Below the pieces are notes generated by a model that did not search any database, was not told where the DNA came from, and was given only the letters and a program-made list of their open reading frames with translations. DNA of 64,000 nucleotides from Hamadaea tsunoensis DSM 44101 (GTDB lineage Bacteria; Actinomycetota; Actinomycetes; Mycobacteriales; Micromonosporaceae), in the NCBI RefSeq assembly GCF_000428945.1, contig NZ_AUAX01000004.1:62001-126000 (forward strand), in the 5' to 3' direction. The translations under genes and the position numbers were made by a program. This document shows positions 1 to 64,000 of the stretch, one piece after another. Numbering within the stretch: the first letter of the stretch is position 1; each line of letters begins with the position of its first letter.

Positions 1-167
1 ACGACCCGGCCGAGCTGGCGGGTCGCGGCGAGCCGCGCGGCGGTCTGCCGCAGTCGCAGCGGATCCGGATCGGCGGCCGAGATCCAGGTGATCTGGGCGA
101 GCACCACGCTGTCCAGCGCCCGCTGCGCCCGGTACGCGGCGAGGTCGAGCAGGCTGAGAGCCGTCAC
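1..167 (-). CDS. Hypothetical protein, N-terminal fragment (runs off the window)
   Basis: A reading frame on the minus strand runs from a GTG at 167 to the window edge without a stop (about 55 codons) and has strong G/C third-position bias, so it looks coding. It reads as a soluble alpha-helical segment with many Ala, Leu and Arg. No ribosome binding site is visible upstream of the GTG, and the sequence directly upstream changes into a transposase remnant at about 178. The real start may therefore have been removed by the insertion and the GTG may be internal. I do not recognise the family. Confidence 0.4.
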   Translation of the reverse strand, partial: MTALSLLDLAAYRAQRALDSVVLAQITWISAADPDPLRLRQTAARLAATRQLGRV

Positions 168-177
168 GCCCGCACTG

Positions 178-339
178 TTGCACCACGCCCGTTACCGCGG
201 CAAGGCCAAGGCCTTCCTCCAACACATCCTGACCGCGATCGCAATCAACCTGATCCGCATCGACGCCTGGCTAGCCGGAGTCCCCATACAAGGCGCCTGG
301 ACCTCCCAACTGGCAAGACTTCAACCAACATCAACGTAA
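178..339 (+). pseudogene. Transposase C-terminal remnant (IS1182/IS5-like)
   Basis: The last about 53 codons read HHARYRGKAKAFLQH, AINLIRIDAWLAG and so on to a TAA at 339. This matches the conserved C-terminal end of IS1182/IS5-type DDE transposases, which read roughly (H)ARYRG..K..LQH....AAINL.R..AW. Everything upstream of the fragment, including the catalytic triad, is missing. The fragment abuts the truncated minus-strand gene at 1-167, so the element was probably cut by a later rearrangement. Confidence 0.6.
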
Positions 340-501
340 ATTCGCCAGCAAGGTCGTTATCGGGGGAACCTCAGACCGTCGCCGGCCACCACCGCTGCCT
401 CAAGGCCGACCCGACGCAGCCGACACCGGACGCACCGGACGCCCGACTGCAGCAAGCCGCGCACGAAAACGCTGTGGCCCACGCGGAGAACGGCCGGCTC
501 G

Positions 502-1217
502 CACCACGCACACGCGACCCGCTACGAGCAGATCCAGCAACTGCAGGCCCAAGGTTTGGCGGTCAGAGCGATCGCGCGGCGGCTCGGTCTGGCCCGCGGC
601 ACCGTGCGGCGTTTCATCCGAGCGGACCGGGTCGAGGAACTACTCACGAAGGCTCACGCCGGACGGCCGAGCGTGCTGGACGAGTTCAAGTCCTACCTGC
701 ACCAGCGCCTGGGCGATGGTGCCACCAACGCAACTGCCTTGTTCGCCGAGATCCGCCAACGCGGCTACCGCGGCACCGTCAACACGCTGCGCAGCTACCT
801 TAAACCGCTGCGATACCGGCGCTGCCGAAGGTCCGCCGAATCACTGGCTGGATGCTCACCCGCCCCGACCGTCTCGACCCGGCCGACCGCGAACAACTCC
901 AAACACTGTTGGCCCGCTGCCCGCACTTCACGGCCACCGCCGTGCACGTGTCCGCGTTCGCCGAAATGATCACCGGCCTGCACGGCAACCGCCTCAACGA
1001 CTGGATCACCACGGTCGAAGCCGACGACCTGCCCCACCTGCATTCGTTCGGCAACGGCCTCAAACGCGATCACGCCGCCGTGCTCAACGGACTCACCCTG
1101 CCCTACAGCTCCGGCGCCGTCGTAGGCGGCGTGAACAGGATCAAGATAATCAAACGCCAAATGTACGGCCGAGCCAACTTCGACCTGCTCCGCAAGCGCG
1201 TCCTGCTCACGCGCTGA
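502..1217 (+). pseudogene. ISL3-family transposase remnant, frameshifted
   Basis: Two consecutive frames together give the C-terminal half of an ISL3 transposase. The first (about 502-815) contains a helix-turn-helix segment ([17 protein letters not shown]) and the linker before the last DDE block. The second (about 813-1217) starts at [14 protein letters not shown] and contains the last conserved block (SSGAVVGGVNRIKIIKRQMYG), ending at a stop at 1217. The frames join by a shift near 811-815, and the N-terminal part with the first catalytic residues is absent. About 80 nt of unassigned sequence separate it from the preceding remnant. Confidence 0.75.
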
Positions 1218-1256
1218 CCACGACGCACGGGTCAGCTTCGATGAATTAATTTGGGT

Positions 1257-1282
1257 CAGATCCAGATCCAGATCCAGATCCA
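1257..1282. repeat. Hexanucleotide tandem repeat (CAGATC) x4
   Basis: Four perfect copies of CAGATC plus CA follow the ISL3 remnant. The repeat lies in a 580-bp stretch (1218-1797) with no intact gene, so it looks like slippage DNA rather than coding repeats. Confidence 0.8.
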
Positions 1283-1457
1283 TTTTTCACCCGGCGCCGA
1301 CAGCAACGACCAGAGGATTTTAAATCCGTGGTATTAGGCATAGCCTGCCATGCCTTGCCCGCTACCTGCATGTCGCATGATCGGCCGCGGTTCTCGATCC
1401 GAACGCTCGATGTCTGCTCGACGGTTGCGGAACGGCGCGGGTCCCCACCGCGGTGGG

Positions 1458-1620
1458 CTAAAAGACGACGGAGATGCGGCAGAAGGCACCGGAGCCGACC
1501 ACCGAACCGAAGGTGTGGCTGTAGCGAAAGTCCCCGAGACCCGGTGAGCTGCAGCGGCGCGCCCCCGGTGTTGACCAGCAGGACATCCCGGCGGCCGCCG
1601 AACGCCCACACCTTGTTGAG
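1458..1620 (-). pseudogene. Degraded C-terminal fragment of an unknown protein
   Basis: Two minus-strand segments look protein-like but are out of frame with each other. The first (about 1620-1545) reads NKVWAFGGRRDVLLVNTGGAP. The second (about 1540-1458) reads GDFRYSHTFGSVVGSGAFC and ends in a TAG. Together they resemble the tail of a secreted protein broken by a frameshift. I cannot name the family. The rest of 1218-1797 shows nothing else I can assign. Confidence 0.25.
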
Positions 1621-1797
1621 TTCCTTTCTGTCGGCGCGGACGCCTACCCGTGGCGATACAACCGAGAATGGTCGTATTTGCGCCGACCCCTGATACAGGC
1701 TTTCGCGATCGACAGCGAAAGCGTTGATCTAATCTGGGGTCCGCGTCGATCATGGTCAGCCACTTCGTACTGGACGCATCTCGTTTACTCTGGCCGA

Positions 1798-2376
1798 ATG
1801 CGGGCGAAGTCGAAACCGATGAAGGATCTTGTTAGCACAATTCGTCAGGACGAGAACGTCGCATTTGAGCAGGCCGTGGCCGATGCGCTGGCTGCTGGGG
1901 GCTGTGCCATCCATGCCGCCCGCTTGGCAAAGGTTTGCGGCAAAAAGCTGCAGTCGCCTGAGGGCGGCGACCTTGGCGACATAGATGCAATAGGTATTGA
2001 CCCAACACGCCGGGTGATTTTCGTTGCGGAGGCAAAGGACTTTGAGCTGGCGCGCATTCCGCGGGAGTTGGCCCACGAGGCGGAAAGCCTTCTACAAGGG
2101 GACAAGAGCGCGTTGCAGAAGTTGAGTGCCCGGATGCTTTGGGTGAAACGCCATCTCGCCACCGTCCTAAGGCACTTCCATATTGAGGTAGGGGACAGCG
2201 GCTGGACAGTGCTGCCCTTGATTGCACCTAGCCGCAATCTTGTGACGCCGACCTTTATTTCTTCTGCCGTGCCGGTGCTGCCCATTAGCGAAGTCGAAGG
2301 CTTTGTAGCAGCTAAGCTGCTCCGCACAAAACCCCCACGGCGGGTGAAGCCACCTAGGACGGGTCGGCGCAATTGA
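1798..2376 (+). CDS. PD-(D/E)XK nuclease-like protein
   Basis: The 192-residue product carries a restriction-endonuclease-like core: D61 and D63 in GDIDAIGID, then E78-A-K80 in VIFVAEAKDFE, the spacing expected of a PD-(D/E)XK site (D...ExK). The segment after EAKD (LARIPRELAHEAESLL) resembles the C-terminal nuclease domain of larger actinobacterial proteins, so this may be a stand-alone or truncated form. The start is set at ATG 1798, with an alternative in-frame ATG at 1819; earlier in-frame codons are unlike coding sequence. The third-position GC is visibly lower than in the rest of the window, suggesting transfer. It opens a cluster of nuclease-like and Abi genes (1.8-7.7 kb), which supports a defence role; the substrate is unknown. 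Confidence 0.7.
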   Translation: MRAKSKPMKDLVSTIRQDENVAFEQAVADALAAGGCAIHAARLAKVCGKKLQSPEGGDLGDIDAIGIDPTRRVIFVAEAKDFELARIPRELAHEAESLLQGDKSALQKLSARMLWVKRHLATVLRHFHIEVGDSGWTVLPLIAPSRNLVTPTFISSAVPVLPISEVEGFVAAKLLRTKPPRRVKPPRTGRRN

Positions 2377-2528
2377 GCATCATCCGGAGGGAGTTGCCGC
2401 GCCGAGGGGTCTCAGAGTCTGGCGGACCCGCGCCCGATCCCGTCACTGGCTCGCCGGACGGCCGTCACTGGGCCGTATTCCACGGCGACCAGCTGCGCAG
2501 ACAGGGCTACGGCATGCGGAGAGTCGCG

Positions 2529-2785
2529 TCAGACGCGCTCGGCGGCGCTGCGCTCGACGCAGAACAGGTTACCCTCCGGATCGGCCATCGTCACCCAGCC
2601 CGTGCCCTCGGGCTTTCGGTGATCCTCGTGCTCGGCCGCACCGAGACCCTTCAGCCGCTCGACCTCCTCGTCACGCGACCGATCGGTGGGCATGACGTGA
2701 CGTCGAGATGCATGCGGCGACCGGTTCCTAGTTCAGCGGTTTTCCCCTCCGCCTCATACCGAAAGAATCGGACATCTTGCCCCGG
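2529..2785 (-). pseudogene. VOC (glyoxalase-like) protein remnant, frameshifted
   Basis: Minus-strand reading gives the C-terminal half of a VOC-family protein: VRFFRYEAEGKTAELG..RRMHLDV in one frame, then MPTDRSRDEEVERLKGLGA and GWVTMADPEGNLFCVERS in the next, ending at a TGA at 2529-2531. The HLDV and DPEGNxFCV blocks are the usual second-half motifs of this superfamily. The shift falls between HLDV and MPTD, and the N-terminal half is absent. A complete relative lies at 7844-8305. Confidence 0.65.
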
Positions 2786-2819
2786 CTAGCTAGGGGCAAC
2801 CTCGGCCAACCAAGAACCG

Positions 2820-3812
2820 TCATGATTTGACCTGCACATGACTTGCCTGCCGTGGCGGCGGCACCATGTTGACGCTGGCCGCTGACCGCCATGGCGCTGT
2901 TGGGTCAGCGAGAGTGTCAAGCATGAGCTGGCACCAGGTCTGAGCCGCACCTACTGCTAGGTGGGCATGTCGAGGCCGCAGTCCGATGCGCGGTCTGGAC
3001 GACGCGTGGCCCGTGCCCCAGCCCTCGTTGCGGAGCTCACCGAGTCCGATGGCGATGCTGGTCAAGCCGCCGAGAATGCGCTTGATCGCGTTGCTGCCGT
3101 CTGGACCCGATGAGGACGATTGCGGATGCACCTGCAACGCGCGCTGAGCCTGATCGATCAACGCTGGCAGTTTGGCAGTCTTGTCGTCGAACGGTTCACC
3201 GAGTTCGGTCAGAATTGTCTTGGCGGTTGCTTCCACCAACTCCTTCGCCGAGCCGATCGCTTGTGCCGGATCGTTTTGAAGTGCCCGATCAATTCTCTCG
3301 AACGAATCTAAGATCACGCTCGGGTCGCGCAGGGTCCTCAGCGACGTAGGAATCTTCGCGGCGCTGGTGGCGAACTCAGCTTGCGGCCGAATCTGCCCAT
3401 CCGCGGTGAGGTCGAAGCCGTGGCGACGCAGGATCTTGCGGCTCTCGTCAACTGCCCCTTCTACTAGGCCATCGAGCACGGCTTCGTAGACGTGCAGCAC
3501 TCGGCGCACGTGGACGGGATCGGTCCAGTCGACGTTGTCCTCGTACTCGCGCCACAAGGAGCGCCGCTCGCCGGTCTCGTTGTTCGGGTCGCCGGACGGT
3601 ATGAATCCTTGGTCCTCCCACATTCCCTGAATCAGCCGCAGCACGGAGGTCTGGGAGGCGAGATCCCGGAAATGCCGGCGCACGGGCACCGGGACGAGGT
3701 CGCGAGTGGTCACAGCAACACAGGGTATCGATCCACCAGCGCCGAAGGCGAACGGATACTCGGCATGGCGGAGCCAGGTCATCACGACTTTGCTGTGGTT
3801 GCCGCACGGCAT
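2820..3812 (-). CDS. Abortive-infection-type protein with C-terminal Abi_C domain
   Basis: A 330-residue soluble protein. The C-terminal half shows the Abi_C signature: DSFERIDRALQNDPAQAIGSA followed by helices, then LGGLTSIAIGLGELRNEGW and the GTGH motif near residue 265, with HAHLAVGAAQTWCQLML after it. The N-terminal half (residues 30-160) has no domain I recognise. Abi_C proteins are associated with phage exclusion, where infected cells die or stop growing; the biochemical activity is unclear. The gene is antisense to its neighbours and overlaps no real coding sequence. It sits between nuclease-like genes, consistent with a defence island. Confidence 0.75.
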   Translation of the reverse strand: MPCGNHSKVVMTWLRHAEYPFAFGAGGSIPCVAVTTRDLVPVPVRRHFRDLASQTSVLRLIQGMWEDQGFIPSGDPNNETGERRSLWREYEDNVDWTDPVHVRRVLHVYEAVLDGLVEGAVDESRKILRRHGFDLTADGQIRPQAEFATSAAKIPTSLRTLRDPSVILDSFERIDRALQNDPAQAIGSAKELVEATAKTILTELGEPFDDKTAKLPALIDQAQRALQVHPQSSSSGPDGSNAIKRILGGLTSIAIGLGELRNEGWGTGHASSRPRIGLRPRHAHLAVGAAQTWCQLMLDTLADPTAPWRSAASVNMVPPPRQASHVQVKS

Positions 3813-3869
3813 GGCTTCCTATCGGATGCCAGGAGCGGATGGTTTGTGCCGGTCGGGCATCCTGTCGCT

Positions 3870-4463
3870 ATGCATCTTGCGCTGATCGCGTCTACTCAGC
3901 CCTCAACCCTCGAATGGGCTCAGCTGATCCCCCTAGGGTCAGCGGTGATTGCGATCTTGGCGCTCTTGGTCGCCGTATCGAACAGAAACACCGCTCGCCA
4001 GGCCCTTGCCCTGGCTAGCCAGCAGGAAGAACGACGGGTGGCGAGGCTGACGGTCACCTTAGATGAAGCAGTGTCGTGGCGTCGTCAGGAAGCCTCACGA
4101 TGGGTCGGCATCAAGATCCTCGCAGTCAACCCCACCGACCGCGATGCGGCCCTGGTAGGCGCTGACCTTCATGTCACTTACACACTGCGGAGCGGTCGCA
4201 CGATGACCCTCAAACTTCGTCATGAGACAACGGGCGAGGCGTTCCCAGACGGCGTCGTGGCAATCGATCTCCCCGTGCGGCTTCAGGCCAATGGCGCTGT
4301 CGCTGGCTGGTTGACGTTCCCGCTACCAGCCGACCTGTTCCCTGCGGGGGCTGGCATCGACCGCTATGATGCCGTCCTTCAGGACAGCCGGGGAATCAGC
4401 GCAACAGTTAGCGCATCCATTCTTCGAGAGGTGAACCATGATCAGGCCGCGGACGGGCCGTAG
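3870..4463 (+). CDS. Single-pass membrane protein of unknown function
   Basis: A 197-residue product with one N-terminal membrane segment (about residues 17-36, IPLGSAVIAILALLVAV) followed by a short charged coiled region and a beta-rich domain (residues 70-195). I chose ATG 3870 because the longer frame upstream is antisense to the Abi_C gene and lacks membrane-protein character. The layout (short tail, one helix, cytosolic beta domain) is common in small proteins next to defence genes, but no family is recognised. It overlaps the next gene by 26 nt, so the two are probably translated together. Confidence 0.6.
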   Translation: MHLALIASTQPSTLEWAQLIPLGSAVIAILALLVAVSNRNTARQALALASQQEERRVARLTVTLDEAVSWRRQEASRWVGIKILAVNPTDRDAALVGADLHVTYTLRSGRTMTLKLRHETTGEAFPDGVVAIDLPVRLQANGAVAGWLTFPLPADLFPAGAGIDRYDAVLQDSRGISATVSASILREVNHDQAADGP

Positions 4464-5019
4464 GCTCACAAGATCAGCGATGGACTCGGCTGATGCAGTG
4501 TCCATCGTCGCAGACGGCGCTATAGCGGGGCCGATCGCAGACGGCAGAATGCTTCCTCTGGTGATCATCGATACGACCGAGCGTCCAGAACTCGAGGAGC
4601 TTGTCCGCCTGCATGGCCACCTTCAGCCGGGCGACGTCACGTACCGCTGGGGTCAGATAGATCGTAGCGACGATCAGGTTGCACTGGCTCTGAGATTCGT
4701 CCGCCCGATCGAAGCGGCCGTCGACCTCATTTTCAGCATCGAGCGCCAGGGCATCCTCGTCGATGCCGCTCTCAGTGGGCGAGGGATCTACTTACAACCT
4801 GGTCGCCCTGGTGACCGGGTCATCCACAACCCGCATCGCGCCAAGATCTTAATCGAGGTTCCAGATGACAGATTCAGAGATCGCTGGGAGGAGATCGTCG
4901 TACGTCGCTTGGCGCAGGTCATCCGCCGAGATCGGCGCATGCCGCGCGCAGACGCCCGCCAACTGGCTATCGAGTGGCTCGACCGAACGCGCCAGTTGTC
5001 GCAGTTCCGGATGTCCTGA
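4438..5019 (+). CDS. Hypothetical protein in the defence island
   Basis: A 193-residue soluble protein, not recognised. Residues 40-140 look like an alternating beta/alpha domain (VSIVADGAIAGPI, LPLVIIDTTERPEL, VALALRFVRPIEAAVDLIFSI). Residues 145-190 are rich in Arg and Asp and probably helical. It starts inside the end of the preceding membrane-protein gene (26-nt overlap) and ends 15 nt before the HNH gene. The three plus-strand genes from 3870 to 5949 therefore look like one operon. Confidence 0.55.
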   Translation: MIRPRTGRRLTRSAMDSADAVSIVADGAIAGPIADGRMLPLVIIDTTERPELEELVRLHGHLQPGDVTYRWGQIDRSDDQVALALRFVRPIEAAVDLIFSIERQGILVDAALSGRGIYLQPGRPGDRVIHNPHRAKILIEVPDDRFRDRWEEIVVRRLAQVIRRDRRMPRADARQLAIEWLDRTRQLSQFRMS

Positions 5020-5034
5020 TGCTGAAGGTCGAGG

Positions 5035-5949
5035 ATGAAGCGTAATTATTCAGATCGGACGATCAAGTTGCTGTTCGGGCGGGCTACGAGTTGTGCTTAT
5101 CCCGACTGCTCACAACCTCTTATTTTCGAGGATCGCGGACGATTGACGGTCGGCGCACAGATTGCACATATTCGCTCCGAGGTAGCGAACGGACCGCGCT
5201 TCGATGCCACCTACCCGCAAAACCTTGTTGACCAAGAGGAAAACCTAATACTGCTCTGCGGGTTACACCATAAGCCTGTCGATGAGCACGCGTCTATCTA
5301 CCCCGTAGAAGAGCTACTGGAATGGAAACGCCGTCAGGTCTCGGCAACTTCAATGCCATTGACGGAGCCGCAGATAGCTGCTGTCGTTCAGCACTATGAC
5401 CTGAACAGTCTAGAACCTATGGGCTTTGAAAGCCTGTCCCAGGCGTTGATGGTGCGAGTTTTCGGTGTTGGCACCAGGCTTCACGGCGGTTATGGTCCCG
5501 ACGGTGGGTTGGATGCCTCATTCCTTGGGCGGGCCTTATATCCGAGCAAGGTTGAACCGTGGGACGGTTTTGTCGTCATGCAGGCGATGCAAATTCGGGC
5601 CACAGCGAACAAGCCTGCTGGGGTCGTTCAGCTCCGCCAGTGGATTCGTCATGCGGTCAGTAGGTGGGCACCTGGGTGTCGACCAGTGACTGCCGGACCA
5701 CCAGCTGATTACTTGCTTTTGGTCACTAACCTATCGATACCGGCGGTCTTTCGGTCCGAAGGATGGAGTCACATCGACCGCCTCATATGCGAAACGTCTG
5801 GCGGCACACTAAGAGGTTGGGAAATATGGGATGAGGCCAGAATCTTTGAGTTGCTGGACGCGTATCCTGACGTTCGAGACGCGTTTGCACCGCTGATGAC
5901 CTCGAACAGACTGGTCGCGAATTATATGGATGGGATCAAGGTGACGTAA
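5035..5949 (+). CDS. HNH domain fused to restriction-endonuclease-like domain
   Basis: A 304-residue protein. The N-terminal HNH domain shows C20 and C25, AHI at 44-46, then N70 and LLCGLHHK at 73-80, all typical ligands and catalytic residues. The second domain (about 130-300) matches the Mrr-like fold found in NTPase-linked conflict proteins: GPDGGLD at 154-160, WDGF at 176-179, and later PPADYLLLVTNL and GWEIWDE. In that family the next motif normally reads QAK; here residues 183-185 are QAM, so the catalytic lysine is missing. I infer an active HNH nuclease with a possibly inactive sensor-like second domain. ATG 5035 follows a GAAGG-type binding site. Confidence 0.7.
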   Translation: MKRNYSDRTIKLLFGRATSCAYPDCSQPLIFEDRGRLTVGAQIAHIRSEVANGPRFDATYPQNLVDQEENLILLCGLHHKPVDEHASIYPVEELLEWKRRQVSATSMPLTEPQIAAVVQHYDLNSLEPMGFESLSQALMVRVFGVGTRLHGGYGPDGGLDASFLGRALYPSKVEPWDGFVVMQAMQIRATANKPAGVVQLRQWIRHAVSRWAPGCRPVTAGPPADYLLLVTNLSIPAVFRSEGWSHIDRLICETSGGTLRGWEIWDEARIFELLDAYPDVRDAFAPLMTSNRLVANYMDGIKVT

Positions 5950-6051
5950 ACCGCCAACCGCCTGGCCAACCCAACTCGGTCCGGTTTCGTACTCGGGCCA
6001 GACGCCCGTCCCGCAACTTCGCAGCTCCGCACGACAGAGCTTGAGGTCACC

Positions 6052-7719
6052 ATGATCAACTGGCAGGACATCCAGAATCCCACCTTCGTGGAGCGTGTTG
6101 CGAAGGCTGCGCTGAAGCGTCAGCATCCTGCTGCCCGCGGGATCGATGGCTCGGGTGGCGATGGGGGTCGTGACTGCGTATGGGATTCGCCAGACGGCCT
6201 GGTCATCTTCGAGATCAAGTCTTTCACTGCCAGGCTGAGCACCAAGCAGAAACGCAACATCGAAAAGTCGCTGCTCAAGGCGCTCCAGCATGATCCGATC
6301 CGGTGGGAACTTGTCATTCCGCTGGACCCCTGCCCGACCGAGGAGACGTGGTTCACCGGTCTTAAAAAGGCTCATCCGGGCATTAAACTGGTGTGGAACG
6401 GCCGTGACTGGTTCGACTCCCAGATGGCGATGCATCCCGATCTTCGCGAGTATCTCGAAGGCGTGGACTCCCGCCTGCTCGCACGTGCGCGGACAATGAA
6501 GCTGGAGAAGGAGGTCCTTGCAGGCGGGCTTCCCGACCTCGGTGGCCGGCTGGCCGACTTGACCAGAATCGCCGCCGAGCGTTTTCCGGGGCATCAAGTG
6601 AGCTTCACCTCTGGGCCGGACGGGCTGACAATCACTGCCTCGAATAATGAGGTCGGACTGGCCTCCGAGCAAGCGCTCGATCTCGACACGAGTTTCTACT
6701 TCCCCGATGATGACGCCGACGCGCAGTCCGTCAAACTCCAGTTTAAAGAGTTCCGTGACTACGGGGGTCAGGTCATCGTCCCCGACCGTTACGTCAACCG
6801 CGAAAATCCTCGTTGGGTCGACTACGAGCGGTTCTGGGGCCAGATCGGGACTGGGTCCGACGCGCTGGAACTACGGTCTGTTCCCGACAGCACTAAGATG
6901 CCGCTCCCAGTCCAATTGATCTTGAAGGGTCCAGATCAGATTCCGAAGGCGCGGCTGGACATGAGGCTGACCCACCGTGTCCAGGGGCTGCGCGGAGGCA
7001 TCGTCATGGGAAGCGATCTTATGGAAGTCCTTCATTTGGAGATGCGGCGCGACTTGGCAACCCCGACCCGGTCAGGCGTGCTGCGCCTTGAACTCAACGC
7101 GCTGGCTGGCAAGTGGTCCTATACGGCGGAGGCCGTCGCGGAGTTCATCGTGCAGTCGACACCCGAGGACACGCTCACCGTCAACTTCGGTCCGACTGCG
7201 TACGCTTCTGCGCCTGTCGGGGAAACCTTCGACGACATGCGGGAAGTCGCGCAGCTCATCGTGGCGCTCAACATCATCCAGAAGCACACCAACGTGCATT
7301 TTGCAGTCCCCGCCGAACTTACGCATGCAGACATTCGGATGGCGAGCGCCGTGGCTCAACTGCTGGAAGTCGGCGAGGCGGTGCTGGTGGAGCGCACCTA
7401 CTGGGTCGGTGTTAAGCCTGACCACGTAGCCGATTTTCTCGCCGAGATCTCGACGCGGATGATCGACGACAAACTGGCGATCTATGCCATACGCCCAGAA
7501 CAGTCGTTCGAGGTGGTAGGCCAACACGTCGACGTCGGCCGGACAAGCATATATGGCGGAAAGGTCTGCCTGGTCAACCGTCGAGAGCTAGAAGCATATC
7601 AAGCGGGCAACCCCCCGCCTCGCGCACAGTTTACGTGCCTGCCGGGCGAGCACCTCGTCGGCCGCCGGCATGATGGTGAGGGCGGCTTGGAGGTTCGGGC
7701 TCTCGAAATGCGCAAATAG
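6052..7719 (+). CDS. Large protein with N-terminal PD-(D/E)XK nuclease domain
   Basis: A 555-residue soluble protein. Residues 1-110 form a restriction-endonuclease-like domain: GDGGRD at 36-41, then VIFEIKSF with E54 and K56, so the catalytic set D...ExK is intact. Residues 110-160 include a second short beta/alpha stretch (WELVIPLDPCPTEETWF). Residues 170-555 are beta-rich and unlike any family I know. A GAGGT binding site lies 5 nt before ATG 6052. A 102-nt gap separates it from the HNH gene, and the same strand and setting suggest a common defence function. A perfect hairpin follows the gene at 7801-7822. Confidence 0.65.
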   Translation: MINWQDIQNPTFVERVAKAALKRQHPAARGIDGSGGDGGRDCVWDSPDGLVIFEIKSFTARLSTKQKRNIEKSLLKALQHDPIRWELVIPLDPCPTEETWFTGLKKAHPGIKLVWNGRDWFDSQMAMHPDLREYLEGVDSRLLARARTMKLEKEVLAGGLPDLGGRLADLTRIAAERFPGHQVSFTSGPDGLTITASNNEVGLASEQALDLDTSFYFPDDDADAQSVKLQFKEFRDYGGQVIVPDRYVNRENPRWVDYERFWGQIGTGSDALELRSVPDSTKMPLPVQLILKGPDQIPKARLDMRLTHRVQGLRGGIVMGSDLMEVLHLEMRRDLATPTRSGVLRLELNALAGKWSYTAEAVAEFIVQSTPEDTLTVNFGPTAYASAPVGETFDDMREVAQLIVALNIIQKHTNVHFAVPAELTHADIRMASAVAQLLEVGEAVLVERTYWVGVKPDHVADFLAEISTRMIDDKLAIYAIRPEQSFEVVGQHVDVGRTSIYGGKVCLVNRRELEAYQAGNPPPRAQFTCLPGEHLVGRRHDGEGGLEVRALEMRK

Positions 7720-7800
7720 CCGTCACCCGGGATTGGTTGCCCCCGTCCACTCCTCGGCACGAGTAGATTAGGGCTGCGCCGGGTTTGTCCGAGGCTACTA

Positions 7801-7822
7801 CCATCTGAGGACTCTCAGATGG
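7801..7822. terminator. Perfect 9-bp inverted repeat between convergent genes
   Basis: CCATCTGAG and CTCAGATGG flank a 4-nt loop, between the end of the plus-strand nuclease gene (7719) and the end of the minus-strand VOC gene (7844). Position and symmetry fit a bidirectional terminator, although there is no T tract. Confidence 0.5.
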
Positions 7823-7843
7823 CGACGATTCCAGACAGCGCCG

Positions 7844-8305
7844 CTAGTCGAGGCAGAACTCGTTGCCCTCAGGGTCGGTCATGACGATGTGACCGGCGCT
7901 CATCGGAGGCTCGGGCTCAAAGCGGCGGATTCGGGTCGCTCCCAGCGCCACAAGCCGCTCGCACTCGGCTTCGAGGGCCGCCATCCGTTCGTCACCGTGC
8001 AACCCCGGAGCCGCACGTACGTCAAGGTGCACACGATTTTTAGCGATCTTGTCTTCTGGAACTTGCAGAAAGAAGATCCGCGGACCGTTGCCGTGTGGGT
8101 CCTCGATCGCCGATCTCGAGTTGCGCTGGTCCTTCGGTACGCCGGCCCGTTCAAGGAACTCGCTCCACGCAGCTAGAGGGTCGGCACCTTCGGGCAACTC
8201 GACACCGGGCGGCCCGGGATGCACGTAGCCCAGCGCATCACGCCAGAACGACGACAGCGCGCCCGGGTCATGGGCGTCGAAAGTGACCTGGATATGACGG
8301 CCCAT
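7844..8305 (-). CDS. VOC family (glyoxalase/bleomycin-resistance-like) protein
   Basis: A 153-residue protein with the paired beta-alpha-beta-beta-beta pattern of the VOC superfamily: HIQVTFDAHDPGALSSFW at the start, RIFFLQVPEDK and NRVHLDVRA in the middle, and IVMTDPEGNEFCLD at the end. The ends of the two half-domains carry the His and Glu positions that usually bind a divalent metal. ATG 8305 is preceded by GGAG at suitable spacing. The start overlaps by 1 nt (TGATG) the stop of an upstream truncated VOC frame, so the two appear translationally coupled. The substrate is unknown. Confidence 0.8.
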   Translation of the reverse strand: MGRHIQVTFDAHDPGALSSFWRDALGYVHPGPPGVELPEGADPLAAWSEFLERAGVPKDQRNSRSAIEDPHGNGPRIFFLQVPEDKIAKNRVHLDVRAAPGLHGDERMAALEAECERLVALGATRIRRFEPEPPMSAGHIVMTDPEGNEFCLD

Positions 8306-8616
8306 CAGTTCCAACTCCGCTCGCAGCCGCTCACGCCTGAGGAATCATCTACACCCGTCAGGCCACGCCAACGAACCGTTCCGTACCCGAAATCGGTTCT
8401 TGGTTCATCATGTTTCCCCTCCGGGACCCTGATGAACAGGACAGTCGGGGGCATCGGCTCCCGGCGCACCGCCTCCACGGTCGGCTCCCACGAGGCGATC
8501 TCGACCTGGTCGCTCTTATCCTCGATTACCCGGTAGTCCAAAACGGCCGCCCAGAACCGGGCCAGCCGGTGCGGGTTCCGGCAGTCAACCGTCACCTGCA
8601 GCAGTCTGCTTGTCAT
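8305..8616 (-). pseudogene. Truncated VOC family protein (N-terminal half only)
   Basis: From ATG 8616 the first 68 residues follow the VOC N-terminal half (LLQVTVDCRNPHRLARFW, TVLFIRVPEGKHDEPR). After that the similarity stops and an unrelated 35-residue tail leads to a TGA that overlaps the ATG of the next VOC gene. The expected second half-domain (HLDV and DPEGN motifs) is missing, so the protein is about half the family length. It could still be expressed and serve mainly to couple translation of the downstream gene. Confidence 0.55.
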
Positions 8617-8921
8617 GCGCCCTCTCGTGATAATCGACGTCCTTGCGTCGGCGCGATCGACCCTACAAGGCCGGCTTCCGCTTGGCGTGCATCCCGATTT
8701 TCTGATGTCATCCTCACGAGCGAGCCCGTCATCGAAGGTCGTGACGACAGCCCGAGCTGCGGATGGAGTTCGTCGACGTCGCGCACCCATCCGGCGCAAC
8801 GGCTCCTCGTCGGCGACCAGTTCCTGGAAGAGTTCCCGCAACGCTTCGGCGGCCGCGTCGTGCCCTCGCCGCAGCGCCACCTGAGCCCGGGTGTGCAGCA
8901 TCGTGCGGGCACCGGCGAGGT

Positions 8922-9230
8922 GGCGATCGCCTGCCGGGCGCCGGGTACTGGTGGGGCAATCCGGGCGGCGAGCCAGGCCCCGATCGCCGCGGCGAGCAGA
9001 TCGGGGTCGAGGGCTTGCAGCAGCCTGCGGATCATCGCCTCGGGCGATCGCCGGTCTGGGTCGATACCCAGCAGCACTGCGGTGTCGGCGGGCAGATCCG
9101 CGACCCATTCGGCGATCGCGGTGTAGGTGGGTAGCCGGCCGCCACCGCACAGACCGCCGCGGTGAGCACCACTACCAGACCATGGCGGATGCCACGACGT
9201 GCGCGGGGATCGGGTACCGCGGCCCGGGCA
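8922..9230 (-). pseudogene. ISAs1-family transposase N-terminal remnant
   Basis: Two frames separated by a shift near 9135 give DPRARRGIRHGLVVVLTAAV and then YTAIAEWVADLP, followed by PEAMIRRLLQALDPDLL and AAAIGAWLAARI. This is the conserved N-terminal region of ISAs1 (H-repeat-associated) transposases. The DDE catalytic part is absent. The flanking stretches 8617-8921 and 9231-9325 have no gene I can support; 8620-8900 contains only short, shifting frames and looks degenerate. Confidence 0.6.
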
Positions 9231-9325
9231 GCGGGCAGACCAATCAGGACTTTGCCGGGACCCTGGTGGCCGGCCGGTCCCCGATAGCGGTGAGCGGCCG
9301 GCCACTTTCGCCTGCGTGACGTGAG

Positions 9326-10111
9326 CTACCCGGCGCGGAAGAACGCCACCACCGCTTCGCCGAGGACGGCGGGGTCGAGCTGGCCGTGCGCCTGCCCTTC
9401 CAGCGTCTGCGACCGGGCACCGGGCACCGCCTCGGTAACCGCCACGGCCGCGGTCTGCATGCGCACAGGGCTGGCGGTGCCCACCAGCACGAGCGTCGGC
9501 GCGGTCACCGACGCCAACAGCTCGACCGGAACCGACTCCTCACCCACGATGGCGGCGTCGTAAGCCAGGGTGTGCGCCACCGCCTCCATGACCGGCCAGA
9601 ACGGCTGCGTCCGCATCCCGGCGACCATGTCGGCCGGCATGTCGGCGCCCCGGGTCAGGAAAGCCTCTATCGCGAGATCGCGCCGGCCCGAGTTGACAAG
9701 GTCTGTCAGCTCCTTCTCCGTCGGCAGCGGCGGGCGCTCCGGGTCAGTCACGAAGGGCGGTTCGAACGCGGCGAGGCGGGTGATCGGCACACCGGCCGCG
9801 TCGGCTCGCAGGGCCAGGATCGCACCGGAGGAGCCGCCGAAGACCATGGCCTCGCCACCGGCGGCGGACACGACCGCGCGTAGATCCTCGATCTCGCGCT
9901 CCACCGCGTACGGGGCGGTGTCACCGCTGTCGCCCCGACCCCGCCGGTCGTAGCGGTAGACGGTGAAGTCGGCCGCGAGCTGGGCGGCGAGCCCGGCGGT
10001 GACCGGTTCGTTCCGGTCGCCGAACGCGCCGACGACCAGGACGACGGCCGGTCCGCTGCCTTCGCGTCCGTACGCGATCTCGGTGCCGTCGGCGGATGTG
10101 ACGTGGTACAT
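9326..10111 (-). CDS. Alpha/beta-fold hydrolase
   Basis: A 261-residue cytosolic hydrolase. The nucleophile elbow reads GGSSG (Ser at about residue 90) within AMVFGGSSGAILAL. The usual DRRGRGDS motif follows strand 4, and AHGQL near the end supplies the catalytic His. ATG 10111 has GGAGA upstream and overlaps the stop of the dihydrofolate-reductase-family gene by 1 nt (TGATG), so the two form an operon. It resembles small esterase/lactonase-type proteins; the substrate cannot be told from sequence. Confidence 0.8.
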   Translation of the reverse strand: MYHVTSADGTEIAYGREGSGPAVVLVVGAFGDRNEPVTAGLAAQLAADFTVYRYDRRGRGDSGDTAPYAVEREIEDLRAVVSAAGGEAMVFGGSSGAILALRADAAGVPITRLAAFEPPFVTDPERPPLPTEKELTDLVNSGRRDLAIEAFLTRGADMPADMVAGMRTQPFWPVMEAVAHTLAYDAAIVGEESVPVELLASVTAPTLVLVGTASPVRMQTAAVAVTEAVPGARSQTLEGQAHGQLDPAVLGEAVVAFFRAG

Positions 10112-10728
10112 CAGGGAGTCTCCTTTGCGGCTGTCGGCCGCTGTAGCTGCTCTGTCGTGTTCGGTCTGTAGGTCAGCACGAGGACGCCGTCGGGGCCGAC
10201 CGGGCGGGACTCGACCAGGGTGAGGGCGGAGGGCTGGAAGTCGGAGCCGAACATCGGCTTGCCTGTGCCGACGATGATCGGGAAGACCATCAGCCGGTAC
10301 TCGTCGACCAGGTCGTTGGCGGCGAGGGCGCGCACCAGCTGGCCGCTGCCGTTGACGAGCAGATCCCCGCCCTGCTCCTTCTTGAGCCGACTGATCGTCG
10401 CGACGACGTCGCCGCTCAGGATGGTCGTGTTGGTCCATGACGGCGCGTTCAGCGTCGTGGAGACGACATACTTCGGCATGCCATTCATCTTCTCGGCGAA
10501 CCCGACCTCGTCGGTCATGTTCGGCCACGCCGCCGCGAACCCGTCGTAGGTGACGCGCCCGAGCAGGAGCGCGCCAGCCTCCATCACCTCGTTGAGCTTG
10601 AAGGCGTTGCCTTCGCTGCCGCGGTCGAACTTGAACGCCCAACCGGCGCGGTCGAAGGCCGGGTCGTTCCCGGGACCCTCCATAACGCCGTCTACCGTCA
10701 CAAACTGCGAGACGATGATTCTTCGCAT
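10111..10728 (-). CDS. Dihydrofolate reductase family protein (RibD C-terminal-like)
   Basis: A 205-residue protein of the DHFR/RibD C-terminal superfamily: RRIIVSQFVTVDGVMEGPG at the N-terminus, then GALLLGRVTYDGFAAAWP, and GDLLVNGSGQLVRALAANDL for the NADPH-binding region. Members of this group reduce small pterin- or pyrimidine-like substrates with NADPH, but most are uncharacterised and are not the essential folate enzyme. It is the first gene of a two-gene operon with the hydrolase. The AraC-type regulator starts far upstream on the same strand. Confidence 0.85.
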   Translation of the reverse strand: MRRIIVSQFVTVDGVMEGPGNDPAFDRAGWAFKFDRGSEGNAFKLNEVMEAGALLLGRVTYDGFAAAWPNMTDEVGFAEKMNGMPKYVVSTTLNAPSWTNTTILSGDVVATISRLKKEQGGDLLVNGSGQLVRALAANDLVDEYRLMVFPIIVGTGKPMFGSDFQPSALTLVESRPVGPDGVLVLTYRPNTTEQLQRPTAAKETP

Positions 10729-10806
10729 GTCTACCCCTTATCGCTCACCCCAAGGTTGGCCCCCGGGGGCGGGGTCTGTCTTGCGAATCAGCGCCGCGGG
10801 CTTGCG

Positions 10807-11802
10807 TTACCGCGCCGCGTCGACCATCTCGCGGTAGACGCTCGGCGGCATCCCGTGCACGGCACGGAAGAGCCGGCTGAAGTGGGCGGAGTTCGGCATC
10901 CCCCAGCGCGCCGCGATCGTGCTGACCGACAGCCGGCGCAGACGGGGATCAGCGAGATCGAGCCGGCAGCGCTCCAGCCGTCGCTGGCGGATCCAGCGGC
11001 TCACGGTTGTCTCCTCGGCGGCGAAGAGCCGATGCAGGCTGCGCGGAGAGATGTGGTGCGCGGCGGCGACGACGGCCGGGGTGAGGTCCGGGTCCGGCAG
11101 GTGGCTGTCGATGAACGCGCACAGGCGCGGCATCAGCGCCGTCGTCGGCGGCGCCGCGCCTTCGAGCCGCTCGCCCAGCAGCACCGTCACCAGCTCCAGG
11201 ACGACCGTGGACAGTCGGGCGGCCGTCGCGGTGTCGTACCGGTCGATGTCGCGGACGAGACGGGCAAAGAGCGGCGCGGTCAGGGCCCCGGCCCCGTCCA
11301 CAGCGGAGATCGGGGCGGCGGTGAGGTCGCGGACCGCGTCCGCCGGCACCGGCAGGCGGCTCCGCGGGATGGAGTAGACAGCCAGCTCGACCGCGCCGGT
11401 GTAGTCCAGCACGTACGGGCGGCTGAAGTCGTACATCGTGAAGGACGCCGGTGTGATCGTGGTGGAGCGGCCGTCCTGGGCGAGGCGGGCGGTTCCTGCG
11501 ATCGGGAGGACAAGCCGCACCGTCTCGCTGGCGTCCCGGCGGATGAGGCCCGTGGTGCGCCGCACGGCGTGCGGGGTCGTGGTTACGATCCGGGCCACCC
11601 CGATCGGCCCGAGCCGGGCCGTGGCGATCTCACCGACCAGGGGTGCGCCGCCGCCGATGCGGAGGTCCAGCGGGCCTAGCGTGTCGCAGATCGTGTGTCG
11701 CCAGTACTCCCGACGCTCGCCCGGATCGACATCGCTGGACCGGATCACCGTCACCGCCGGTGACCGTTCCCCCACAGCCATCGAACCATCCACCACGCCC
11801 AT
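10807..11802 (-). CDS. AraC family transcriptional regulator
   Basis: A 331-residue regulator. The N-terminal AraC-binding-like domain (about 40-190) includes ARIVTTTPHAVRRT and FTMYDFSRPYVLDY. The C-terminal double helix-turn-helix covers about residues 230-325 (ISPRSLHRLFAAEETTVSRW, then WGMPNSAHFSRLFRAVHGMPP). I set the start at ATG 11802; a TTG 33 nt upstream and an ATG at 11781 are alternatives. The reductase-hydrolase pair 80 nt downstream on the same strand is a plausible target. The 130-bp stretch between this gene and the IS630 left end (11803-11932) shows no gene. Confidence 0.85.
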   Translation of the reverse strand: MGVVDGSMAVGERSPAVTVIRSSDVDPGERREYWRHTICDTLGPLDLRIGGGAPLVGEIATARLGPIGVARIVTTTPHAVRRTTGLIRRDASETVRLVLPIAGTARLAQDGRSTTITPASFTMYDFSRPYVLDYTGAVELAVYSIPRSRLPVPADAVRDLTAAPISAVDGAGALTAPLFARLVRDIDRYDTATAARLSTVVLELVTVLLGERLEGAAPPTTALMPRLCAFIDSHLPDPDLTPAVVAAAHHISPRSLHRLFAAEETTVSRWIRQRRLERCRLDLADPRLRRLSVSTIAARWGMPNSAHFSRLFRAVHGMPPSVYREMVDAAR

Positions 11803-11932
11803 GATAGACGCACTGGTCCCGGCACTCCAGGACAAGTGCCCGGTGACGCACCGTGATTGACCTCGGCGGGTGAGCGACGCGCGGAGCCATCGCTCGCCCC
11901 TCAGCTCAGACGAGGGTGAAGGTCCAGTGCTA

Positions 11933-13081
11933 AGCGGGTTGACCGAAGTTTTGTCCGTGACTCGCCCGAGTCAGGTGAGGTCCACATAGGAAGACCTTGT
12001 CAGGGTTTGATCGAGTTTCCACACAACGATCAACCTGACTCGGTCCCCGCCAGTATGCGCCCCGCACACGTGTACGCCAAGCCGACCGACCAGCAGTACC
12101 ACGAGGTCGTGGACGCTCTGCATCGGCAATGGCGGGTCCCCGCCCGGGCCGTGATGATCCTGCTGTCGGCCAACGGCATGTCCGCAGCCGAGATCGGCGC
12201 CCTGCTGCACTACGACCCGCGTACGGTGCGGCGGTGGATCACCCGCCACGACGGTGAGGGCCCGGCCGGGCTACCCGACCGGCCACGCCGCGGACGACCC
12301 CGGCTGGGCAGTCCCCGGCTGGGTGAACGCATCCGCGCCCTACTGGCCACCCCGAAGGCATGAACCATCGCCCGGATCTGGCGGCAGCTGGGACGCCCCA
12401 GCATGAGCCTGCGTACCGTATACCGGCGGGTCCGCGAGCAGACCCGCTGGCGCCGGCCTCGACTGATCGCCAAGAGCGACCCCGACTACGACACCATCTG
12501 CGCGAGCATCAGTGCCCAGGTCGCCGCCCTGCCCCAGGGGGAGGACGAAACCCACCTGGATCTACTCGCCCGGGTACGCGCCTGCTGGATGCCCACCGGC
12601 ATCCGTCATCGGATCCTGACCCCAGGTTCCAACATCCGCCGCACCATCCACGGCGCGATCAATCTGACCACCGGCGCCTGGCACCATCACGTGTCGGTCC
12701 GCAACGTCTCCGTGGTGTTCTGCTACTTCCTCGACATGCTGCTGGCCGCCTATCCCGACGCCCCGGTCGTGGCGGTGATCTGCGATAACGGCACCACCCA
12801 CCACAGCAAGATCACGCAGAGGTGGCTGGCCGACCGACCACCCCCGTCTCCTGCTGATCGGGGGAGCCAAATACAGCCCGCAAGACAACCCGGTCGAGCG
12901 GGTCTGGGCCGTACTGAAGCAGCACATCGCCAACACGGCGAAAGCGACCATCGCCGACCGAGTCCGACAGGCCCACGCCTTCTTCCGCAACCGCAGCAGC
13001 GACCAGAATCTCACCACCGCCGCGCCATGGACCTCACCCTGGCTTCCCGACGGTTACGGACAAGACTTCAGGCCAGGCGCT
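11933..13081 (+). mobile_element. IS630-family insertion sequence, complete but inactive
   Basis: The element is bounded by TA dinucleotides (11931-11932 and 13082-13083), the target duplication expected of IS630/Tc1 elements. Its ends form an imperfect inverted repeat of about 35 nt. The left end reads AGCGGGTTGACCGAAGTTTT and the complement of the right end reads AGCGCCTGGCCTGAAGTCTT, both followed by GTCCGT. Length is about 1149 bp with one transposase frame. The right end lies inside the stop codon of the response regulator gene. Confidence 0.8.
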
Positions 13082-13084
13082 TAG
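12007..13084 (+). pseudogene. IS630 transposase, nonsense codon plus frameshift
   Basis: The frame encodes an N-terminal winged helix-turn-helix (SAAEIGALLHYDPRTVRRW) and then the DDE domain: DETHLDLLARVRACW, later VVAVICDNGTTHHSK, then DNPVERVWAVLKQHI. Two lesions break it. A TGA at about 12361-12363 replaces the Trp normally found in TPKAWTIARI, with the same frame continuing on both sides. A frameshift at about 12845 then separates WLADRP from LLLIGGAKYSPQDNPVERVW. The natural end is TAG 13082-13084, of which the last bases are host flank. Confidence 0.8.
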
Positions 13085-13731
13085 CGTTCGCTGTCCAGGT
13101 ACGCCAGTACCGCCAGGACCCGGCGATTGTCGTCATCGGACAGTCCGAGGCCGAGCTTGCCGAAGATGTTCGCGGTGTGCTTGCCGACCGCGCCTTCGCT
13201 CATGAACAGCCGCTGGGCGATCGCGGCGTTGGACCGGCCCTGGGCCATGAGGTCGAGGACCTCCCGCTCGCGCGGGGTGAGCTGGTCGACGGCGCTGTCC
13301 GGCCGGGCCCGGCTGAGCAGTTTCGCGATCACGTCGGGGTCCATCGCGGTGCCGCCCGCGGCGACCCGCCGGATCGCGTCGACGAACGAGGCCGCGTTCA
13401 GCACCCGGTCCTTGAGCAGGTAGCCGATCCCGCCGGAGCCGTCCTCCAGCAGTTCGCGTGCGTACAGCTGCTCGACGTGCTGCGACAGGACCAGGATCGG
13501 CAGGCCGGGGCGGCGGCGCCGGGCCTCCAGGGCGATCCGCAGGCCCTCGTCGGTGTTGGTCGGCGGCAGGCGTACGTCGACGATCGCCACGTCGGGCTCG
13601 TGCTCGGCCAGTGCCGCCGCCAGCTCCGGTCCGGTCTCGGCTGCCGCGACCACCGTGAAACCGTGCGCGGTCAGCAGCTGGATCAGGCCTTCGCGGAGGA
13701 GGTAGAGGTCCTCGGCGAGGACGACGCGCAT
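13081..13731 (-). CDS. NarL/FixJ-type response regulator
   Basis: A 216-residue two-component regulator. The receiver domain (1-120) carries the acidic pair E7-D8, the phospho-acceptor D52 in VAIVDVRLPP and the conserved Lys in YLLKDR. The LuxR-type helix-turn-helix (about 150-210) reads LTPREREVLDLMAQGRSNAAI. It overlaps the upstream histidine kinase gene by 49 nt, so they are co-translated partners. The TAA stop is built from the TA target duplication plus the first base of the adjacent IS630, so the last codon context was made by the insertion; the length is normal for the family. Confidence 0.9.
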   Translation of the reverse strand: MRVVLAEDLYLLREGLIQLLTAHGFTVVAAAETGPELAAALAEHEPDVAIVDVRLPPTNTDEGLRIALEARRRRPGLPILVLSQHVEQLYARELLEDGSGGIGYLLKDRVLNAASFVDAIRRVAAGGTAMDPDVIAKLLSRARPDSAVDQLTPREREVLDLMAQGRSNAAIAQRLFMSEGAVGKHTANIFGKLGLGLSDDDNRRVLAVLAYLDSER

Positions 13732-15626
13732 GGGATCTCCATGATCAGCTCGGTGGGGCCGCCGGACGGGCTCGACAGCGACACGGTCCCGTCGAAGATA
13801 CCCAGCCGCCGGGCCAGCCCGCGCAGGCCACTGCCACCGCTGGGGTCGGCGCCGCCGCGGCCGTCGTCGCGTACGGACATGCGCAGCACGTCGCCGAACA
13901 CGTCGAGGCGGACCGCCACGGTACGCGCCCGGGCGTGCCGGACGGCGTTGCCGAGCGCCTCGGCGAGACAGAAGTACGCCGCGGCCTCGATCGGCTCCGG
14001 CAGGCGTACCGGCAGGTCGACCTCGACGGTGACCGGTAGCGGGCAGTCCAGGGCGAGCGCGCGTACCGCGTCGGCCAGGCCGCGCTCGGCCAGCACCGGC
14101 GGGTGGATGCCGCGCACGATCTCACGCAGCTCGCGCAGGGCCTGAGCGGCCGAATCCTGAGCCTTCACGGCGAGGGCCTTGGCGGCGCCCGGATCGTCGT
14201 CGATGAGCGCCTCGATCGCGCCCAGGCTGAGGCCGAGCGCGACCAGCCGGGCCTGCGTACCGTCGTGCAGGTCGCGTTCGATGCGGCGCAGCTCCCGGGC
14301 CGCGGCGTCGCTGGCGTCGGCGCGCGAGAGGGTCAGCTGCTCGACCCGCTGGGCGAGGACGGCGTCCCCGGTCGGCGCGAGCAGCAGCCGGCTCCAGCGG
14401 CCGTGCAGCCGCAATGCCGCCGGGGCGATCACGATGCCCAGCGCCGCCAGCGCCAGGCCGACCGGGATCGCGGCCGCCGGTTCGCCGAGGAACCGGCCGT
14501 ACCAGAACGACACGGGGGATCCGCCGGCGAGGAAGTGCACGATCCGCGGCAGGACCAGACCCCAGATCCCGTACACCACAAGGAAGACCGGCACTCCGGC
14601 GATGAGTCCGCCGACGACCGGGTCGGTGCCGCGCCACAGCAGCTCCCGCCAGGTGGCGGGGTCGGTCTGCACCCAGTGCATCCGCTGCGACCACAGTGCC
14701 CATCGAGGCGTCTTGAACAGGCTCTTGCCGACCCGGTACATACCGTCGGGCCGGCGGACGAGCGGCGGCAGCGGCCGGTAGGGCGACGGGATGCTCACGC
14801 CCGACCACGGCGCCAGTGACCGCCGCCAGTTCGCGGCGAAGCGCAGGTCGGCCTGGGCCCACGGGATGACGAAGATCAGGCCCAGGCCGTAGGCGAGGAT
14901 CAGGCCGGCCACCGTCGCGGCGAACACCACCGCCGCGGTCACGCTGGTGAGCAGCAGCACCGCCAGCTGCAGCACCGGCCGCAGCGACCGGGCCGCCCAG
15001 GCGCGTACGGGATGGCGGGGGCGGACGTCGCGGACGTCGGCGCGCAGCAGCGGGCCGCCGAGCAGGCGCCGGTGGAAGCGGGCGGTGAGCCGCAGGCCGG
15101 CGGGGGCGAGCGCGAAACCGGCGGCGGCGCACGCCACGACCAGCGCGACCGCCGGCAGCGTCGCCGTCATCGTCGTCGTCGCGAGGAGCAGCGCGGCGGC
15201 TACCGGCAGCGCCACGGGCAGCACCCCCGGCAGGCCGCCGACCGGCGCCAGGACCAGCCACGCGAAGTCGCGCCAGGTCGCGTTGTCGCCCAGCACCCAC
15301 TCGATGCGGGCCTCCGTCCGCGGCCACCAGGCGTGCTTGAACAGCTGCCGGTCGCGCTGGTACCAGCCGTCCGGCTGGCGCACCGGCGGCGGCGGCTCGG
15401 CCGCGTAGGGCACGCGCACGTCGAAACCCGCCAGTTCCCGCGTACGCGTCCGCACCCGGCCGGTCAGCCGCCGAGCCGCCAGCATCGGGGCGGGTAGGAG
15501 GAAGACCAGCCCGAGCAGCAGCCCGAACGGCATCACGAGCAGGATCGGGACCAGGGCCAGCACGCCGGTCAGGGCCAGGGCGTACAGCTCCAGACCCGCG
15601 GCGAACGCGCGCAACCGTGCCGTCAT
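13683..15626 (-). CDS. Sensor histidine kinase with membrane sensor domains
   Basis: A 647-residue membrane kinase. Two similar membrane modules (about 1-210 and 230-400) each contain paired hydrophobic helices and a WYQRDRQLFK or MYRVGKSLFK-type loop, the pattern of the actinobacterial sensor domain with short extracytoplasmic loops. The HisKA_3 dimerisation box is at about 440-460 (RRIERDLHDGTQARLVALG, His in DLHDG). The HATPase domain at about 540-640 ends in DDGRGG and GSGLRGLARRLG. The start is ATG 15626; a longer upstream frame runs into the promoter region. It partners the downstream response regulator and probably controls the divergent ABC exporter. Confidence 0.88.
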   Translation of the reverse strand: MTARLRAFAAGLELYALALTGVLALVPILLVMPFGLLLGLVFLLPAPMLAARRLTGRVRTRTRELAGFDVRVPYAAEPPPPVRQPDGWYQRDRQLFKHAWWPRTEARIEWVLGDNATWRDFAWLVLAPVGGLPGVLPVALPVAAALLLATTTMTATLPAVALVVACAAAGFALAPAGLRLTARFHRRLLGGPLLRADVRDVRPRHPVRAWAARSLRPVLQLAVLLLTSVTAAVVFAATVAGLILAYGLGLIFVIPWAQADLRFAANWRRSLAPWSGVSIPSPYRPLPPLVRRPDGMYRVGKSLFKTPRWALWSQRMHWVQTDPATWRELLWRGTDPVVGGLIAGVPVFLVVYGIWGLVLPRIVHFLAGGSPVSFWYGRFLGEPAAAIPVGLALAALGIVIAPAALRLHGRWSRLLLAPTGDAVLAQRVEQLTLSRADASDAAARELRRIERDLHDGTQARLVALGLSLGAIEALIDDDPGAAKALAVKAQDSAAQALRELREIVRGIHPPVLAERGLADAVRALALDCPLPVTVEVDLPVRLPEPIEAAAYFCLAEALGNAVRHARARTVAVRLDVFGDVLRMSVRDDGRGGADPSGGSGLRGLARRLGIFDGTVSLSSPSGGPTELIMEIPCASSSPRTSTSSAKA

Positions 15627-15757
15627 GGACCCTAGTGTGGCCGGTCGGGCCCGCGACGGCACGGGGCCCAGGACCACATGAGGGTGGGGCTAGGTCCACC
15701 CCCGGCGGAGAGCCAACCGGATACCGGGCGGCGCCGCCGATTCCTAGCGTTTGCGGC

Positions 15758-16693
15758 ATGGCAGTCCTCGAAGTCACGAACCTCCACAAGCGGTACGCCG
15801 ACCGGATCGCGGTCGACGACGTCTCGTTCACCGTCGAGCGCGGCGAGATCTTCGGCATCCTCGGCCGCAACGGCGCCGGGAAGACCACCACAGTCGAATG
15901 CATCGGCGGCCTGCGTACGCCCGACCGGGGCGAGATCCGCGTGCTCGGCCTGGATCCGCGGCGCGACCGGGAACGGCTGCGCGCGGTCCTCGGCATGCAG
16001 TTGCAGGAGTCCACCTTGCAGGATCGCATCACGGCCCTGGAGGCGCTGCGGCTGTTCGCGTCCTTCTACCCGGACCCGGCCCGGCCGGAGCAGCTGCTCG
16101 ACGACCTCGGCCTGGCCGGCTCGGCCCGCACCGCGTACGCGAAGCTGTCCGGCGGCCAGAAGCAGCGGCTGTCGATCGCGCTGGCCCTGGTCGGCAACCC
16201 GAAGCTGGCGATCCTCGACGAGCTCACGACCGGCCTGGACCCGCAGGCCCGCCGGGACACCTGGCATCTCATCTCCGGCATCCGCGACCGGGGCGTGACG
16301 ATCCTGCTCGTCACGCACTTCATGGACGAGGCCGAACGGCTCTGCGACCGGGTCGCGGTGATCCACGAGGGGCGGGTGGCGGCCCTCGACACCCCGGCGG
16401 CGCTCACCGCCCGCGCGGCCTCGGGCCAGGTGCTCACCTTCCACGTGACCCGGCCGGTCGCGCTCGACGGCCTGCCCGGCGTCGACTCGGTCACCCTCGA
16501 CGGCGAGCAGGTCACGGTACGCGGCACGGACGAGGCGCTGCCGGCCGTCGTCGCCGAACTGGCCCGCCAGGGACTCGCCCCGATCGGCCTGCGGGTCGAG
16601 CAGTCCACACTCGACGACGCGTTCGTCCAGATCACCGGCGGTAGCCCGGCTCCATCGCTCGCCCAGACCGTCCAGCAGGGAGAAGCCCGATGA
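15758..16693 (+). CDS. ABC transporter ATP-binding protein (drug-export type)
   Basis: A 311-residue ATPase: Walker A GRNGAGKT at 37-44, signature LSGGQKQR, Walker B LAILDELTTG (Leu where DrrA-type proteins usually have Pro), and the H-loop LLVTHFMDEAE. A C-terminal extension of about 80 residues is typical of DrrA-like exporters. ATG 15758 lies 10 nt after a TAGCGT box, so the transcript may be leaderless. The gene is divergent from the histidine kinase with 131 nt between starts. Its stop overlaps the permease ATG by 4 nt. The kinase-regulator pair is a likely controller and antibiotic efflux a likely role. Confidence 0.9.
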   Translation: MAVLEVTNLHKRYADRIAVDDVSFTVERGEIFGILGRNGAGKTTTVECIGGLRTPDRGEIRVLGLDPRRDRERLRAVLGMQLQESTLQDRITALEALRLFASFYPDPARPEQLLDDLGLAGSARTAYAKLSGGQKQRLSIALALVGNPKLAILDELTTGLDPQARRDTWHLISGIRDRGVTILLVTHFMDEAERLCDRVAVIHEGRVAALDTPAALTARAASGQVLTFHVTRPVALDGLPGVDSVTLDGEQVTVRGTDEALPAVVAELARQGLAPIGLRVEQSTLDDAFVQITGGSPAPSLAQTVQQGEAR

Positions 16694-17421
16694 ACTCGAC
16701 CATGTTCCGCACCGAACTGCGGCTGTACTTCCGCGACATCGCCGCCGTCGTCTTCGGCATCCTGCTCGCCCCGGCCATCCTGGCGATCCTGGGCAGCGTA
16801 CCGGCGTTCCGGGCGGCCGACCCCGCGCTCGGCGGGCGTACCACCGTCTCGATCTACGTGCCGATCATGCTCACCATGGCGGTCGCGATGGTCGCCCTGA
16901 GCATGCTGCCCGCACAGCTGTCCGCGTACCGGGAACGCGGCATCCTGCGGCGGCTGGCCGCCACACCGGCCCGGCCCCGGGACCTGCTCACCGCACAGGC
17001 ACTGGTCCAGCTGACCGTGCTCGGGATCGGCGTACTGCTGGTGCTCGGCGTCGGCTGGCTGGCGTACGGGGTCGAGCTGCCGGCCAACCCGGTCGCGTTC
17101 GTGCTGGGCTTCCTGCTGGTCGCGGTCACCCTCTTCGGCATCGGGCTGCTGCTCGCCACGGCCGGCAGCGCCAAGATGGTCCAGGGGCTCGGTTCGCTGA
17201 CCTTCTTCCCGCTCATGTTCTTCGCCGGCCTCTGGGTCCCGCGCGAGGTCATGCCCCGCACGCTCCAGCAGATCAGCGCGTACACCCCGCTGGGGGCGGG
17301 CGAGCAGGTCATGCAGGACGCCGTGGCCGGCCACTGGCCGCACGCCATGAACATCGCGGTCCTCTGCGTGTACGCGGCCGCGGCCTGGGCGGGTGCGGTC
17401 CGCTTCTTCCGCTGGTCCTGA
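16690..17421 (+). CDS. ABC-2 type permease
   Basis: A 243-residue integral membrane protein with six predicted helices and the ABC-2 pattern: cytoplasmic N-terminus, then a long second cytoplasmic loop (YRERGILRRLAATPARPRDL) that is the usual coupling motif, and FFAGLWVPREVMPRTLQQIS near the last loop. It overlaps the ATPase gene (ATGA) and completes a two-component exporter. Likely substrates are amphipathic drugs or peptides; the sequence does not identify one. Confidence 0.9.
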   Translation: MNSTMFRTELRLYFRDIAAVVFGILLAPAILAILGSVPAFRAADPALGGRTTVSIYVPIMLTMAVAMVALSMLPAQLSAYRERGILRRLAATPARPRDLLTAQALVQLTVLGIGVLLVLGVGWLAYGVELPANPVAFVLGFLLVAVTLFGIGLLLATAGSAKMVQGLGSLTFFPLMFFAGLWVPREVMPRTLQQISAYTPLGAGEQVMQDAVAGHWPHAMNIAVLCVYAAAAWAGAVRFFRWS

Positions 17422-17449
17422 CATCCGTCGCCACCGCTACGCTGACCCG

Positions 17450-17863
17450 ATGACCGAGACACCCGACGCGAAGGCCGCCATCGACCACCTGATGACGGCC
17501 TTCCTCGGCGCCTTCGCCAACCCGGGCGGGGGCGCCCCGGACGTCGACGTGATCTACGACCTCTTCCTGCCCGACGGCATGATCATCAGCATGGTCACCG
17601 GTACGCCGGTCGTCTACGACCTGCGCGCGTTCGTCGAACCCCGCCGGGCGATGCTCACCGACGGCACGCTGACCGACTTCCGTGAATGGGAGACGGGGGA
17701 GTCGACGCAGATCTTCCAGTCCGTCGCGCACCGGTTCAGCACCTACAGCAAATGCGGCTACCACCACGGGACGTGGTTCGAGGGCCGGGGCGCGAAGACC
17801 ACCCAGTTCGTGCGTACGCCGGACGGCTGGAAGATCAGCTCCCTGGCCTGGGACGACGTCTGA
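17450..17863 (+). CDS. SnoaL/NTF2-like protein (DUF4440-type)
   Basis: A 137-residue protein with the cone-shaped alpha+beta layout of NTF2-like proteins: an N-terminal helix AAIDHLMTAFLGAFAN, VIYDLFLPDGMIISM, and a C-terminal strand set ending TTQFVRTPDGWKISSLAWD. ATG 17450 follows a TACGCT box by 7 nt with no ribosome binding site, suggesting a leaderless message. The role is unknown; such proteins act as small-molecule enzymes or binding modules. Confidence 0.75.
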   Translation: MTETPDAKAAIDHLMTAFLGAFANPGGGAPDVDVIYDLFLPDGMIISMVTGTPVVYDLRAFVEPRRAMLTDGTLTDFREWETGESTQIFQSVAHRFSTYSKCGYHHGTWFEGRGAKTTQFVRTPDGWKISSLAWDDV

Positions 17864-17919
17864 GCCGCGTACGCCGATACGCCCCGCCGCGGCCCCGGTC
17901 GCTGCGACGATGAGGTGAT

Positions 17920-19443
17920 GTGCGCAGACCCTGCCGAGCGGCCGTGACACAGGCCCAGCCGCTGCGGTGGCGCGCGCTCGGCGTGACCCAGGCCGCCGCG
18001 TTCATGGCGCTGCTCGACGTCAGCATCGTCAACGTGGCGCTGCCGTCGATCGAGAACGACATGTCGGCCTCGCCCGGCAGCGTCCAATGGGTCGTCTCCG
18101 GGTACGCGCTGACCTTCGGCCTCGCCCTCGTCCCGGCCGGCCGCCTGGGCGACAGCCTGGGCCGGCGCCGGATGTTCATGATCGGCGTGGCCGCGTTCGT
18201 GGTCACCAGCGCCCTGACCGGGCTGGCGCCGACGACCGGCCTGCTCGTCGCCGCCCGGCTGCTGCAGGGGCTGGCCGGCGGCACCCTGGTCCCGCAGAAC
18301 TCCGGCCTCATCCAGGAGCTGTTCACCGGGGCCGAACGCGGCCGGGCCTTCGGGATCCTCGGCGCGACCATCGGCCTCGCGACCGCCACCGGCCCGGTCG
18401 TCGGCGGGCTGATCCTGACCGCCGTCACCGGCCCGGACGCGTGGCGCTGGGTGTTCTTCATCAACGTCCCGATCGGCCTGGTCACGCTGTTGCTGGCGCG
18501 CAGGTTCATCCCGACGCCCCGGATCCGCGGGCGTACGCGCGCGGATCTCGACGTGGCCGGCTCGCTCCTGCTGGGCGCGGCGGTCCTGACCCTGCTGCTG
18601 CCGCTCATCGACGCCGGCTCCGGCGGCCTCGGCCCGATCGCCTGGCTCTGGGTGGCCTCGATCCTGCTGTTCGTGGCCTTCGCCCGCTGGGAAGCCCGCA
18701 CGGTACGCGTCGACCGCCAGCCCCTGCTGCACCCGAACCTGCTCAAGATCTCCGGCTTCCTGCCCGGTGCCGTGATCGGGCTCGCCTATTTCGTCGGCTT
18801 CACCGGGATCTGGCTCGTGCTGGCGATGTACTTCCAGCACGGCCTCGGCTTCACGCCGCTGCGCTCGGGCCTGGCGGTGAGCCCGTTCGCGCTGGGCGTG
18901 GCGACCTCCGCGGCGCTCGCCGGCCGCCTGGTCAACCGGGCCGGCCGCTGGCTGACCGTGTGCGGCCTGGTCGCCACCATCGGCGGCCTGGCCGTGACCG
19001 CCTTCGTCCTCAAGGACGCCACCGCCGCGACCGCCTGGCGGCCCTCGATCCCGCTCGCGGTCGCCGGCCTCGGCGGCGGCATGGTCACCTCGCCCAACAT
19101 CACGCTGTCGCTGCAGAACGTCCCTGTCGCGATGGCCGGCGCGGCGGGCGGCGCGCTGCAGACCGCCCAGCGCATCGGCTCGGCGATCGGCACCGCCGTG
19201 CTCGCCACGATCTTCTACCGCCTGCTGAACGCGAGCGGCAACGACTACGCGTCGTCGATCCGCGACACGATCCTGACCGCCGCCGGGATCATGCTGATCG
19301 CCCTGCTGCTCGCCGCCGTAGACCTGCTCCGCAACCGCCGCCCGGCGCCACCGCCCCGGGTCCGGGTCGAGCGGCCCGAGCACGAGGGATCACCACCGTG
19401 CGCGGACGCTCCGGCCGGTGTCGTCACCCATCCGCGCCCCTAA
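17920..19443 (+). CDS. MFS drug exporter, DHA2 (EmrB/QacA) type
   Basis: A 507-residue protein with 14 predicted membrane helices. Motifs include LDVSIVNVALPSIENDM in helix 1, GRLGDSLGRRRMF after helix 2 (the MFS motif A), and LLQGLAGGTLVPQNSGLI. It exports drugs or metabolites using the proton gradient. The start is GTG 17920 or GTG 17944; neither has a strong ribosome site. The 3' 87 bp (19357-19443) are repeated at 21736-21822, where they end a second, truncated frame. No regulator is adjacent. Confidence 0.88.
   Translation: MRRPCRAAVTQAQPLRWRALGVTQAAAFMALLDVSIVNVALPSIENDMSASPGSVQWVVSGYALTFGLALVPAGRLGDSLGRRRMFMIGVAAFVVTSALTGLAPTTGLLVAARLLQGLAGGTLVPQNSGLIQELFTGAERGRAFGILGATIGLATATGPVVGGLILTAVTGPDAWRWVFFINVPIGLVTLLLARRFIPTPRIRGRTRADLDVAGSLLLGAAVLTLLLPLIDAGSGGLGPIAWLWVASILLFVAFARWEARTVRVDRQPLLHPNLLKISGFLPGAVIGLAYFVGFTGIWLVLAMYFQHGLGFTPLRSGLAVSPFALGVATSAALAGRLVNRAGRWLTVCGLVATIGGLAVTAFVLKDATAATAWRPSIPLAVAGLGGGMVTSPNITLSLQNVPVAMAGAAGGALQTAQRIGSAIGTAVLATIFYRLLNASGNDYASSIRDTILTAAGIMLIALLLAAVDLLRNRRPAPPPRVRVERPEHEGSPPCADAPAGVVTHPRP
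19357..19443 (+). repeat. 87-bp direct repeat, copy 1 (3' end of MFS gene)
   Basis: Matches 21736-21822 at 78 of 87 positions, with the same reading frame and TAA end. Eight of the nine differences are synonymous, so the two copies diverged as coding sequence. Copy 1 is the real C-terminus of the exporter. Confidence 0.9.
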
Positions 19444-19470
19444 GCGGCGTAGCTCAGTTGGCTCGGTAGC
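19444..19470 (+). other. tRNA 5'-half-like fragment
   Basis: Directly after the exporter TAA the sequence GCGGCGTAGCTCAGTTGG matches the acceptor/D-arm consensus of ordinary tRNA genes (TAGCTCAGTTGG). The rest of a cloverleaf (closing D stem, anticodon arm, T arm) is not present. It may be a chance match or a scar of an integration or recombination event next to the repeat. Confidence 0.35.
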
Positions 19471-19508
19471 GGCAGGGGGACCTGATCCAGATTCGCGTCG
19501 TGGACTGC

Positions 19509-20288
19509 TTACGGTCCGGCAGGGCCTGTGGTGGCAAACGCCTGCGGTAGTTGTAGGGACCCGGGCTTCGTAGCGTAGGCATAGTCGACCCGCAACTGCC
19601 ACCGGCAGTACTGCCGCTTGGCAACGGCAGCGATGTCGACTTCCTGTAGATACCCGATGTCCGAGGTGCGTGGGTTCAAGACAAGCCTCATCGCATGAGG
19701 CCCGTTGAAGAAGTCCTCCCCGGCATGTTCCGAGCCGGCCGGATAGCGTAGGACCGGGTGGGGATCGTCCAGGTCAAGGTCGAGGCGCAACTTTGCCTCG
19801 ACACCTCCTTGATGTTGGAAAAGGTTCAGCGTGCCGGAAAGGGGCATCTGGCACCTCACGCTGATCACCGCGATGTTCACTATGTCGATCTCACGCTGGC
19901 GACGGCTGACGAAGCTCAGTTCCATGAACGTCTTTTCCAGGTCAGCCTGATCGGTACCGTTTGAGACCCAGTATGTCGGATCATAGGAACTGCCTGGGTC
20001 CAGCGACACCGCGACGCTTATCGGCTCGCCGGCCGCGAACTTGTCTGCTAGTTCCGCTGGTAGCAGATGGCTTTCCGCCAAATGGGTTAGGAATTGGGAG
20101 ACCTGGGTGGCGGCAACCGCGACGACAAGGGCGATGAGCCACGCAATCGGCTTGCGGGCATATCGACTGAGCCGCGCGATGAAGGGCGCGACGGAAGGCT
20201 GAGCTCCCGTTGCCGACGGCTGCATTGCGGGCGTTGCCTTCACTACGTGCATCGCAGAGGGCGACTTCTTCTTGCGTCTACCTGACAT
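19509..20288 (-). CDS. Single-pass membrane protein of unknown function
   Basis: A 259-residue protein with a basic N-terminal tail (SGRRKKKSPS), one membrane helix at about residues 43-62 (KPIAWLIALVVAVAATQVS) and a large extracytoplasmic beta-rich domain (70-259). The ATG at 20288 overlaps the end of the upstream polytopic membrane gene by 11 nt, so the two are co-translated. Third-position GC is lower than in the flanking exporter genes. The family is not recognised; the pair may form a membrane complex. Confidence 0.6.
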   Translation of the reverse strand: MSGRRKKKSPSAMHVVKATPAMQPSATGAQPSVAPFIARLSRYARKPIAWLIALVVAVAATQVSQFLTHLAESHLLPAELADKFAAGEPISVAVSLDPGSSYDPTYWVSNGTDQADLEKTFMELSFVSRRQREIDIVNIAVISVRCQMPLSGTLNLFQHQGGVEAKLRLDLDLDDPHPVLRYPAGSEHAGEDFFNGPHAMRLVLNPRTSDIGYLQEVDIAAVAKRQYCRWQLRVDYAYATKPGSLQLPQAFATTGPAGP

Positions 20289-21297
20289 GGTCGTTCCCCT
20301 TCTCCTCGGCACGGGCGGTGTGCCTGTGGTATGCCCAAGCGAACGCCAGGCCGCACAGCAGCCCGACGATCAACGCCGCGCGTAGTGCCTCAACGAGATC
20401 GAGCATCGCGTGCAACAGCAGGTGATCGAGGTTGGAGGGCGAGCCTGGTGGCAAGATGGTCCGCAACCCGCCGATGATCATTGCGGTAAGCATGGCCATC
20501 CACCAGCCCACCAGTGCAGCCACCATCAATGGGATCGCATCGAGCCGTTGGACGATCTGACGAGTCAGCACAGTTACGGCGATTCCCGCGACCACCCAGG
20601 GGAGGGCGTCGAACAGCCACTGGTCGACCTGCTGTCCGGGCGCGGGCACCACGGACAATACGTGGAGTTGTGGGTTCCACATGACGATGAACCACCCCAC
20701 CGATCCGGGACCGCCGGTGGGGTCGTGCGGGGGAAGCATCGGCCAGGCGGCTGCCGCCAGAAGCATCACTCCTGCCGGTGTCGCGGCAAGAGCCCAAGGG
20801 ACACGGCGGGGGGTCGTGGTGTGCTCCTGGGCACTTGACATGGCCATGTTGACGACGGTCAGCCCAAGGGCTGGAAGCCATCCGGCGAAGAATGCATACA
20901 GCTCACCAGATGGTGCCTGGGCGAGGATGAAGCCGGCAGACAAATCGTGAACGAAGGCTGCCAGGCACACAGCGGCCGTCAACGCCGACCATGCTGTTAG
21001 GAAGAACACGAGATGATCGCCGGGGCGCTGTGCCGGCCGCAGGTACCGCGCCACGGCGTACAGAAAGACGGACCCGATCAGTAGGTACAACCAGGTCGCG
21101 GTGATGTCTCGGCCCAGGAACGCAACACCCAGTACGTAGCTGTTGATCATTCCCGCCAATGGCCCGTCCGTGAACGACGAGGGTTGCATCTGGCGCTGCA
21201 GCAGCAACTGAAACCGCGGAGTATTGACCAAAAGCGCGAAGCCGAGGGTGACGAACAAGAACGTCCCGCAGACCGTCCAGGGCCGTGCCCGTCTCAT
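20278..21297 (-). CDS. Polytopic membrane protein of unknown function
   Basis: A 339-residue integral membrane protein with about eight hydrophobic helices, for example WTVCGTFLFVTLGFALLV near the start and LIVGLLCGLAFAWAYH near the end. I use ATG 21297; a GTG two codons upstream is an alternative. No transporter, enzyme or sensor motif is visible. It is the first gene of a two-gene unit with the single-pass protein downstream. Both lie inside the segment bounded by the 87-bp repeat, and both have lower GC at third positions than the exporters outside. Confidence 0.6.
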   Translation of the reverse strand: MRRARPWTVCGTFLFVTLGFALLVNTPRFQLLLQRQMQPSSFTDGPLAGMINSYVLGVAFLGRDITATWLYLLIGSVFLYAVARYLRPAQRPGDHLVFFLTAWSALTAAVCLAAFVHDLSAGFILAQAPSGELYAFFAGWLPALGLTVVNMAMSSAQEHTTTPRRVPWALAATPAGVMLLAAAAWPMLPPHDPTGGPGSVGWFIVMWNPQLHVLSVVPAPGQQVDQWLFDALPWVVAGIAVTVLTRQIVQRLDAIPLMVAALVGWWMAMLTAMIIGGLRTILPPGSPSNLDHLLLHAMLDLVEALRAALIVGLLCGLAFAWAYHRHTARAEEKGNDHVR

Positions 21298-21317
21298 GCC
21301 CACAATGTATTTAGCCG

Positions 21318-21735
21318 TTACCCTCCGCGGAACTGGGCAGCGGTCACGTGTGCCTGGAAGGGCATCGGAGCGAGCCGGACCGACATAGCCTGGCCGCCAT
21401 TCCGATCGCCGAGGCTGACGACCGGCCGGGCCTGCCCAGGGAACCGCGGCGGTTCATCGGGCGAAGTCGCGAACATCCAGAGTTCCCTGATTGCAGGCGA
21501 CATAGACCAGCCCGTCCGGCGTGACCGCGACACCCGGCGGGCCGTCTGGCGGAACCCGGATCGGCCGCCGTAGCTGATATACCCTCTGCGGCTATTGCCT
21601 GTTCCTCGGGAGAAACACTTTTCTGTGATGGTCGTCGGTCAGATAGCAGCGGTTGGTGTCGACGGGGTCTGCAGCGACGTTGCCGATGCCGGCCCCTTCG
21701 TCGATCTCCGCAACCGGTGGCCCGTGATGGCGCCT
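21318..21735 (-). pseudogene. Beta-propeller (YVTN/NHL-like) protein remnant
   Basis: Minus-strand reading gives repeated propeller blades: PVAEIDEGAGIGNVAADP, VDTNRCYLTDDHHRKVFL, then an in-frame TAG, then PPGVAVTPDGLVYVACNQG, then (after a frameshift near 21485) LWMFATSPDEPPRFPGQ and a C-terminal end near 21318. The V.VDP..NR.Y.T pattern and GPPGVAVTPDGxVYVA are typical of YVTN/SMP-30-like blades. The single stop plus shift and the missing N-terminus mark it as a pseudogene. Confidence 0.5.
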
Positions 21736-21822
21736 CGGGTCCGGGTCGAGCGGCCCGAGCATGAAGGATCACCATCGTGCGCGGACGCCCCAGCCGGGGT
21801 GGTCACCCATCCGCGTCCGTAA
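21736..21822 (+). repeat. 87-bp direct repeat, copy 2 (orphan 3' end of an MFS gene)
   Basis: Encodes VRVERPEHEGSPSCADAPAG plus the same terminal residues as the exporter ending at 19443. Upstream of 21736 the frame is not exporter-like, so this is the tail of a lost paralogue. It overlaps the 3' end of the TetR gene on the other strand. Confidence 0.85.
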
Positions 21823-22447
21823 TTCGGGTGCCATTGTGGACCGCGGGCTTGGGGAACAGTCCCGCCGTCAACAGTTCCGCCGCCTTCAGCGCGGCAGTGA
21901 GGATGTCGGCCTCCTGGGCGCCGGTGTTCTGGGCCGCGAGAACGGTGACCTGTCCGGCCAGCAGCGCCATCCGTGCCCGCAACTGATCGGCCAGCGGCGC
22001 ATCCGGACCGAGCAGCAGTTCCACCGCTTGTTGCAGCCGCTGGGTGAGGGCGGAACGGTCGACGGGCAGGGCGGTGGGGTTGGCTGCTGCGAAGCGAACC
22101 ACGGGCAGCGCCCGTCCCACGGTTTCGGTGACCCAGTCGGCGAGCAGATCCGTGGAACGCCGAGGTGACGGCGGCCTGCGGGCGGCTTCGGCGAGCAGGT
22201 CGTCGAGCGCCCGGAGGTTCTCTTCGAGCAGGCTCGCGATGATCGCTTCCTTGCCGGAGAAGTGGTAGTACAGGGCTGCCTTGGTGATCCCGAGGTGCTC
22301 GGCGATCTCGCGCATCGAGGTGGCGTCATAGCCGCGTTCGGTGAACAGGGCCAGCGCGACATGTTGGATCTCGGCCCGGGTGCCGCCTCGCCTGCGGGCG
22401 TTACCGGACTCGGGGTTCCCGGCTTCGCCGACTGTGTGCATTGCCAC
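21803..22447 (-). CDS. TetR family transcriptional repressor
   Basis: A 214-residue regulator. The N-terminal helix-turn-helix (about residues 27-70) reads IQHVALALFTERGYDATSMR and then HLGITKAALYYHFSGKEAII. The C-terminal helices (80-205) form the ligand-binding part. It starts at GTG 22447 or ATG 22441, facing a DHA2 exporter gene across a 43-bp palindrome (22512-22554), the normal arrangement for drug-inducible repression. Its last codons are encoded on the complement of the exporter-tail repeat. Confidence 0.88.
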   Translation of the reverse strand: MAMHTVGEAGNPESGNARRRGGTRAEIQHVALALFTERGYDATSMREIAEHLGITKAALYYHFSGKEAIIASLLEENLRALDDLLAEAARRPPSPRRSTDLLADWVTETVGRALPVVRFAAANPTALPVDRSALTQRLQQAVELLLGPDAPLADQLRARMALLAGQVTVLAAQNTGAQEADILTAALKAAELLTAGLFPKPAVHNGTRITDADG

Positions 22448-22511
22448 ATTTCCCCCGTGAATAGGGCGGCTACCTGGGTTTTGTCGATCATACCGGTGCC
22501 CGCCCTCCTTG

Positions 22512-22554
22512 CTTACCGGTCGGTCAGCAAGTAACTTGCTAGCCGACCGGTAAG
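22512..22554. promoter_or_regulatory. 43-bp palindrome, probable TetR operator
   Basis: The sequence from CTTACCGGTCGG to CCGACCGGTAAG is symmetric about 22533, with 19 of 21 pairs matching. An inner perfect palindrome (AGCAAG TAA CTTGCT) lies at 22526-22540. It sits between the divergent TetR and exporter starts, 26 nt upstream of the exporter GTG. The size suggests two dimers bound cooperatively. Confidence 0.75.
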
Positions 22555-22579
22555 TTGTGCACAGGAAGAGGTCCGCGCC

Positions 22580-24172
22580 GTGACGGCACCAAGCACCACA
22601 TCAGGCGAGGTTGCGACCCCGCCGCTCGGCGGCGGGCTGGGCTTCAGTCACCGCCAGATCCTGGCCACCATGAGCGGCCTGGTCATCGCCATGCTCCTGG
22701 CGATGCTCGACAACATGATCGTCGCTCCCGCGCTGCCGACCATCGTCGGCGAACTCGGCGGTCTCAACCACCTGGCCTGGGTCACGACCGGCTACATCCT
22801 CGCCTCCACCGTGTCCACCCCGATCTGGGGCAAGCTCGGCGACCTCTACGGGCGCCGCTCCACCTTCCTGGCGTCGGTGGCCCTGTTCCTGCTCGGCTCG
22901 GCGCTGTGCGGCATGGCCCAGAACATGGCCGAACTCGTGGGCTTCCGGGCACTGCAGGGCCTGGCCGGCGGCGGCCTGATGGTCGGCGTCCTGTCGATCA
23001 TCGGCCAGATGATCCCGCCCCGTGACCGCAGCAAGTACCAGGGCCTGATGATGGCCGTCATGCCGGTCGCGATGATCGGCGGCCCGCTCATCGGCGGGTT
23101 CATCACCGACAACCTGTCCTGGCGGTGGGCGTTCTACGTCAACCTGCCCCTCGGCGCGATCGCCCTGACGGTTTGCTGGTTCACCCTGCGCAAGCTGCCC
23201 AAGGGCACGGGCAGGGCCCGTATCGACTGGCTCGGCACCGGCCTGCTCACCATCTGGATCACCGCGCTGGTCCTCATCGCGAGCTGGGGCGGCACCCAGT
23301 ACGCCTGGGGCTCGCCGCAGATTCTCGGCCTGCTGGCGCTGACCGTCGTCGGTTTCGTGGCGTTCATCTTCGTGCAGCGCCGGGTCGCTGAACCGATCAT
23401 GCCGCTGCGGGTGTTCCGCAGCCGCAACTTCAACCTCGCCGGTGCCGTCGCGTTCATCTCCGGCTTCGCGATGTTCGGCACCATCGCCTTCCTGCCCCAG
23501 TACCAGCAGTTCGTTCAGGGGGCCTCGGCCACCAACAGCGGCCTGCTGCTGATGCCGATGATGATCGCGGCCATGGTCGTCAGCCTCGCCGGCGGCGTCC
23601 TGATCAGCAAGACCGGCAACTACAAGTGGCTGCCCGTCGTCGGCACCACCCTGGTCACGGTCGGGCTGGGCCTGTTCGCCACCCTGACGACCACGACGTC
23701 CACCACCATGACCGGCCTGTACATGGTGGTCATCGGTGCGGGCATGGGCGCCATGATGCAGACGAGCACCCTCATCGCCCAGAACAGCATCGAACTGCGC
23801 GACATGGGCGCCGGTACCGGAGCCTCCACCTTCCTGCGCAACATGGGCAGCTCGCTCGGTGTAGCGCTCCTCGGGGCGATCTACACCAACCACCTGACCA
23901 GCACTCTGGCCGGCGCCGGGGCCGCCGGCGGCACCTCGACGGCCACGCTGACCCCGCAGACGCTGCGCAGCCTGCCGCAGGCCGCTCGCGAGCTGTTCCA
24001 GCACGCTGTCACCGACGGTGTCACCGCGCTGTTCATGGCCGGCGCCGTCGTGGCCGCGGCCGGCATCGTGATCGCGCTGTTCATCAAGCAGGTCCCGCTG
24101 CGTACGGCGGTCGCGCCGGCCCGCACCGTGGAGGCCCCGGTGGACGCCGAGCGGGAACTGGTCGCCGGCTGA
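22580..24172 (+). CDS. MFS drug exporter, DHA2 (EmrB/QacA) type
   Basis: A 530-residue exporter with 14 predicted helices: ATMSGLVIAMLLAMLDNMIV at helix 1, WGKLGDLYGRRSTF after helix 2 (motif A), and FRALQGLAGGGLMVG in motif C territory. GTG 22580 is preceded by AGGAAGAGG. It is divergent from the TetR repressor and presumably repressed by it. It shares the family but not the C-terminal tail sequence of the exporter at 17920, so it is not the source of the 87-bp repeat. Confidence 0.9.
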   Translation: MTAPSTTSGEVATPPLGGGLGFSHRQILATMSGLVIAMLLAMLDNMIVAPALPTIVGELGGLNHLAWVTTGYILASTVSTPIWGKLGDLYGRRSTFLASVALFLLGSALCGMAQNMAELVGFRALQGLAGGGLMVGVLSIIGQMIPPRDRSKYQGLMMAVMPVAMIGGPLIGGFITDNLSWRWAFYVNLPLGAIALTVCWFTLRKLPKGTGRARIDWLGTGLLTIWITALVLIASWGGTQYAWGSPQILGLLALTVVGFVAFIFVQRRVAEPIMPLRVFRSRNFNLAGAVAFISGFAMFGTIAFLPQYQQFVQGASATNSGLLLMPMMIAAMVVSLAGGVLISKTGNYKWLPVVGTTLVTVGLGLFATLTTTTSTTMTGLYMVVIGAGMGAMMQTSTLIAQNSIELRDMGAGTGASTFLRNMGSSLGVALLGAIYTNHLTSTLAGAGAAGGTSTATLTPQTLRSLPQAARELFQHAVTDGVTALFMAGAVVAAAGIVIALFIKQVPLRTAVAPARTVEAPVDAERELVAG

Positions 24173-24186
24173 CGGATTGCATGACC

Positions 24187-24226
24187 GGCTGGGGTCGGAG
24201 CATCGGATGGTGCCTCGACCCCAGCC
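24187..24226. terminator. 11-bp perfect hairpin between convergent genes
   Basis: GGCTGGGGTCG pairs with CGACCCCAGCC across an 18-nt loop, between the exporter end (24172) and the end of the minus-strand secreted protein gene (24255). No T tract follows on either strand; the position suggests a bidirectional terminator. Confidence 0.6.
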
Positions 24227-24254
24227 GTCGGCCCCGGCGCGAGGAGGAGCAGGG

Positions 24255-25502
24255 TCAGGGAACCTTCGCGGAGAAGACGAAGCGGTTGTTGCCCTCGTTG
24301 ATCCCCCACAGCCGCGCTGCCGATCCGTTGTACGCAGGCTGGAACGACAGGTTCTCCAGGCCCCCGTTGACCGTGGTCTGCTGATGCGGCGCCTGGCCGG
24401 GAACGGCCTTGTGGATGCACGTGCCGCTGCCGCCGGCGCAGGTTCCCGACAGGTACCAGTTGGTTCCGTCGCTGGCCGCGCCCTGCATGTGCCAGATCGG
24501 CGACGTGTACGCCTCGTCCGCGTGCACGAGTCCGTCGGTCCCGAGGAGCGGCAGTGCCGTCAGGAAGTTCATCGGCCAGCGGATGGCGCGCCCGCCCGCG
24601 GAGTCGGCGGCCACGAACTCGGTCGACACCATCGTGTCGCGGTTGGCGCCGCGGCGGTCGAGGCTGATCGAGTTGAGGCAGGGACGCGTACCCGTGACGG
24701 GTGTGCAGCCGATGTACTTGCCGTCGGTGGGAACGTAGTCCGGGTAGTACTCGCCCATCATCGGCAGCGCGTAGCGGTGCCAGCGGGCGCTGGGGGCGGC
24801 GGTGCCGTCGGTACCGAGACCGATGTCCTCGGCCGACCGCGTCATGGTCCACAGGTGGCTGAGGCTGAACGCGTGCAGCCGGCCGCCGTTGGCGACCAGG
24901 AGCGAGTCGCCGTACCAGACGACGCCGTCGGCGTGGTTGAAGTTGAAGGGCGCGAACGTGTCGACGCCGTTGACGGTGACCGGCACGACCAGCAGCACGT
25001 CGCGGAACTTCAGGTGAGCGGTGTCGGTGTAGTCGACGAAGGTCAGCCGCGCGAAGGCGTCGGAGTCCTGGATGCCGTGCCAGCTCGCGACGGCGATGCG
25101 GCGGCCCTCCCAGACCAGGTTCGGCTGGGCGTCCCAGGAACCGCTCAGGCCCTGCGGCCGCCAGTTCGCGGTGTCCCAGTCGTCGTCGGCCGGGTCCCAG
25201 CAGAACCCGGTCGGCGCCAGCGTCGTGACGATGCCCGTCGGATGGCACAGGCCCCAGGTGGGATGAAAGTCCTGAGGTCCGTCGATCGCCGCGCCGAGCG
25301 ACGCCGGCCTGGTCACGGTGCCCGCGGCTTCCAGACGATCAATGATCTTGCGGTTCGTGTCGAAGCTCTTGCCCGGATCGAGCACGAACGAGGTCGCGTC
25401 GATGGAGGCGAAGGCGGCGGCCGCCTGGGCGGGGGAGGGTGGGAGCAGGGTCGCCGACAGGAGCAGGAACGTGCAGGCGGCGGCGATACGGGTTCGGCGC
25501 AT
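24255..25502 (-). CDS. Secreted protein of unknown function
   Basis: A 415-residue exported protein. The N-terminus has a Sec signal peptide (RRTRIAAACTFLLLSATLL, cleavage after AQA at about residue 28). The mature part is rich in Trp, Gly, Asp and Asn with recurring blocks such as PNLVWEGRRIAVASWHG, DGVVWYGDSLLVANGG and LWGINEGNNRF, which suggests a beta-propeller. Paired cysteines (GLCHPT, GFCWDP, GTCAGG, GTCIHK) fit extracellular disulfides. No catalytic motif is visible. It stands alone, facing the phosphotransferase gene. Confidence 0.7.
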   Translation of the reverse strand: MRRTRIAAACTFLLLSATLLPPSPAQAAAAFASIDATSFVLDPGKSFDTNRKIIDRLEAAGTVTRPASLGAAIDGPQDFHPTWGLCHPTGIVTTLAPTGFCWDPADDDWDTANWRPQGLSGSWDAQPNLVWEGRRIAVASWHGIQDSDAFARLTFVDYTDTAHLKFRDVLLVVPVTVNGVDTFAPFNFNHADGVVWYGDSLLVANGGRLHAFSLSHLWTMTRSAEDIGLGTDGTAAPSARWHRYALPMMGEYYPDYVPTDGKYIGCTPVTGTRPCLNSISLDRRGANRDTMVSTEFVAADSAGGRAIRWPMNFLTALPLLGTDGLVHADEAYTSPIWHMQGAASDGTNWYLSGTCAGGSGTCIHKAVPGQAPHQQTTVNGGLENLSFQPAYNGSAARLWGINEGNNRFVFSAKVP

Positions 25503-25654
25503 GACTACCTCCGGGGGAGTGGTCCGATGATCACCATACCGACCACAGTAGACACACGCGGGCGCGCGCGTCGACGGGCGTGATCAACGGAACCGGCCCC
25601 GGTACGCCCGGAAACGGGTTGGACCGTGCGGGTGGGGGCGGTTAGATTCGCGCC

Positions 25655-26554
25655 GTGGTCCGGCCAGGAGAACTCGTCATCGGTGTCGAGCACGTCCACC
25701 GCCTGGTCGCGGACCAGTTTCCGCAGTGGTCCGGACTGCCGGTCGTCGCGCAGCCGTTGACCGGCACCGACAACGCGCTGTTCCGGCTCGGCGACGACCT
25801 CGTCGCCCGGCTGCCCCGCGCGCCGTGGGCGGTCGACCAGGTGTCGACGGATACGACCTGGCTGCCGCTGCTCGCGCCGCACCTGCCGGTCCCGGTCCCG
25901 CTGCCGGTCGCGGTGGGGGAGCCGGACGCGGGCTATCCGTGGCCGTGGACGGTCGTCCCGTGGCTGCCCGGCCGCAATCCCGACCCCGAGGAGGACCTCG
26001 TCGGCGTCGCGGAGGACCTCGCCGGGTTCGTCCGCGCGATGATCGCGATCGAGCCGCTCGACGGGCCGCTGAAGCAGGGGATCGCCCGCGGCGTACCGCT
26101 GGAGTGCCGCGACGAACTGACCCGGCGGTCGATCGAGGAGCTGGGCGACCGGATCGACGGCCGGGCGGTGACCGCGGCCTGGGACGAGGCGATGGAGGCG
26201 GCCGCGTGGCCGGGGCCGCCGGCCTGGCTGCACGCCGACCTGATGGCCGGCAACCTGTTGGTCGACGGCGGCCGGCTCAGCGCGGTGATCGACTTCGGCG
26301 GCCTCGGCCGGGGCGACCCGGCGATCGAGCTGCTGCCGTGCTGGCGGCTGTTCGACGACCGGGCCGGTGCCGCCTATGTGGAGGCCCTCGGTTTCGACGA
26401 ACCCACCTGGGTACGCGGCTGGGCCTGGCCGCTGTCGATCTCGCTGTACTGGCTCGCCGACCTGTGGGACGTCCTCGATGACGAGGATCGCGCGTACGGG
26501 CTGCGCAGCATCGACATCGTCCTCCGCCACCGGGGTCGCCGGCCCGTCCGGTGA
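25655..26554 (+). CDS. Aminoglycoside-phosphotransferase family protein
   Basis: A 299-residue kinase-fold protein: the phosphate-binding strand region LTGTDNALFRLGDDLVARLPR, the catalytic loop WLHADLMAGNLLV (HxDxxxxN) at about residue 190, and IDFGGLGRGDPAIELLP for the metal-binding Asp. These proteins phosphorylate aminoglycosides, macrolides or small metabolites; the substrate here is unknown. GTG 25655 lies 8 nt after TTAGATT, with no ribosome site, so translation is probably leaderless. Confidence 0.85.
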   Translation: MVRPGELVIGVEHVHRLVADQFPQWSGLPVVAQPLTGTDNALFRLGDDLVARLPRAPWAVDQVSTDTTWLPLLAPHLPVPVPLPVAVGEPDAGYPWPWTVVPWLPGRNPDPEEDLVGVAEDLAGFVRAMIAIEPLDGPLKQGIARGVPLECRDELTRRSIEELGDRIDGRAVTAAWDEAMEAAAWPGPPAWLHADLMAGNLLVDGGRLSAVIDFGGLGRGDPAIELLPCWRLFDDRAGAAYVEALGFDEPTWVRGWAWPLSISLYWLADLWDVLDDEDRAYGLRSIDIVLRHRGRRPVR

Positions 26555-26563
26555 GGCGCGGCG

Positions 26564-26950
26564 TCAGCTCACCGGCAGCGGAGCCAGATCGGGCTCGACC
26601 CAGGCGGTCCGGGCCGTGGCCGACGCGAGCAGGGCCGAGCTGTAATGCGTACTCAGCAGGCGTTTGTCGAGCAGTTCCGGGTAGCGCTCGGCGAAGGTGT
26701 CGAAGTCGGCGGCGGGATCGGCGGTGTGGTGGCCGACGAGGCGTACCCAGGCCCGGCTGACCGTCTCGTGGTACTTCTGCGGCGCGCCAGCGTACCGGGC
26801 GGTGGTCTGGATTCCCTCGCGGACCAGGTCGCTCGCGGCGGCTTCGCCGTAGCGGCGGACCGCGTGCCAGGTCAGTTCGATGTGCTGGCGGTGGCCGAAG
26901 CGTACCGAGTGGGCCATCACCTCGGCCATGAGCTCGTCGAACGCGGTCAT
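26564..26950 (-). CDS. Conserved hypothetical protein
   Basis: A 128-residue soluble helical protein. Motifs seen are FGHRQHIELTWHAVRRYG near the start and KYHETVSRAWVRLVGHH in the middle; the paired His residues could bind metal or be structural. It begins inside the stop of the MarR gene (ATGA overlap), so both are made from one message and it may act with that regulator. I do not recognise a named family. Confidence 0.7.
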   Translation of the reverse strand: MTAFDELMAEVMAHSVRFGHRQHIELTWHAVRRYGEAAASDLVREGIQTTARYAGAPQKYHETVSRAWVRLVGHHTADPAADFDTFAERYPELLDKRLLSTHYSSALLASATARTAWVEPDLAPLPVS

Positions 26951-27363
26951 GGCCGGGCCGCCGTCAGGGCGTCGAGGACCGCGCGGGCGCCGTCGATCTG
27001 CTCCCGGCTGAGCCCGGCGAGCGCGCCGTGCTCCAGGTCGGCGAACGTCTGGCGGATCAGTGTCGCGGTCTCGCGGCCGTCGGCGGTCAGCTCGATGAGC
27101 ACCGCCCGGCGGTCGCCGGGGCGGGTGCCGCGGGTGATGAGGCCGCGCCGTTCCAGCCGGTCGAGGATGCCGGTGAGGGTCGCGGGCTTGCTGCCGACGG
27201 CCGCGCCGAGCTGCGAGACGGTACGCGGTTCGCCGTCGCCGAGGTTGCCCAGCACGTTGATCTCCGACGCGGTCAGGTCGAGGTCGACGAGCGTCGTCGT
27301 GACCAGGTGCAGCGTCGCATGGGTGGCCCGTTGCAGGGCGAGTAGTACGGGTTCGTTCTTCAC
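26947..27363 (-). CDS. MarR family transcriptional regulator
   Basis: A 138-residue winged helix-turn-helix protein: LTASEINVLGNLGDGEPRTV, then GAAVGSKPATLTGILDRLER as recognition helix, and the wing RGLITRGTRPGDRRAVLIEL. The GTG start (27363) follows a TATAAT box by 8 nt and lies next to a perfect palindrome (27363-27385) that contains the box. The message is therefore leaderless and probably autorepressed. It is co-transcribed with the hypothetical protein downstream. Confidence 0.9.
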   Translation of the reverse strand: MKNEPVLLALQRATHATLHLVTTTLVDLDLTASEINVLGNLGDGEPRTVSQLGAAVGSKPATLTGILDRLERRGLITRGTRPGDRRAVLIELTADGRETATLIRQTFADLEHGALAGLSREQIDGARAVLDALTAARP

Positions 27364-27385
27364 GGTTCCGAATTATACGGAACCG
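27363..27385. promoter_or_regulatory. Operator/promoter of the MarR gene
   Basis: CGGTTCCG and CGGAACCG form an 8-bp inverted repeat around a 7-nt centre. On the minus strand the centre holds TATAAT (27377-27372), 8 nt before the GTG start. Binding here would block the polymerase, so autoregulation is likely. Confidence 0.75.
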
Positions 27386-27472
27386 AAGTAATGCTGTCCA
27401 GCGTGCGCCGGACTCCCGGGAGATGCTTCAGATCACATATCGTATGAGAACCATATGACATAGGATCGGCGC

Positions 27473-28204
27473 ATGAGGATCGTCATCTTCGGCGCCCACG
27501 GGCTGACCGGGCGTACGCTCACCGGCCAGGCGCTGGCGGCCGGGCACGAGGTCACCGCGATCACCCGCCGGCCCGCCGAATTCCCCGTCGAGCATGCGCG
27601 GCTGCGCGTCGTCGGTGCGGACGTGTACGACGGGAACGCCGTGGACGCCGCGACGGCCGGTGCGGAGGCGGTGCTGTCCACGCTCGGCGTACCGTTCACC
27701 CGCAAGCCGGTCAGCGTCTACAGCGAGGGGATCCGCAACATCACGGCGGCCATGGCCCGGCACGGCGTGTCGCGGATCGTCGCCGTCAGCTCCAGCGCCA
27801 CGTATCCGCACCACCACGCCGACGGCGGCTTCCTGATGAACCGCGTACTGCAGCCGATCGTGGTCGCGACGATCGGGCGCAGCACGTACGCGGACATGCG
27901 GATCATGGAGGAGCACCTGCGGGGGAGCGGGCTGCGCTGGACGATCGTGCGGCCGTCCGGGCTCTTCGACACCCCGGAGGTGAGCCGGTACCGGCTCCAC
28001 GAGAACGAGGCGCCCGGCATCTTCACCAGCCGGGCCGATCTCGCGGCGAGCCTGCTCGAACAGCTCGCCGACGACCGCTACCTCCGCAAGGCGGTCGCCG
28101 TGACCACGGTGGAGGGTACGCCGACCCTGTGGCAGATGATGCGCAACGAAGCGGTCAAGCAGCCCGGCGGGCCGAGACCAGACCGCTCTCGTACGCCGCG
28201 ATGA
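27473..28204 (+). CDS. NAD(P)H-binding (NmrA/SDR-like) protein
   Basis: A 243-residue Rossmann protein: GAHGLTGRTLTGQAL at the N-terminus is the nucleotide-binding loop (GxxGxxG), IVAVSSSATYPHHH follows strand 5, and TIVRPSGLFDTP is the usual SDR-like C-terminal block. It probably reduces or senses a quinone or flavin-like compound; the substrate is unknown. ATG 27473 lies 8 nt after TAGGAT. The upstream AT-rich region contains CATATCGTATG and CATATG palindromes (27430-27460) that may be a regulator site. Confidence 0.8.
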   Translation: MRIVIFGAHGLTGRTLTGQALAAGHEVTAITRRPAEFPVEHARLRVVGADVYDGNAVDAATAGAEAVLSTLGVPFTRKPVSVYSEGIRNITAAMARHGVSRIVAVSSSATYPHHHADGGFLMNRVLQPIVVATIGRSTYADMRIMEEHLRGSGLRWTIVRPSGLFDTPEVSRYRLHENEAPGIFTSRADLAASLLEQLADDRYLRKAVAVTTVEGTPTLWQMMRNEAVKQPGGPRPDRSRTPR

Positions 28205-28295
28205 CCAGCTGCCGCTCGGCGTGCTCAAGGGCATCACACCGCTGTCGATCGTGGCGACCATCGCCGCGCTGGCCGTCCTCGGCATGCTCGGCTGA
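28185..28295 (+). pseudogene. Possible C-terminal remnant of a membrane protein
   Basis: A short frame overlapping the end of the preceding gene reads QLPLGVLKGITPLSIVATIA plus eight more hydrophobic residues and a TGA. It looks like the last membrane helix of a lost protein. No start codon or upstream domain is present. Confidence 0.25.
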
Positions 28296-28306
28296 ATCGG
28301 CCACGT

Positions 28307-31300
28307 TCAGCCGGGGAGCAGCGGACTGTCGCGGACGGCCGCCAGTGCCTCGTCTCGGCTCCACGCCTCCCCTTCGGCGAGTGCGGCCGCGTACCGCGCC
28401 GGTCCGATCAGTTCCTCGGCGGCCCGCATCACCAGCGCGGTGTCGGTGTCGGTCGCCAGCCGGGCCCCGTGCACGGCCCGGGCCGCGCCGAGCAGCAGCG
28501 CCGCCCGAGCGCCGTCGCCGTGCAGCAGGGCGACACCGGCCAGGCCGATGACGGCGTCGGCGGCGAGCAGGTAATTGCGGTGGCCGGCGGCTTCGTCGAG
28601 GAGGGTCCGGTGCAGCCGGGCGGCTTCGACCGGGCGGTCCGTGGCGGCGGCGATCCAACCGAGACCGCGCAGGGTCTTGAGGCGCAGGAAGCGGGCGTCG
28701 GCGCCGACGGTGGCCCCGGCGAGCGCCTTCGCGTACTGGTCGGCGGCTTCGGCCAGGTCGCCCTGCTGGCGGGCGACGTCCCCGAGCCCCTGGTGCAGTT
28801 CGGGCACGTCGCGGCGGCCCGCGCGGGCGGCGGTCGCGGCGGCGCGGTCGAGATCGGCGCGGGCCGCGGCCAGGTCCCCGGTGAGCACGCGGACCTTGGC
28901 CCGGCGGCAGAGCAGGTCGGTCAGCGTCGCGCTGGCGGTGACCAGCTCGGCGGCGGTGTCGACGGCCTGGCTCATGAGCGCGAGGGTCCCGGGCCAGTCG
29001 CCGCGCCAGGCGGCCAGTTCGGCCAGCAGGTCCAGGGCGTTCGTGGTTCCCCACCGGTCGCCGGTCGCGTGGAAGCCTTCGAGGGCGAGGGTGAGGGCCG
29101 CCTCGGCCGCGTCGGTCCCGCCGTGCGCCACCTCGCGGGTGCCTCGATGCAGCTGGGCGACGGCCTGGGACCAGGCGTCCGCCGCCGCCGGACGGTCCGG
29201 ATCGCGGCAGAGCACGGCCGTCGACGGCCAGCGGGGCGCCTGGTGGGCCACCGGGACCATCGCCCGCGTGAGCCGGCGGGCCGCCGTCGGGCCGGGATCG
29301 GGCGCTGCCATGGCGTTGCCGGCGCACAGCAGGTACTCCTCGGCCAGGTCGGCGGGCGGCGGGTCGCCGACCTGGGCCAGCAGCTCGACGCAGAGCACCG
29401 CGCCTTCGTGGCGCCGCCCGCCCAGGTACCAGTACCAGGACATCGCCGCGGCCATCCGCAGTGCCGACCGCGCGTCGCGGGACGCCGTCCAGCGCAGCGC
29501 GGCCCGCAGGTTGTCGTTCTCGGCGGCCAGCCGGTCCAGCCAGTCGAGCTGCCGGCGACCTCGCAGCTGCGGGTCGGCGGCAGCGGTGAACTGCCCGAAG
29601 TACTCGGCGTGCGCGGTTCGGACGGCGAGTTCCTCACCGGCTTCGGCCAGCTGCTCGGCACAGAAGGCCCGGATCGTCTCCAGCATCCGGTACCGGCCGC
29701 CGGAATAGTCTACAAAGGACTTCTCGGTGAGGCCGGCGAGCAGATCGGGCACGTCCGCTTCCGGCAGGCCGCACACCGCCGTGGCCGAGGCGACGGTCGC
29801 GCCGCCGGCGAACACGGTCAACCGCCGGGCGAGCGTACGCTCCGCCGGGTCGAGCAGCTCCCAGCTCCACCCGGTCACCGCCCGCAGCGTCTGATGCCGG
29901 GGTTCGGCGGTCCGGCTGCCCCGCGACAGCAGCCGGAACCGGTCGGACAGTCCCGCCGCGACCTCGGCCGGCGTGAGCGACCGCAGCCGCGCCGCGGCCA
30001 GCTCGATCGCGAGCGGGAGGCCGTCGAGTCCGGCGCAGATGCGTACCACGTCGTCGATGACGTCCTCGTCGAGCCGGAAATCCGGCCGGACCGTACGCGC
30101 CCGGTCGGCGAACAGGCGTACCGCCGGGCTGGCCAGGCGATCCTCCAGCGCGCAGCCCGCCGCGGCGACGGCGAGCTGGCCGACCGGGAACAGGGCCTCC
30201 CCGGTCAGCCCGAGCGACTCGCGGCTGGTGGCGAGGATGCGCACCTCGGGACACGCGGCGAGCAACCGGTGGGCGAGCCTCGCCGTGGCGTCGACGACGT
30301 GCTCGCAGTTGTCCAGGATGAGCAGCAGCCGGCGGTCGGCGAGCGCGGTCAGCAGGTGCCCCTCGGCGGCCGGCTGCGGGCGCGGTTCGGTGAGGCCGAG
30401 CGCCGCGGCGATGGTCTGCGCGAGCAGCCGGGCGTCGGTCAGCGGCGCCAGCTCGATGAACGCGAGCTCGCCGTCGATCGCGGCGGCGGCCTCGATGGCC
30501 AGTCGGGTCTTGCCGGTGCCGCCCGGCCCGGTGAGGGTCACCAGCCGCTCGCCGGCGAGCAGCCCGGCCAGCCGGGCGAGGTCGTCGTCGCGGCCGACGA
30601 AGCTGGTCAGCTGCGCGGGCGTGCGGCGGGGTCCGGGCGCCGGGCGGTCCCGGAGGATGGCCAGATGGGCGGCGGCCAGCTCCGGCGACGGATCGGCGCC
30701 GAGTTCGGCGGCCAGCGCGCGGCGGGTCCGTTCGTAGAGTTCGAGGGCCTCGGCCTGCTGCCCGCAATCGTAGAGCGCCCGCATCAGCAGTGCGCAGGCC
30801 CGTTCACGCAGCGGCTGCGCGGCCAGCAGATCGGACAGTCCGGCCACGGCGGCCACCGGTTCACCGCAGGCGAGCGCCGCCTCGGCATGGTCCTCGACCG
30901 CGGCCGTCCGCAGCTGGCCGAGACGGGCCGCGTACGCGTGGAGGAACGGCACGTCGGGCAGGTCGGGCCGGTCCCGTCCCTGCCACAGCGCCAGCGCCTG
31001 GGCCAGCAGCCGCTCGGCCGTCACGGGGTCGGCGGCCACGATCCGCCGTCCGTCGGCGGCCAGCCGGGCGAACAGGTGCGCGTCGACGGCGTCGGGTTCG
31101 ACGGCCAGGCGGTACCCGGCCGGACCGGACTCGATCGCGGCGCCGGTGCCGGCCACCAGGCGGCGCAGCCGGGACACCTGCCCGTGCAGCGCGTTCGCGG
31201 CGTCGGCCAGCGGGCCGTCGGCGTACAGGGCCTCGATCAGCCGGTCGGTGCTGACGGTCCGCCCGGGCTCCAGCAGCAGCAGCGCGAGGATGGCCTGGCG

Positions 31301-31399
31301 TTTCGGGCCGCTGATGGCCACCGTCGTGCCGTCGAGGTGACGGACCTCGACCGACCCCAGGATGCTGAACGTCGTGCCTGCGGGGTCCTGCGCGGTCAT
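28307..31399 (-). CDS. AfsR/SARP-type transcriptional activator with NB-ARC and TPR
   Basis: A 1030-residue regulator. Residues 10-90 form an OmpR-type DNA-binding domain (VEVRHLDGTTVAISGPKRQ, LLLLEPGRTVSTDRLIEAL), residues 95-245 a BTAD domain, and residues 265-560 an NB-ARC ATPase with TGPGGTGKTRLA and a LLILDNCEHV Walker B. The rest is TPR repeats. I chose ATG 31399 because AGGTGGA precedes it; a longer start at 31438 is possible. Such proteins activate antibiotic or secondary-metabolite genes, but no obvious target cluster adjoins it here, so it may act in trans. Confidence 0.88.
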   Translation of the reverse strand: MTAQDPAGTTFSILGSVEVRHLDGTTVAISGPKRQAILALLLLEPGRTVSTDRLIEALYADGPLADAANALHGQVSRLRRLVAGTGAAIESGPAGYRLAVEPDAVDAHLFARLAADGRRIVAADPVTAERLLAQALALWQGRDRPDLPDVPFLHAYAARLGQLRTAAVEDHAEAALACGEPVAAVAGLSDLLAAQPLRERACALLMRALYDCGQQAEALELYERTRRALAAELGADPSPELAAAHLAILRDRPAPGPRRTPAQLTSFVGRDDDLARLAGLLAGERLVTLTGPGGTGKTRLAIEAAAAIDGELAFIELAPLTDARLLAQTIAAALGLTEPRPQPAAEGHLLTALADRRLLLILDNCEHVVDATARLAHRLLAACPEVRILATSRESLGLTGEALFPVGQLAVAAAGCALEDRLASPAVRLFADRARTVRPDFRLDEDVIDDVVRICAGLDGLPLAIELAAARLRSLTPAEVAAGLSDRFRLLSRGSRTAEPRHQTLRAVTGWSWELLDPAERTLARRLTVFAGGATVASATAVCGLPEADVPDLLAGLTEKSFVDYSGGRYRMLETIRAFCAEQLAEAGEELAVRTAHAEYFGQFTAAADPQLRGRRQLDWLDRLAAENDNLRAALRWTASRDARSALRMAAAMSWYWYLGGRRHEGAVLCVELLAQVGDPPPADLAEEYLLCAGNAMAAPDPGPTAARRLTRAMVPVAHQAPRWPSTAVLCRDPDRPAAADAWSQAVAQLHRGTREVAHGGTDAAEAALTLALEGFHATGDRWGTTNALDLLAELAAWRGDWPGTLALMSQAVDTAAELVTASATLTDLLCRRAKVRVLTGDLAAARADLDRAAATAARAGRRDVPELHQGLGDVARQQGDLAEAADQYAKALAGATVGADARFLRLKTLRGLGWIAAATDRPVEAARLHRTLLDEAAGHRNYLLAADAVIGLAGVALLHGDGARAALLLGAARAVHGARLATDTDTALVMRAAEELIGPARYAAALAEGEAWSRDEALAAVRDSPLLPG

Positions 31400-31538
31400 C
31401 GTGTCCACCTGGATCTTGGCAGCTCGGGCGACTGCCATCGTAGAGCCGTCGCCCCGACGCAGGTGAGTCACCGAAGCTGTCCTGTCCCTCGATCCGTACG
31501 TACGCAAAGGCACGCCGCCTCTTCCGCAGCCGTGTCTA

Positions 31539-32075
31539 CTACTCGTCGAGAAGCGCTGCCTGACGACGCTTTAAGCTCGTATAGGTATTGCGAACGTACG
31601 TCGTGAAGTCGGGTGGATAGTCGATTGCGGCAAATAGCTCTTGAGATCCGTTCTCCCAGCCGGCCATGACAACGTCGTAGCTGGTGACATGAGAACAGAA
31701 CTCCGAAATGCATGCAGGCATCGTCTCGTCAACCAGCAGATCCGCTTTTGTCATGAGGATCTCGTATATCCGCTTGTTGGATGGCTGGAACACGATGGTC
31801 ATCCACGCCTGCCAAGCCGACCTTTGTTCGACGGTGAGCTGTTCCTGATCATCTTTCAACTGCCGCACGTCGTCGTATTTCGCGCAAAACGACTCGAATG
31901 AGATCCTGGTTGAGTCTGACAGGGAAAACGCGGGGCCATAGAGCTCGGTCAACTGGCGGTTGACTCGCGACAGGCGGTCCGACCTGCCCTGAAGACGGCG
32001 AGTATGGAAATATGTAAAGAGAAAACCCAGCACTGCCACTGAGACCGTCGTACCGGCAGTCATGGCGACAGCCAT
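31539..32075 (-). CDS. Single-pass membrane protein of unknown function
   Basis: A 178-residue protein with one N-terminal membrane helix (about residues 6-22, TTVSVAVLGFLFTYFH), then a cytosolic helical domain with LYGPAFSLSDSTRISFESFC and a C-terminal part rich in aromatic and acidic residues. ATG 32075 has GGAGAC upstream. Base composition is lower in GC than its neighbours, suggesting recent transfer. The 32076-32381 stretch upstream contains no supported gene. Confidence 0.6.
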   Translation of the reverse strand: MAVAMTAGTTVSVAVLGFLFTYFHTRRLQGRSDRLSRVNRQLTELYGPAFSLSDSTRISFESFCAKYDDVRQLKDDQEQLTVEQRSAWQAWMTIVFQPSNKRIYEILMTKADLLVDETMPACISEFCSHVTSYDVVMAGWENGSQELFAAIDYPPDFTTYVRNTYTSLKRRQAALLDE

Positions 32076-32381
32076 ACGTCTCCGTCCTCTCGCCCGAACT
32101 AGCTGCTTGCAGCCAGCGCCTTGGCCTTGCTCCATTAAGGAGCCTCAGGCTAGTTGTCAAGGAGCTGAGCGGCCATCCTCCGAACATCTTTAGCTGCTTG
32201 TCAGCTCAATCTGCCGCGGGGCGCCCGTAGAGTAGGTCGATCTGACGGAGGCGATGATGGCGATCAACGAACATCCCGCCTGGGGCCTGTCTTCTCGATC
32301 GTGAGCCGCGTCAGAGTTGCGATGAAGACTGCCGGTCGACTCTCCCCGGCTCATCACATCCACGGTGAACGACGCCGCGAT

Positions 32382-33191
32382 TCAAGATTGACAGGACAGG
32401 ATCTGGGCCGGCGACGGTTTGCGGCCTGACCAGACGCCGCTGACCCGGCGCAGGACGAGATCCCTCGCCGCCAGCGCCAGCACCCGCTCGTGGAATTCGG
32501 CGCGCCGGTCGTCCGGCAGGTCTTCGATGAAGGCCCGGTACCCGTGCGTCAGCGACCACCGCCACAGCGCCCCGGTGTCCGGAAACGGGATGGCGACCTC
32601 GGCGAAGTCCTCGCGCAGGTCGACGAAGCCCGCCTCGTCCAGCAGGTCCGCCGCGTCGACCGGCGTACCCATGCTGCCGTTGGGCGGCAGGTAGGCGGTG
32701 AACTCCCCGAACAGCTCGTTGAGGCGTACGCCCAGTTCGTCTTCGCCCGACACCGCCGGACCGCCCCGGCTGCGGGAGCTGCCGCCGGTGAACGCGAACC
32801 GCCCGCCAGGTCTGAGGACCCGGTACGCCTCGGCCACCCCGGCCGCGGGATCGTCGAGGATGTGGATGGCGAAGGAGGACGCGACCACGTCGAAGGTGCC
32901 GTCCGCGAACGTGAGCGCCTGCGCGTCCATGGTGTACGCCTCGGCGGCCGGGAACGCGGCGGAAAGCTCCCGCACCATGCCGGGGGCGGCGTCGACGGCG
33001 GTGACGCGGCAGCCGCGGGCGAGCGCGGGGGCCGTCAGCGCGCCCCGTCCGGCGCCGAGGTCCAGGAAGGCGCAGCCGGGCGGCGGATCGATGGCGGCGA
33101 TGATCGCCGTGCCGAAGGAGGCGAAGAAGGGAACGACTTCGTCATAGTCGGCCGCGACGCGATCGAACAGCTCCCATGAGGATCCTTGCAT
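32382..33191 (-). CDS. SAM-dependent methyltransferase
   Basis: A 269-residue class I methyltransferase: motif I FLDLGAGRGALTAPAL at about residues 41-56, motif II VTAVDAAPGMV, the motif IV segment FDVVASSFAIHILDD, and RVLRPGGRFAFTG in motif VI. The C-terminal 100 residues probably form the substrate-binding lid. The substrate is not clear. The gene follows the DUF5937/ArsR regulator on the same strand and may be controlled by it. Confidence 0.85.
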   Translation of the reverse strand: MQGSSWELFDRVAADYDEVVPFFASFGTAIIAAIDPPPGCAFLDLGAGRGALTAPALARGCRVTAVDAAPGMVRELSAAFPAAEAYTMDAQALTFADGTFDVVASSFAIHILDDPAAGVAEAYRVLRPGGRFAFTGGSSRSRGGPAVSGEDELGVRLNELFGEFTAYLPPNGSMGTPVDAADLLDEAGFVDLREDFAEVAIPFPDTGALWRWSLTHGYRAFIEDLPDDRRAEFHERVLALAARDLVLRRVSGVWSGRKPSPAQILSCQS

Positions 33192-33244
33192 GGTCGCAGA
33201 TGCTGGCGGATCCGCGATTTCCCGGCAATCGGATATTCGCCGGC

Positions 33245-34240
33245 TCAGTCCATGGCGGATGATCCGCCGGCCACGGCGTCGCCGAGCGCGGTCCGCTCGT
33301 AGAGCACCGACCGGCCGTCCCGGGCGCCGCGGACGAGACCGGCCCGGCGCAGCACCGCGAGGTGGTCGCCGACCGCGCCGGGTGCCATCGTCAGGCTGCG
33401 GGCGAGCTGCGTCGTGCTGGCCGGGTCGGCCAGGCTGAGCAGGAGCCGGGCGCGCGAGCGGCCGAGCAGGTCCGCGAGCGCCGCGGAGTCGTCGGCCCGG
33501 TCGGGCTCCCACAGGGCGGCGCTGCCGCGGGCCGGGTAGATCAGCGCCCGCGGCCAGCTGTCGTCGTGGTGCACGGCCACGCCCGGCCAGATCGTCCCGC
33601 CCGGGACGAGCAGCAGCCCCTCGCCGTTCAGGTCGACCGTGCGGCGGGCGGACAGGCCGCGTACCTCGATGCCGCCGGCGTGCCAGGCGACCGACGGGTG
33701 CAGGCCGTCCAGGGCCGCCGCCCAGCCGCCCCGGCCGAGCAGTCCCGCCCGGTGCACGACGTCCCGCTCGCAGATCGCCCGCAGCTGCGGCCAGTCCGGC
33801 GCGACCAGTTCCCGCCACGCGATGTCCATCGCGTCGCCGATCCGCCGCACGACCTGCCGGTCGCGCAGGACGGCCACCGTCCGCGGGCTGGGCGGTGGGC
33901 GTACGTCCAGATAGGAGGCGATCTCCGCGCGGGCCTCGCGCAGCGGCGTGGAGCGCAGGGCGGCGAGGTCGTCGGCCCAGGTCTGGGCCATGCCGGCGGG
34001 CGGCCGGGCGATGAAGTCGGCGCCGCCGTGCGGGCGTTGCAGCGCGAGGGCGGCGTCGAGCTCGGTCTCGCGGCGCAGGCGGGCGAAGGCGGGCCGCAGC
34101 CGGTCGAGCCAGGGGGAGGGCGGGCGGTGCCGGTCGCGACCGGACAGCCGGCGCAGGATGTTGTTCAGCTCCATGGCCGGGGACACCGCGAACCGGCTGT
34201 GCAGCAGGTCGTCGGCGCCCACCTCGAAGCGGATCACCAC
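33245..34240 (-). CDS. ArsR-family regulator with N-terminal DUF5937-like domain
   Basis: A 331-residue protein. The C-terminal 80 residues form a winged helix-turn-helix (STTQLARSLTMAPGAVGDHL, VLRRAGLVRGARDGRSVLYE). The N-terminal 240 residues match the DUF5937-type sensor found in such actinobacterial regulators (VIRFEVGADDLLHSRFAVSP start). The start is GTG 34240 or the next GTG at 34237, downstream of a TAAGGT box. The gene is divergent from an MFS exporter with 62 nt between starts, so it probably controls that exporter. Confidence 0.8.
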   Translation of the reverse strand: MVIRFEVGADDLLHSRFAVSPAMELNNILRRLSGRDRHRPPSPWLDRLRPAFARLRRETELDAALALQRPHGGADFIARPPAGMAQTWADDLAALRSTPLREARAEIASYLDVRPPPSPRTVAVLRDRQVVRRIGDAMDIAWRELVAPDWPQLRAICERDVVHRAGLLGRGGWAAALDGLHPSVAWHAGGIEVRGLSARRTVDLNGEGLLLVPGGTIWPGVAVHHDDSWPRALIYPARGSAALWEPDRADDSAALADLLGRSRARLLLSLADPASTTQLARSLTMAPGAVGDHLAVLRRAGLVRGARDGRSVLYERTALGDAVAGGSSAMD

Positions 34241-34302
34241 CTGACCTTACGCCGGGGGACGTATCATTCGCCGCCCGCCGCCGCGGCGGCCAGGCTGCCC
34301 GC

Positions 34303-35508
34303 ATGACCATCACCGCCGACCGCCCGGCGACCTACCGCGAGGTGCTCGCCGACCCGGTCTACCGCCTGCTGTTCGGCACGCGCGCGCTCGCGATCGCCGC
34401 CGACTCGCTGCGCATCCTCGCCCTGTCGACCCTGATCTACGCGGCCACCTCCTCCGCGCTGCTCGGCGCGCTCGCCTTCGGCGCGGGCTTCCTGCCCCAA
34501 CTGCTCGGCACCACGCTGCTCGGGGCCGTCGCCGACCGCGTCCGGCCGCGCCGCGTGATCACCCTCGGGTACGCGCTGGAAGCCCTCACCGCCGTGCTCC
34601 TCGCGACGGCCGGGCTGCCCGCGGCGGCGAACCTCGCGGTCGTGGCGGCCGTCGCCTGCCTCGTGCCCGTCTTCGGTGGCGCCGCCGCCCGGGTGACCGC
34701 CGAACGCCTGCGCGGGGACGCGTACGTGCTGGGGCGGTCGCTGTCCACGATGTCCTCGTCGGCCGCGCAACTCGCCGGGCTGGCCGGCGGCGGAGCCGTC
34801 CTCGCGGCACTCGGCCGGCCGCAGCACGCCCTGCTCGTCAGCGCGGCCCTGCACGCGATCGCCGCGGTGGCCGTGCGTACCCGGCTGCCCGACCTCGACC
34901 CGGCCCCGACCGCCGCCGGCTCAGTCGTGCGGCACAGCTGGCACGGCAACCGGGCACTGCTCGCCGACCGGGCCGTACGCCGGCTGCTTGTCGCGCAGTG
35001 GCTGCCGCCCGGTTTCGCGGTCGGAGCCGAAGGGCTGCTGGTCGCGTACGCCGCCCAGCGCGGATGGGGGACGGCCACGGCCGGTTACCTGCTCGGGTGC
35101 CTGCCGGTCGGTATGTTCCTCGGCGACTTCCTGGTCGGCCGGTTCGTCGCGCCCGCCCGCCGGGAACGGCTGTCCGCGCCGCTGGTGGCGCTGCTCGGCG
35201 TACCGCTGATCGGGGTGGGGCTGACGGGATCGCCGGTGGTGGCGGCCGCCGCCCTGCTGTGCTCGGGCGCCGGCTTCTCCTACAAGCTCGGGCTGCAGCG
35301 GGAGTTCCTCGCGGCCGTCCCGCAGGAGCTGCGAGGGCAGGCGTTCGGCTTGCTGACGGCGGGCCTCATGACGGCGCAGGGCCTGGGGCCGGCGGTCTTC
35401 GGCGGGATCGCGCTGGGCACCGGGGCGGGCTGGGCGGTGGCGCTCGCGGGCGGGGCCACCTGCCTCGGTGTGTTCGCGGTCGGCGTGGCCCGAGGGAATG
35501 CGCGGTAG
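34303..35508 (+). CDS. MFS transporter
   Basis: A 401-residue transporter with 12 predicted helices: LADPVYRLLFGTRALAIAAD at the N-terminus, GAVADRVRPRRVITLGYA (motif A) after helix 2, and YLLGCLPVGMFLGDFLVGRF around helices 7-8. It lies divergent to the DUF5937 regulator and is probably under its control. The substrate is unknown; the length and N-terminus resemble EntS-like exporters. Confidence 0.85.
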   Translation: MTITADRPATYREVLADPVYRLLFGTRALAIAADSLRILALSTLIYAATSSALLGALAFGAGFLPQLLGTTLLGAVADRVRPRRVITLGYALEALTAVLLATAGLPAAANLAVVAAVACLVPVFGGAAARVTAERLRGDAYVLGRSLSTMSSSAAQLAGLAGGGAVLAALGRPQHALLVSAALHAIAAVAVRTRLPDLDPAPTAAGSVVRHSWHGNRALLADRAVRRLLVAQWLPPGFAVGAEGLLVAYAAQRGWGTATAGYLLGCLPVGMFLGDFLVGRFVAPARRERLSAPLVALLGVPLIGVGLTGSPVVAAAALLCSGAGFSYKLGLQREFLAAVPQELRGQAFGLLTAGLMTAQGLGPAVFGGIALGTGAGWAVALAGGATCLGVFAVGVARGNAR

Positions 35509-35520
35509 CAGCTGTGCCGG

Positions 35521-35550
35521 CCGGGGTCCGGAGCGAATCCGGACTCCCGG
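35521..35550. terminator. GC-rich hairpin between convergent genes
   Basis: CCGGGGTCCGG and CCGGACTCCCGG pair around AGCGAAT, 12 nt after the MFS gene. A second hairpin, GCCGGAG/CTCCGGC, follows near 35620-35640 before the end of the minus-strand gene at 35707. Neither has a T tract. The first loop resembles a tRNA T loop, but no other tRNA part is present. Confidence 0.5.
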
Positions 35551-35706
35551 CCAGAGGCGCACGGCGTCCCGTGGTCGAAACGGGGACGGGGCGGAAGGTC
35601 GTGAGCCGCCCGCTCTGCCGGGCCGGAGCCTCCTCCGGCTCTCTGAGCTACCGCCGTGCCGGCCGAGCATGCCCGCCGAACCCCTGCGGCGGCAACCGAA
35701 TATCCG

Positions 35707-37191
35707 CTACGACTGTCCGGAGAAGACACCGTGGCGGCGAAGGACCCCGGCCAGCAGCGGCGACGCCACGGCGACGCCGTGCACCAGGTCCGGCGCCGGC
35801 GCCGGCAGCTCCAGGAATCCCTGCCGGTAGGGCTGCGTCCAGCCGTCGGCCTCCGGGTCGACGCCGCGGCGCGCGCAGGTTCGGCGTACGAGGTCGGCGG
35901 GGCAGTCGTCGCCACCGAGCACCACGTCCCAGGGCAGCGGGAGGTCGGCCCAGACGCGTACGTCGACGTGCTGCTCGCGGCCCTCCAGCCGGTGCCACGC
36001 CGCCACGTCCGCCGCCACCAGCGCGGGCACCTTGCCCGGGCAGCTCGCCTCCAGCACGTCGTCGTAGCCGAGCCCGCGCAGCAGGTTCAACCATCCGGTA
36101 CGCGCCTGGTTGAACGCCCGCGACGCGGTGTTCCACGTGGACGAGTCGTCGCCCATCCGGGTGATCATCTGGGTCCGGTCGCGGAGCGGGTCGAAACCGC
36201 GGCGCAGCGCCCGAGCCGACGCGGCCAGGTGCTCGTAGTAGCGACCCATGAGCACGCCGCACTGTGCGTCGTCGAGCTGGTCAAGGATACGCCACTGGGT
36301 CAGCACCGACGCCAGCACCCAGGGCCGGCAGGTCGGCGCGGCCAGCGCGACCGTCAGCAACTCCCCGGCCAGGGCGTCCATCGGCCGGGACTGGCTGCCC
36401 GACGTGAACACGGTACGCATGTTCAGCCGCGCGACGTAGTACGCCGTGAACGCGGCGGTCGCCGGGCACGCGAGGAACTCGTCCTCCTCGATCAGGTACG
36501 CCAGCCGGGACTTGCCGAACGCCACCGACGCCTCGCGGTCGCGCTCCGCGGCCAGGACGGCGGTGCGCTGCTGAAGGTGGAGCACCGACCGGACCGCCCG
36601 CCGGTACGCGCGTACGGAGACGCCGGGCAGGAGTTCACGGCGGGTCGCGGCGTCCATCCGGTCCCGCGCGTCGGCGTGCCCGCCGTGCTCGCCCCGGGCG
36701 CCCTTCGGCTTCGGCAGCCGGTGGTAGGACCACGTGCGCCACGTCACCAGGACGGTCTTGCGGGGCATCGTCGACCGGGCCGGCCAGGGTTCCTGCGTGG
36801 ACAGTCCCAGCAGGGCGAGGGCCGCAGCCAGCCAGGCGCCCAGCGACTCCGGGTCGGCCGGGTCGGCGGCCACCGGCGCGGTCCGCCCGGCCGCGCAGGT
36901 CACCACGGCCACCGCGCTCTCGGCGGCCGCGTACGCGCGCGCCAGGCCGGGATGGTGCCGCCACACCTTCGGCATCGACGAACCGGTCGCGTACACCTGC
37001 ACCGCGGCGGTGTCCCGCCGGGAGCGTTCGTGGCGGAACATCGCGTACAGGTCACGCGTACCGACGGCGCTGAGCCAGCGGTCCGCCCGCAGCGCCACCA
37101 GGTCGATCACCACGTCCTGCGGTGGGCGCCGCTCCCGCAGCCCGCGGTGCAGCCGGCGCAGGATCTGTTCGTCCGAGCCCTCGTGCGGCAT
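35707..37191 (-). CDS. Hypothetical protein, 494 residues
   Basis: A large soluble protein I do not recognise. Residues 1-60 look helical (LRRLHRGLRERRPPQDVVID). Residues 130-170 contain TMPRKTVLVTWRTWSYHRLP. Residues 200-330 have long amphipathic helices (AYRRAVRSVLHLQQRTAVLA, TVALAAPTCRPWVLASVLTQ). The C-terminal 90 residues are rich in Asp, Pro and Trp. Codon use is normal for the genome and no frameshift is seen, so it is a real gene. It is alone on its strand between an MFS gene and a cold-shock gene. Confidence 0.6.
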   Translation of the reverse strand: MPHEGSDEQILRRLHRGLRERRPPQDVVIDLVALRADRWLSAVGTRDLYAMFRHERSRRDTAAVQVYATGSSMPKVWRHHPGLARAYAAAESAVAVVTCAAGRTAPVAADPADPESLGAWLAAALALLGLSTQEPWPARSTMPRKTVLVTWRTWSYHRLPKPKGARGEHGGHADARDRMDAATRRELLPGVSVRAYRRAVRSVLHLQQRTAVLAAERDREASVAFGKSRLAYLIEEDEFLACPATAAFTAYYVARLNMRTVFTSGSQSRPMDALAGELLTVALAAPTCRPWVLASVLTQWRILDQLDDAQCGVLMGRYYEHLAASARALRRGFDPLRDRTQMITRMGDDSSTWNTASRAFNQARTGWLNLLRGLGYDDVLEASCPGKVPALVAADVAAWHRLEGREQHVDVRVWADLPLPWDVVLGGDDCPADLVRRTCARRGVDPEADGWTQPYRQGFLELPAPAPDLVHGVAVASPLLAGVLRRHGVFSGQS

Positions 37192-37385
37192 GTGGTCTTA
37201 CCCGCCTCCACCCGTCCCGCCCGGTGCGGCGGTGGTGGCCGCCCGAGGCCGGCCACGGCAGGCCAGCCGCACAGTATCGGGCCGGCCGCGAACAGGCGTC
37301 CAGCTGTTTTCGGCGCACCTCGTGGGCGGATCACGCCGGTGCGCCGTGGCCAGTCATCCGAGTGTCGGGTCGTTGATGAGCTACG

Positions 37386-37418
37386 CTTCCGGAGCCGGCG
37401 TCCGGCCGGCCCCGGAAG
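37386..37418 (-). terminator. Terminator hairpin of the cold-shock gene
   Basis: CTTCCGG and GCCGGC arms pair with GCCGGC and CCGGAAG (one mismatch in 14) around a 5-nt loop, starting 10 nt after the stop of the gene at 37429. The stem is strong but the T tract is weak, as is usual in high-GC actinomycetes. The rest of 37192-37428 holds no gene. Confidence 0.65.
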
Positions 37419-37428
37419 GACAAACGGA

Positions 37429-37632
37429 TTAGACGACGGTGACGTTGTCCGCCTGCGGGCCCTTCTGGCCCTGCTTGACCTCGAACTGGACCTTCTGGCC
37501 CTCGTCCAGCTGGCGGAAGCCACCGCTGGCGATGGCGGAGTAGTGGACGAACACGTCAGGGCCGCCGCCGTCCTGCTCGATGAAGCCGAATCCCTTTTCG
37601 GCGTTGAACCACTTCACGGTTCCTGTTGCCAT
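37429..37632 (-). CDS. cspA: Cold-shock protein (CspA family)
   Basis: A 67-residue single OB-fold protein. RNP1 (KGFGFIEQD) and RNP2 (VFVHYSAI) are both present. It binds single-stranded nucleic acid and melts mRNA structure. ATG 37632 is preceded by GGGAGA. The 116-nt region shared with the divergent methyltransferase gene is long enough for a structured leader, as in other csp genes. A strong hairpin follows at 37386-37418. Confidence 0.95.
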
Positions 37633-37748
37633 GTGCCGTCTCCCGTTCGGGTGCGGAATGGAGACCTGCGAGAAAAAACGAAGGCCACATCACTCTGACG
37701 AATCCGCACAAACCCACCGTAGTACTAGACTGACCCGAGAGAAGCCTT

Positions 37749-38474
37749 GTGACCGACATATTCGTACCCGCGGGTCCGGCGAGCCCGGCGACCGCCGTGC
37801 AGTACCTCAGCGGCCTGGTCGCCGACGGCGCGGCGGACGCCCGTGCCGGCGACCAGCTGCTGCTGACGGCGGTGCCGCTGGTACCCGAGATCCGGCTCCA
37901 CCTCGCGACCGACGCCATCCTGCTGTGGGCGCGGCTCGAAGCGGACGCCAAAGCGCCGCTCGCGGCGCCCTTCTGGGCCTCGGCCTGGGCCGGCGGGCAG
38001 GCCGTCGCCCGGCACATCCTGGATCATCCGCAGCTCGTGCGCGGCCGGTCGGTCCTCGACATCGGCTCCGGCTCGGGGCTCGCCGCCATCGCCGCCGCCC
38101 GCGCCGGCGGCCATGCCGTGGCCAACGACATCGATCCGCTGGCCACCGCCGCGATCGCCCTGAACGCCGAGGTGAACCACGCCGTGGTCGAGACCCACCT
38201 GGGCGACCTGCTCGGCGGGACCGGCCGCGAGGCGCAGGTCGTCCTGGTCGGCGACGCCTTCTACAACGACGAGATCGCCGAGCACGTCCTGCCCTATCTG
38301 GACCGCGTACTGGCGGCGGGCGGGCGGGTCCTCATCGGCGACCCCGGCCGCGGCCACCTCCCCGAACACGGGCTCGACCACCTGGCGGCGTACCGGCACC
38401 CGCGCATGAGCACGCTCGGGGACTCGTACATCGACGAGGCCCACGTGTTCGAGCTGCGGTACACGCGCGGCTGA
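37749..38474 (+). CDS. Class I SAM-dependent methyltransferase (PrmA/ETFB-KMT-like)
   Basis: A 241-residue methyltransferase: motif I VLDIGSGSGLAAIAAARAG, then ANDIDPLATAAIALNAEVN, and VLVGDAFYNDEIAEHVLPYL where PrmA-like protein-lysine methyltransferases carry their D/NPPF-equivalent segment. The target may be a protein lysine, but the class is mixed. GTG 37749 follows a TAGACT box by about 18 nt. It is divergent from the cold-shock gene. Confidence 0.8.
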   Translation: MTDIFVPAGPASPATAVQYLSGLVADGAADARAGDQLLLTAVPLVPEIRLHLATDAILLWARLEADAKAPLAAPFWASAWAGGQAVARHILDHPQLVRGRSVLDIGSGSGLAAIAAARAGGHAVANDIDPLATAAIALNAEVNHAVVETHLGDLLGGTGREAQVVLVGDAFYNDEIAEHVLPYLDRVLAAGGRVLIGDPGRGHLPEHGLDHLAAYRHPRMSTLGDSYIDEAHVFELRYTRG

Positions 38475-38562
38475 GCGCCGCGCGGCGGGCCGTGATCTAC
38501 TGCACCCGCGCGGCCGGTATCTTTCCGGCAGACACGCGTACGCGGGGGACGGGGAGGATCAC

Positions 38563-40464
38563 GTGACAGGACACGATGCGAAGGCGCTACGCCCTGCTTT
38601 GGTGCTGGGCGCGCTGGGCGTGGTGTTCGGCGACATCGGCACCAGCCCGATCTACACCCTGCAGACTGTCTTCAACCCCGACGACCCGCACCCGGTCCCG
38701 GTCAGCACCGAGAACCTGTTCGGCGTGATCTCGCTGATCTTCTGGTCGGTCGTGATCGTCGTGATGGTCACCTACGTGCTGCTCGCCCTGCGCGCCGACA
38801 ACGACGGCGAGGGCGGCATCATGGCCCTCATCACCCAGCTGCGCCGGTGGCACACGCCGGGCCGCAAGGCCGCCGGGACCCTGGCCGTGGTCGGGATCTT
38901 CGGCGCCGCGCTGTTCTTCGGCGACGGCATGATCACCCCCGCGATCTCCGTGCTCTCGGCCGTCGAGGGCCTGAAGGTCTCGACGCCCTCCCTGGAACCG
39001 GCGGTCGTCCCGATCACCGCTGTGATCATCGTGATCCTCTTCCTGGTCCAGCGGCGCGGCACGGCGGCCGTCGGCAAGCTGTTCGGGCCGGTCATGATCC
39101 TGTGGTTCACGTCGATCTCGATCACGGGCATCGTCGGCATCACCCATCGCCCCGAGATCCTCAAGGCACTGCTGCCCACGTACGCGCTCGGGTTCCTCTT
39201 CCACCACTTCGGCATCGCGTTCTTCGCGCTCGCGGCCGTCGTGCTGGCCATCACCGGCGCCGAGGCGCTCTACGCCGACATGGGCCACTTCGGCCGCCGG
39301 GCGATCACCTGGGCCTGGATCCTGCTCGTGTTCCCGGCCTGCGTACTGAGCTATCTCGGGCAGGGCGCGCTGATCCTGGAGAACCCCGAGCACATCTCCA
39401 GCCCGTTCTTCCTGCTCGTGCCCAGCTGGGGCCAGTTCGCCATGGTGCTGCTGGCCACCGCCGCCACCGTCATCGCGGCGCAGGCCGTCATCACCGGCGC
39501 GTACTCGGTCACGGCGCAGGCCGCCCGGCTCGGGTACCTGCCCCGGCTGCGGATCGCCCACACGTCCGAGTCGGAGATGGGCCAGATCTACGTTCCGTGG
39601 ATCAACTGGCTGCTCATGGTCTCGGTGCTGACCCTCGTCCTCGCGTTCCGCAGCTCCGCGGCGCTCGCGTACGCGTACGGCATGACGGTCACCGGCACGA
39701 TCACGATCATGACGCTGCTCTACTTCTACGTGGCCCGCATGCGCTGGGGCAAACCGCTGTGGCTGATCATCGGCGGCGCGACCGTGCTGCTCTCGGTGGA
39801 CCTGCTGTTCGTCGCGGCGAACCTGACGAAGCTGATCCACGGCGCGTGGCTGCCGCTGGCCATCGCGCTGACCGCGTTCACGATCATGACGACGTGGCAG
39901 AAGGGCCGGCAGGTCGTCACCGCCCGGCGCGAAGGTGCCGAGGGCTCACTGTACGAGTTCGTCGACGAACTGCACGACAACCAGCCGCCGCCGCTGGAGG
40001 TCCCGGGCACCGCGGTCTTCCTCAACCGCGGCAAGCAGACCGCCCCGCTCGCTTTGCGGGCGAACGTCGAGCACAACCACATCCGGCACGCGCACATCGT
40101 CATCCTGGCGATCGAGACCGAGCCGGTGCCGCGCGTACCGGCGGACCAGCGCATCACGGTCGACGACCTCGGTCATGACGACGGCATCTTCCACGTCGTC
40201 GCCCGCTACGGCTACATGGAGACGCCGGACGTGCCGGCCGCGCTCGCCGCGATCCCGGCCGAGGCGACCGAGGGCGAGCTCAGCCTGGCCGACGCGTCGT
40301 ACTTCCTGTCCAAGATCGAGCTGATCCGCGGGGACGAGAAGACGATGGCGGGGTGGCGCAAGCGGCTGTTCATCGCCACGTCCTACATCACCGCGGACGC
40401 GGCGGAGCAGTTCGGGCTGCCCCGCGACCGCACCGTCATCATGGGCTCGCACATCGAGGTCTGA
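38563..40464 (+). CDS. kup: KUP-family potassium transporter
   Basis: A 633-residue protein. Twelve predicted membrane helices lie in the first 440 residues, starting with ALGVVFGDIGTSPIYTLQTV, the KUP signature. FFGDGMITPAISVLSAVEGL and GAYSVTAQAARLGYLPRLRI are further family blocks. A cytosolic C-terminal domain covers 450-633. It imports K+ with protons. GTG 38563 has GGGGAGG upstream. The short 88-nt leader has room for neither a ydaO nor a KdpF-type control element that I can recognise. Confidence 0.95.
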   Translation: MTGHDAKALRPALVLGALGVVFGDIGTSPIYTLQTVFNPDDPHPVPVSTENLFGVISLIFWSVVIVVMVTYVLLALRADNDGEGGIMALITQLRRWHTPGRKAAGTLAVVGIFGAALFFGDGMITPAISVLSAVEGLKVSTPSLEPAVVPITAVIIVILFLVQRRGTAAVGKLFGPVMILWFTSISITGIVGITHRPEILKALLPTYALGFLFHHFGIAFFALAAVVLAITGAEALYADMGHFGRRAITWAWILLVFPACVLSYLGQGALILENPEHISSPFFLLVPSWGQFAMVLLATAATVIAAQAVITGAYSVTAQAARLGYLPRLRIAHTSESEMGQIYVPWINWLLMVSVLTLVLAFRSSAALAYAYGMTVTGTITIMTLLYFYVARMRWGKPLWLIIGGATVLLSVDLLFVAANLTKLIHGAWLPLAIALTAFTIMTTWQKGRQVVTARREGAEGSLYEFVDELHDNQPPPLEVPGTAVFLNRGKQTAPLALRANVEHNHIRHAHIVILAIETEPVPRVPADQRITVDDLGHDDGIFHVVARYGYMETPDVPAALAAIPAEATEGELSLADASYFLSKIELIRGDEKTMAGWRKRLFIATSYITADAAEQFGLPRDRTVIMGSHIEV

Positions 40465-40515
40465 TTCTTCGACGGGGGAGTTCAGCGGGTTCCTGTTCGC
40501 GCCGCTGTGAGGCGG

Positions 40516-41340
40516 TCAGTCCAGCACGGCCACGGTGTCGCCGACGCTGAGCGTACGGTCGCCGGACCGCACGGTCATCTGCAGGCCGAAGCGCAGTTTC
40601 CGGTCGATGTTGCGATGGGCGGCGAGCATCCGGAGCGGCTCCCGCCCGCGCCGGCCGGTGTCCTGGTCGATCAGAGCGACCTGGCAGCGACCGCATTCGC
40701 CGACACCGTGGAACACGGACCCGCCGATGCGGATGTGGCGGCCGACCCACCCCGCCTCGGCCCAGGGCGCGGCGCCGTCGACGACCACGTTGGGGCGGAA
40801 CTGCGTCATCGGGAGCGGTCCTTCGGCGCTGTCCGCCTCGCGTAGCCACCGGTTGAACTCGTCCAGCGACGCCGTGTTGGTCAGCAGCAGCGGCGTACCG
40901 TCGGCGAAACTCACCTCGGCACCGCTGCCGACGGGCACCTGCCAGGGAACGTGGTTGGCCGCGGGATCGCCGAGCCAGACCAGCCGCGCGGCCCGCCCCA
41001 GGAGCCGGTGCAGCCACGCGTCGGCTTCGGGGCCGGCCGCGCGTACGCGGGAAAGCGGTCGGTCGCGGAACACGCGGACCTGAAGCAGTTGGCCGTGGCT
41101 GGGTTCGGTGAGGTCGAGTGCGGGCAGGCCGGGCGCGCTCAGGGTGAGGCCGCCGGGGCGGGAGGTCGCTCGCATCGTCACCAGCTCGCTGTGCCGGCGC
41201 TGGGTCAGGCCGATGCCGTCCTCGTCCACGATCAGCCAGCGCCGGTCGCCGTCCAGGCCCCACGGCTCGACCCGGGCGGTGTCGCGATCCATCCGATGGC
41301 AGCCCTTCACGGGATAGGTGTAGATCGATACAACGTGCAT
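40516..41340 (-). CDS. MOSC domain-containing protein
   Basis: A 274-residue protein with an N-terminal MOSC_N beta-barrel (VSIYTYPVKGCHRMDRDTAR, DRRWLIVDEDGIGLTQR) and a C-terminal MOSC domain that contains the cysteine block GECGRCQVALIDQDTGR. MOSC proteins carry sulfur or molybdenum cofactor for transfer, as in the mitochondrial mARC enzymes. No electron-transfer partner is adjacent. ATG 41340 faces the next gene at 41423. Confidence 0.85.
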   Translation of the reverse strand: MHVVSIYTYPVKGCHRMDRDTARVEPWGLDGDRRWLIVDEDGIGLTQRRHSELVTMRATSRPGGLTLSAPGLPALDLTEPSHGQLLQVRVFRDRPLSRVRAAGPEADAWLHRLLGRAARLVWLGDPAANHVPWQVPVGSGAEVSFADGTPLLLTNTASLDEFNRWLREADSAEGPLPMTQFRPNVVVDGAAPWAEAGWVGRHIRIGGSVFHGVGECGRCQVALIDQDTGRRGREPLRMLAAHRNIDRKLRFGLQMTVRSGDRTLSVGDTVAVLD

Positions 41341-41422
41341 ATGGCCCAGGATGGCACCGTACGGTGCGGGGTCGCAATGCGGTCGGGCACATGATCATGT
41401 TGGGTACGCGATAGCCTGCGGC

Positions 41423-41872
41423 ATGGTTGGTCGTTTGTGGAGCCCGCTGGCCGGTCTCGTCGCGGCACTGTTCGCCACGGTCTGCGGTGTCGCCGGGCTC
41501 GGCCCGATATACCTGTGGATCGACGGGCCGTTCGATACCGCGCTGACGGTGCTGATCGCGGTGGCGCTCGCGCTGGCCGCACTGGCGTTGGCCTGCCTGC
41601 TCCTGCCGCGCGTTCCCTGGCAGGGTCCGGCGGCCGCCGGATGGGCGCTCATCGCCATCGCGGTGGTCAACGAGATTGTGCCGGGCCCGCTCAGTGCCGC
41701 CATGCTCGGCCCGCCCAACGGCAACGACGCGTGCTGTGCGGTCTCGGTGGAGGTCGCGTTGCGGGAGATCATGGTGTACGCGTTCGCGGCCGGAGCGGTC
41801 ATGCTGCTGCTGGCGTTCCTCCGGCGGCGGCGCGAGGGCGCCGAACTGATGCGGGAGGCCGTGCCGGACTGA
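41423..41872 (+). CDS. Four-helix membrane protein of unknown function
   Basis: A 149-residue protein with four predicted membrane helices (for example LAGLVAALFATVCGVAGLGP and IMVYAFAAGAVMLLLAFL) and a C-terminal Arg-rich tail. ATG 41423 lies 5 nt after TAGCCT, so it is probably leaderless. No motif is recognised. Confidence 0.6.
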   Translation: MVGRLWSPLAGLVAALFATVCGVAGLGPIYLWIDGPFDTALTVLIAVALALAALALACLLLPRVPWQGPAAAGWALIAIAVVNEIVPGPLSAAMLGPPNGNDACCAVSVEVALREIMVYAFAAGAVMLLLAFLRRRREGAELMREAVPD

Positions 41873-41903
41873 GCGTTCAGCCGAGGGAGCATCGAGGTGC
41901 GCG

Positions 41904-42770
41904 TCAGCCGGTCCGGTCCGGCGGCGTCAGCGCCCGCAGGCCCCGTTCGAGCTGATCGCGTAGCTGCTGACGGTAGGTCTCGATGCGTTGCGCGTAAGCG
42001 AGCAGGGCCTCGGTCGCTGACGGTGCCCAGACTTCTTCCTGGCGCGCGCGTACGCCGGTCGAGTCGGCGCACGTGGCGTCGGCGACAGCCTGGTCGATCT
42101 CCCGTGGGGTCGGACCGGTTCCGCCCGGACCGCCCTGGGGCAACGCATGCCGGCGAGCGTCGGCCGGCGTGGCGAATCGCGGAAAGCCCCGGTCGGACAG
42201 GCAGCTCGACCAGGCGGCGACGGCCGCGCGTACGCCGTTGTCCTGTTGGTAGCGGTCGGCGGCGGCGTGGAACAGTTCGGCCAGCGGCGCCGCGGGCGGG
42301 GCGATGCCCGGTCCGTAGAGCGCGTCCATGGCCGTACGCGTGCACGTGCCGGGCGCGTCGGGTGTCGCCGCGCCGGGCCGGTAGCCGTACTGCGCGCCGA
42401 AGTAGCGGTCTTTGTCTGCCGTGGACAGCGCGTCGAACGCGGCGTTGCGCGGTGCCTCGGCGGACTCCGCGGCGGTGAAGGCGTAGCCCTGTGTACGCGC
42501 GGCGTCCAGCCGCGGCGAGCGGCCCAGCGGGTCCTGCAGCGGGGTGAACAGGACGACGGCAGGATGCGGGGGATGCACGTGGAATCCCTTGCGCTCCATA
42601 CACTGGTCGATGAGCCGGCCGTCGACTGCGTCGACGCGGGCGTAGAGGTCGACGACGTCGGCGAGGGCGGCGCGGGCCGCCGCGTCGTCGCCGTGCGGCC
42701 CCGCGGGGGGTCCCGCGCAGGCGGCCAGCAGCAGTACGCCGGCCATCCCGAGGCGTTGGATGATTCTCAT
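41904..42770 (-). CDS. Lipoprotein of unknown function
   Basis: A 288-residue exported lipoprotein. The signal ends in a lipobox LLLAAC at about residues 13-18, with Cys18 as the lipidated residue. The mature part has several conserved-looking Cys pairs (DQCMERKGF, GTCTRTAMD, SSCLSDRGF, ATCADSTG), which suggests an extracellular disulfide fold. The C-terminal 60 residues are helical and rich in Arg and Gln. The gene lies 26 nt after the small I36-like gene on the same strand. Confidence 0.7.
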   Translation of the reverse strand: MRIIQRLGMAGVLLLAACAGPPAGPHGDDAAARAALADVVDLYARVDAVDGRLIDQCMERKGFHVHPPHPAVVLFTPLQDPLGRSPRLDAARTQGYAFTAAESAEAPRNAAFDALSTADKDRYFGAQYGYRPGAATPDAPGTCTRTAMDALYGPGIAPPAAPLAELFHAAADRYQQDNGVRAAVAAWSSCLSDRGFPRFATPADARRHALPQGGPGGTGPTPREIDQAVADATCADSTGVRARQEEVWAPSATEALLAYAQRIETYRQQLRDQLERGLRALTPPDRTG

Positions 42771-42796
42771 GTGGACCCCCCGCGGCGAGCTCGTGG

Positions 42797-43162
42797 CTAC
42801 CAGTTGATGTGGATCCACGAGGTCTTGTTGTCGGCGTTGTACGGCATCCCGCCGTAGACGCCGGTGCTGATGTGGAAGATCTGGTAGTTGTTGCGGTCGT
42901 AGAAGTACACGTCGCCGCCGGCGGTCATGTTGTCGAAGGAGGAGATGTTCTCGTACCAGACCGTGTTGGCGAAGACCCAGTTGCCGGGCGAGGGCGCCTC
43001 CCACTTCGACCCGCCGCCACCCTGCGAGGTGTAGTAGCAGGACTTGCCCTTGGTGCAGCTGGCATACCCGGCCGCGGCGGCGGGCTGGGCCGCGGCGACC
43101 GCGCCCAGCCCGACGGCCGCCAGAGCCGCGGCGCTGCGGACGAGCGTGCGCTTGACGTTCAT
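42797..43162 (-). CDS. Small secreted protein, peptidase-inhibitor I36-like
   Basis: A 121-residue exported protein. The signal peptide (KRTLVRSAAALAAVGLGAVA) is followed by AQPAAAAG and a mature domain with C36, C42 and many aromatic/Gly residues (YASCTKGKSCYYTSQGGG), resembling the beta/gamma-crystallin-like I36 family such as SMI. It may inhibit secreted proteases or be a structural secreted protein. It forms a short operon with the downstream lipoprotein. Confidence 0.7.
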   Translation of the reverse strand: MNVKRTLVRSAAALAAVGLGAVAAAQPAAAAGYASCTKGKSCYYTSQGGGGSKWEAPSPGNWVFANTVWYENISSFDNMTAGGDVYFYDRNNYQIFHISTGVYGGMPYNADNKTSWIHINW

Positions 43163-43296
43163 GTGATTCCCTTTCCCCGTGAAGTGCGATTCCCCGTGAG
43201 GTGCATCGGCTTGCGGAACGCACGCTAGGGCGCCCGCCTTACCAAAACCTTTCCGCCCATGTCACGGCCGTGAACCGGCGAACCGATGGGATGCGG

Positions 43297-43302
43297 TAGA
43301 GT
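43297..43302 (+). promoter_or_regulatory. Probable -10 box of tRNA-like element 1
   Basis: TAGAGT ends 9 nt before position 1 of the acceptor stem at 43312. Transcription would begin 2-4 nt before the stem. No clear -35 is seen. Confidence 0.5.
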
Positions 43303-43311
43303 GCCGCGCGG

Positions 43312-43387
43312 CAGACCGTAGCGCAGAGGTCGTCGCGCCACTTTGCGGAAATGGAGGACGCCGGTTCGAATCCGGCCGGTCTGTCGC
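43312..43387 (+). ncRNA. tRNA-like element 1 (formal anticodon GCG)
   Basis: A 72-nt cloverleaf by standard numbering: 7-bp acceptor stem CAGACCG/CGGTCTG, TA at 8-9, D stem of 3 bp with D loop AGAGGTCG, G26, anticodon stem CCACT/AATGG (one C-A mismatch), 7-nt loop TTGCGGA with U33, 5-nt variable loop AGGAC, T stem GCCGG/CCGGC with canonical T loop TTCGAAT. The acceptor helix extends four more pairs (GCGG with TCGC) to about 11 bp, and no CCA follows. The ankyrin-type gene starts 57 nt downstream. It could be a regulatory or mimic RNA rather than a decoding tRNA. Confidence 0.7.
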
Positions 43388-43440
43388 TCACCCCTCCGCA
43401 GGTGTCCCGCCCGGAGCCGTCCCGCCTGGAGGTGCCTTTC

Positions 43441-44955
43441 GTGTACGCCGCGCTCCGCGACGATCTGACGCAATGGGCCCGCATCCGGCGGCTGACCACC
43501 GACCACCGGGCGATCGCCGAGGCCGACGCGTACCGGCGGGCGGGGGACTGGCGCCGCGCGGCGCGGGAACAGCACACCGACATCGCGATCGACCTCGACG
43601 CCATCGCGCGCACGTACGGTGCCGCGAGCGCCGAGCGGATCGAGGATGATCTGCGGCACCTCTCCGTCGACCTGCTCTGGTGGCACCTGCCGCGCAACCT
43701 CGCGGGCATGAACACCGTGCTGCCCCGGGTCTCGGCCGTGCTCTTCCCGCGCGAGAACGCCGCGACCGAGCCGGTGATCCGCGTACGCCTGCCGATCGCG
43801 CCGTTCAGCCCGCAGCGGCTGCGGATCACCGCCGAGCCGGTGTCGCGGATGGAGGAGGAGCGCTGGTTCGCCCTGCCCCGGTACGCGTGGGACGTGCGCG
43901 AGGCGGGCAAGGTGGCCCGGGCGTGGGGCTTCGACAGTCCATACGCGAGGGAGGCGTGCCGACTGCTGGCGGACGGACGATCGGCGGACGCGTGGCGGGT
44001 GTGCGGTTTCGAGCTGCCCGCCGGGGACGCCGTCTCGCTCGACCTGCGACCGTCGCAGCCGACGTTCCCGTACGGGCTGCGCGAATTCGCCCGCGAGGCG
44101 GCCAGGGCGTTCGGGGCCGACTCGGTCGCGACGATGCACAACGCGTACCTCGAAATCGGGGTGGGGGAGACGCTCACGGTCGAGCAGAGCGACCGGTCGG
44201 ACTGGTACGAGGTGACGCCGCGGATCCTGGCCCAGCCGGTGCCCGTGGACCTGGCCCTGCTGGAGGCGGGCCTGATGAAGCGGGCGGACCTGCACCCCCT
44301 CGTACGCGAAGCCCTCTATCCCGGCGTCGCGACCGCCCCGCCGCCGCCACCGCAGCCACCGGTCGCCGAACCGGTACGCGTGCGCTGCCGCGGCCAGTGG
44401 CACGAGGTGCGCGTGGCGGACAACGCGCTCCAGCTGACGGCGCACGACGCGACGGAGATCGGCCGCGAGGACGTGCTGAAGTCGTTGGGCGGCAAGCCTT
44501 CCGGCTGCTTCGCCGTCCGCGAGACGTGGTACACGGGCAAGGGGCGGCTGCCGCGCGCGCTCGCCGTGCGGTGCCGGGAGATCCGCGACCGGCTGATGGC
44601 GGGCGACACGGACTGGATTCTCGCGGGGCTGGCGTCCGGCGTCATCGATCCCCTGATGCGCGACTCGACCGGCGGCAGCCTGCTGCACGGCGCGATGTGC
44701 GGCGACTTCGACTGGCTCGCCCCGGCGCTGCTGGCGGCCGGGCTCGACGTGGACACCCCCGACCGGATCGGGCGTACGCCGCTCTACCAGGCGCTGATGG
44801 CAGGCGCGCCCGAGTCGGTGATCCGGCAGCTGATGGCCTGGGGAGCGGATCCGGAGAAGGAGACGGTCCACGAGGCGTCGGTCTACACGGCCGCCTACCG
44901 GGGCGAGCCGTGGGCGGAGCAACTCATCCGCACACTGGCCAAGGAACGGGGATAG
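43441..44955 (+). CDS. Ankyrin-type protein with unknown N-terminal region
   Basis: A 504-residue soluble protein. Residues 1-310 are unrecognised and mixed alpha/beta. Residues about 312-385 form a domain (VRVRCRGQWHEVRV, EIGREDVLKSLGG, GRLPRAL) that is shared with the protein at 46617. The last 120 residues are ankyrin repeats (GGSLLHGAMCGDFDWLAPAL, IGRTPLYQALMAGAPESVI). GTG 43441 has GGAGGTG at good spacing; the longer frame upstream would run through tRNA-like element 1. That element lies 57 nt before it. I infer a protein partner of the RNA. Confidence 0.65.
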   Translation: MYAALRDDLTQWARIRRLTTDHRAIAEADAYRRAGDWRRAAREQHTDIAIDLDAIARTYGAASAERIEDDLRHLSVDLLWWHLPRNLAGMNTVLPRVSAVLFPRENAATEPVIRVRLPIAPFSPQRLRITAEPVSRMEEERWFALPRYAWDVREAGKVARAWGFDSPYAREACRLLADGRSADAWRVCGFELPAGDAVSLDLRPSQPTFPYGLREFAREAARAFGADSVATMHNAYLEIGVGETLTVEQSDRSDWYEVTPRILAQPVPVDLALLEAGLMKRADLHPLVREALYPGVATAPPPPPQPPVAEPVRVRCRGQWHEVRVADNALQLTAHDATEIGREDVLKSLGGKPSGCFAVRETWYTGKGRLPRALAVRCREIRDRLMAGDTDWILAGLASGVIDPLMRDSTGGSLLHGAMCGDFDWLAPALLAAGLDVDTPDRIGRTPLYQALMAGAPESVIRQLMAWGADPEKETVHEASVYTAAYRGEPWAEQLIRTLAKERG

Positions 44956-44994
44956 AGCGGCTTTATCGGGTACGCGCCGGCGGAGGAACGGCGA

Positions 44995-45000
44995 TAGTAT
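44995..45000 (+). promoter_or_regulatory. Probable -10 box of tRNA-like element 2
   Basis: TAGTAT ends 9 nt before the acceptor stem at 45010, the same spacing as in element 1. Confidence 0.5.
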
Positions 45001-45009
45001 GCCGTCCAC

Positions 45010-45085
45010 GGAGCTGTAGCGCAGCAGTCGACGCGCCCGCCTGCACAGCGGGAGAACGCCGGTGCGAATCCGGCCGGCTCCACCA
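45010..45085 (+). ncRNA. tRNA-like element 2 (formal anticodon GCA, CCA encoded)
   Basis: A complete cloverleaf of 72 nt plus ACCA. Acceptor GGAGCTG/CGGCTCC (one G-T), D stem 3 bp with loop AGCAGTCG, G26, perfect anticodon stem CCCGC/GCGGG, loop CTGCACA with U33 and anticodon GCA (Cys), variable loop AGAAC, T stem GCCGG/CCGGC with the non-canonical T loop TGCGAAT (G at 55). Discriminator is A, not the U73 of tRNA-Cys, and position 37 is C. It would be called tRNA-Cys by eye, but the elbow and identity positions are wrong for normal CysRS recognition. The Sel1-type gene begins 78 nt downstream. Confidence 0.7.
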
Positions 45086-45163
45086 ACTTGATCCATACTC
45101 GACATTCGTCGCTGGCACTCAGGAACATTGATACGCGAAGTCGGCAGGAGCACATAATGTCTC

Positions 45164-46222
45164 GTGGCTCCTTCTGACTGGATCGCCCTCGTAGCATTGA
45201 TCATGGCGTTGGCCAGCACTGTGATCTCCGTGTCCCAGACTAGGCTCAACAAACGCGCGTTGCAGATCGAGCTGGACCGCCGCGAGACCGAAGCCGAGCC
45301 GGTCTTCGAGTTCCAGGACTGGTATCGAGTCAGGCCGACAAAGGAAGCGAACTGGGGCAGCCTGATGGGCCTGTTCGAGGGACGAATCGTCTTCAAAGGT
45401 CCGCAGCAGGAGCTGTCGCTGGTAGCTGTCCGCCTCGACGACGACCAATTCTCCTACACCGACAACGACGGACAGCCGCTGAACCCGGAACGGCGTACTC
45501 ACATCCTCACTTTTCAGGATGGCTGGAAGCGCCATCAGGACCGGCTCGTCACCATTGCCGGCCGGACGTATCAGTTCCAAGTGAACGCGCAGCGGCATCT
45601 CATGCCGGGTCGCGAACCGGTCGTCCGGGTTCGGCTGACCATCATGTGCTACGCCGACGAGCGCTCGTGGAATGTGCCGGTCGTGCTGTCATTGCCGCCC
45701 GACAACGCCTACTACGGTCCGCCTCCGACCGGCGACAAGGTTGGCCTCCCGTCCCAGGCGGAGTTGAGCAGCCTGCTCCGCGATGCCATCGGTGGGGATG
45801 CCGACGCGATGTTCGCCTTGGCTCAGGCCCTCGAAAAGGGAGGGCGCGAAGGAGAAGCCGGGCAATGGCTGCGCCGAGCAGCGGATCAGGGGCAGCCCGG
45901 GGCCATGAACAAGCTGGGCGTCTTGCTCAACGCCACCGGCGACCACGAAGCGGCGGAAAGGCTGTACCGCCAGGCGGCTGAGCAGGAACACCTAGCGGCG
46001 ACGACCAACCTCGGGCTGCTTCTCCTCCGCGCCGGAAACGCAGCCGAGGCGGAAGCGTGGCTGACGAAGGCGACACAAGGTGGAGAACCGATAGCACAAC
46101 GTGAACTGATCAGGCTGCTCGTGTCCCAAGGGCGTACAGAAGATGCTCGGCGTTGGCAGCCTTCGGCAGCGGAGGCATCGCCGCCCTCGGACGAGACGGG
46201 TGACTCCGGGCCTGATCAGTAG
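45164..46222 (+). CDS. Membrane-anchored Sel1/TPR repeat protein
   Basis: A 352-residue protein. One N-terminal membrane helix (about residues 6-25, WIALVALIMALASTVISVSQ) is followed by a beta-rich domain (40-190) and then three to four Sel1-like repeats (GDADAMFALAQALEKGGREG, GQPGAMNKLGVLLNATGDHE, HLAATTNLGLLLLRAGNAAE). The C-terminus is acidic. GTG 45164 lies 5 nt after CATAAT, so it is probably leaderless. The preceding tRNA-like element suggests membership of the same system. Third-position GC is lower than in the flanking ankyrin genes. Confidence 0.65.
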   Translation: MAPSDWIALVALIMALASTVISVSQTRLNKRALQIELDRRETEAEPVFEFQDWYRVRPTKEANWGSLMGLFEGRIVFKGPQQELSLVAVRLDDDQFSYTDNDGQPLNPERRTHILTFQDGWKRHQDRLVTIAGRTYQFQVNAQRHLMPGREPVVRVRLTIMCYADERSWNVPVVLSLPPDNAYYGPPPTGDKVGLPSQAELSSLLRDAIGGDADAMFALAQALEKGGREGEAGQWLRRAADQGQPGAMNKLGVLLNATGDHEAAERLYRQAAEQEHLAATTNLGLLLLRAGNAAEAEAWLTKATQGGEPIAQRELIRLLVSQGRTEDARRWQPSAAEASPPSDETGDSGPDQ

Positions 46223-46365
46223 GTCGTACTGTCGCAGGGAGTGCACGGTCACTCCCTAGTTCGTGGGACGTCAGCGTGTGCCTGACGACGTGGATGGCGA
46301 TGTCATACGGCTGCCATTTCGACCGACCAGCCGGGCGGTTGGCCGTTGCCGTCGTGCAAAGGGCC

Positions 46366-46371
46366 TAGGCT
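46366..46371 (+). promoter_or_regulatory. Probable -10 box of tRNA-like element 3
   Basis: TAGGCT ends 10 nt before the acceptor stem at 46382. The 46223-46365 region upstream contains no gene. Confidence 0.5.
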
Positions 46372-46381
46372 TTCGTCCGGT

Positions 46382-46458
46382 GGGGTCGTAGCGCAGAAGT
46401 CGTCGCGCGGGGACTCATAATCCTCGAGGACGCCGGTGCGAATCCGGCCGACCCCACC
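46382..46458 (+). ncRNA. tRNA-like element 3 (formal anticodon CAU)
   Basis: A 74-nt cloverleaf. Acceptor GGGGTCG/CGACCCC, D loop AGAAGTCG, G26, a 6-bp anticodon stem CGGGGA/TCCTCG (one G-T) and loop CTCATAA with anticodon CAU, variable loop AGGAC, T loop TGCGAAT. The acceptor helix can extend three more pairs (GGT with ACC) to 10 bp, and the 3' end reads ACCC rather than ACCA. No protein gene follows it directly; element 4 starts 60 nt further on. A six-pair anticodon stem is unusual for a bacterial elongator tRNA. Confidence 0.7.
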
Positions 46459-46497
46459 CCCCGCGGTCCCACCCCCGCGAATGTCGGGCCGCACCCA

Positions 46498-46503
46498 TAG
46501 AAT
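46498..46503 (+). promoter_or_regulatory. Probable -10 box of tRNA-like element 4
   Basis: TAGAAT ends 12 nt before the acceptor stem at 46516, suggesting that element 4 is transcribed on its own rather than with element 3. Confidence 0.5.
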
Positions 46504-46511
46504 GCCGGTTC

Positions 46512-46591
46512 GAGCGGGGCCGTAGCGCAGAAGTCGTCGCGCCCGGCATACAACCGTGAGGACGCCGGTGCGAATCCGGCCGGCCCCGCTC
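46512..46591 (+). ncRNA. tRNA-like element 4 (formal anticodon UAC, no U33)
   Basis: A 72-nt core (46516-46587): acceptor GGGGCCG/CGGCCCC, D loop AGAAGTCG, G26, anticodon stem CCCGG/CCGTG with one mismatch, loop CATACAA in which position 33 is A instead of the near-universal U, variable loop AGGAC, T loop TGCGAAT. The acceptor helix extends four more pairs (GAGC with GCTC) to 11 bp. No CCA is present. The AAGGAGG of the ankyrin-LRR-MoxR-VWA operon begins only 13 nt after the core. Confidence 0.7.
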
Positions 46592-46616
46592 TCGCCGACG
46601 AAGGAGGGTGCGCGCC

Positions 46617-47213
46617 GTGGAGCAGTGGCCGTGGATACGCGTACGCTGCCTCGGCGCGGCCTGGCACGAGGTCCGCATCGGCGACGGACGGCTGCTGACG
46701 CCCCGGCACTCCGACGCCGAGATCGAGCGGGAGCACGTGCTGCGCGGACTGGGCGGGCCCCTGCTCCCAGGGTGCGCGGAGACCGTCTGGCGGTGGCGTA
46801 CCGCCGACGGGCGGCTGCCCAAGCACCTGAAGCTGCAACGCAACGCGTTCTTCCGGCTGGCCGACGAGGGCCGGACCGGCGAGGTGCTGCGGCAGCTCGA
46901 CGCGGGCTTCGACGTCGCGGCCGCCGGGCCGGGCGGCAGCACCCTGCTGCACTACCTGGGCACGCTGGACGTCGACGCCGTGCTGCCCCGGCTGCTCGCC
47001 GCCGGCCTCGGCGTCCACCGGCGCAACAAGCAGGGCGAGGCGCCGCTGCACCGCGCCGCGCTGGCCGTGTCCCTGCCCGCGGTCGCCGCGCTCCTCGCCG
47101 CGGGCGCGGATCCACTGGTACGCGACCTGTCCGGGCGACGGCCGGGCGAGCGCTGGGCCGGCAAGACCGACGAGCGCCTGCCCCAGGCGATGCTGGAGAT
47201 GCTGAGGCTGTGA
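46617..47213 (+). CDS. Ankyrin-repeat protein, first gene of the MoxR-VWA operon
   Basis: A 198-residue protein that is homologous over its whole length to the C-terminal 195 residues of the protein at 43441. The shared N-terminal domain (IRVRCLGAAWHEVRIGDGRL, EIEREHVLRGLGG, GRLPKHLK) occupies 1-75 and ankyrin repeats follow (GGSTLLHYLGTLDVDAVLPR, QGEAPLHRAALAVSLPAVAA). GTG 46617 has AAGGAGGG upstream. The stop overlaps the next GTG (GTGA). It probably acts as an adaptor of the four-gene system; tRNA-like element 4 ends 30 nt before it. Confidence 0.75.
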   Translation: MEQWPWIRVRCLGAAWHEVRIGDGRLLTPRHSDAEIEREHVLRGLGGPLLPGCAETVWRWRTADGRLPKHLKLQRNAFFRLADEGRTGEVLRQLDAGFDVAAAGPGGSTLLHYLGTLDVDAVLPRLLAAGLGVHRRNKQGEAPLHRAALAVSLPAVAALLAAGADPLVRDLSGRRPGERWAGKTDERLPQAMLEMLRL

Positions 47214-48379
47214 CCGAGAACCCCATTCCGACCCCCGTACGCTGCCCGGTCATCACCGATCCGGAGCGTGCCCTGGCCGACCCCGCGGACTTCGACGCGC
47301 TGCTCGACCGGCTGACCGCCACCGGCGGCGCAGCTCCGTCCACAGCGGACGGAGCGGTCGGGCCGGAGGAGTTCCCGCGCGGGACGATCCAGCCCGACGG
47401 CCGCCTCGACCTGTGCAAGCAGGGCGTCGGCCCGGTGATGGCGGCCCGGCTGGCGAGCACCGCCGCCGCTTCTCCGCTCGTCCGGCATCTGCTGCTGGGC
47501 ACCAACAACCTCGGCGCGACCGGGGCCCAGGCGGTCGCCGACGCGCTCACCCCCGGACACCATCTGGAGACGCTCTACCTGGGCTGCAACCGGATCGACG
47601 CCGACGGCGTCCGCTCGCTGGCCGAGCGGCTCGCGACCGACGGCACCGTCCGGGCACTGTGGCTCAAGCGCAATCCGGTCGGCGACGAGGGCGTGGCGCG
47701 GCTCTGCGTCGCCCTGCTGGCCAACACCACCCTGCGTACGCTGGATCTGGTCAACGTCGGCCTCAGCACCGCGGGGCTGAACCGGCTGGCCGACACCCTC
47801 GCCGCCCGGCCGGTACGCCTGCAGCGGCTGTTCCTCGGCGGCAACGGCTTCGGGCCCGGCGCGGTGCCCGCGCTCGCGAGGCTGGTGCACGACGCGGGAA
47901 TCCGGGAGCTGTACCTGGCCTGCAACCATCTCGGCGACGAGGGCGTGGCCGCGCTCGCGGCGGCGGCGGACGGCGTACCGATGACGTTCGGGTTGGGCGG
48001 CAACGGGATCGGCCCCGCCGGCGTGGCCGCGCTCGCCCGGCACCTGGGCGCGTGGACGGCCCTGGACCTGGCCCGGCCGCCGTCGGAGCGGGCGCTCGGC
48101 GCGACCGGCAACGTCGTCGGCGACGAGGGCGCGGGCCACCTCGCGGCCGCCCTGCCCGGCTCCCGGCTGCGCAAACTGGACCTGCGCACGACCGGCATCC
48201 GGGGCTGGGGTACGCGGCTGCTCATGGAAGCCGCCGAGGACCACCCGACCCTGGCGTACCTGGGCCTGCGTGGGGGAGTGCCGCGCCGGATGCGCCGCGT
48301 GATCTACGCCGGGACGCGTACCCGGCCCGCCCTCGAAGTTCCCGGCGACATCCAGGCGATTGCGAGCGTGTACCGATGA
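47210..48379 (+). CDS. Leucine-rich-repeat (RNase-inhibitor-like) protein
   Basis: A 389-residue protein. About ten LRR units of 28-29 residues follow an N-terminal region of 80 residues; typical units are HHLETLYLGCNRIDADGVRS, GTVRALWLKRNPVGDEGVAR and AGIRELYLACNHLGDEGVAA. This is the RI-type repeat that forms a horseshoe for protein binding. GTG 47210 overlaps the ankyrin stop, and the TGA overlaps the MoxR ATG, so translation is coupled. I infer a recognition or scaffold subunit. Confidence 0.8.
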   Translation: MTENPIPTPVRCPVITDPERALADPADFDALLDRLTATGGAAPSTADGAVGPEEFPRGTIQPDGRLDLCKQGVGPVMAARLASTAAASPLVRHLLLGTNNLGATGAQAVADALTPGHHLETLYLGCNRIDADGVRSLAERLATDGTVRALWLKRNPVGDEGVARLCVALLANTTLRTLDLVNVGLSTAGLNRLADTLAARPVRLQRLFLGGNGFGPGAVPALARLVHDAGIRELYLACNHLGDEGVAALAAAADGVPMTFGLGGNGIGPAGVAALARHLGAWTALDLARPPSERALGATGNVVGDEGAGHLAAALPGSRLRKLDLRTTGIRGWGTRLLMEAAEDHPTLAYLGLRGGVPRRMRRVIYAGTRTRPALEVPGDIQAIASVYR

Positions 48380-49545
48380 CCTCTCCGCTGGCGGCGGCCG
48401 ACACCCTGCTGGCGGCGGTACGCGCGTGGCGTACCGAGCCGGTGCCCGATCCGAAGGTCGAGGCACTCGCGCTGGCGGTCGGCGCGAACCTGCCGGTGCT
48501 GCTGTGGGGCGAGCCCGGCATCGGCAAGTCGGCGACGCTGCGGCAGCTCGCGGACGGTCTCGGCGAACCGCTGGAGACCGTCATCGCCAGTGTGCACGAG
48601 CCGAGCGACTTCGCCGGGCTGCCGATCGTCGGCGAGGACCCGGCCGCGAACGGCATCCCGATGGCCCCGCCCGACTGGGCCGTACGCCTCGCGAAGCGCG
48701 GCACCGGGCTGGTGTTCTTCGACGAGCTGTCCTCGGCGCCGCCGGCCGTGCAGGCCGCCCTGCTGCGGGTGGTCCTCGAACGGCACGTCGGCAGTCTCCA
48801 GCTGCCCGACACGGTACGCATCGTGGCCGCCGCGAACCCGCCCGCGAGTGCCGCCGACGGCTGGCACCTGAGCCCGCCGCTGGCCAACCGTTTCGTCCAT
48901 CTGCAGTGGACGCACGACCCGGCCGTGGTGGCGCGCGGGCTCGCGGGGACGTGGCCCGGCGTACAGGTGCCCGTGGTCGATCCGGGCCGGGTGGCGAACG
49001 CGACGGCCCGGGCGCGCGGCATCATCGCCGGTTTCCTCACCGCCCGGCCGGGTCTGGCGCACCACCTGCCCACCGACGCCGAGGGCCGGGGCGGGGCGTG
49101 GCCGTCGCCGCGTACCTGGGAGATGGTGCTGCGCCTGGTCGCCGTCCAGTACGCCGCCGGCGCGTCCCAGGAGGCGCTCGCGCTGACGGTCGTCGGCGCG
49201 GTCGGCGACGGCGCGGGACTGGAGTTCCTCACGTACATCGACCAGCTGGACCTGCCCGACCCGGAACGCGTCCTCGCCCGGCCGGACGACTTCCAGCTGC
49301 CCAAGCGCGGCGACCGCCAGCTGGCCTGCCTGACCGCCATCGTGTCGGCCGTGCAGAGCCGCACCACCCGGCAGCGCTGGGAGGCCGCGTGGGTGGTGCT
49401 GGCGCAAGCCGCCAAGGCCGGCGTACCGGACGTGGCGGCGCGGGCGGCGATGGACCTCGCCGCCATGCGCCAGCCCGACTGGACGGTTCCGCCCACAGTG
49501 GACGCTTTCGTCGACGTGCTGCGCCTGTCCGGCCGGCTGCGGTGA
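48376..49545 (+). CDS. MoxR-type AAA+ ATPase
   Basis: A 389-residue ATPase: Walker A GEPGIGKS at 45-52, Walker B LVFFDE at 112-117, sensor 1 AAANPP near 155, the arginine-finger segment PPLANRFVH near 170, and a C-terminal lid. The HEPSDFAGLPI loop is typical of MoxR proteins that act with VWA-domain partners as chaperones. It overlaps both neighbours by 4 nt and is directly followed by its likely VWA partner. Confidence 0.88.
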   Translation: MTSPLAAADTLLAAVRAWRTEPVPDPKVEALALAVGANLPVLLWGEPGIGKSATLRQLADGLGEPLETVIASVHEPSDFAGLPIVGEDPAANGIPMAPPDWAVRLAKRGTGLVFFDELSSAPPAVQAALLRVVLERHVGSLQLPDTVRIVAAANPPASAADGWHLSPPLANRFVHLQWTHDPAVVARGLAGTWPGVQVPVVDPGRVANATARARGIIAGFLTARPGLAHHLPTDAEGRGGAWPSPRTWEMVLRLVAVQYAAGASQEALALTVVGAVGDGAGLEFLTYIDQLDLPDPERVLARPDDFQLPKRGDRQLACLTAIVSAVQSRTTRQRWEAAWVVLAQAAKAGVPDVAARAAMDLAAMRQPDWTVPPTVDAFVDVLRLSGRLR

Positions 49546-50777
49546 CCGAATCTCCCGAGCCGCCTTCGCCGGACGAGGAGCCCGTGCGGCTGCCGGCGCT
49601 CGACCGGACCAAGCTGCTCGCGGCGCGGTTCCGGGCGGCCGGCGACCGGCCGTATTTCGCCACGGCCCTCTACAGCCTGACCGTCGTCGAGGACCACCGG
49701 ATCCCGACGATGGGCGTCGACCGGCACTGGCGCTGCTACGTGTCGCCGGCGTTCGTCGACCGCACGCCCGTCGACGAGCTGGCCGCGGTGTGGATCCACG
49801 AGGCGGCGCACCTGCTGCGCGACCACCACGGCCGGGCCGACCGGCTGCCCGAGGTGGACCGGCACGACCGCCGCCGGCTCAACGTCGCCCAGGACCTGGA
49901 GATCAACGACGACCTGCTGGCGGACGGCCTGCCGCTGCCCGCCGACCGGGTCGACCCGGCCGGCCTCGGGCTGCCGACCGGACTGCTGTTCGAGGCGTAC
50001 CTGCCGATGGTGCCGCCCACCGAGCACCACTACGACTGCGGCTCGGGCGCGCACGGCCTGCCCCGGCCGTGGGATCTCCACGCGGGCAACGCCGACGCGC
50101 CCGCCGTCAGCGACCCGGAGGCCGCCAGCATCCGGCGCGCCACCGCCGCAGCGATCCGCCAGGCCGCGAAGAGCCGTGGCGACCTGCCGGCCGGCTGGGA
50201 GCGGTGGGCGCAGACGGTGCTGGAGCCGGTGGTGGACTGGCGGCGCGCGTTCACCGGTGCGATCCGCGAGGCGGTCGCGTGGGCCAGCGGCGCGGTCGAC
50301 TACACCTACCAGCGTCCCTCGCGCCGCTCGGTGGCGCTGCCCGGCACCGTCCTGCCCCGGCTGCGCCAGCCCATCCCGCGGGTCGCCGTCGTCGTCGACA
50401 CGTCCGGCTCGATGGGCGAGGACGAACTCGGCGTCGCCCTCGCGGAGATCGGCGGCGTGCTGCGCGCGGTCGGCATCGGCGGCAACCGCGTCACCGTCCT
50501 GTCCTGCGACGCGGCCGTGCACGTGGTACGCCGGGTCGCCACCCTCGGCGAAGTCGTCCTCGCCGGTGGCGGCGGCACCGACATGCGGGTCGGGATCGCG
50601 GCGGCGATCGAGGTCCCGGCCGTACCCGACATCGTCGTCGTGCTGACCGACGGCTACACGCCGTGGCCGGACCGGGCGCCGGGGCGTACGCGGGTGGTGG
50701 CGGGGCTGCTGGGGGCGGGGCCGACGCCGCCGGCGTGGATCACCACGATCGCCATCCCGCTCGTGGCGCCCCGGTGA
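49542..50777 (+). CDS. DUF2201-type metallopeptidase-like protein with VWA-like domain
   Basis: A 411-residue protein. The N-terminal domain carries HEAAH at 86-90, the HExxH zinc site of the putative metallopeptidase family (DUF2201 N-terminal). The C-terminal domain is VWA-like, with DTSGS at 286-290, GGGGTDM and VLTDG supplying an intact MIDAS for Mg2+. In MoxR systems the VWA protein passes substrates to the ATPase. Whether the HEAAH site is proteolytic is not clear. GTG 49542 overlaps the MoxR stop, and the gene ends the operon. Confidence 0.85.
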   Translation: MTESPEPPSPDEEPVRLPALDRTKLLAARFRAAGDRPYFATALYSLTVVEDHRIPTMGVDRHWRCYVSPAFVDRTPVDELAAVWIHEAAHLLRDHHGRADRLPEVDRHDRRRLNVAQDLEINDDLLADGLPLPADRVDPAGLGLPTGLLFEAYLPMVPPTEHHYDCGSGAHGLPRPWDLHAGNADAPAVSDPEAASIRRATAAAIRQAAKSRGDLPAGWERWAQTVLEPVVDWRRAFTGAIREAVAWASGAVDYTYQRPSRRSVALPGTVLPRLRQPIPRVAVVVDTSGSMGEDELGVALAEIGGVLRAVGIGGNRVTVLSCDAAVHVVRRVATLGEVVLAGGGGTDMRVGIAAAIEVPAVPDIVVVLTDGYTPWPDRAPGRTRVVAGLLGAGPTPPAWITTIAIPLVAPR

Positions 50778-50794
50778 AGTTGAACGTTCAACTT
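50777..50794. promoter_or_regulatory. 18-bp perfect palindrome, probable ArsR-type operator
   Basis: AAGTTGAACGTTCAACTT is perfectly symmetric. It starts at the last base of the VWA stop codon. It lies just upstream of a TATGCT -10 box (50800-50805) whose transcript would begin at or near ATG 50813. The ArsR gene at 52335-52679 downstream is the natural candidate to bind it. Confidence 0.75.
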
Positions 50795-50812
50795 TGAGCT
50801 ATGCTCGACCGC

Positions 50813-52333
50813 ATGGACCTGATCTTCGGAAGCTTCGTCACGCCGTCCGCGCAGCAGCCGCGTACCGTGGTCCGGCTCGCGCAGCTGGCCGAACAGGCCG
50901 GCCTGGACCTCGTCACCTTCCAGGATCATCCCTACCAGCCGGCGTTCCTCGACACCTGGACCCTGATGTCCTACGTGGCGGCCGTCACCGAGCGGATCAC
51001 CCTGTCCGCCAACGTGCTCAACCTGCCGCTGCGCCAGCCCGTCGTCATCGCGCGCAGCGCCGCCAGCCTCGACCTGCTCAGCGGCGGCCGGGTCGAGCTG
51101 GGGATCGGCGCGGGCGGCTTCTGGGACGCGATCGAGGCCGCCGGCGGCCGGCGGCTCACCCCGGGCCAGTCCGTCGACGCGCTCGCCGAGGCGATCACGA
51201 TCATCCGCGAGATCTGGGCGGCCGACCAGCGCGGCGGCGTACGCGTCGACGGCCGGTACCATCGTGCGACCGGAGCCAAGCGCGGTCCGGCGCCCGCCCA
51301 CGACATGGGCATCTGGGTCGGCGCGTACAAGCCGCGGATGCTGCGCCTGATCGGGGCCGCGGCCGACGGCTGGCTGCCCAGCCTGCCCTACCTGTCCGGC
51401 GGCCCGGCCGACCTCGCCGAGATGAACAAGCACATCGACGACGCCGCGCAGACGGCCGGCCGCGACCCGGCGAACATCCGGCGGCTGCTCAACATCGGCG
51501 GCCAGTTCACCCAGCGGGCCACCGGCCTGCTCGCCGGGCCGCCCGACAGCTGGGCCGAGGACCTCGCCGGCATCGCGCTGGACTACGGCATCAGCGGCTT
51601 CATCATGATGGGCGACGACCCCACCACCATCCAGCGGTACGCCGAAGAGGTCGCCCCGGCCGTCCGTGAACTGGTCGCCGCCGAGCAGAAGCCCGCGCCG
51701 CCCACCTCGGAACCCGAGTCGCGACCGGAGATCGTGGCGGTGACGGCGCCGCCGACCGAGCGGCTGAGCTCCCGGCAACCGTGGGACGAGTCGGACCGCC
51801 CGACAGCACCGGCCGCTCCCGAGGGCCAGGTCTACTCGGACCGGGCCAAGGCCGCCGGTGCCCACCTCGTGGAGGTGCATGATCACCTGCGAGCCGAGCT
51901 TGCCCAGCTGCGCGACCTCCTCCAGCAGGTACGCGACGGCGCCGTCGACGTCGGCCGCGCCCGGCAGGCCGTCAACGAGATGGCGATCCGGCAGAACAAC
52001 TGGACGCTCGGGGCGTACTGCGCGGCGTACTGCGGCATGCTGACGCAGCACCACGGCATCGAGGACGCCTCGATCTTCCCGCACCTGCGCCGGGCCGACC
52101 CGGGCCTGGCGCCCGTGGTCGACCGGCTCGAACAGGAGCACCACGTCATCCACAGCATCGTCGGCGAGGTCGACCGCGCTCTGGTGAACCTCGTCGGGCA
52201 TCCGGACGACTTCGGTCCCGTCCAGGACGCCCTGGATACGCTGACGGACGCGTTGCTGTCGCATCTCGCGTACGAGGAAAGGGAGATCACGGAGCCGCTC
52301 GCGCGGTTCGGGTTCTACTCCGGCCAGCTGTAG
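50813..52333 (+). CDS. LLM-class flavin oxidoreductase fused to a hemerythrin-like domain
   Basis: A 506-residue fusion. Residues 1-285 are a luciferase-like (LLM) oxidoreductase, with LDLVTFQDHPYQPAFLDTWT and VELGIGAGGFWDAIEAAGGR, typical of actinobacterial F420-dependent enzymes. A Pro/Glu-rich linker spans about 285-350. Residues 350-500 form an HHE/hemerythrin domain with His/Glu positions in LVEVHDHLRAE, MLTQHHGIEDASIFP, EQEHHVIHS and LSHLAYEEREI. The hemerythrin part could sense or deliver oxygen, iron or NO. ATG 50813 is leaderless after TATGCT. A palindrome upstream and the convergent ArsR gene suggest redox or metal control. Confidence 0.85.
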   Translation: MDLIFGSFVTPSAQQPRTVVRLAQLAEQAGLDLVTFQDHPYQPAFLDTWTLMSYVAAVTERITLSANVLNLPLRQPVVIARSAASLDLLSGGRVELGIGAGGFWDAIEAAGGRRLTPGQSVDALAEAITIIREIWAADQRGGVRVDGRYHRATGAKRGPAPAHDMGIWVGAYKPRMLRLIGAAADGWLPSLPYLSGGPADLAEMNKHIDDAAQTAGRDPANIRRLLNIGGQFTQRATGLLAGPPDSWAEDLAGIALDYGISGFIMMGDDPTTIQRYAEEVAPAVRELVAAEQKPAPPTSEPESRPEIVAVTAPPTERLSSRQPWDESDRPTAPAAPEGQVYSDRAKAAGAHLVEVHDHLRAELAQLRDLLQQVRDGAVDVGRARQAVNEMAIRQNNWTLGAYCAAYCGMLTQHHGIEDASIFPHLRRADPGLAPVVDRLEQEHHVIHSIVGEVDRALVNLVGHPDDFGPVQDALDTLTDALLSHLAYEEREITEPLARFGFYSGQL

Positions 52334-52334
52334 G

Positions 52335-52679
52335 TCAGCGGCGGGCGGCGGGGGCGTCGGCGCGCAGGTCGTCCAGCAGGCCGACCTGCGTGGCGAGGAC
52401 CTCGGTGAGGATCCGCCGGGCGACCGCGAGCAGCTCGGCCACCTGCGGCGAGACGAGCGAGTAGTAGACGGTCGAACCTTCCTTGCGGGTGACCACGAGG
52501 TTCATCTTGCGCAGGACCGACAGCTGCTGGGACAGGTGGGCGGCCTCGATGCCCACCTCTGGCAGCATCTCCGACACCGAGTGCTCACGCTCGGACAGCA
52601 GCTCCAGGACGCGGATGCGGGCCGGGTGCGCGAGCGCCTTGAAGAACTCGGCCTTGACCTGATAGAGCGGCCTGCTCAT
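52335..52679 (-). CDS. ArsR family transcriptional repressor
   Basis: A 114-residue winged helix-turn-helix protein: KALAHPARIRVLELLSEREH, MLPEVGIEAAHLSQQLSVLR as recognition helix, and VVTRKEGSTVYYSL as wing. There is no CxC or other obvious metal site, so the signal may be redox or ligand based. It converges with the LLM-hemerythrin gene (1-nt gap between stops), whose promoter holds an 18-bp palindrome it may bind. ATG 52679 has GGGGGAG upstream. Confidence 0.85.
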   Translation of the reverse strand: MSRPLYQVKAEFFKALAHPARIRVLELLSEREHSVSEMLPEVGIEAAHLSQQLSVLRKMNLVVTRKEGSTVYYSLVSPQVAELLAVARRILTEVLATQVGLLDDLRADAPAARR

Positions 52680-52786
52680 GCTCCCCCTTCCGCGATCGTT
52701 GGACCGACCTTACCGCCTCCGGGGCGCCCGTCCCGGGGCGGAGGCGCGTGCCGCGACACGTTGGGGTCGTACCCTCTCCGCCGGAG

Positions 52787-52818
52787 ATGATGACTTGCTA
52801 AGATTCGCAAGTCGTCAT
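52787..52818. promoter_or_regulatory. Inverted repeat enclosing a -10 box
   Basis: GACTTGC (52792-52798) pairs with GCAAGTC (52807-52813), and ATGA/TCAT extend it outward with one mismatch. The 8-nt centre contains TAAGAT, a -10-like box for the plus-strand gene at 52851. A repressor here would block that promoter. Confidence 0.6.
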
Positions 52819-52850
52819 CCGAAGACGGGGACGGGTCAGGGAGGCGGTCG

Positions 52851-53597
52851 ATGCTCCACGATCCTGCGTCCCGCTGGCCGACGCTGCTGTGCGTACGGAC
52901 CAGGGGAGGCGTGTCCGCGGCCGACGAGCAAGCCGCCGCGGAGACGATCGGTGAGGTGCTGCGCGGCCACCCGCCCGCGCGCGACGCCCGGCTGCGCGTC
53001 ACCGCCCGGCCCGGTTACGCCCTCGTCCAGGTCAACCTGCGCGTCGGCGCCACCGACGCCCGCGTCCAGGTCGCCGGTACCGTCACCCGCACCACGATCG
53101 TCATGGCCGCCGACCGCCTCCGCAGCCAGATCGAGCGCATCAGGGCCGGCGGGGCCACGTGGTCCAGCCCCTACCGGCCGTTCGCCGGCCAGCACGCCGC
53201 CGCGCTCATCGCCCGCCGGAAGACCTGCGAGCTGCGTACTCTCACGCCGCCTGAGGCCGCCGCCGTCCTGGCCGACCTCGACCATCACATCCACCTGTAC
53301 GCCGACAGCGCGACCGGTGCCGACGCGGCCGTGTACCGCCTCGGGCACGGCCTGCGGGTGGCGCGCTCGGGCCGGGCGCCGATCACCCCGACCGGCGCGC
53401 CCACCGTGGACGCCGAAGTGCCGACGCTGACCCTCGCGCAGGCGATCATCCGGCTCAAGAACGCGCAGTCGCCGTTCGTCTTCTTCACCGACGCCGCGAC
53501 CGGCCGCGGCAACGTCCTCTACCAGCGCTACGACCGGGAGCTCGGACTTCTCATGCCGGCACGGGAGGACACCGTGGCGGGCGACCATGCGAGCTGA
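52851..53597 (+). CDS. Ribosome-hibernation-factor-like protein (HPF/S30AE C-terminal domains)
   Basis: A 248-residue protein. The C-terminal domain (about 185-240: TLTLAQAIIRLKNAQSPFVF, NVLYQRYDRELGLLMP) matches the dimerisation domain of hibernation-promoting factors. A weaker copy lies at about 125-170 (TPPEAAAVLADLDHHIHLYA, then AAVYRLGHGLRVA). The N-terminal 100 residues are a beta-rich region (YALVQVNLRVGATDARVQVA) that may replace the normal ribosome-binding S30AE domain. It probably preserves ribosomes in dormancy or stress. It overlaps the next gene by 11 nt. Confidence 0.75.
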   Translation: MLHDPASRWPTLLCVRTRGGVSAADEQAAAETIGEVLRGHPPARDARLRVTARPGYALVQVNLRVGATDARVQVAGTVTRTTIVMAADRLRSQIERIRAGGATWSSPYRPFAGQHAAALIARRKTCELRTLTPPEAAAVLADLDHHIHLYADSATGADAAVYRLGHGLRVARSGRAPITPTGAPTVDAEVPTLTLAQAIIRLKNAQSPFVFFTDAATGRGNVLYQRYDRELGLLMPAREDTVAGDHAS

Positions 53598-53859
53598 CAA
53601 GACCGCCGCCTGGCAGTGCTACCTGATCATCAACGAGGCGATCCTGCCCGCCATACACCGCAACGGCGGCCAGGGCATCAACGGCGACCTGGCACGGCTG
53701 CGCGTCGAGCTGGCCTGCCACAATCGACATTGGACGGACGGGCGTCATCTGCTGTCCAGTGCGGCCCAGGCCGAGGCCCGCTGGAACACCGGCGCGGCCG
53801 AGGAGTCGACCGTCACCCTCACGCGCCTGGCGCGGCAGCTGTTCCAGCTGTCCCAGTAA
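53587..53859 (+). CDS. Small hypothetical protein
   Basis: A 90-residue helical protein that starts inside the hibernation-factor-like gene. It reads MRADKTAAWQCYLIINEAIL at the N-terminus and TLTRLARQLFQLSQ at the end. It is probably co-translated with its upstream neighbour and may be its partner. No family is recognised. Confidence 0.55.
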   Translation: MRADKTAAWQCYLIINEAILPAIHRNGGQGINGDLARLRVELACHNRHWTDGRHLLSSAAQAEARWNTGAAEESTVTLTRLARQLFQLSQ

Positions 53860-53967
53860 GCGCCTCCTCGAAGAACCGGGCCGGCTCCGCCGGCGCGGCC
53901 GTCACATACGTGGCACGTCATACAGGTCGGGCCGCGGTCACACGATCCGCGAACACAGACGCCCTCT

Positions 53968-56814
53968 TCAGAAGTTCCAGGCAATCCACGCTCGGGCGTC
54001 GATACCCCAGTGCGCCACGGCGACGACGAAGAACCCGAGGACGAAGCCGAGGGCCAGACTGAGCAGTCCCGTGGCCCCGGCGACCCCGGCCGACACGTCG
54101 GCGTCGCCGCCGAAGAGTTCGGCGACCGCGACGACGGCGCCGACGATGAACACGATGATCGTGAGACCGATGAAGGTACCGATGAAGGCGAACCAGTCGC
54201 CGCCGTCCAGGTGTGGCTTGACGAGCAGGCGCGACAACGCCGCGCCACCGCTGAAGGCGATGACGGCGATGACGGCGGCGCCGAGGAGTCCCAGTGCGGC
54301 CTTGGGAATCCGCTGGCGGCTGCGAGCCCGTGCTTCCTTTGACTGGAGGTCCCAGACGCCGTCGATCCAGGCTCGCCCGCTCGGGGACGCATCGGCCATC
54401 GTCGCCGCCGCCCGGCTGCCTCTCGTCCATCGGTCGAAGGCGGTTCTGTTCATGACCGCGTAGCAGAGATCCTCGCGTCCCTTGCCGTCCAGCACGGCGA
54501 CGATCCCGGCGAGGTCCTGCTCGGTGCGTTTCGCGGTGACGGCCAGGATTTCCAGGCCCACAGGGGTGTACTCCTCGGTGCCGGCCGGGCAGATCCGGTC
54601 GAGCAGGTCAGCCGTGGCCTGCGCCGATCGGCCCGCGACACCGGCGACGATCGCCTTGCGGACATCCGCCGTCGCGGTCGTCAGGAGATCAAGGACCTCC
54701 TCGGTCGGCTGGCCGTGACCCGCGCCGGCATATATCGCCAAGACGAGCCCGGCCTCGCCCTGCCTTCCGAATTCCGTGGTCAGCTCCACCGCGTCGGCGC
54801 GCGCCGCCAGATGTACGCCGAGAGCGGCGGTGGAACGGGTGTGCGCGCGAGCCTCGGTGCTGCTCGGGCTCAGACGCAAGGCCCTCTGTTGCTCGGCGGA
54901 CGGCTGCAACCACAGCCAGAGGGCTTGGACGTCGGATCGGCTGCGCGTTGCGGCCAGCGCCAGAATGTCTGACGCCGCAACGGAATCACCCGCCTTCTGC
55001 AGCGCGAGCACCAGGTCGACGAGTTCGTTCACCGGCCGCGATTCGGTGGCGCTGACGACCGCCTCGCTGTCGGCGGTCCGGCCCTCCTTGAGGAGCAGGC
55101 CGATGAGCTTGTGGACGACGTCGGGGGTACGCCGCCAGCCGGCCCAGCGCAGGACCGCCTCGGCGTCCTCTTCACCGCCGGGCACCGCCCGCAGTGCCGC
55201 GACCATCGCAGCCAAGTCCTCGAAGGACAGAGTTTCGGCCCAGCCGAGTATCAAGCTGGCGGCGTCGTCGCGGTCCAGATCCCGCAGGGCCACGACCAGT
55301 TGTGCCGCGTCGGACATCGGCCGTTGGCGGAACTCGTCGATCATCTCCGACAGTTCGCCCGTCCGCGCGGCCGTGGCGATGAGCGAAAGCACCTCGGCGA
55401 CGTCCGCGGGCGTCCGGGACACCGCCACCGACCGGAGCATCGCGTCCGCGTAGGCGTTCAGGTCGGCCGGCTCGGAGAGGCGCAGCATCGCGGCCAGCTC
55501 GACCGCCTCCGACGGCGGGCGTACCTGGGCCGCCGAGGTCAGCATCGCAGTGATGTCGTCGGGCCCGCCCGCGTGCAGCAGAGCCTGCGCCACCAGTGCC
55601 GTCTCGTGCGCGGGGCGGCCGCCACCGGCCGCCGCCAGCAAGACGTCCGCGTCGCTCGGGCGGCCGGCGGCTCGCACGGCCGCGGCCAGATCCGCGACGT
55701 CGCCCGGCGGGCGGGTGACGGCGGCCTTCTTCAGCAGGCCGACCGCGTGGGCGTCCTTGCCGATGGCGCGTACGGCGGCAACGAGGGTCACGACGTCGGC
55801 GATCGGCCGGTCCTTGGCGGCGGTGTCGAGGGTGTGCGGATCGTCGAGGGCTCGGCTGATCCGCCGCAGGGTCGCCAACTCGCTCGCGGCGCCTTGTGGT
55901 GCGGCGGCTTGCATCGCGGCCCTCGCCCGCACCAGCGGATCGCTGTCCCCGGTCAGCTCGGCCGCGAGCCGGAACGTCGCCACGCCCGGCGCCTCCCCGG
56001 CGGCGGGCGGGGTCGGCAGCTCGCGGACGCCGGCGGCGCTGCGCGCCAGGATGATCGAGATCGGCCCTTCGCCGCCGGCCACGGAGAACTGCGGATTCTG
56101 CTTCGCTTCCAAGTCCTTGACGCGCCGGTACGCGTACGCGTAGGCCTCCTCGGCCGTCACGTAGCCGTCGTTGTCGGCGTCCGCGTCGCCCGACCGCAGC
56201 CCTTCGACGAGGGCCGTGGTGAACACCGAGCCCGCGGGTTGCGCCCCTGCGACCTGCTCGCCCTCGAACGAGTACTCGGTGGATCGCGAGGCGGTGAGGA
56301 CCACCCGCCCGCGGCCCTGCGTCTGCAATTTGGTGATCTCGACCTCGCGGAGCCCCGGCTCGCCGCCCGACTTGCCTTCGACGAACCGGCCGCTGTAGCA
56401 GCAGTCGAGGATCACGAGCTGCCGCCACACCCGGCAGTCGTCCAGCAGTTGCTTGATCCTGGCCGACTCCATGGCCGTCGCCGCGAGGTTCTTCTTGACC
56501 GTGTCCCGGGCGGCGAAGTAGAGACGGTTGGACTCGTCGAGCAGGCCGTGACACGACAGGTACACCAGCACCAGGTCGTTGACGCTCGTGCCCTGCAGGA
56601 ACGTCTCCAAGGCGATCATCATCTCGCGGGCGGACGCGTCGACCACCTGGGTCACCTCGAAACCGCCGAGCTGCGCGTCGGCCAGGATCTCGGCCAGGTC
56701 GGCGGCGTCGCGTACCGGCGCGCGCAGCGCCCGCAGCTGAGGGTCCTCGTACTCGCTGATCGCGACCACGAGGGCCAGCCGCCGCTCGGGCGGCAGCTCA
56801 GGCGCCGGGCGCAC
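53968..56814 (-). CDS. Caspase-family protein with helical repeats and membrane tail
   Basis: A 948-residue protein. The N-terminal caspase domain (1-270) has catalytic His89 in LSCHG and Cys139 in LDCCYSG. An EF-hand-like loop DADNDGYVTAEE lies near 235. Residues about 340-665 contain roughly ten repeats of about 32 residues, each starting RP or RT (RPPGDVADLAAAVRAAGRPS, RPVNELVDLVLALQKAGDSV), a TPR/PPR-like helical array. Four hydrophobic helices at about 820-948 anchor it in the membrane. The EACC1 gene upstream overlaps it by 17 nt. By analogy with other EACC1-coupled effectors it may cause cell death on a conflict signal. Confidence 0.85.
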   Translation of the reverse strand: MRPAPELPPERRLALVVAISEYEDPQLRALRAPVRDAADLAEILADAQLGGFEVTQVVDASAREMMIALETFLQGTSVNDLVLVYLSCHGLLDESNRLYFAARDTVKKNLAATAMESARIKQLLDDCRVWRQLVILDCCYSGRFVEGKSGGEPGLREVEITKLQTQGRGRVVLTASRSTEYSFEGEQVAGAQPAGSVFTTALVEGLRSGDADADNDGYVTAEEAYAYAYRRVKDLEAKQNPQFSVAGGEGPISIILARSAAGVRELPTPPAAGEAPGVATFRLAAELTGDSDPLVRARAAMQAAAPQGAASELATLRRISRALDDPHTLDTAAKDRPIADVVTLVAAVRAIGKDAHAVGLLKKAAVTRPPGDVADLAAAVRAAGRPSDADVLLAAAGGGRPAHETALVAQALLHAGGPDDITAMLTSAAQVRPPSEAVELAAMLRLSEPADLNAYADAMLRSVAVSRTPADVAEVLSLIATAARTGELSEMIDEFRQRPMSDAAQLVVALRDLDRDDAASLILGWAETLSFEDLAAMVAALRAVPGGEEDAEAVLRWAGWRRTPDVVHKLIGLLLKEGRTADSEAVVSATESRPVNELVDLVLALQKAGDSVAASDILALAATRSRSDVQALWLWLQPSAEQQRALRLSPSSTEARAHTRSTAALGVHLAARADAVELTTEFGRQGEAGLVLAIYAGAGHGQPTEEVLDLLTTATADVRKAIVAGVAGRSAQATADLLDRICPAGTEEYTPVGLEILAVTAKRTEQDLAGIVAVLDGKGREDLCYAVMNRTAFDRWTRGSRAAATMADASPSGRAWIDGVWDLQSKEARARSRQRIPKAALGLLGAAVIAVIAFSGGAALSRLLVKPHLDGGDWFAFIGTFIGLTIIVFIVGAVVAVAELFGGDADVSAGVAGATGLLSLALGFVLGFFVVAVAHWGIDARAWIAWNF

Positions 56815-57175
56815 GGCCGGCCAGCCAGTCCTGGATGAGGCGCTCCTGCTGCTCGGCCGACACGTTGCTCAGGATCAGCTTGCGGTCGCCGTCGTGGATC
56901 TCGACGGAGTGCCGCGTACGCCGTGCCCACGAACCGATCGCGGCCAGCACCGACAGCAGCGACGCGACGCCGCCGAGGTGGACCTCCAGCGCACCGATGA
57001 CCTCGCCAAGGCCCTTGGCCCGCTCCGGTTCATCGGCCGGGATCTTGGCGACCCGCTCCACGTCCAGCCGGCGCAGCTCGTCGCCCAGCAGCTGGGCGAG
57101 CTTCGCCAGTTCGCCGTCGTCGACATCCGCGTCCCGTACCACTGCCAGCCGTACCGCGTCGTCCGCCACCGTCAC
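56798..57175 (-). CDS. EACC1-type effector-associated protein
   Basis: A 125-residue protein that fits the effector-associated constant component 1 family: a beta-alpha N-terminus (VADDAVRLAVVRDADVDDGE), a central hydrophobic helix (ALEVHLGGVASLLSVLAAIG) and the C-terminal ARRTRHSVEIHDGDRKLILS block. EACC1 proteins precede diverse effectors such as caspases and trypsins and are thought to signal or restrain them. I chose GTG 57175 because GAGGTGA precedes it; a longer start at 57220 has no such site. It overlaps the caspase gene by 17 nt. Confidence 0.8.
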   Translation of the reverse strand: MTVADDAVRLAVVRDADVDDGELAKLAQLLGDELRRLDVERVAKIPADEPERAKGLGEVIGALEVHLGGVASLLSVLAAIGSWARRTRHSVEIHDGDRKLILSNVSAEQQERLIQDWLAGRAPGA

Positions 57176-57198
57176 TGCGATCACCTCGACGAGCGATG

Positions 57199-57520
57199 CT
57201 ATCGGCCCGAATTCCTCCACAGTGTCGGGTCATCGGATCGGTCGCCTCCGCCATACGGTTCATCGTCGCCGACCCGGCGGCCGCCGACCTCCAGATCGCG
57301 GGAAGCGTTGTGGTCGAACGCTTCGGACTCTGCGATGGTCTGGCAGGTCGGGCACACCAGCCCGACGCCGCGCCATCTGTGCCAGCCGTCGATCTGCGGT
57401 CGCGTCGTCCAAGTTCGCCGTCAGCTTCGCCGGGTACGCGGGGCGGTCCTTGTTCGGCCGCGCACGGTCCACATCGTCTGCCCGCTTGTGCGATGCGCCG
57501 TGGACGGGGCGGATCACTAC
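57199..57520 (-). pseudogene. Possible degenerate gene with a CPTCQ motif
   Basis: The 400-nt gap between the EACC1 gene and the secreted-protein gene has two protein-like minus-strand segments in different frames: DRPAYPAKLTANL (about 57455-57415) and WTTRPQIDGWHRWRGVGLVC continuing PTCQTIAESEAFD to a TAG at 57199-57201. They may be one small protein broken by a shift. No start or ribosome site is clear. Nothing else is seen in the gap. Confidence 0.25.
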
Positions 57521-57576
57521 GGTCGGTAGGACACGCGTACCGGAGGGTGCCGGGCGCGGCGAGACGAAGGATGATC

Positions 57577-58548
57577 ATGCTGCTGGCTTCCCGTGCGGCC
57601 GCGCGCCCGATCCGGCTCCTGCTGGCGCTGCTGGCTCTTCTGGCCGGAGCGCTGGCCACCCCGACGGCGGCGTACGCGAAGGGGGACCTGCTCGGCGGGC
57701 TGTGGCAGACCGAGCACGGCAGCGTCATCAAGTTCTCCCCGACGGCCGGCGGCCGGTACGCGGGCGACCTCGCGCGGCCGGGCAGCGGGCCGTGCTGGAG
57801 CTGGAACATCCTCGTGAACGGCGATGACAACCGCCACTTCACCGGTTCGATGAACCTCTACGACTACGACGCGGCGGGCAACTGCACGGGCAACCCGCAG
57901 GCCGCCGCGATCACGATCGACGTCGCGCGGGACGGCAAGAAGCTGACTCTCCGCTACACCGATCCGGCGTCACTGGGCTGCTGCGAGGAGCCCTTCACGT
58001 TCACCCGGATCGGTCCGCCGGGCCCGGGTGCCGAGAGCGGTCCGGCCTGGTGGCAGATCGGGCTGATCGCGGCCGGCGTCTTGGTGGTCGCGGCGGTTGT
58101 CGTGGTGGGCGTCATCTATCTCTGGCCGCTGATCGCCGGGGGTGGTGCGGTTGCCGGGGGTGGTACGGCCGTCGGCGTCGGGACCGCGGCCACCGCCGGC
58201 GCGGAGGTGGGCGCCGGGACCGTGGTCGTCGAGACCGTCACCGGCACGGTCGCGACCGGTGCCGTCGAGACCGGCGCCGCCGAGGGTGCGGCGGCCGCGG
58301 CCAACCCGTTCGCGGGCGCGGCCGAAGGGCTCCCGATTCCGGAGGCCCCCGCGCCGAATCCGTTCGCGGGCGCGGGTGAGCCCCCCGCGAACCCGTTCGC
58401 CGGAGCCGGCGAGCCGGTGGCGCCGCCGCAGGCCACTCCCGTGGAGCCGCCGCCGGGGACGCGGATCAGCCCCGAAGACCTGCTCAAGATCCAGGAGGGG
58501 CATCCGCCGCTGGACGGTCCGACTCTCGACACGGGCCCGACCCGCTGA
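57577..58548 (+). CDS. Secreted membrane-anchored protein with NPFAGA repeats
   Basis: A 323-residue exported protein. The signal peptide is at about 1-30 (LLLALLALLAGALATPTAAY, cleavage after AYA). The extracellular domain follows (about 30-145; WQTEHGSVIKFSPTAGGRYA, DPASLGCCEEPFTF), somewhat DUF2147-like. A membrane helix lies at about 158-180. A Gly/Ala/Val-rich stretch leads to a Pro-rich tail containing three NPFAGA repeats. ATG 57577 has GAAGG upstream; 57571 is an alternative. The C-terminal tail would be cytosolic, and NPF motifs could bind partners. It converges with the glycosyltransferase gene (65-nt overlap). Confidence 0.65.
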   Translation: MLLASRAAARPIRLLLALLALLAGALATPTAAYAKGDLLGGLWQTEHGSVIKFSPTAGGRYAGDLARPGSGPCWSWNILVNGDDNRHFTGSMNLYDYDAAGNCTGNPQAAAITIDVARDGKKLTLRYTDPASLGCCEEPFTFTRIGPPGPGAESGPAWWQIGLIAAGVLVVAAVVVVGVIYLWPLIAGGGAVAGGGTAVGVGTAATAGAEVGAGTVVVETVTGTVATGAVETGAAEGAAAAANPFAGAAEGLPIPEAPAPNPFAGAGEPPANPFAGAGEPVAPPQATPVEPPPGTRISPEDLLKIQEGHPPLDGPTLDTGPTR

Positions 58549-60706
58549 CGAGATCCCAGACGATCCGTCCGGACCCGAGGGTCACCAGGAAGATCAGATT
58601 CTCGTACGCGAGGCCGGGCGGGAGGTCGATCGCGAACTCCGGTCCCGTCCGGGGCACGGGCAGCGTGAACCGGTTGCCGCTGCCCGTCCCGGGGGAGAAC
58701 CCGGCCGGCACGACGAGGTCCACCGACTGGGCGTGCTCCAGCCGGTACGCGACCCGGACCCCGCCGGCCGTCGCGCTGATCCGGCAACGGTCGGCGAGCT
58801 TCTGCCGCCGGGCACCGTCGACCAGCGCCTCGATTTGTGCACAGTGGACGAAGTCGCCCCGCGCGTACGCGTTGTCGAACAGGACGGGCGCGATGGACGG
58901 GGAGACGGGCGCGAACCGTTGGTAGGCGGGCACGTCCCCGCGGGCGAGAGCGGCGGCGAGCACCCGGTCGCGGTGCTCGGGTCCGAGCCGGTCGAACCAG
59001 CCGTAGTCCAGTGCCCGTTCGACCGGGTACGCGAACTCGTCACCCGCCTGGGCTCGGGCGAAGTGGTCGAGGCGTACGGCGGCCGACCGCTGCCACGTGA
59101 ACGTCCGTGCGAGGGCGGCCGCGTTGGCGGACAGCCGGGCATAGGTCGCCGGATCGGCACGATAGACGGCGACCGCTTCGCGGATCCGGTCGGCCAGGCG
59201 GTCGGCGAGATGCCGGTCGTCGGTGCGGAACGAGCGCGGCACCGCGAACCCGGTGGCGTCCGGGTGGGACACCGGCAGCGTGTGGCGGTAGTGGCTCAGC
59301 ACCTCCTGCGCGGTGGCGATCGGCACGGCGCCGCAGGCCATCGCCTCGGCCATGGTGATGAGGAAGCCGTCGAGCTCGAACTTCGACGGGAAGAGGCAGA
59401 AGTCGGCGCATGCGGAGTGCTCGAACAGGACCTCCTCCTCGGCCATGCGCCAGTCGAGGTGCACGTTGCGCGGCCAGCGCGCGGCCACCTCCGCGAAGTA
59501 CGCGTCCCCGACCGCCGCCGTACTGCCGGCGGCGCCGGTCGCACAGCGTACGACGAAATTGATCTCCTGATCGGTACGCAGGACGGCGTCGACGGCGCGG
59601 AAGAGTTCGACCTGGCCCTTGTGGTTCTGGGCGAGGCGGGCGGCGTGGTAGAAGGTCGGGCGGGCGGGGTCGAGGCCGAGCGCGGCGAGGGTCGTGTCGC
59701 GGTCGACGCCGCGCGGGTCGCGGTCGAGCCACCAGCCGGGCAGGGCGCACCAGCCGACGAAGTGGCGGGCGGCGGTGTCCTGGATGACGGCGCTGACCGG
59801 CAGCTGCCGGAAGCGGCGCTCGAAGGGTGCGTCGCGGAAGGTCGAGTAGTGGTCGCGCTGGCCGTCGGACACGAAGTCGACGAGGTCGGAGGTGTCGGCG
59901 ACCATGGCGAAGTAGTTCACGTAGTCCGCGCGGGGATCGCGCTGGAGGAACGACGGCCGGGAGTGGTCGCGCATCGCGGCCGACAGCGGGTCGTCGTGTT
60001 CGACGACGGCGTAGCGGTCGAGGTCGACGCGGGCGGCGTAGAGCTCGAAGAGGCGTTCGAGCTGGGGGCGGTAGACCGCGTCGTCGATCCGCGTGTTCAC
60101 CACGACGGTGCTGACGGTCGTCCGGTGTGGACGGCCGCGCATGACCGGCGGCAGCAGGTACGCGTACGCGGGCTCGTAGCACTGGATCACGGCCGGTTCG
60201 GCGCCGAAGTGCCGGTCGATGAACCGGATCGCGTCGACCTGGAACACGAGCGGCTTGGCGTACGCCAGATCCGTGCCCTGCATCTCGTTGGCCGGGTAGA
60301 GCGTGTCCGGCAGCAGGTCGGTGTAGTCGTCGGACAGGAAGTAGATGTCGACGCCCTCCCGCCGCAGCCGGTACGCCCGCGTCCGCACGCTCAGCGGAAC
60401 CTCGGCCGGGAAGGCGGGCCAGATCGCGGGGTCGAGGACGAGCGGCACGACGTGCTCGTCCGGCGACCCGATCTCCTCGATCCCGTAGTGCGCGCGCAGG
60501 TGGTCGACGTGGCCGTGGGCGGGGGTGACGACCGAGACGCGGTGACCGGCGGCGGTGTACTCGCGGGCCAGCTCCCAGACCATCGTCGCGGTACCGCCCC
60601 GGGTGAGCCGCACGTCGAAAGCCGTCGCCTCGTAGGCGACCTGGACGATGTGCATGCGCTTGCCGGTCTCGGAGAGCGGCCCGGCAACGAGTGGCCCGGC
60701 GCTCAT
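58484..60706 (-). CDS. Glycogen-synthase-like glycosyltransferase
   Basis: A 740-residue GT-B enzyme. The N-terminal half begins MHIVQVAYEATAFDVRLTRG and contains GGTATMVWELAREYTAAGHR, the donor-domain entry of GT5-type starch/glycogen synthases. The C-terminal domain has FYHAARLAQNHKGQVELFRA and the sugar-nucleotide motif FCLFPSKFELDGFLITMAEA. A further 180 residues form a beta-rich tail of unknown role. The acceptor is unclear. ATG 60706 overlaps the permease stop by 4 nt, so the gene belongs to the upstream ABC operon. Confidence 0.8.
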   Translation of the reverse strand: MSAGPLVAGPLSETGKRMHIVQVAYEATAFDVRLTRGGTATMVWELAREYTAAGHRVSVVTPAHGHVDHLRAHYGIEEIGSPDEHVVPLVLDPAIWPAFPAEVPLSVRTRAYRLRREGVDIYFLSDDYTDLLPDTLYPANEMQGTDLAYAKPLVFQVDAIRFIDRHFGAEPAVIQCYEPAYAYLLPPVMRGRPHRTTVSTVVVNTRIDDAVYRPQLERLFELYAARVDLDRYAVVEHDDPLSAAMRDHSRPSFLQRDPRADYVNYFAMVADTSDLVDFVSDGQRDHYSTFRDAPFERRFRQLPVSAVIQDTAARHFVGWCALPGWWLDRDPRGVDRDTTLAALGLDPARPTFYHAARLAQNHKGQVELFRAVDAVLRTDQEINFVVRCATGAAGSTAAVGDAYFAEVAARWPRNVHLDWRMAEEEVLFEHSACADFCLFPSKFELDGFLITMAEAMACGAVPIATAQEVLSHYRHTLPVSHPDATGFAVPRSFRTDDRHLADRLADRIREAVAVYRADPATYARLSANAAALARTFTWQRSAAVRLDHFARAQAGDEFAYPVERALDYGWFDRLGPEHRDRVLAAALARGDVPAYQRFAPVSPSIAPVLFDNAYARGDFVHCAQIEALVDGARRQKLADRCRISATAGGVRVAYRLEHAQSVDLVVPAGFSPGTGSGNRFTLPVPRTGPEFAIDLPPGLAYENLIFLVTLGSGRIVWDLVSGSGPCRESDRPAADAPPGS

Positions 60707-61542
60707 GCGCACAGCAGCCGGCCGATGCGGCGGGACGCGACCGCGATCCCCAGGACCACGATGACGACGAGGTAGCCCGCGTCGACCAGCTGCGCCCAGC
60801 CGGCCGTCCCCGTCGTGATCGCCCGGATCAGCGTCACCGCGTGGTACAGCGGGGTGGCCCGGACGATCCACTGCACCGCCACCGGGTACGCCGCGATCGG
60901 CGTGAAGGTCGCCGAGAACATGAACATCGCGAACTGGACCAGGCCCATGGCGTCGAAGTCGCGCCAGTCGCGTACGAGGGTGGCGGCCAGGATGCCGAGG
61001 CAGCCGAAGGCCAGCGCGGACAGGATCGCCGCGGGGAGGGCCGCCAGCGCCCGCACCGGGGTGGTGTGCCCGAGCCCGACCATGATGGCGAGGAAGCCGG
61101 CCGCGTACAGGGCCACGCGTACGGTGGCCCAGCCGAGTTCGCCGAGCGCGATCTCGACCGGCCGCACCGGGGTCGCCAGGATCGCGTCGTACACCTTCAG
61201 GTAGCGCAGCCGGCCGACGAACACGAACGTCGTCTCGGCCAGGGCGCTGGACATCGCGTACGAGGCGACCATCGCGGGGGCGACGAACGCCGGGTAGCTC
61301 ACCACCGAACCGTCCGGCAGGGTCACGTCCCCGATCGCCGTGCCCAGGCCGACGCCGATCGACAGCAGGTAGAACAGCGGCTCGAAGAAGCCGGTGAACA
61401 GGATGATCCAGGAACCGGCGCTGAGCGCCGAGACGTTGCGCTCGGCCACCCGGGCGGACAGCGCGAGCCGGTCCGTCCAGCCGGGCCAGGCCCGCTCGGC
61501 GAGGACCGGAGGACGCTCGGAGATGATCGGATGACTGGTCAC
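60703..61542 (-). CDS. ABC-2 type permease (second subunit)
   Basis: A 279-residue polytopic membrane protein with six predicted helices and the ABC-2 coupling segment (GRLRYLKVYDAILATPVRP) in the first cytoplasmic loop. GTG 61542 is preceded by GAGAGGA. It begins 11 nt after the NodJ-like permease and overlaps the glycosyltransferase by 4 nt. With the ATPase and the other permease it forms a heterodimeric exporter. Confidence 0.88.
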   Translation of the reverse strand: MTSHPIISERPPVLAERAWPGWTDRLALSARVAERNVSALSAGSWIILFTGFFEPLFYLLSIGVGLGTAIGDVTLPDGSVVSYPAFVAPAMVASYAMSSALAETTFVFVGRLRYLKVYDAILATPVRPVEIALGELGWATVRVALYAAGFLAIMVGLGHTTPVRALAALPAAILSALAFGCLGILAATLVRDWRDFDAMGLVQFAMFMFSATFTPIAAYPVAVQWIVRATPLYHAVTLIRAITTGTAGWAQLVDAGYLVVIVVLGIAVASRRIGRLLCA

Positions 61543-61552
61543 GATGGTCCTC

Positions 61553-62314
61553 TCAGCCCGCGAGCCGGCGGCGGAACAGACGGTAGGCGGCCAGCCAGCC
61601 CAGCGCGGCCCAGACCGCCAGGTAGAGCACGTGCGCGGCGGCCGGCCACGGCGTCGGCACACCCTGGACCGCGGCCCGGATGAGGCAGACCGCGCTCCAC
61701 AACGGCGACGCGTACGCGAGCACGCGTACCGGTTCCGGCAGGGTGCTGATCGGGAAGAACACCCCGGCGAACAGCGACATCGGCATCACGGCGAACCGGC
61801 TCAGGGCGCTGAAGTACGTCTCGGACGGCACCGCGGACGCGTACGCGAAGGTGGGCGCGGCCACGGACAGCGCGAGCAGCAGCGTGATCGGGATGGTCAG
61901 TAGGGCGGTGGCCGAACCGAGCGCGCCGAATCCGGCGGCGACGGCGAGCAGGGCGAGGCAGCTGGTGAGGACGCGGAACAGGACGAAGGCCAGGTGTCCG
62001 GTGAGGATGTCGGCGACCCGCAGGGGAGTGGCGAGCTGGGTGCCGTAGGTGCCGGTCCACGACAGCTTGGCCAGCACCGGCCAGGTCGAGTTGCCGACGG
62101 CGAGGTTCAGCGCGGTCGAGGCGATGAGCCCCGGCACGATCCACCGCAGGTACGGGATGCCGTCGAAGTCGGTCGTCAGGTAGTGGCCGACCCCGAGCCC
62201 GATGCCGAGCAGCGTCAGCAGCGGCAGCCCGAACGCTGACAGCAGCGTCGCCGGCCAGGCCCGCCGGAAGCCGACCAGGTAGTACTCGAAGACGGAGAAG
62301 ACACCGGTGGACAT
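61553..62314 (-). CDS. ABC-2 type permease, NodJ-like
   Basis: A 253-residue permease with six helices: FEYYLVGFRRAWPATLLSAF at the N-terminus and the NodJ-type stretch YGTQLATPLRVADILTGHL. The C-terminal loop FFPISTLPEPVRVLAYASPL matches DrrB/NodJ proteins. It follows the NodI-like ATPase by 9 nt. Likely role: export of a lipid-linked or glycosylated product. Confidence 0.88.
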   Translation of the reverse strand: MSTGVFSVFEYYLVGFRRAWPATLLSAFGLPLLTLLGIGLGVGHYLTTDFDGIPYLRWIVPGLIASTALNLAVGNSTWPVLAKLSWTGTYGTQLATPLRVADILTGHLAFVLFRVLTSCLALLAVAAGFGALGSATALLTIPITLLLALSVAAPTFAYASAVPSETYFSALSRFAVMPMSLFAGVFFPISTLPEPVRVLAYASPLWSAVCLIRAAVQGVPTPWPAAAHVLYLAVWAALGWLAAYRLFRRRLAG

Positions 62315-62323
62315 CGCGCGCCC

Positions 62324-63241
62324 CTAGTCGATCAGCTGCCGGCCGGTGAGCCGCAGGAAGACGTCCTCCAGCGAACCCCGGCGGATGTAGACGCCGGCCG
62401 GGGTGACGCCCCGGTCGTGCAGCGCGCCGACGGCCTTCTCGCCGTCGGCGCAGTAGAGCAGCGTGCGGTCGGGCAGCCGCTCGACCCGGTCGCCGATGCC
62501 GTCGAGATCCACTGTGGATCCGGCCGCGAACCGCAGCTCGACGACCTCCTGGCTGGCGTGCCGGCGGATCAGGTCGCCGGGGGCGCCGTCGCCGACGATC
62601 TTCCCGCCGTCCATGACGACCAGCCGGTCGCAGAGCTGCTCGGCCTCGTCCATGTAGTGCGTCGTCAGCACCAGCGTCACGCCCTGCTCCTTGAGCCGGA
62701 ACAGCCGCTCCCACACCAGGTGCCGGGCCTGCGGGTCCAGGCCGGTCGTCGGCTCGTCCAGCAGGACCACCTCCGGCTGGTTCACCAGCGCCCGCGCGAT
62801 GACCAGGCGCCGCTTCATCCCGCCCGAGAGCGTGTTGATGTGGTTGCCCGCCCGGTCGGCCAGCTGCATGAAGTCCAGCAGCTCCAGCGCCCGCTCCCGG
62901 GCGGCCCGGCGGGACAGCCGGAAGTAGCGCGCGTACGTGGTGATGTTCTCCAGGACGGTCAGCTCCGCGTCGAGGCTGTCGGCCTGCGGACACACCCCGA
63001 GCCGGGCACGGATGCGGTGGCCGTCGCGTACCGGGTCCATGTCCAGGACGCGCAGCGTTCCCGCGGTGGGCGGCGACACGCAGCCGAGCATCCGCATCGT
63101 CGAGCTCTTCCCGGCGCCGTTCGGGCCGAGGATGCCGAAGAACTCGCCGCGGCGTACCGCCAGGTCGATGCCGTTGACGGCGGTGAACTCGCCGAACCGC
63201 TTGACCAGCGCGGTACCGGCGATGGGGGTGTCGGAGATCAT
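62324..63241 (-). CDS. ABC transporter ATP-binding protein, NodI/DrrA-like
   Basis: A 305-residue ATPase: Walker A GPNGAGKS at about 39-46, Q-loop VCPQADSLD, signature LSGGMKRRL, Walker B VVLLDEPTTGLD, and the H-loop LTTHYMDEAEQ. The C-terminal 80 residues form the usual extension. ATG 63241 overlaps the HAD gene stop by 4 nt. It energises the two permeases downstream. Confidence 0.92.
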   Translation of the reverse strand: MISDTPIAGTALVKRFGEFTAVNGIDLAVRRGEFFGILGPNGAGKSSTMRMLGCVSPPTAGTLRVLDMDPVRDGHRIRARLGVCPQADSLDAELTVLENITTYARYFRLSRRAARERALELLDFMQLADRAGNHINTLSGGMKRRLVIARALVNQPEVVLLDEPTTGLDPQARHLVWERLFRLKEQGVTLVLTTHYMDEAEQLCDRLVVMDGGKIVGDGAPGDLIRRHASQEVVELRFAAGSTVDLDGIGDRVERLPDRTLLYCADGEKAVGALHDRGVTPAGVYIRRGSLEDVFLRLTGRQLID

Positions 63242-64000
63242 GAGGCGCTCCAGAGGCGTTCGAGGACGGCCGCGACGCCGTCGTCGTCGTTGCCGGGCCC
63301 GACCTCGTCGGCGGCGGCGAGCACGCGCGGGTCGCCGTTGCCCATCGCGACGCCGTAGCCGGACCAGGCGAACATGGGGATGTCGTTGGGCATGTCGCCG
63401 AACGCGATCGTGTCGGCCGCGGCGAACCCGAGCCGGTCCGCCGCGAGGGTCAGGCCGTGCGCCTTGGTCACGCCCGGCGGCAGCAGTTCGACCACCGTCG
63501 GGTGGGCGTGGGTCACCGTGAACGCGTCCCCGCACAGCGCGGCCAGCCCTTCGGCCAGATCGGCCGCCGGGACCGCCCGGCTGCGGACGAACACCTTCTC
63601 GATCGGCCCCGCCCACAGCTCACCCGCCGGGACCGCCACGCAGTCGCCGCTCGCCCGGCTGTAGAAGCCCGGCTCGACCAGGATGTGCCCCGCCGGGCCC
63701 GCGGTGGCCACGCCGATCCACACCGGGGCGTACGCGCGGCGGATGCGGTCGGCCGCCGCACGGGCCGCGGCGATGTCCAATGTGGTCGACCAGACCAACC
63801 GGCCGGTGTCGGCGTCGTAGAGCTGCGTACCCTGGCCGCACACGGCGAGGCCGCGGTAGCCGAGTCCCGCGAGCAGGTCCCGGCAGCCGGCCATCTGCCG
63901 GCCCGTCACCACCAGATGGCGTACGCCGTGGCGGGGCAGTGCGGCCAGCGCGGACCGGGTACGCGCCGACACGGTGAGGTCGGAGCGCAGCAGCGTGCCG
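63238..64000 (-). CDS. HAD-family (Cof-like) phosphatase, 5' end cut by the window
   Basis: At least 253 residues. The N-terminal motif I is cut at the window edge, where GTLLRSDLTVSAR is the tail of DxDGTLL. Motif II is VVTGR, motif III is around VTKAHGL, and motif IV is AFGDMPNDIPMF, where the Asp pair binds Mg2+. The cap insertion (about 90-190) is of the Cof type that acts on sugar phosphates. It is the first visible gene of the ABC-glycosyltransferase operon and may dephosphorylate a sugar intermediate. Confidence 0.85.
   Translation of the reverse strand, partial: GTLLRSDLTVSARTRSALAALPRHGVRHLVVTGRQMAGCRDLLAGLGYRGLAVCGQGTQLYDADTGRLVWSTTLDIAAARAAADRIRRAYAPVWIGVATAGPAGHILVEPGFYSRASGDCVAVPAGELWAGPIEKVFVRSRAVPAADLAEGLAALCGDAFTVTHAHPTVVELLPPGVTKAHGLTLAADRLGFAAADTIAFGDMPNDIPMFAWSGYGVAMGNGDPRVLAAADEVGPGNDDDGVAAVLERLWSAS

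What the first reader, a model, noticed from the sequence alone, without database searches (positions are those of the whole stretch)
43312..46591. A four-member family of tRNA-like RNAs with one conserved elbow and variable arms
Seen: at 43312, 45010, 46382 and 46516, 72-74 nt segments fold into cloverleaves with the same positions 8-26, variable loop and T arm. Core words are TAGCGCAG, GTCG, CGCG, (A)GGAC and GCCGGTGCGAATCCGGC (TTCGAAT in the first). Acceptor stems and anticodon arms differ, giving formal anticodons GCG, GCA, CAU and UAC. Ordinary tRNA genes of one organism do not share an identical elbow while differing in identity regions, and pseudogene copies would not keep all stems paired by different sequences. 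Inference: a functional tRNA-mimic family, perhaps a bait, guide or sensor RNA for the adjacent proteins.
Basis: partly seen in the sequence, partly recalled or inferred. Interest (0 to 1): 0.95.

Follow-up and report, generated by a model that had tools for sequence, protein, structure and literature searches.

The report
tRNA-mimic RNA family heading AAA+/metallopeptidase operons
Four RNAs in this actinobacterial genome look like transfer RNAs but belong to a widespread family most of whose members probably cannot decode and which travels with one set of protein genes, which points to an undescribed stress or defence system built around a tRNA look-alike.

Summary
In detail: four tRNA-shaped RNAs with one constant elbow and T arm. 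They are members of a large, patchy actinobacterial family. Most copies differ from tRNA. The acceptor helix is prolonged by about 3-5 bp of flanking sequence (112 copies, mean 3.05 bp; 41 ordinary tRNAs of the same genome, mean 0.15). A promoter-like TANNNT box usually lies 8-13 nt upstream. The D arm has a bulge. 57 of 152 copies keep a decoding-type anticodon loop. Positions 18 and 55 covary (G/U 129, A/G 22, G/C 1). The RNAs head operons for a Zn-ribbon/SDR-like protein, LRR and ankyrin proteins, a MoxR AAA+ ATPase and a DUF2201 metallopeptidase-VWA protein. In 150 Streptomyces, after dropping one doubtful hit on each side, 16 of 16 genomes with the ankyrin gene carry the RNA, against 11 of 134 without; extra copies show the same bias (11 of 16 versus 11 of 134). 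Between two same-genus genomes the anticodon arm at one position differs completely while the body is kept. Best reading: a non-translating tRNA mimic acting as bait or sensor for the AAA+/metallopeptidase machine. Family and association are well supported; mechanism is inference. My searches found no description of it.

The parts
43297..43302 (+). TAGAGT, -10-like box of RNA copy 1, ending 9 nt before nt 1
   Evidence: read; TANNNT boxes at 8-13 nt upstream across the family
43312..43384 (+). tRNA-mimic RNA copy 1 (G18/U55 type; formal anticodon GCG); helix prolonged by 43308-43311 with 43384-43387
   Evidence: (87.7 bits); same arm class before the same ankyrin gene in two same-genus genomes
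43441..44955 (+). ankyrin-repeat protein with a conserved N-terminal region
   Evidence: two ankyrin models at E 0.0033, below their cut-offs; AlphaFold mean pLDDT 83.7; ankyrin-repeat matches
44995..45000 (+). TAGTAT, -10-like box of RNA copy 2, ending 9 nt before nt 1
   Evidence: read
45010..45082 (+). tRNA-mimic RNA copy 2 (A18/G55 type; GCA arm; no prolonged helix; followed by CCA)
   Evidence: (82.0 bits); identical arm in Catellatospora copies
45164..46222 (+). TPR/Sel1-repeat protein downstream of copy 2; not seen as a recurrent neighbour in the other loci
   Evidence: its cluster holds only window entries
46366..46371 (+). TAGGCT, -10-like box of RNA copy 3, ending 10 nt before nt 1
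   Evidence: read
46382..46456 (+). tRNA-mimic RNA copy 3 (A18/G55; 6-bp anticodon stem; formal CAU); helix prolonged by 46379-46381 with 46456-46458
   Evidence: (84.7 bits)
46498..46503 (+). TAGAAT, -10-like box of RNA copy 4, ending 12 nt before nt 1
   Evidence: read
46516..46588 (+). tRNA-mimic RNA copy 4 (A18/G55; loop CAUACAA without U33); helix prolonged by 46512-46515 with 46588-46591
   Evidence: (88.2 bits)
46608..47213 (+). short ankyrin protein, similar to the C-terminal part of the 43441-44955 product
   Evidence: ankyrin models below their cut-offs; cross-match to the large ankyrin gene and to short ankyrin genes of two same-genus genomes
47210..48379 (+). leucine-rich-repeat protein
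   Evidence: LRR_6, 65.7 bits; recurrent downstream gene; 71% identical in two same-genus genomes
48376..49545 (+). MoxR-type AAA+ ATPase
   Evidence: AAA_5 33.8 bits; bpMoxR 22.0 bits, below its cut-off of 27; recurrent
49542..50777 (+). DUF2201 protein: putative Zn metallopeptidase (HEAAH read in the translation) plus VWA-like domain
   Evidence: DUF2201_N 96.5 bits, DUF2201 58.0 bits; recurrent; a DUF2201_N protein also near the L216 locus

Best explanation
These are mostly non-translating tRNA-mimic RNAs belonging to an undescribed actinobacterial system. Shown by sequence: a constant elbow and T arm, an acceptor helix prolonged by flanking bases that would hide the CCA end in most copies, a bulged D arm, class-specific or hypervariable anticodon arms, and conserved co-location with SDR/Zn-ribbon, LRR, ankyrin, MoxR and DUF2201-VWA genes. 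Inferred: each RNA is transcribed from its own promoter starting near the base of the helix, and is bound through the elbow and long helix by the system proteins (the SDR-like protein has a basic helix and a Zn ribbon; ankyrin/LRR proteins as adaptors). The exposed anticodon arm acts as bait. When a tRNA-attacking agent (phage or toxin tRNase, or a modifying or processing enzyme) cuts or occupies it, the MoxR ATPase switches on the DUF2201-VWA metallopeptidase. Solitary copies would widen the repertoire of baits in trans.
For: Family and model separation. Prolonged helix: (mean 3.05 bp, shuffled mean 1.59, maximum 1.97) against ordinary tRNAs, (mean 0.15, none above 1 bp). Non-decoding arms: 95 of 152 lack a 7-nt U33 loop on a stem paired in the tRNA register; operon-linked 9 of 63 canonical. 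18/55 covariation. Gene association. Extra copies more frequent in genomes with the system: (Fisher p = 1.4e-7, phylogeny ignored). Hypervariable arms with kept pairing: (22 copies, 18 distinct arms, 107 of 111 stem cells paired; mean identity 0.98 over 8-26, 0.97 over the T arm, 0.60 over same-length arms). Precedent: the idea that a tRNA-like domain may act as competitive inhibitor of an anticodon nuclease is proposed by the authors of PMC7790460 (passages seen).
Against: No transcript, cleavage or binding data. PADLOC and NCBIfam do not place the proteins in a known defence or conflict system. Operon-head arms of the SDR/LRR type are conserved across genera, so not all arms look like arms-race baits. 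Solitary copies mostly keep a canonical loop (29 of 43), which fits a charged tRNA too. 11 of 134 Streptomyces without the ankyrin gene carry solitary copies, 12 in all, and none of the system genes was found beside them. 18 of 112 copies have no prolonged helix. The helix control is imperfect: 12 of its 41 tRNAs come from one array and some are doubtful calls, and two are identical. Minimum-energy folding does not recover the cloverleaf for all four copies. The ankyrin model gives only generic ankyrin matches in the PDB. No -35 element was found.
Confidence: 0.4

Rival explanations
1. Cis-acting leader: the tRNA-like fold at the 5' end of the operon mRNA is a regulatory or processing device (RNase P/Z cleavage, 5'-end protection, or sensing of tRNA-maturation capacity), with no trans function.
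For: The RNA usually begins near a -10-like box and lies 20-111 nt before a ribosome-site-like start in the 30 of 63 linked copies where my pattern found one. It precedes whichever gene comes first (SDR, LRR, ankyrin; TPR in the window). No terminator-like site in the window region.
Against: 43 of 112 copies have no system gene in the fetched stretch; 30 of these show at least 1.5 kb downstream and 25 at least 1.5 kb on both sides. Extra copies are more frequent in genomes that have the system.
Confidence: 0.25
2. Y-RNA-like scaffold: the tRNA mimic is a structural subunit that tethers or gates the VWA protein, as bacterial Y RNAs do with the VWA-containing Ro/Rsr protein, without being a bait.
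For: Same design idea: tRNA-like module plus a terminal helix, and a VWA partner (domain make-up of Ro recalled; Y RNA tethering in PMC7790460 passages).
Against: No TROVE (Ro) match in this genome; only the tRNA model reaches gathering in the window; hypervariable arms and several copies per genome are not explained.
Confidence: 0.2
3. Genuine tRNAs or moonlighting isoacceptors that are charged (for example the Trp-CCA-armed solitary copies or the GCA-armed copies).
For: ARAGORN and Rfam call them tRNAs; solitary copies keep a canonical loop in 29 of 43; CTCCAAA is the commonest intact loop (23 copies); copy 2 is followed by CCA.
Against: nt 73 pairs with -1 in 94 of 112 copies; no U33, altered loop length or a stem not paired in the tRNA register in 95 of 152; ordinary Cys(GCA), Met and Val(TAC) tRNA genes are present in the same genome; three window copies rank 57th to 59th of the genome's 60 tRNA-model matches and copy 2 ranks 46th.
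Confidence: 0.07
4. Relics of tRNA genes used as integration sites by mobile elements.
For: Patchy distribution; some copies on Streptomyces plasmids.
Against: Clustered promoter-like spacing, compensatory changes, covarying 18/55 and recurrent order with the same protein genes across genera; no real member among the 25 viral stretches that matched the pattern.
Confidence: 0.03

Closest known systems
Bacterial Y RNA with a tRNA-like domain (YrlA with Rsr, RtcB operon)
   Same: A non-coding tRNA mimic encoded beside a VWA-containing protein (domain make-up recalled); a competitive-inhibitor role against an anticodon nuclease was suggested by the authors of PMC7790460 (passages).
   Different: No TROVE protein in this genome, a full cloverleaf with an anticodon arm, several copies per genome, different protein partners, no Y-RNA match at gathering.
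Pseudo-tRNA tRNA-Other of Bacillus cereus (PMC3399842; passages seen)
   Same: A tRNA-like RNA with a Trp anticodon and a role outside translation; here many solitary Streptomyces copies also carry a Trp-type arm.
   Different: There it is part of a larger regulatory RNA; the passages seen mention no linked SDR/LRR/ankyrin/MoxR/VWA genes, and the word acceptor does not occur in the main text.
MoxR-VWA ternary conflict systems (PMC7159879; search listing with start of abstract, and found passages only)
   Same: A MoxR AAA+ ATPase beside a VWA protein; the bpMoxR profile matches weakly.
   Different: bpMoxR below its cut-off; VWA is of the DUF2201 metallopeptidase type; in that paper 'tRNA' occurs once, in the reference list.
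Ordinary actinobacterial tRNA
   Same: Cloverleaf, G19-C56, G15-C48 (position numbering mine), T arm.
   Different: Bulged D arm, prolonged helix in most copies, A18/G55 subclass, non-decoding arms in 95 of 152.

Membership tests
tRNA (decoding) | Cloverleaf recognised by the tRNA model | tested here: met
   45.8-54.0 bits, above gathering 29
tRNA (decoding) | 7-nt anticodon loop with U33 on a paired stem | tested here: not met
   family: 57 of 152 distinct copies meet it, 95 do not; four Trp-armed copies counted as broken could pair in a shifted register. Window copies 1-3 meet it, copy 4 does not
tRNA (decoding) | Free discriminator/CCA end after a 7-bp acceptor | tested here: not met
   nt 73 can pair with -1 in 94 of 112 copies, 6 of 41 in ordinary tRNAs; copy 2 in the window does not pair
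tRNA (decoding) | Aminoacylation and use on ribosomes | not testable with these tools
   needs RNA work
Bacterial Y RNA / Ro RNP | TROVE-domain (Ro/Rsr) protein partner | tested here: not met
   PF05731: no match in G000; the control rang in Deinobacterium
Bacterial Y RNA / Ro RNP | Match to a Y RNA family in Rfam | tested here: not met
   only RF00005 reaches gathering in the window
MoxR-VWA ternary conflict system | bpMoxR-type ATPase above the curated cut-off | tested here: not met
   22.0 against 27 bits
MoxR-VWA ternary conflict system | AAA+ ATPase encoded next to a VWA protein | tested here: met
   48376-49545 and 49542-50777
Known anti-phage defence system (PADLOC models) | Strong match of the protein genes | tested here: not met
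   six window proteins scanned; best E 8.1e-5, to a candidate model (PDC-M72A)

The most novel reading that the evidence does not exclude
An undescribed class of RNA-based conflict system: cells carry sets of tRNA mimics with one protein-binding body and interchangeable, partly hypervariable anticodon arms, many of them paired with an ankyrin, LRR or SDR gene, that together monitor attack on tRNA and trigger an AAA+-driven metallopeptidase response. It would be a repertoire of RNA baits.
Probability: 0.3. Interest if true: 0.95.

Novelty: categorically new. Interest (0 to 1): 0.85.

Why it matters
The tRNA finders that I ran call these RNAs tRNAs, and gaps in the locus tags of two plasmid records suggest that public annotation does the same, so they would be hidden in plain sight. 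If the reading holds, actinobacteria including Streptomyces carry a multi-copy RNA sensor family coupled to an AAA+/metallopeptidase machine, and a laboratory model strain (Streptomyces venezuelae NRRL B-65442, solitary plasmid copy) makes the RNA directly testable. The A18/G55 exchange at a very conserved tertiary contact of tRNA (conservation recalled) is also of interest to RNA structural biology.

Tried and rejected
Ordinary tRNA set: rejected for most copies, left open for copy 2 and for the solitary Trp-armed copies. Phage origin: the pattern scan of viral contigs gave 25 stretches, none above 25.1 bits with the model. Y RNA: no TROVE protein in the genome. PDB comparisons: the 50 printed matches of the ankyrin model are ankyrin-repeat proteins or fusions as far as their titles show; the printed matches of the SDR model and profile are SDR-type enzymes; the second structural aligner was not available; no PDB sequence match to the DUF2201 protein at E 0.01. 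Association of the 'housekeeping' SDR paralogue with the RNA: not seen in 9 of 10 loci inspected; the tenth (G343, 610 bits) has two tRNA-like RNAs. Consensus scan: no sigma-70 site and no terminator-like site in 43000-47300, so the promoter claim rests on spaced TANNNT boxes only. Minimum-energy folding does not recover the D and anticodon arms for all four copies; the structure claim rests on alignment and covariation, and the invariance of the D stem is partly built in by the search pattern. Literature searches found no description of this family; subscription papers and preprints are mostly not held, and Burroughs and Aravind 2016 (recalled as relevant) could not be read.
Full report
1. 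Observation. Rfam and ARAGORN place four tRNA-like RNAs at the stated coordinates, all on the + strand. In the whole genome (9.48 Mb, 68 contigs) the tRNA model lists 60 places; the four score 54.0, 50.1, 47.1 and 45.8 bits, ranks 46, 57, 58 and 59 of 60. A covariance model built from 112 distinct family copies separates them cleanly: 82.0-88.2 bits against at most 61.8 for any other place in the genome. The model contains the four copies, so their own scores are partly by construction.

2. A family. Of 131 sites 124 passed as the family, 123 after removing one false hit, leaving 112 distinct sequences with the window's four. By record title they come from actinobacteria (Streptomyces, Actinomadura, Micromonospora, Catellatospora, Actinoplanes, Dactylosporangium, Lentzea, Nocardiopsis and others) except one contig labelled Myxococcota (L117), which carries the RNA with SDR and LRR genes. 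In an even sample of the class, scored with strict filters, 13 of 296 genomes, this one included, have a match of 77 bits or more. In the bacterial family 43 of 150 genomes have the core, 98 sites against 4 for the backward pattern; by their core letters at least two of the 98 look like chance matches. The window's genus is probably Hamadaea: a same-genus genome (G331) has a contig of 121,598 bases, the length of the Hamadaea record behind L067.

3. Anatomy. The named structure is paired in 94.5% of 2340 cells; 13 of 21 pairs have changes on both sides; the covariation score is 0.393 against 0.164 in shuffles and at most 0.140 in slid versions. Differences from tRNA: (a) D arm GCGC with a bulge before CGC; its invariance is partly forced by the search pattern. 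(b) Flanking bases -1 to -5 pair with 73 to 77 above independent expectation (94 against 62, 90 against 73, 93 against 72, 64 against 45, 63 against 50 of 112) but not at -6 (32 against 45); mean run 3.05 bp, shuffles 1.59 with maximum 1.97. Forty-one ARAGORN tRNAs of the same genome have mean 0.15 and at most 1 bp; 12 of them come from one array and some calls are doubtful. 18 of 112 copies, window copy 2 among them, have no prolongation. (c) Of 106 TANNNT boxes in the 40 nt upstream of the 112 copies, 96 end 8-13 nt before nt 1, which puts the expected start near the base of the prolonged helix; no -35 consensus was found in the window. (d) Positions 18 and 55: G/U 129, A/G 22, G/C 1 of 152 distinct copies; G19 and C56 are kept in 152 of 152 (one false row set aside). 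The A/G type was seen in the window's genus, in Catellatospora and in one further genus (G314); it may be one ancestral event. (e) Arms: 57 of 152 have a 7-nt U33 loop on a paired stem; 36 lack U33, 21 have 6- or 8-nt loops, 38 do not pair in the tRNA register, of which four Trp-armed ones could pair in a shifted register. Operon-linked copies are canonical in 9 of 63; copies without a system gene in the fetched stretch in 29 of 43, and in 21 of the 30 that show at least 1.5 kb downstream.

4. Neighbours. Clustering of neighbouring genes found recurrent same-strand families just downstream: SDR-like, LRR, ankyrin, MoxR and DUF2201-VWA. Two all-antisense clusters look like shadow frames of these genes. 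In 150 family genomes 73 of 98 sites lie within 5 kb of an SDR or ankyrin system gene, and 53 have one on the same strand beginning within 700 nt downstream. In 150 Streptomyces genomes 28 have the core (45 sites, against 3 backward) and 17 an ankyrin hit. After dropping one doubtful hit on each side, 16 of 16 system genomes carry the RNA against 11 of 134 others (Fisher 9.5e-15), and 11 of 16 against 11 of 134 carry a copy beyond the linked one (1.4e-7). In 15 of the 16 one copy lies on the same strand just upstream of the gene set; in G578 the gene lies at a contig edge (coordinates). Keeping G445 would make it 12 of 134, but it proved not tRNA-like; keeping G454 would make it 16 of 17. The 12 copies of the 11 genomes without the ankyrin gene were read: 7 carry a Trp-type arm, and ten system-protein queries found nothing in the 8-9 kb around them, so they are solitary. 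These tests ignore phylogeny.

5. Turnover of arms. In two same-genus genomes the large ankyrin, short ankyrin, LRR, MoxR and DUF2201 genes are present (45-84% identity), and the RNA before the large ankyrin gene keeps its arm class. Between their short ankyrin and LRR genes both have an A18/G55 RNA with the same acceptor but completely different, still paired arms (CACGCCTTCAGAGCGTG and CATGGCAGCACCCATG). In the window the corresponding RNAs stand before the short ankyrin gene, so the place is not strictly the same, and their arms differ again. Over 22 A18/G55 copies there are 18 distinct arms; 107 of 111 stem cells pair, against a fraction of 0.64 (maximum 0.77) when halves are shuffled; mean identity is 0.98 over 8-26, 0.97 over the T arm, 0.84 over the 5' acceptor strand and 0.60 over same-length arms.

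6. Proteins. The SDR-like protein (model made on the L037 sequence) has a predicted helix 24-66 rich in basic residues, a CxxC...CxxC ribbon, and a Rossmann domain that matches SDR enzymes. Four residues before the invariant Lys370 stands Thr instead of the usual Tyr (alignment; motif recalled), so it may bind a dinucleotide without classical catalysis. The window's locus lacks it; one paralogue lies elsewhere in the genome (C1:245531), and ARAGORN finds no tRNA-like RNA in the 7 kb around it. The ankyrin model has mean pLDDT 83.7 and matches only ankyrin repeats. The DUF2201 protein has a metallopeptidase and a VWA-like domain.

7. Wider family. Related RNAs with other D loops (GGCAG, GGTGG, GGTTG) stand singly or in tandem before the same SDR family in three Streptomyces loci (L216-L218) and in G343 (L233); at L216 a DUF2201_N protein and an AAA ATPase are near, in another orientation. 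This supports the link of the RNA with the SDR and AAA/DUF2201 proteins.

8. Mechanism. Shown: family, anatomy, association. Inferred: non-translating role, protein binding through the elbow and long helix, exposed arm as bait, MoxR-driven activation of the metallopeptidase. The bait reading accounts for constant body plus variable arms, for solitary copies, and for their likeness to real anticodon loops (CTCCAAA in 23 copies). Against it: conserved arms at SDR/LRR operon heads, and solitary copies in genomes without the ankyrin gene. The cis-leader reading accounts for the position but not for solitary copies. A Y-RNA-like scaffold remains possible.

9. Known systems. See Closest known systems and Membership tests. 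Published precedents seen: the B. cereus pseudo-tRNA (passages) and the YrlA tRNA-like domain with its suggested inhibitor role (passages). The S. venezuelae genome paper (passages) reports that curing plasmid pSVJI1 had no obvious phenotypic consequences; a 158-kb S. venezuelae NRRL B-65442 plasmid record, by size and strain the same, carries a solitary copy, which therefore seems dispensable under the conditions used.

Noticed in passing
window 29918-30013 (-): ARAGORN calls a 96-nt tRNA-Val (CAC) that Rfam's tRNA model does not support at gathering; probably a false call.
   Followed up: no
L149 (G000:C15:70700-72150): A tight array with 12 ARAGORN tRNA calls in 1.45 kb, several of low tRNA-model score, resembling phage-type tRNA arrays.
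   Followed up: no
L216 5855-6093 (-), L217 6151-6302 (-), L218 6393-6465 (-): Related tRNA-like RNAs with a GGCAG D loop, single or in tandem (formal anticodons Cys/Glu/Ala, Ser/Ala, Glu), directly before an SDR-family gene in Streptomyces.
   Followed up: partly
L219 265-339 (+) and 1107-3658 (+): A related tRNA-like RNA lies about 0.8 kb before an EACC1 protein and a caspase-TPR protein, components known from conflict systems.
   Followed up: partly
L117 3595-3667 (+): A contig labelled Myxococcota carries the RNA with SDR and LRR genes; contamination or transfer not excluded.
   Followed up: partly
L194 6018-6092 (+), L195 6003-6077 (+): Two Streptomyces plasmids carry solitary Trp-armed copies; a gap in the locus tags suggests they are annotated as RNA genes in the source records.
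   Followed up: partly
window 42797-43162 (-): A small protein with a peptidase inhibitor I36 domain lies divergently upstream of RNA copy 1.
   Followed up: no
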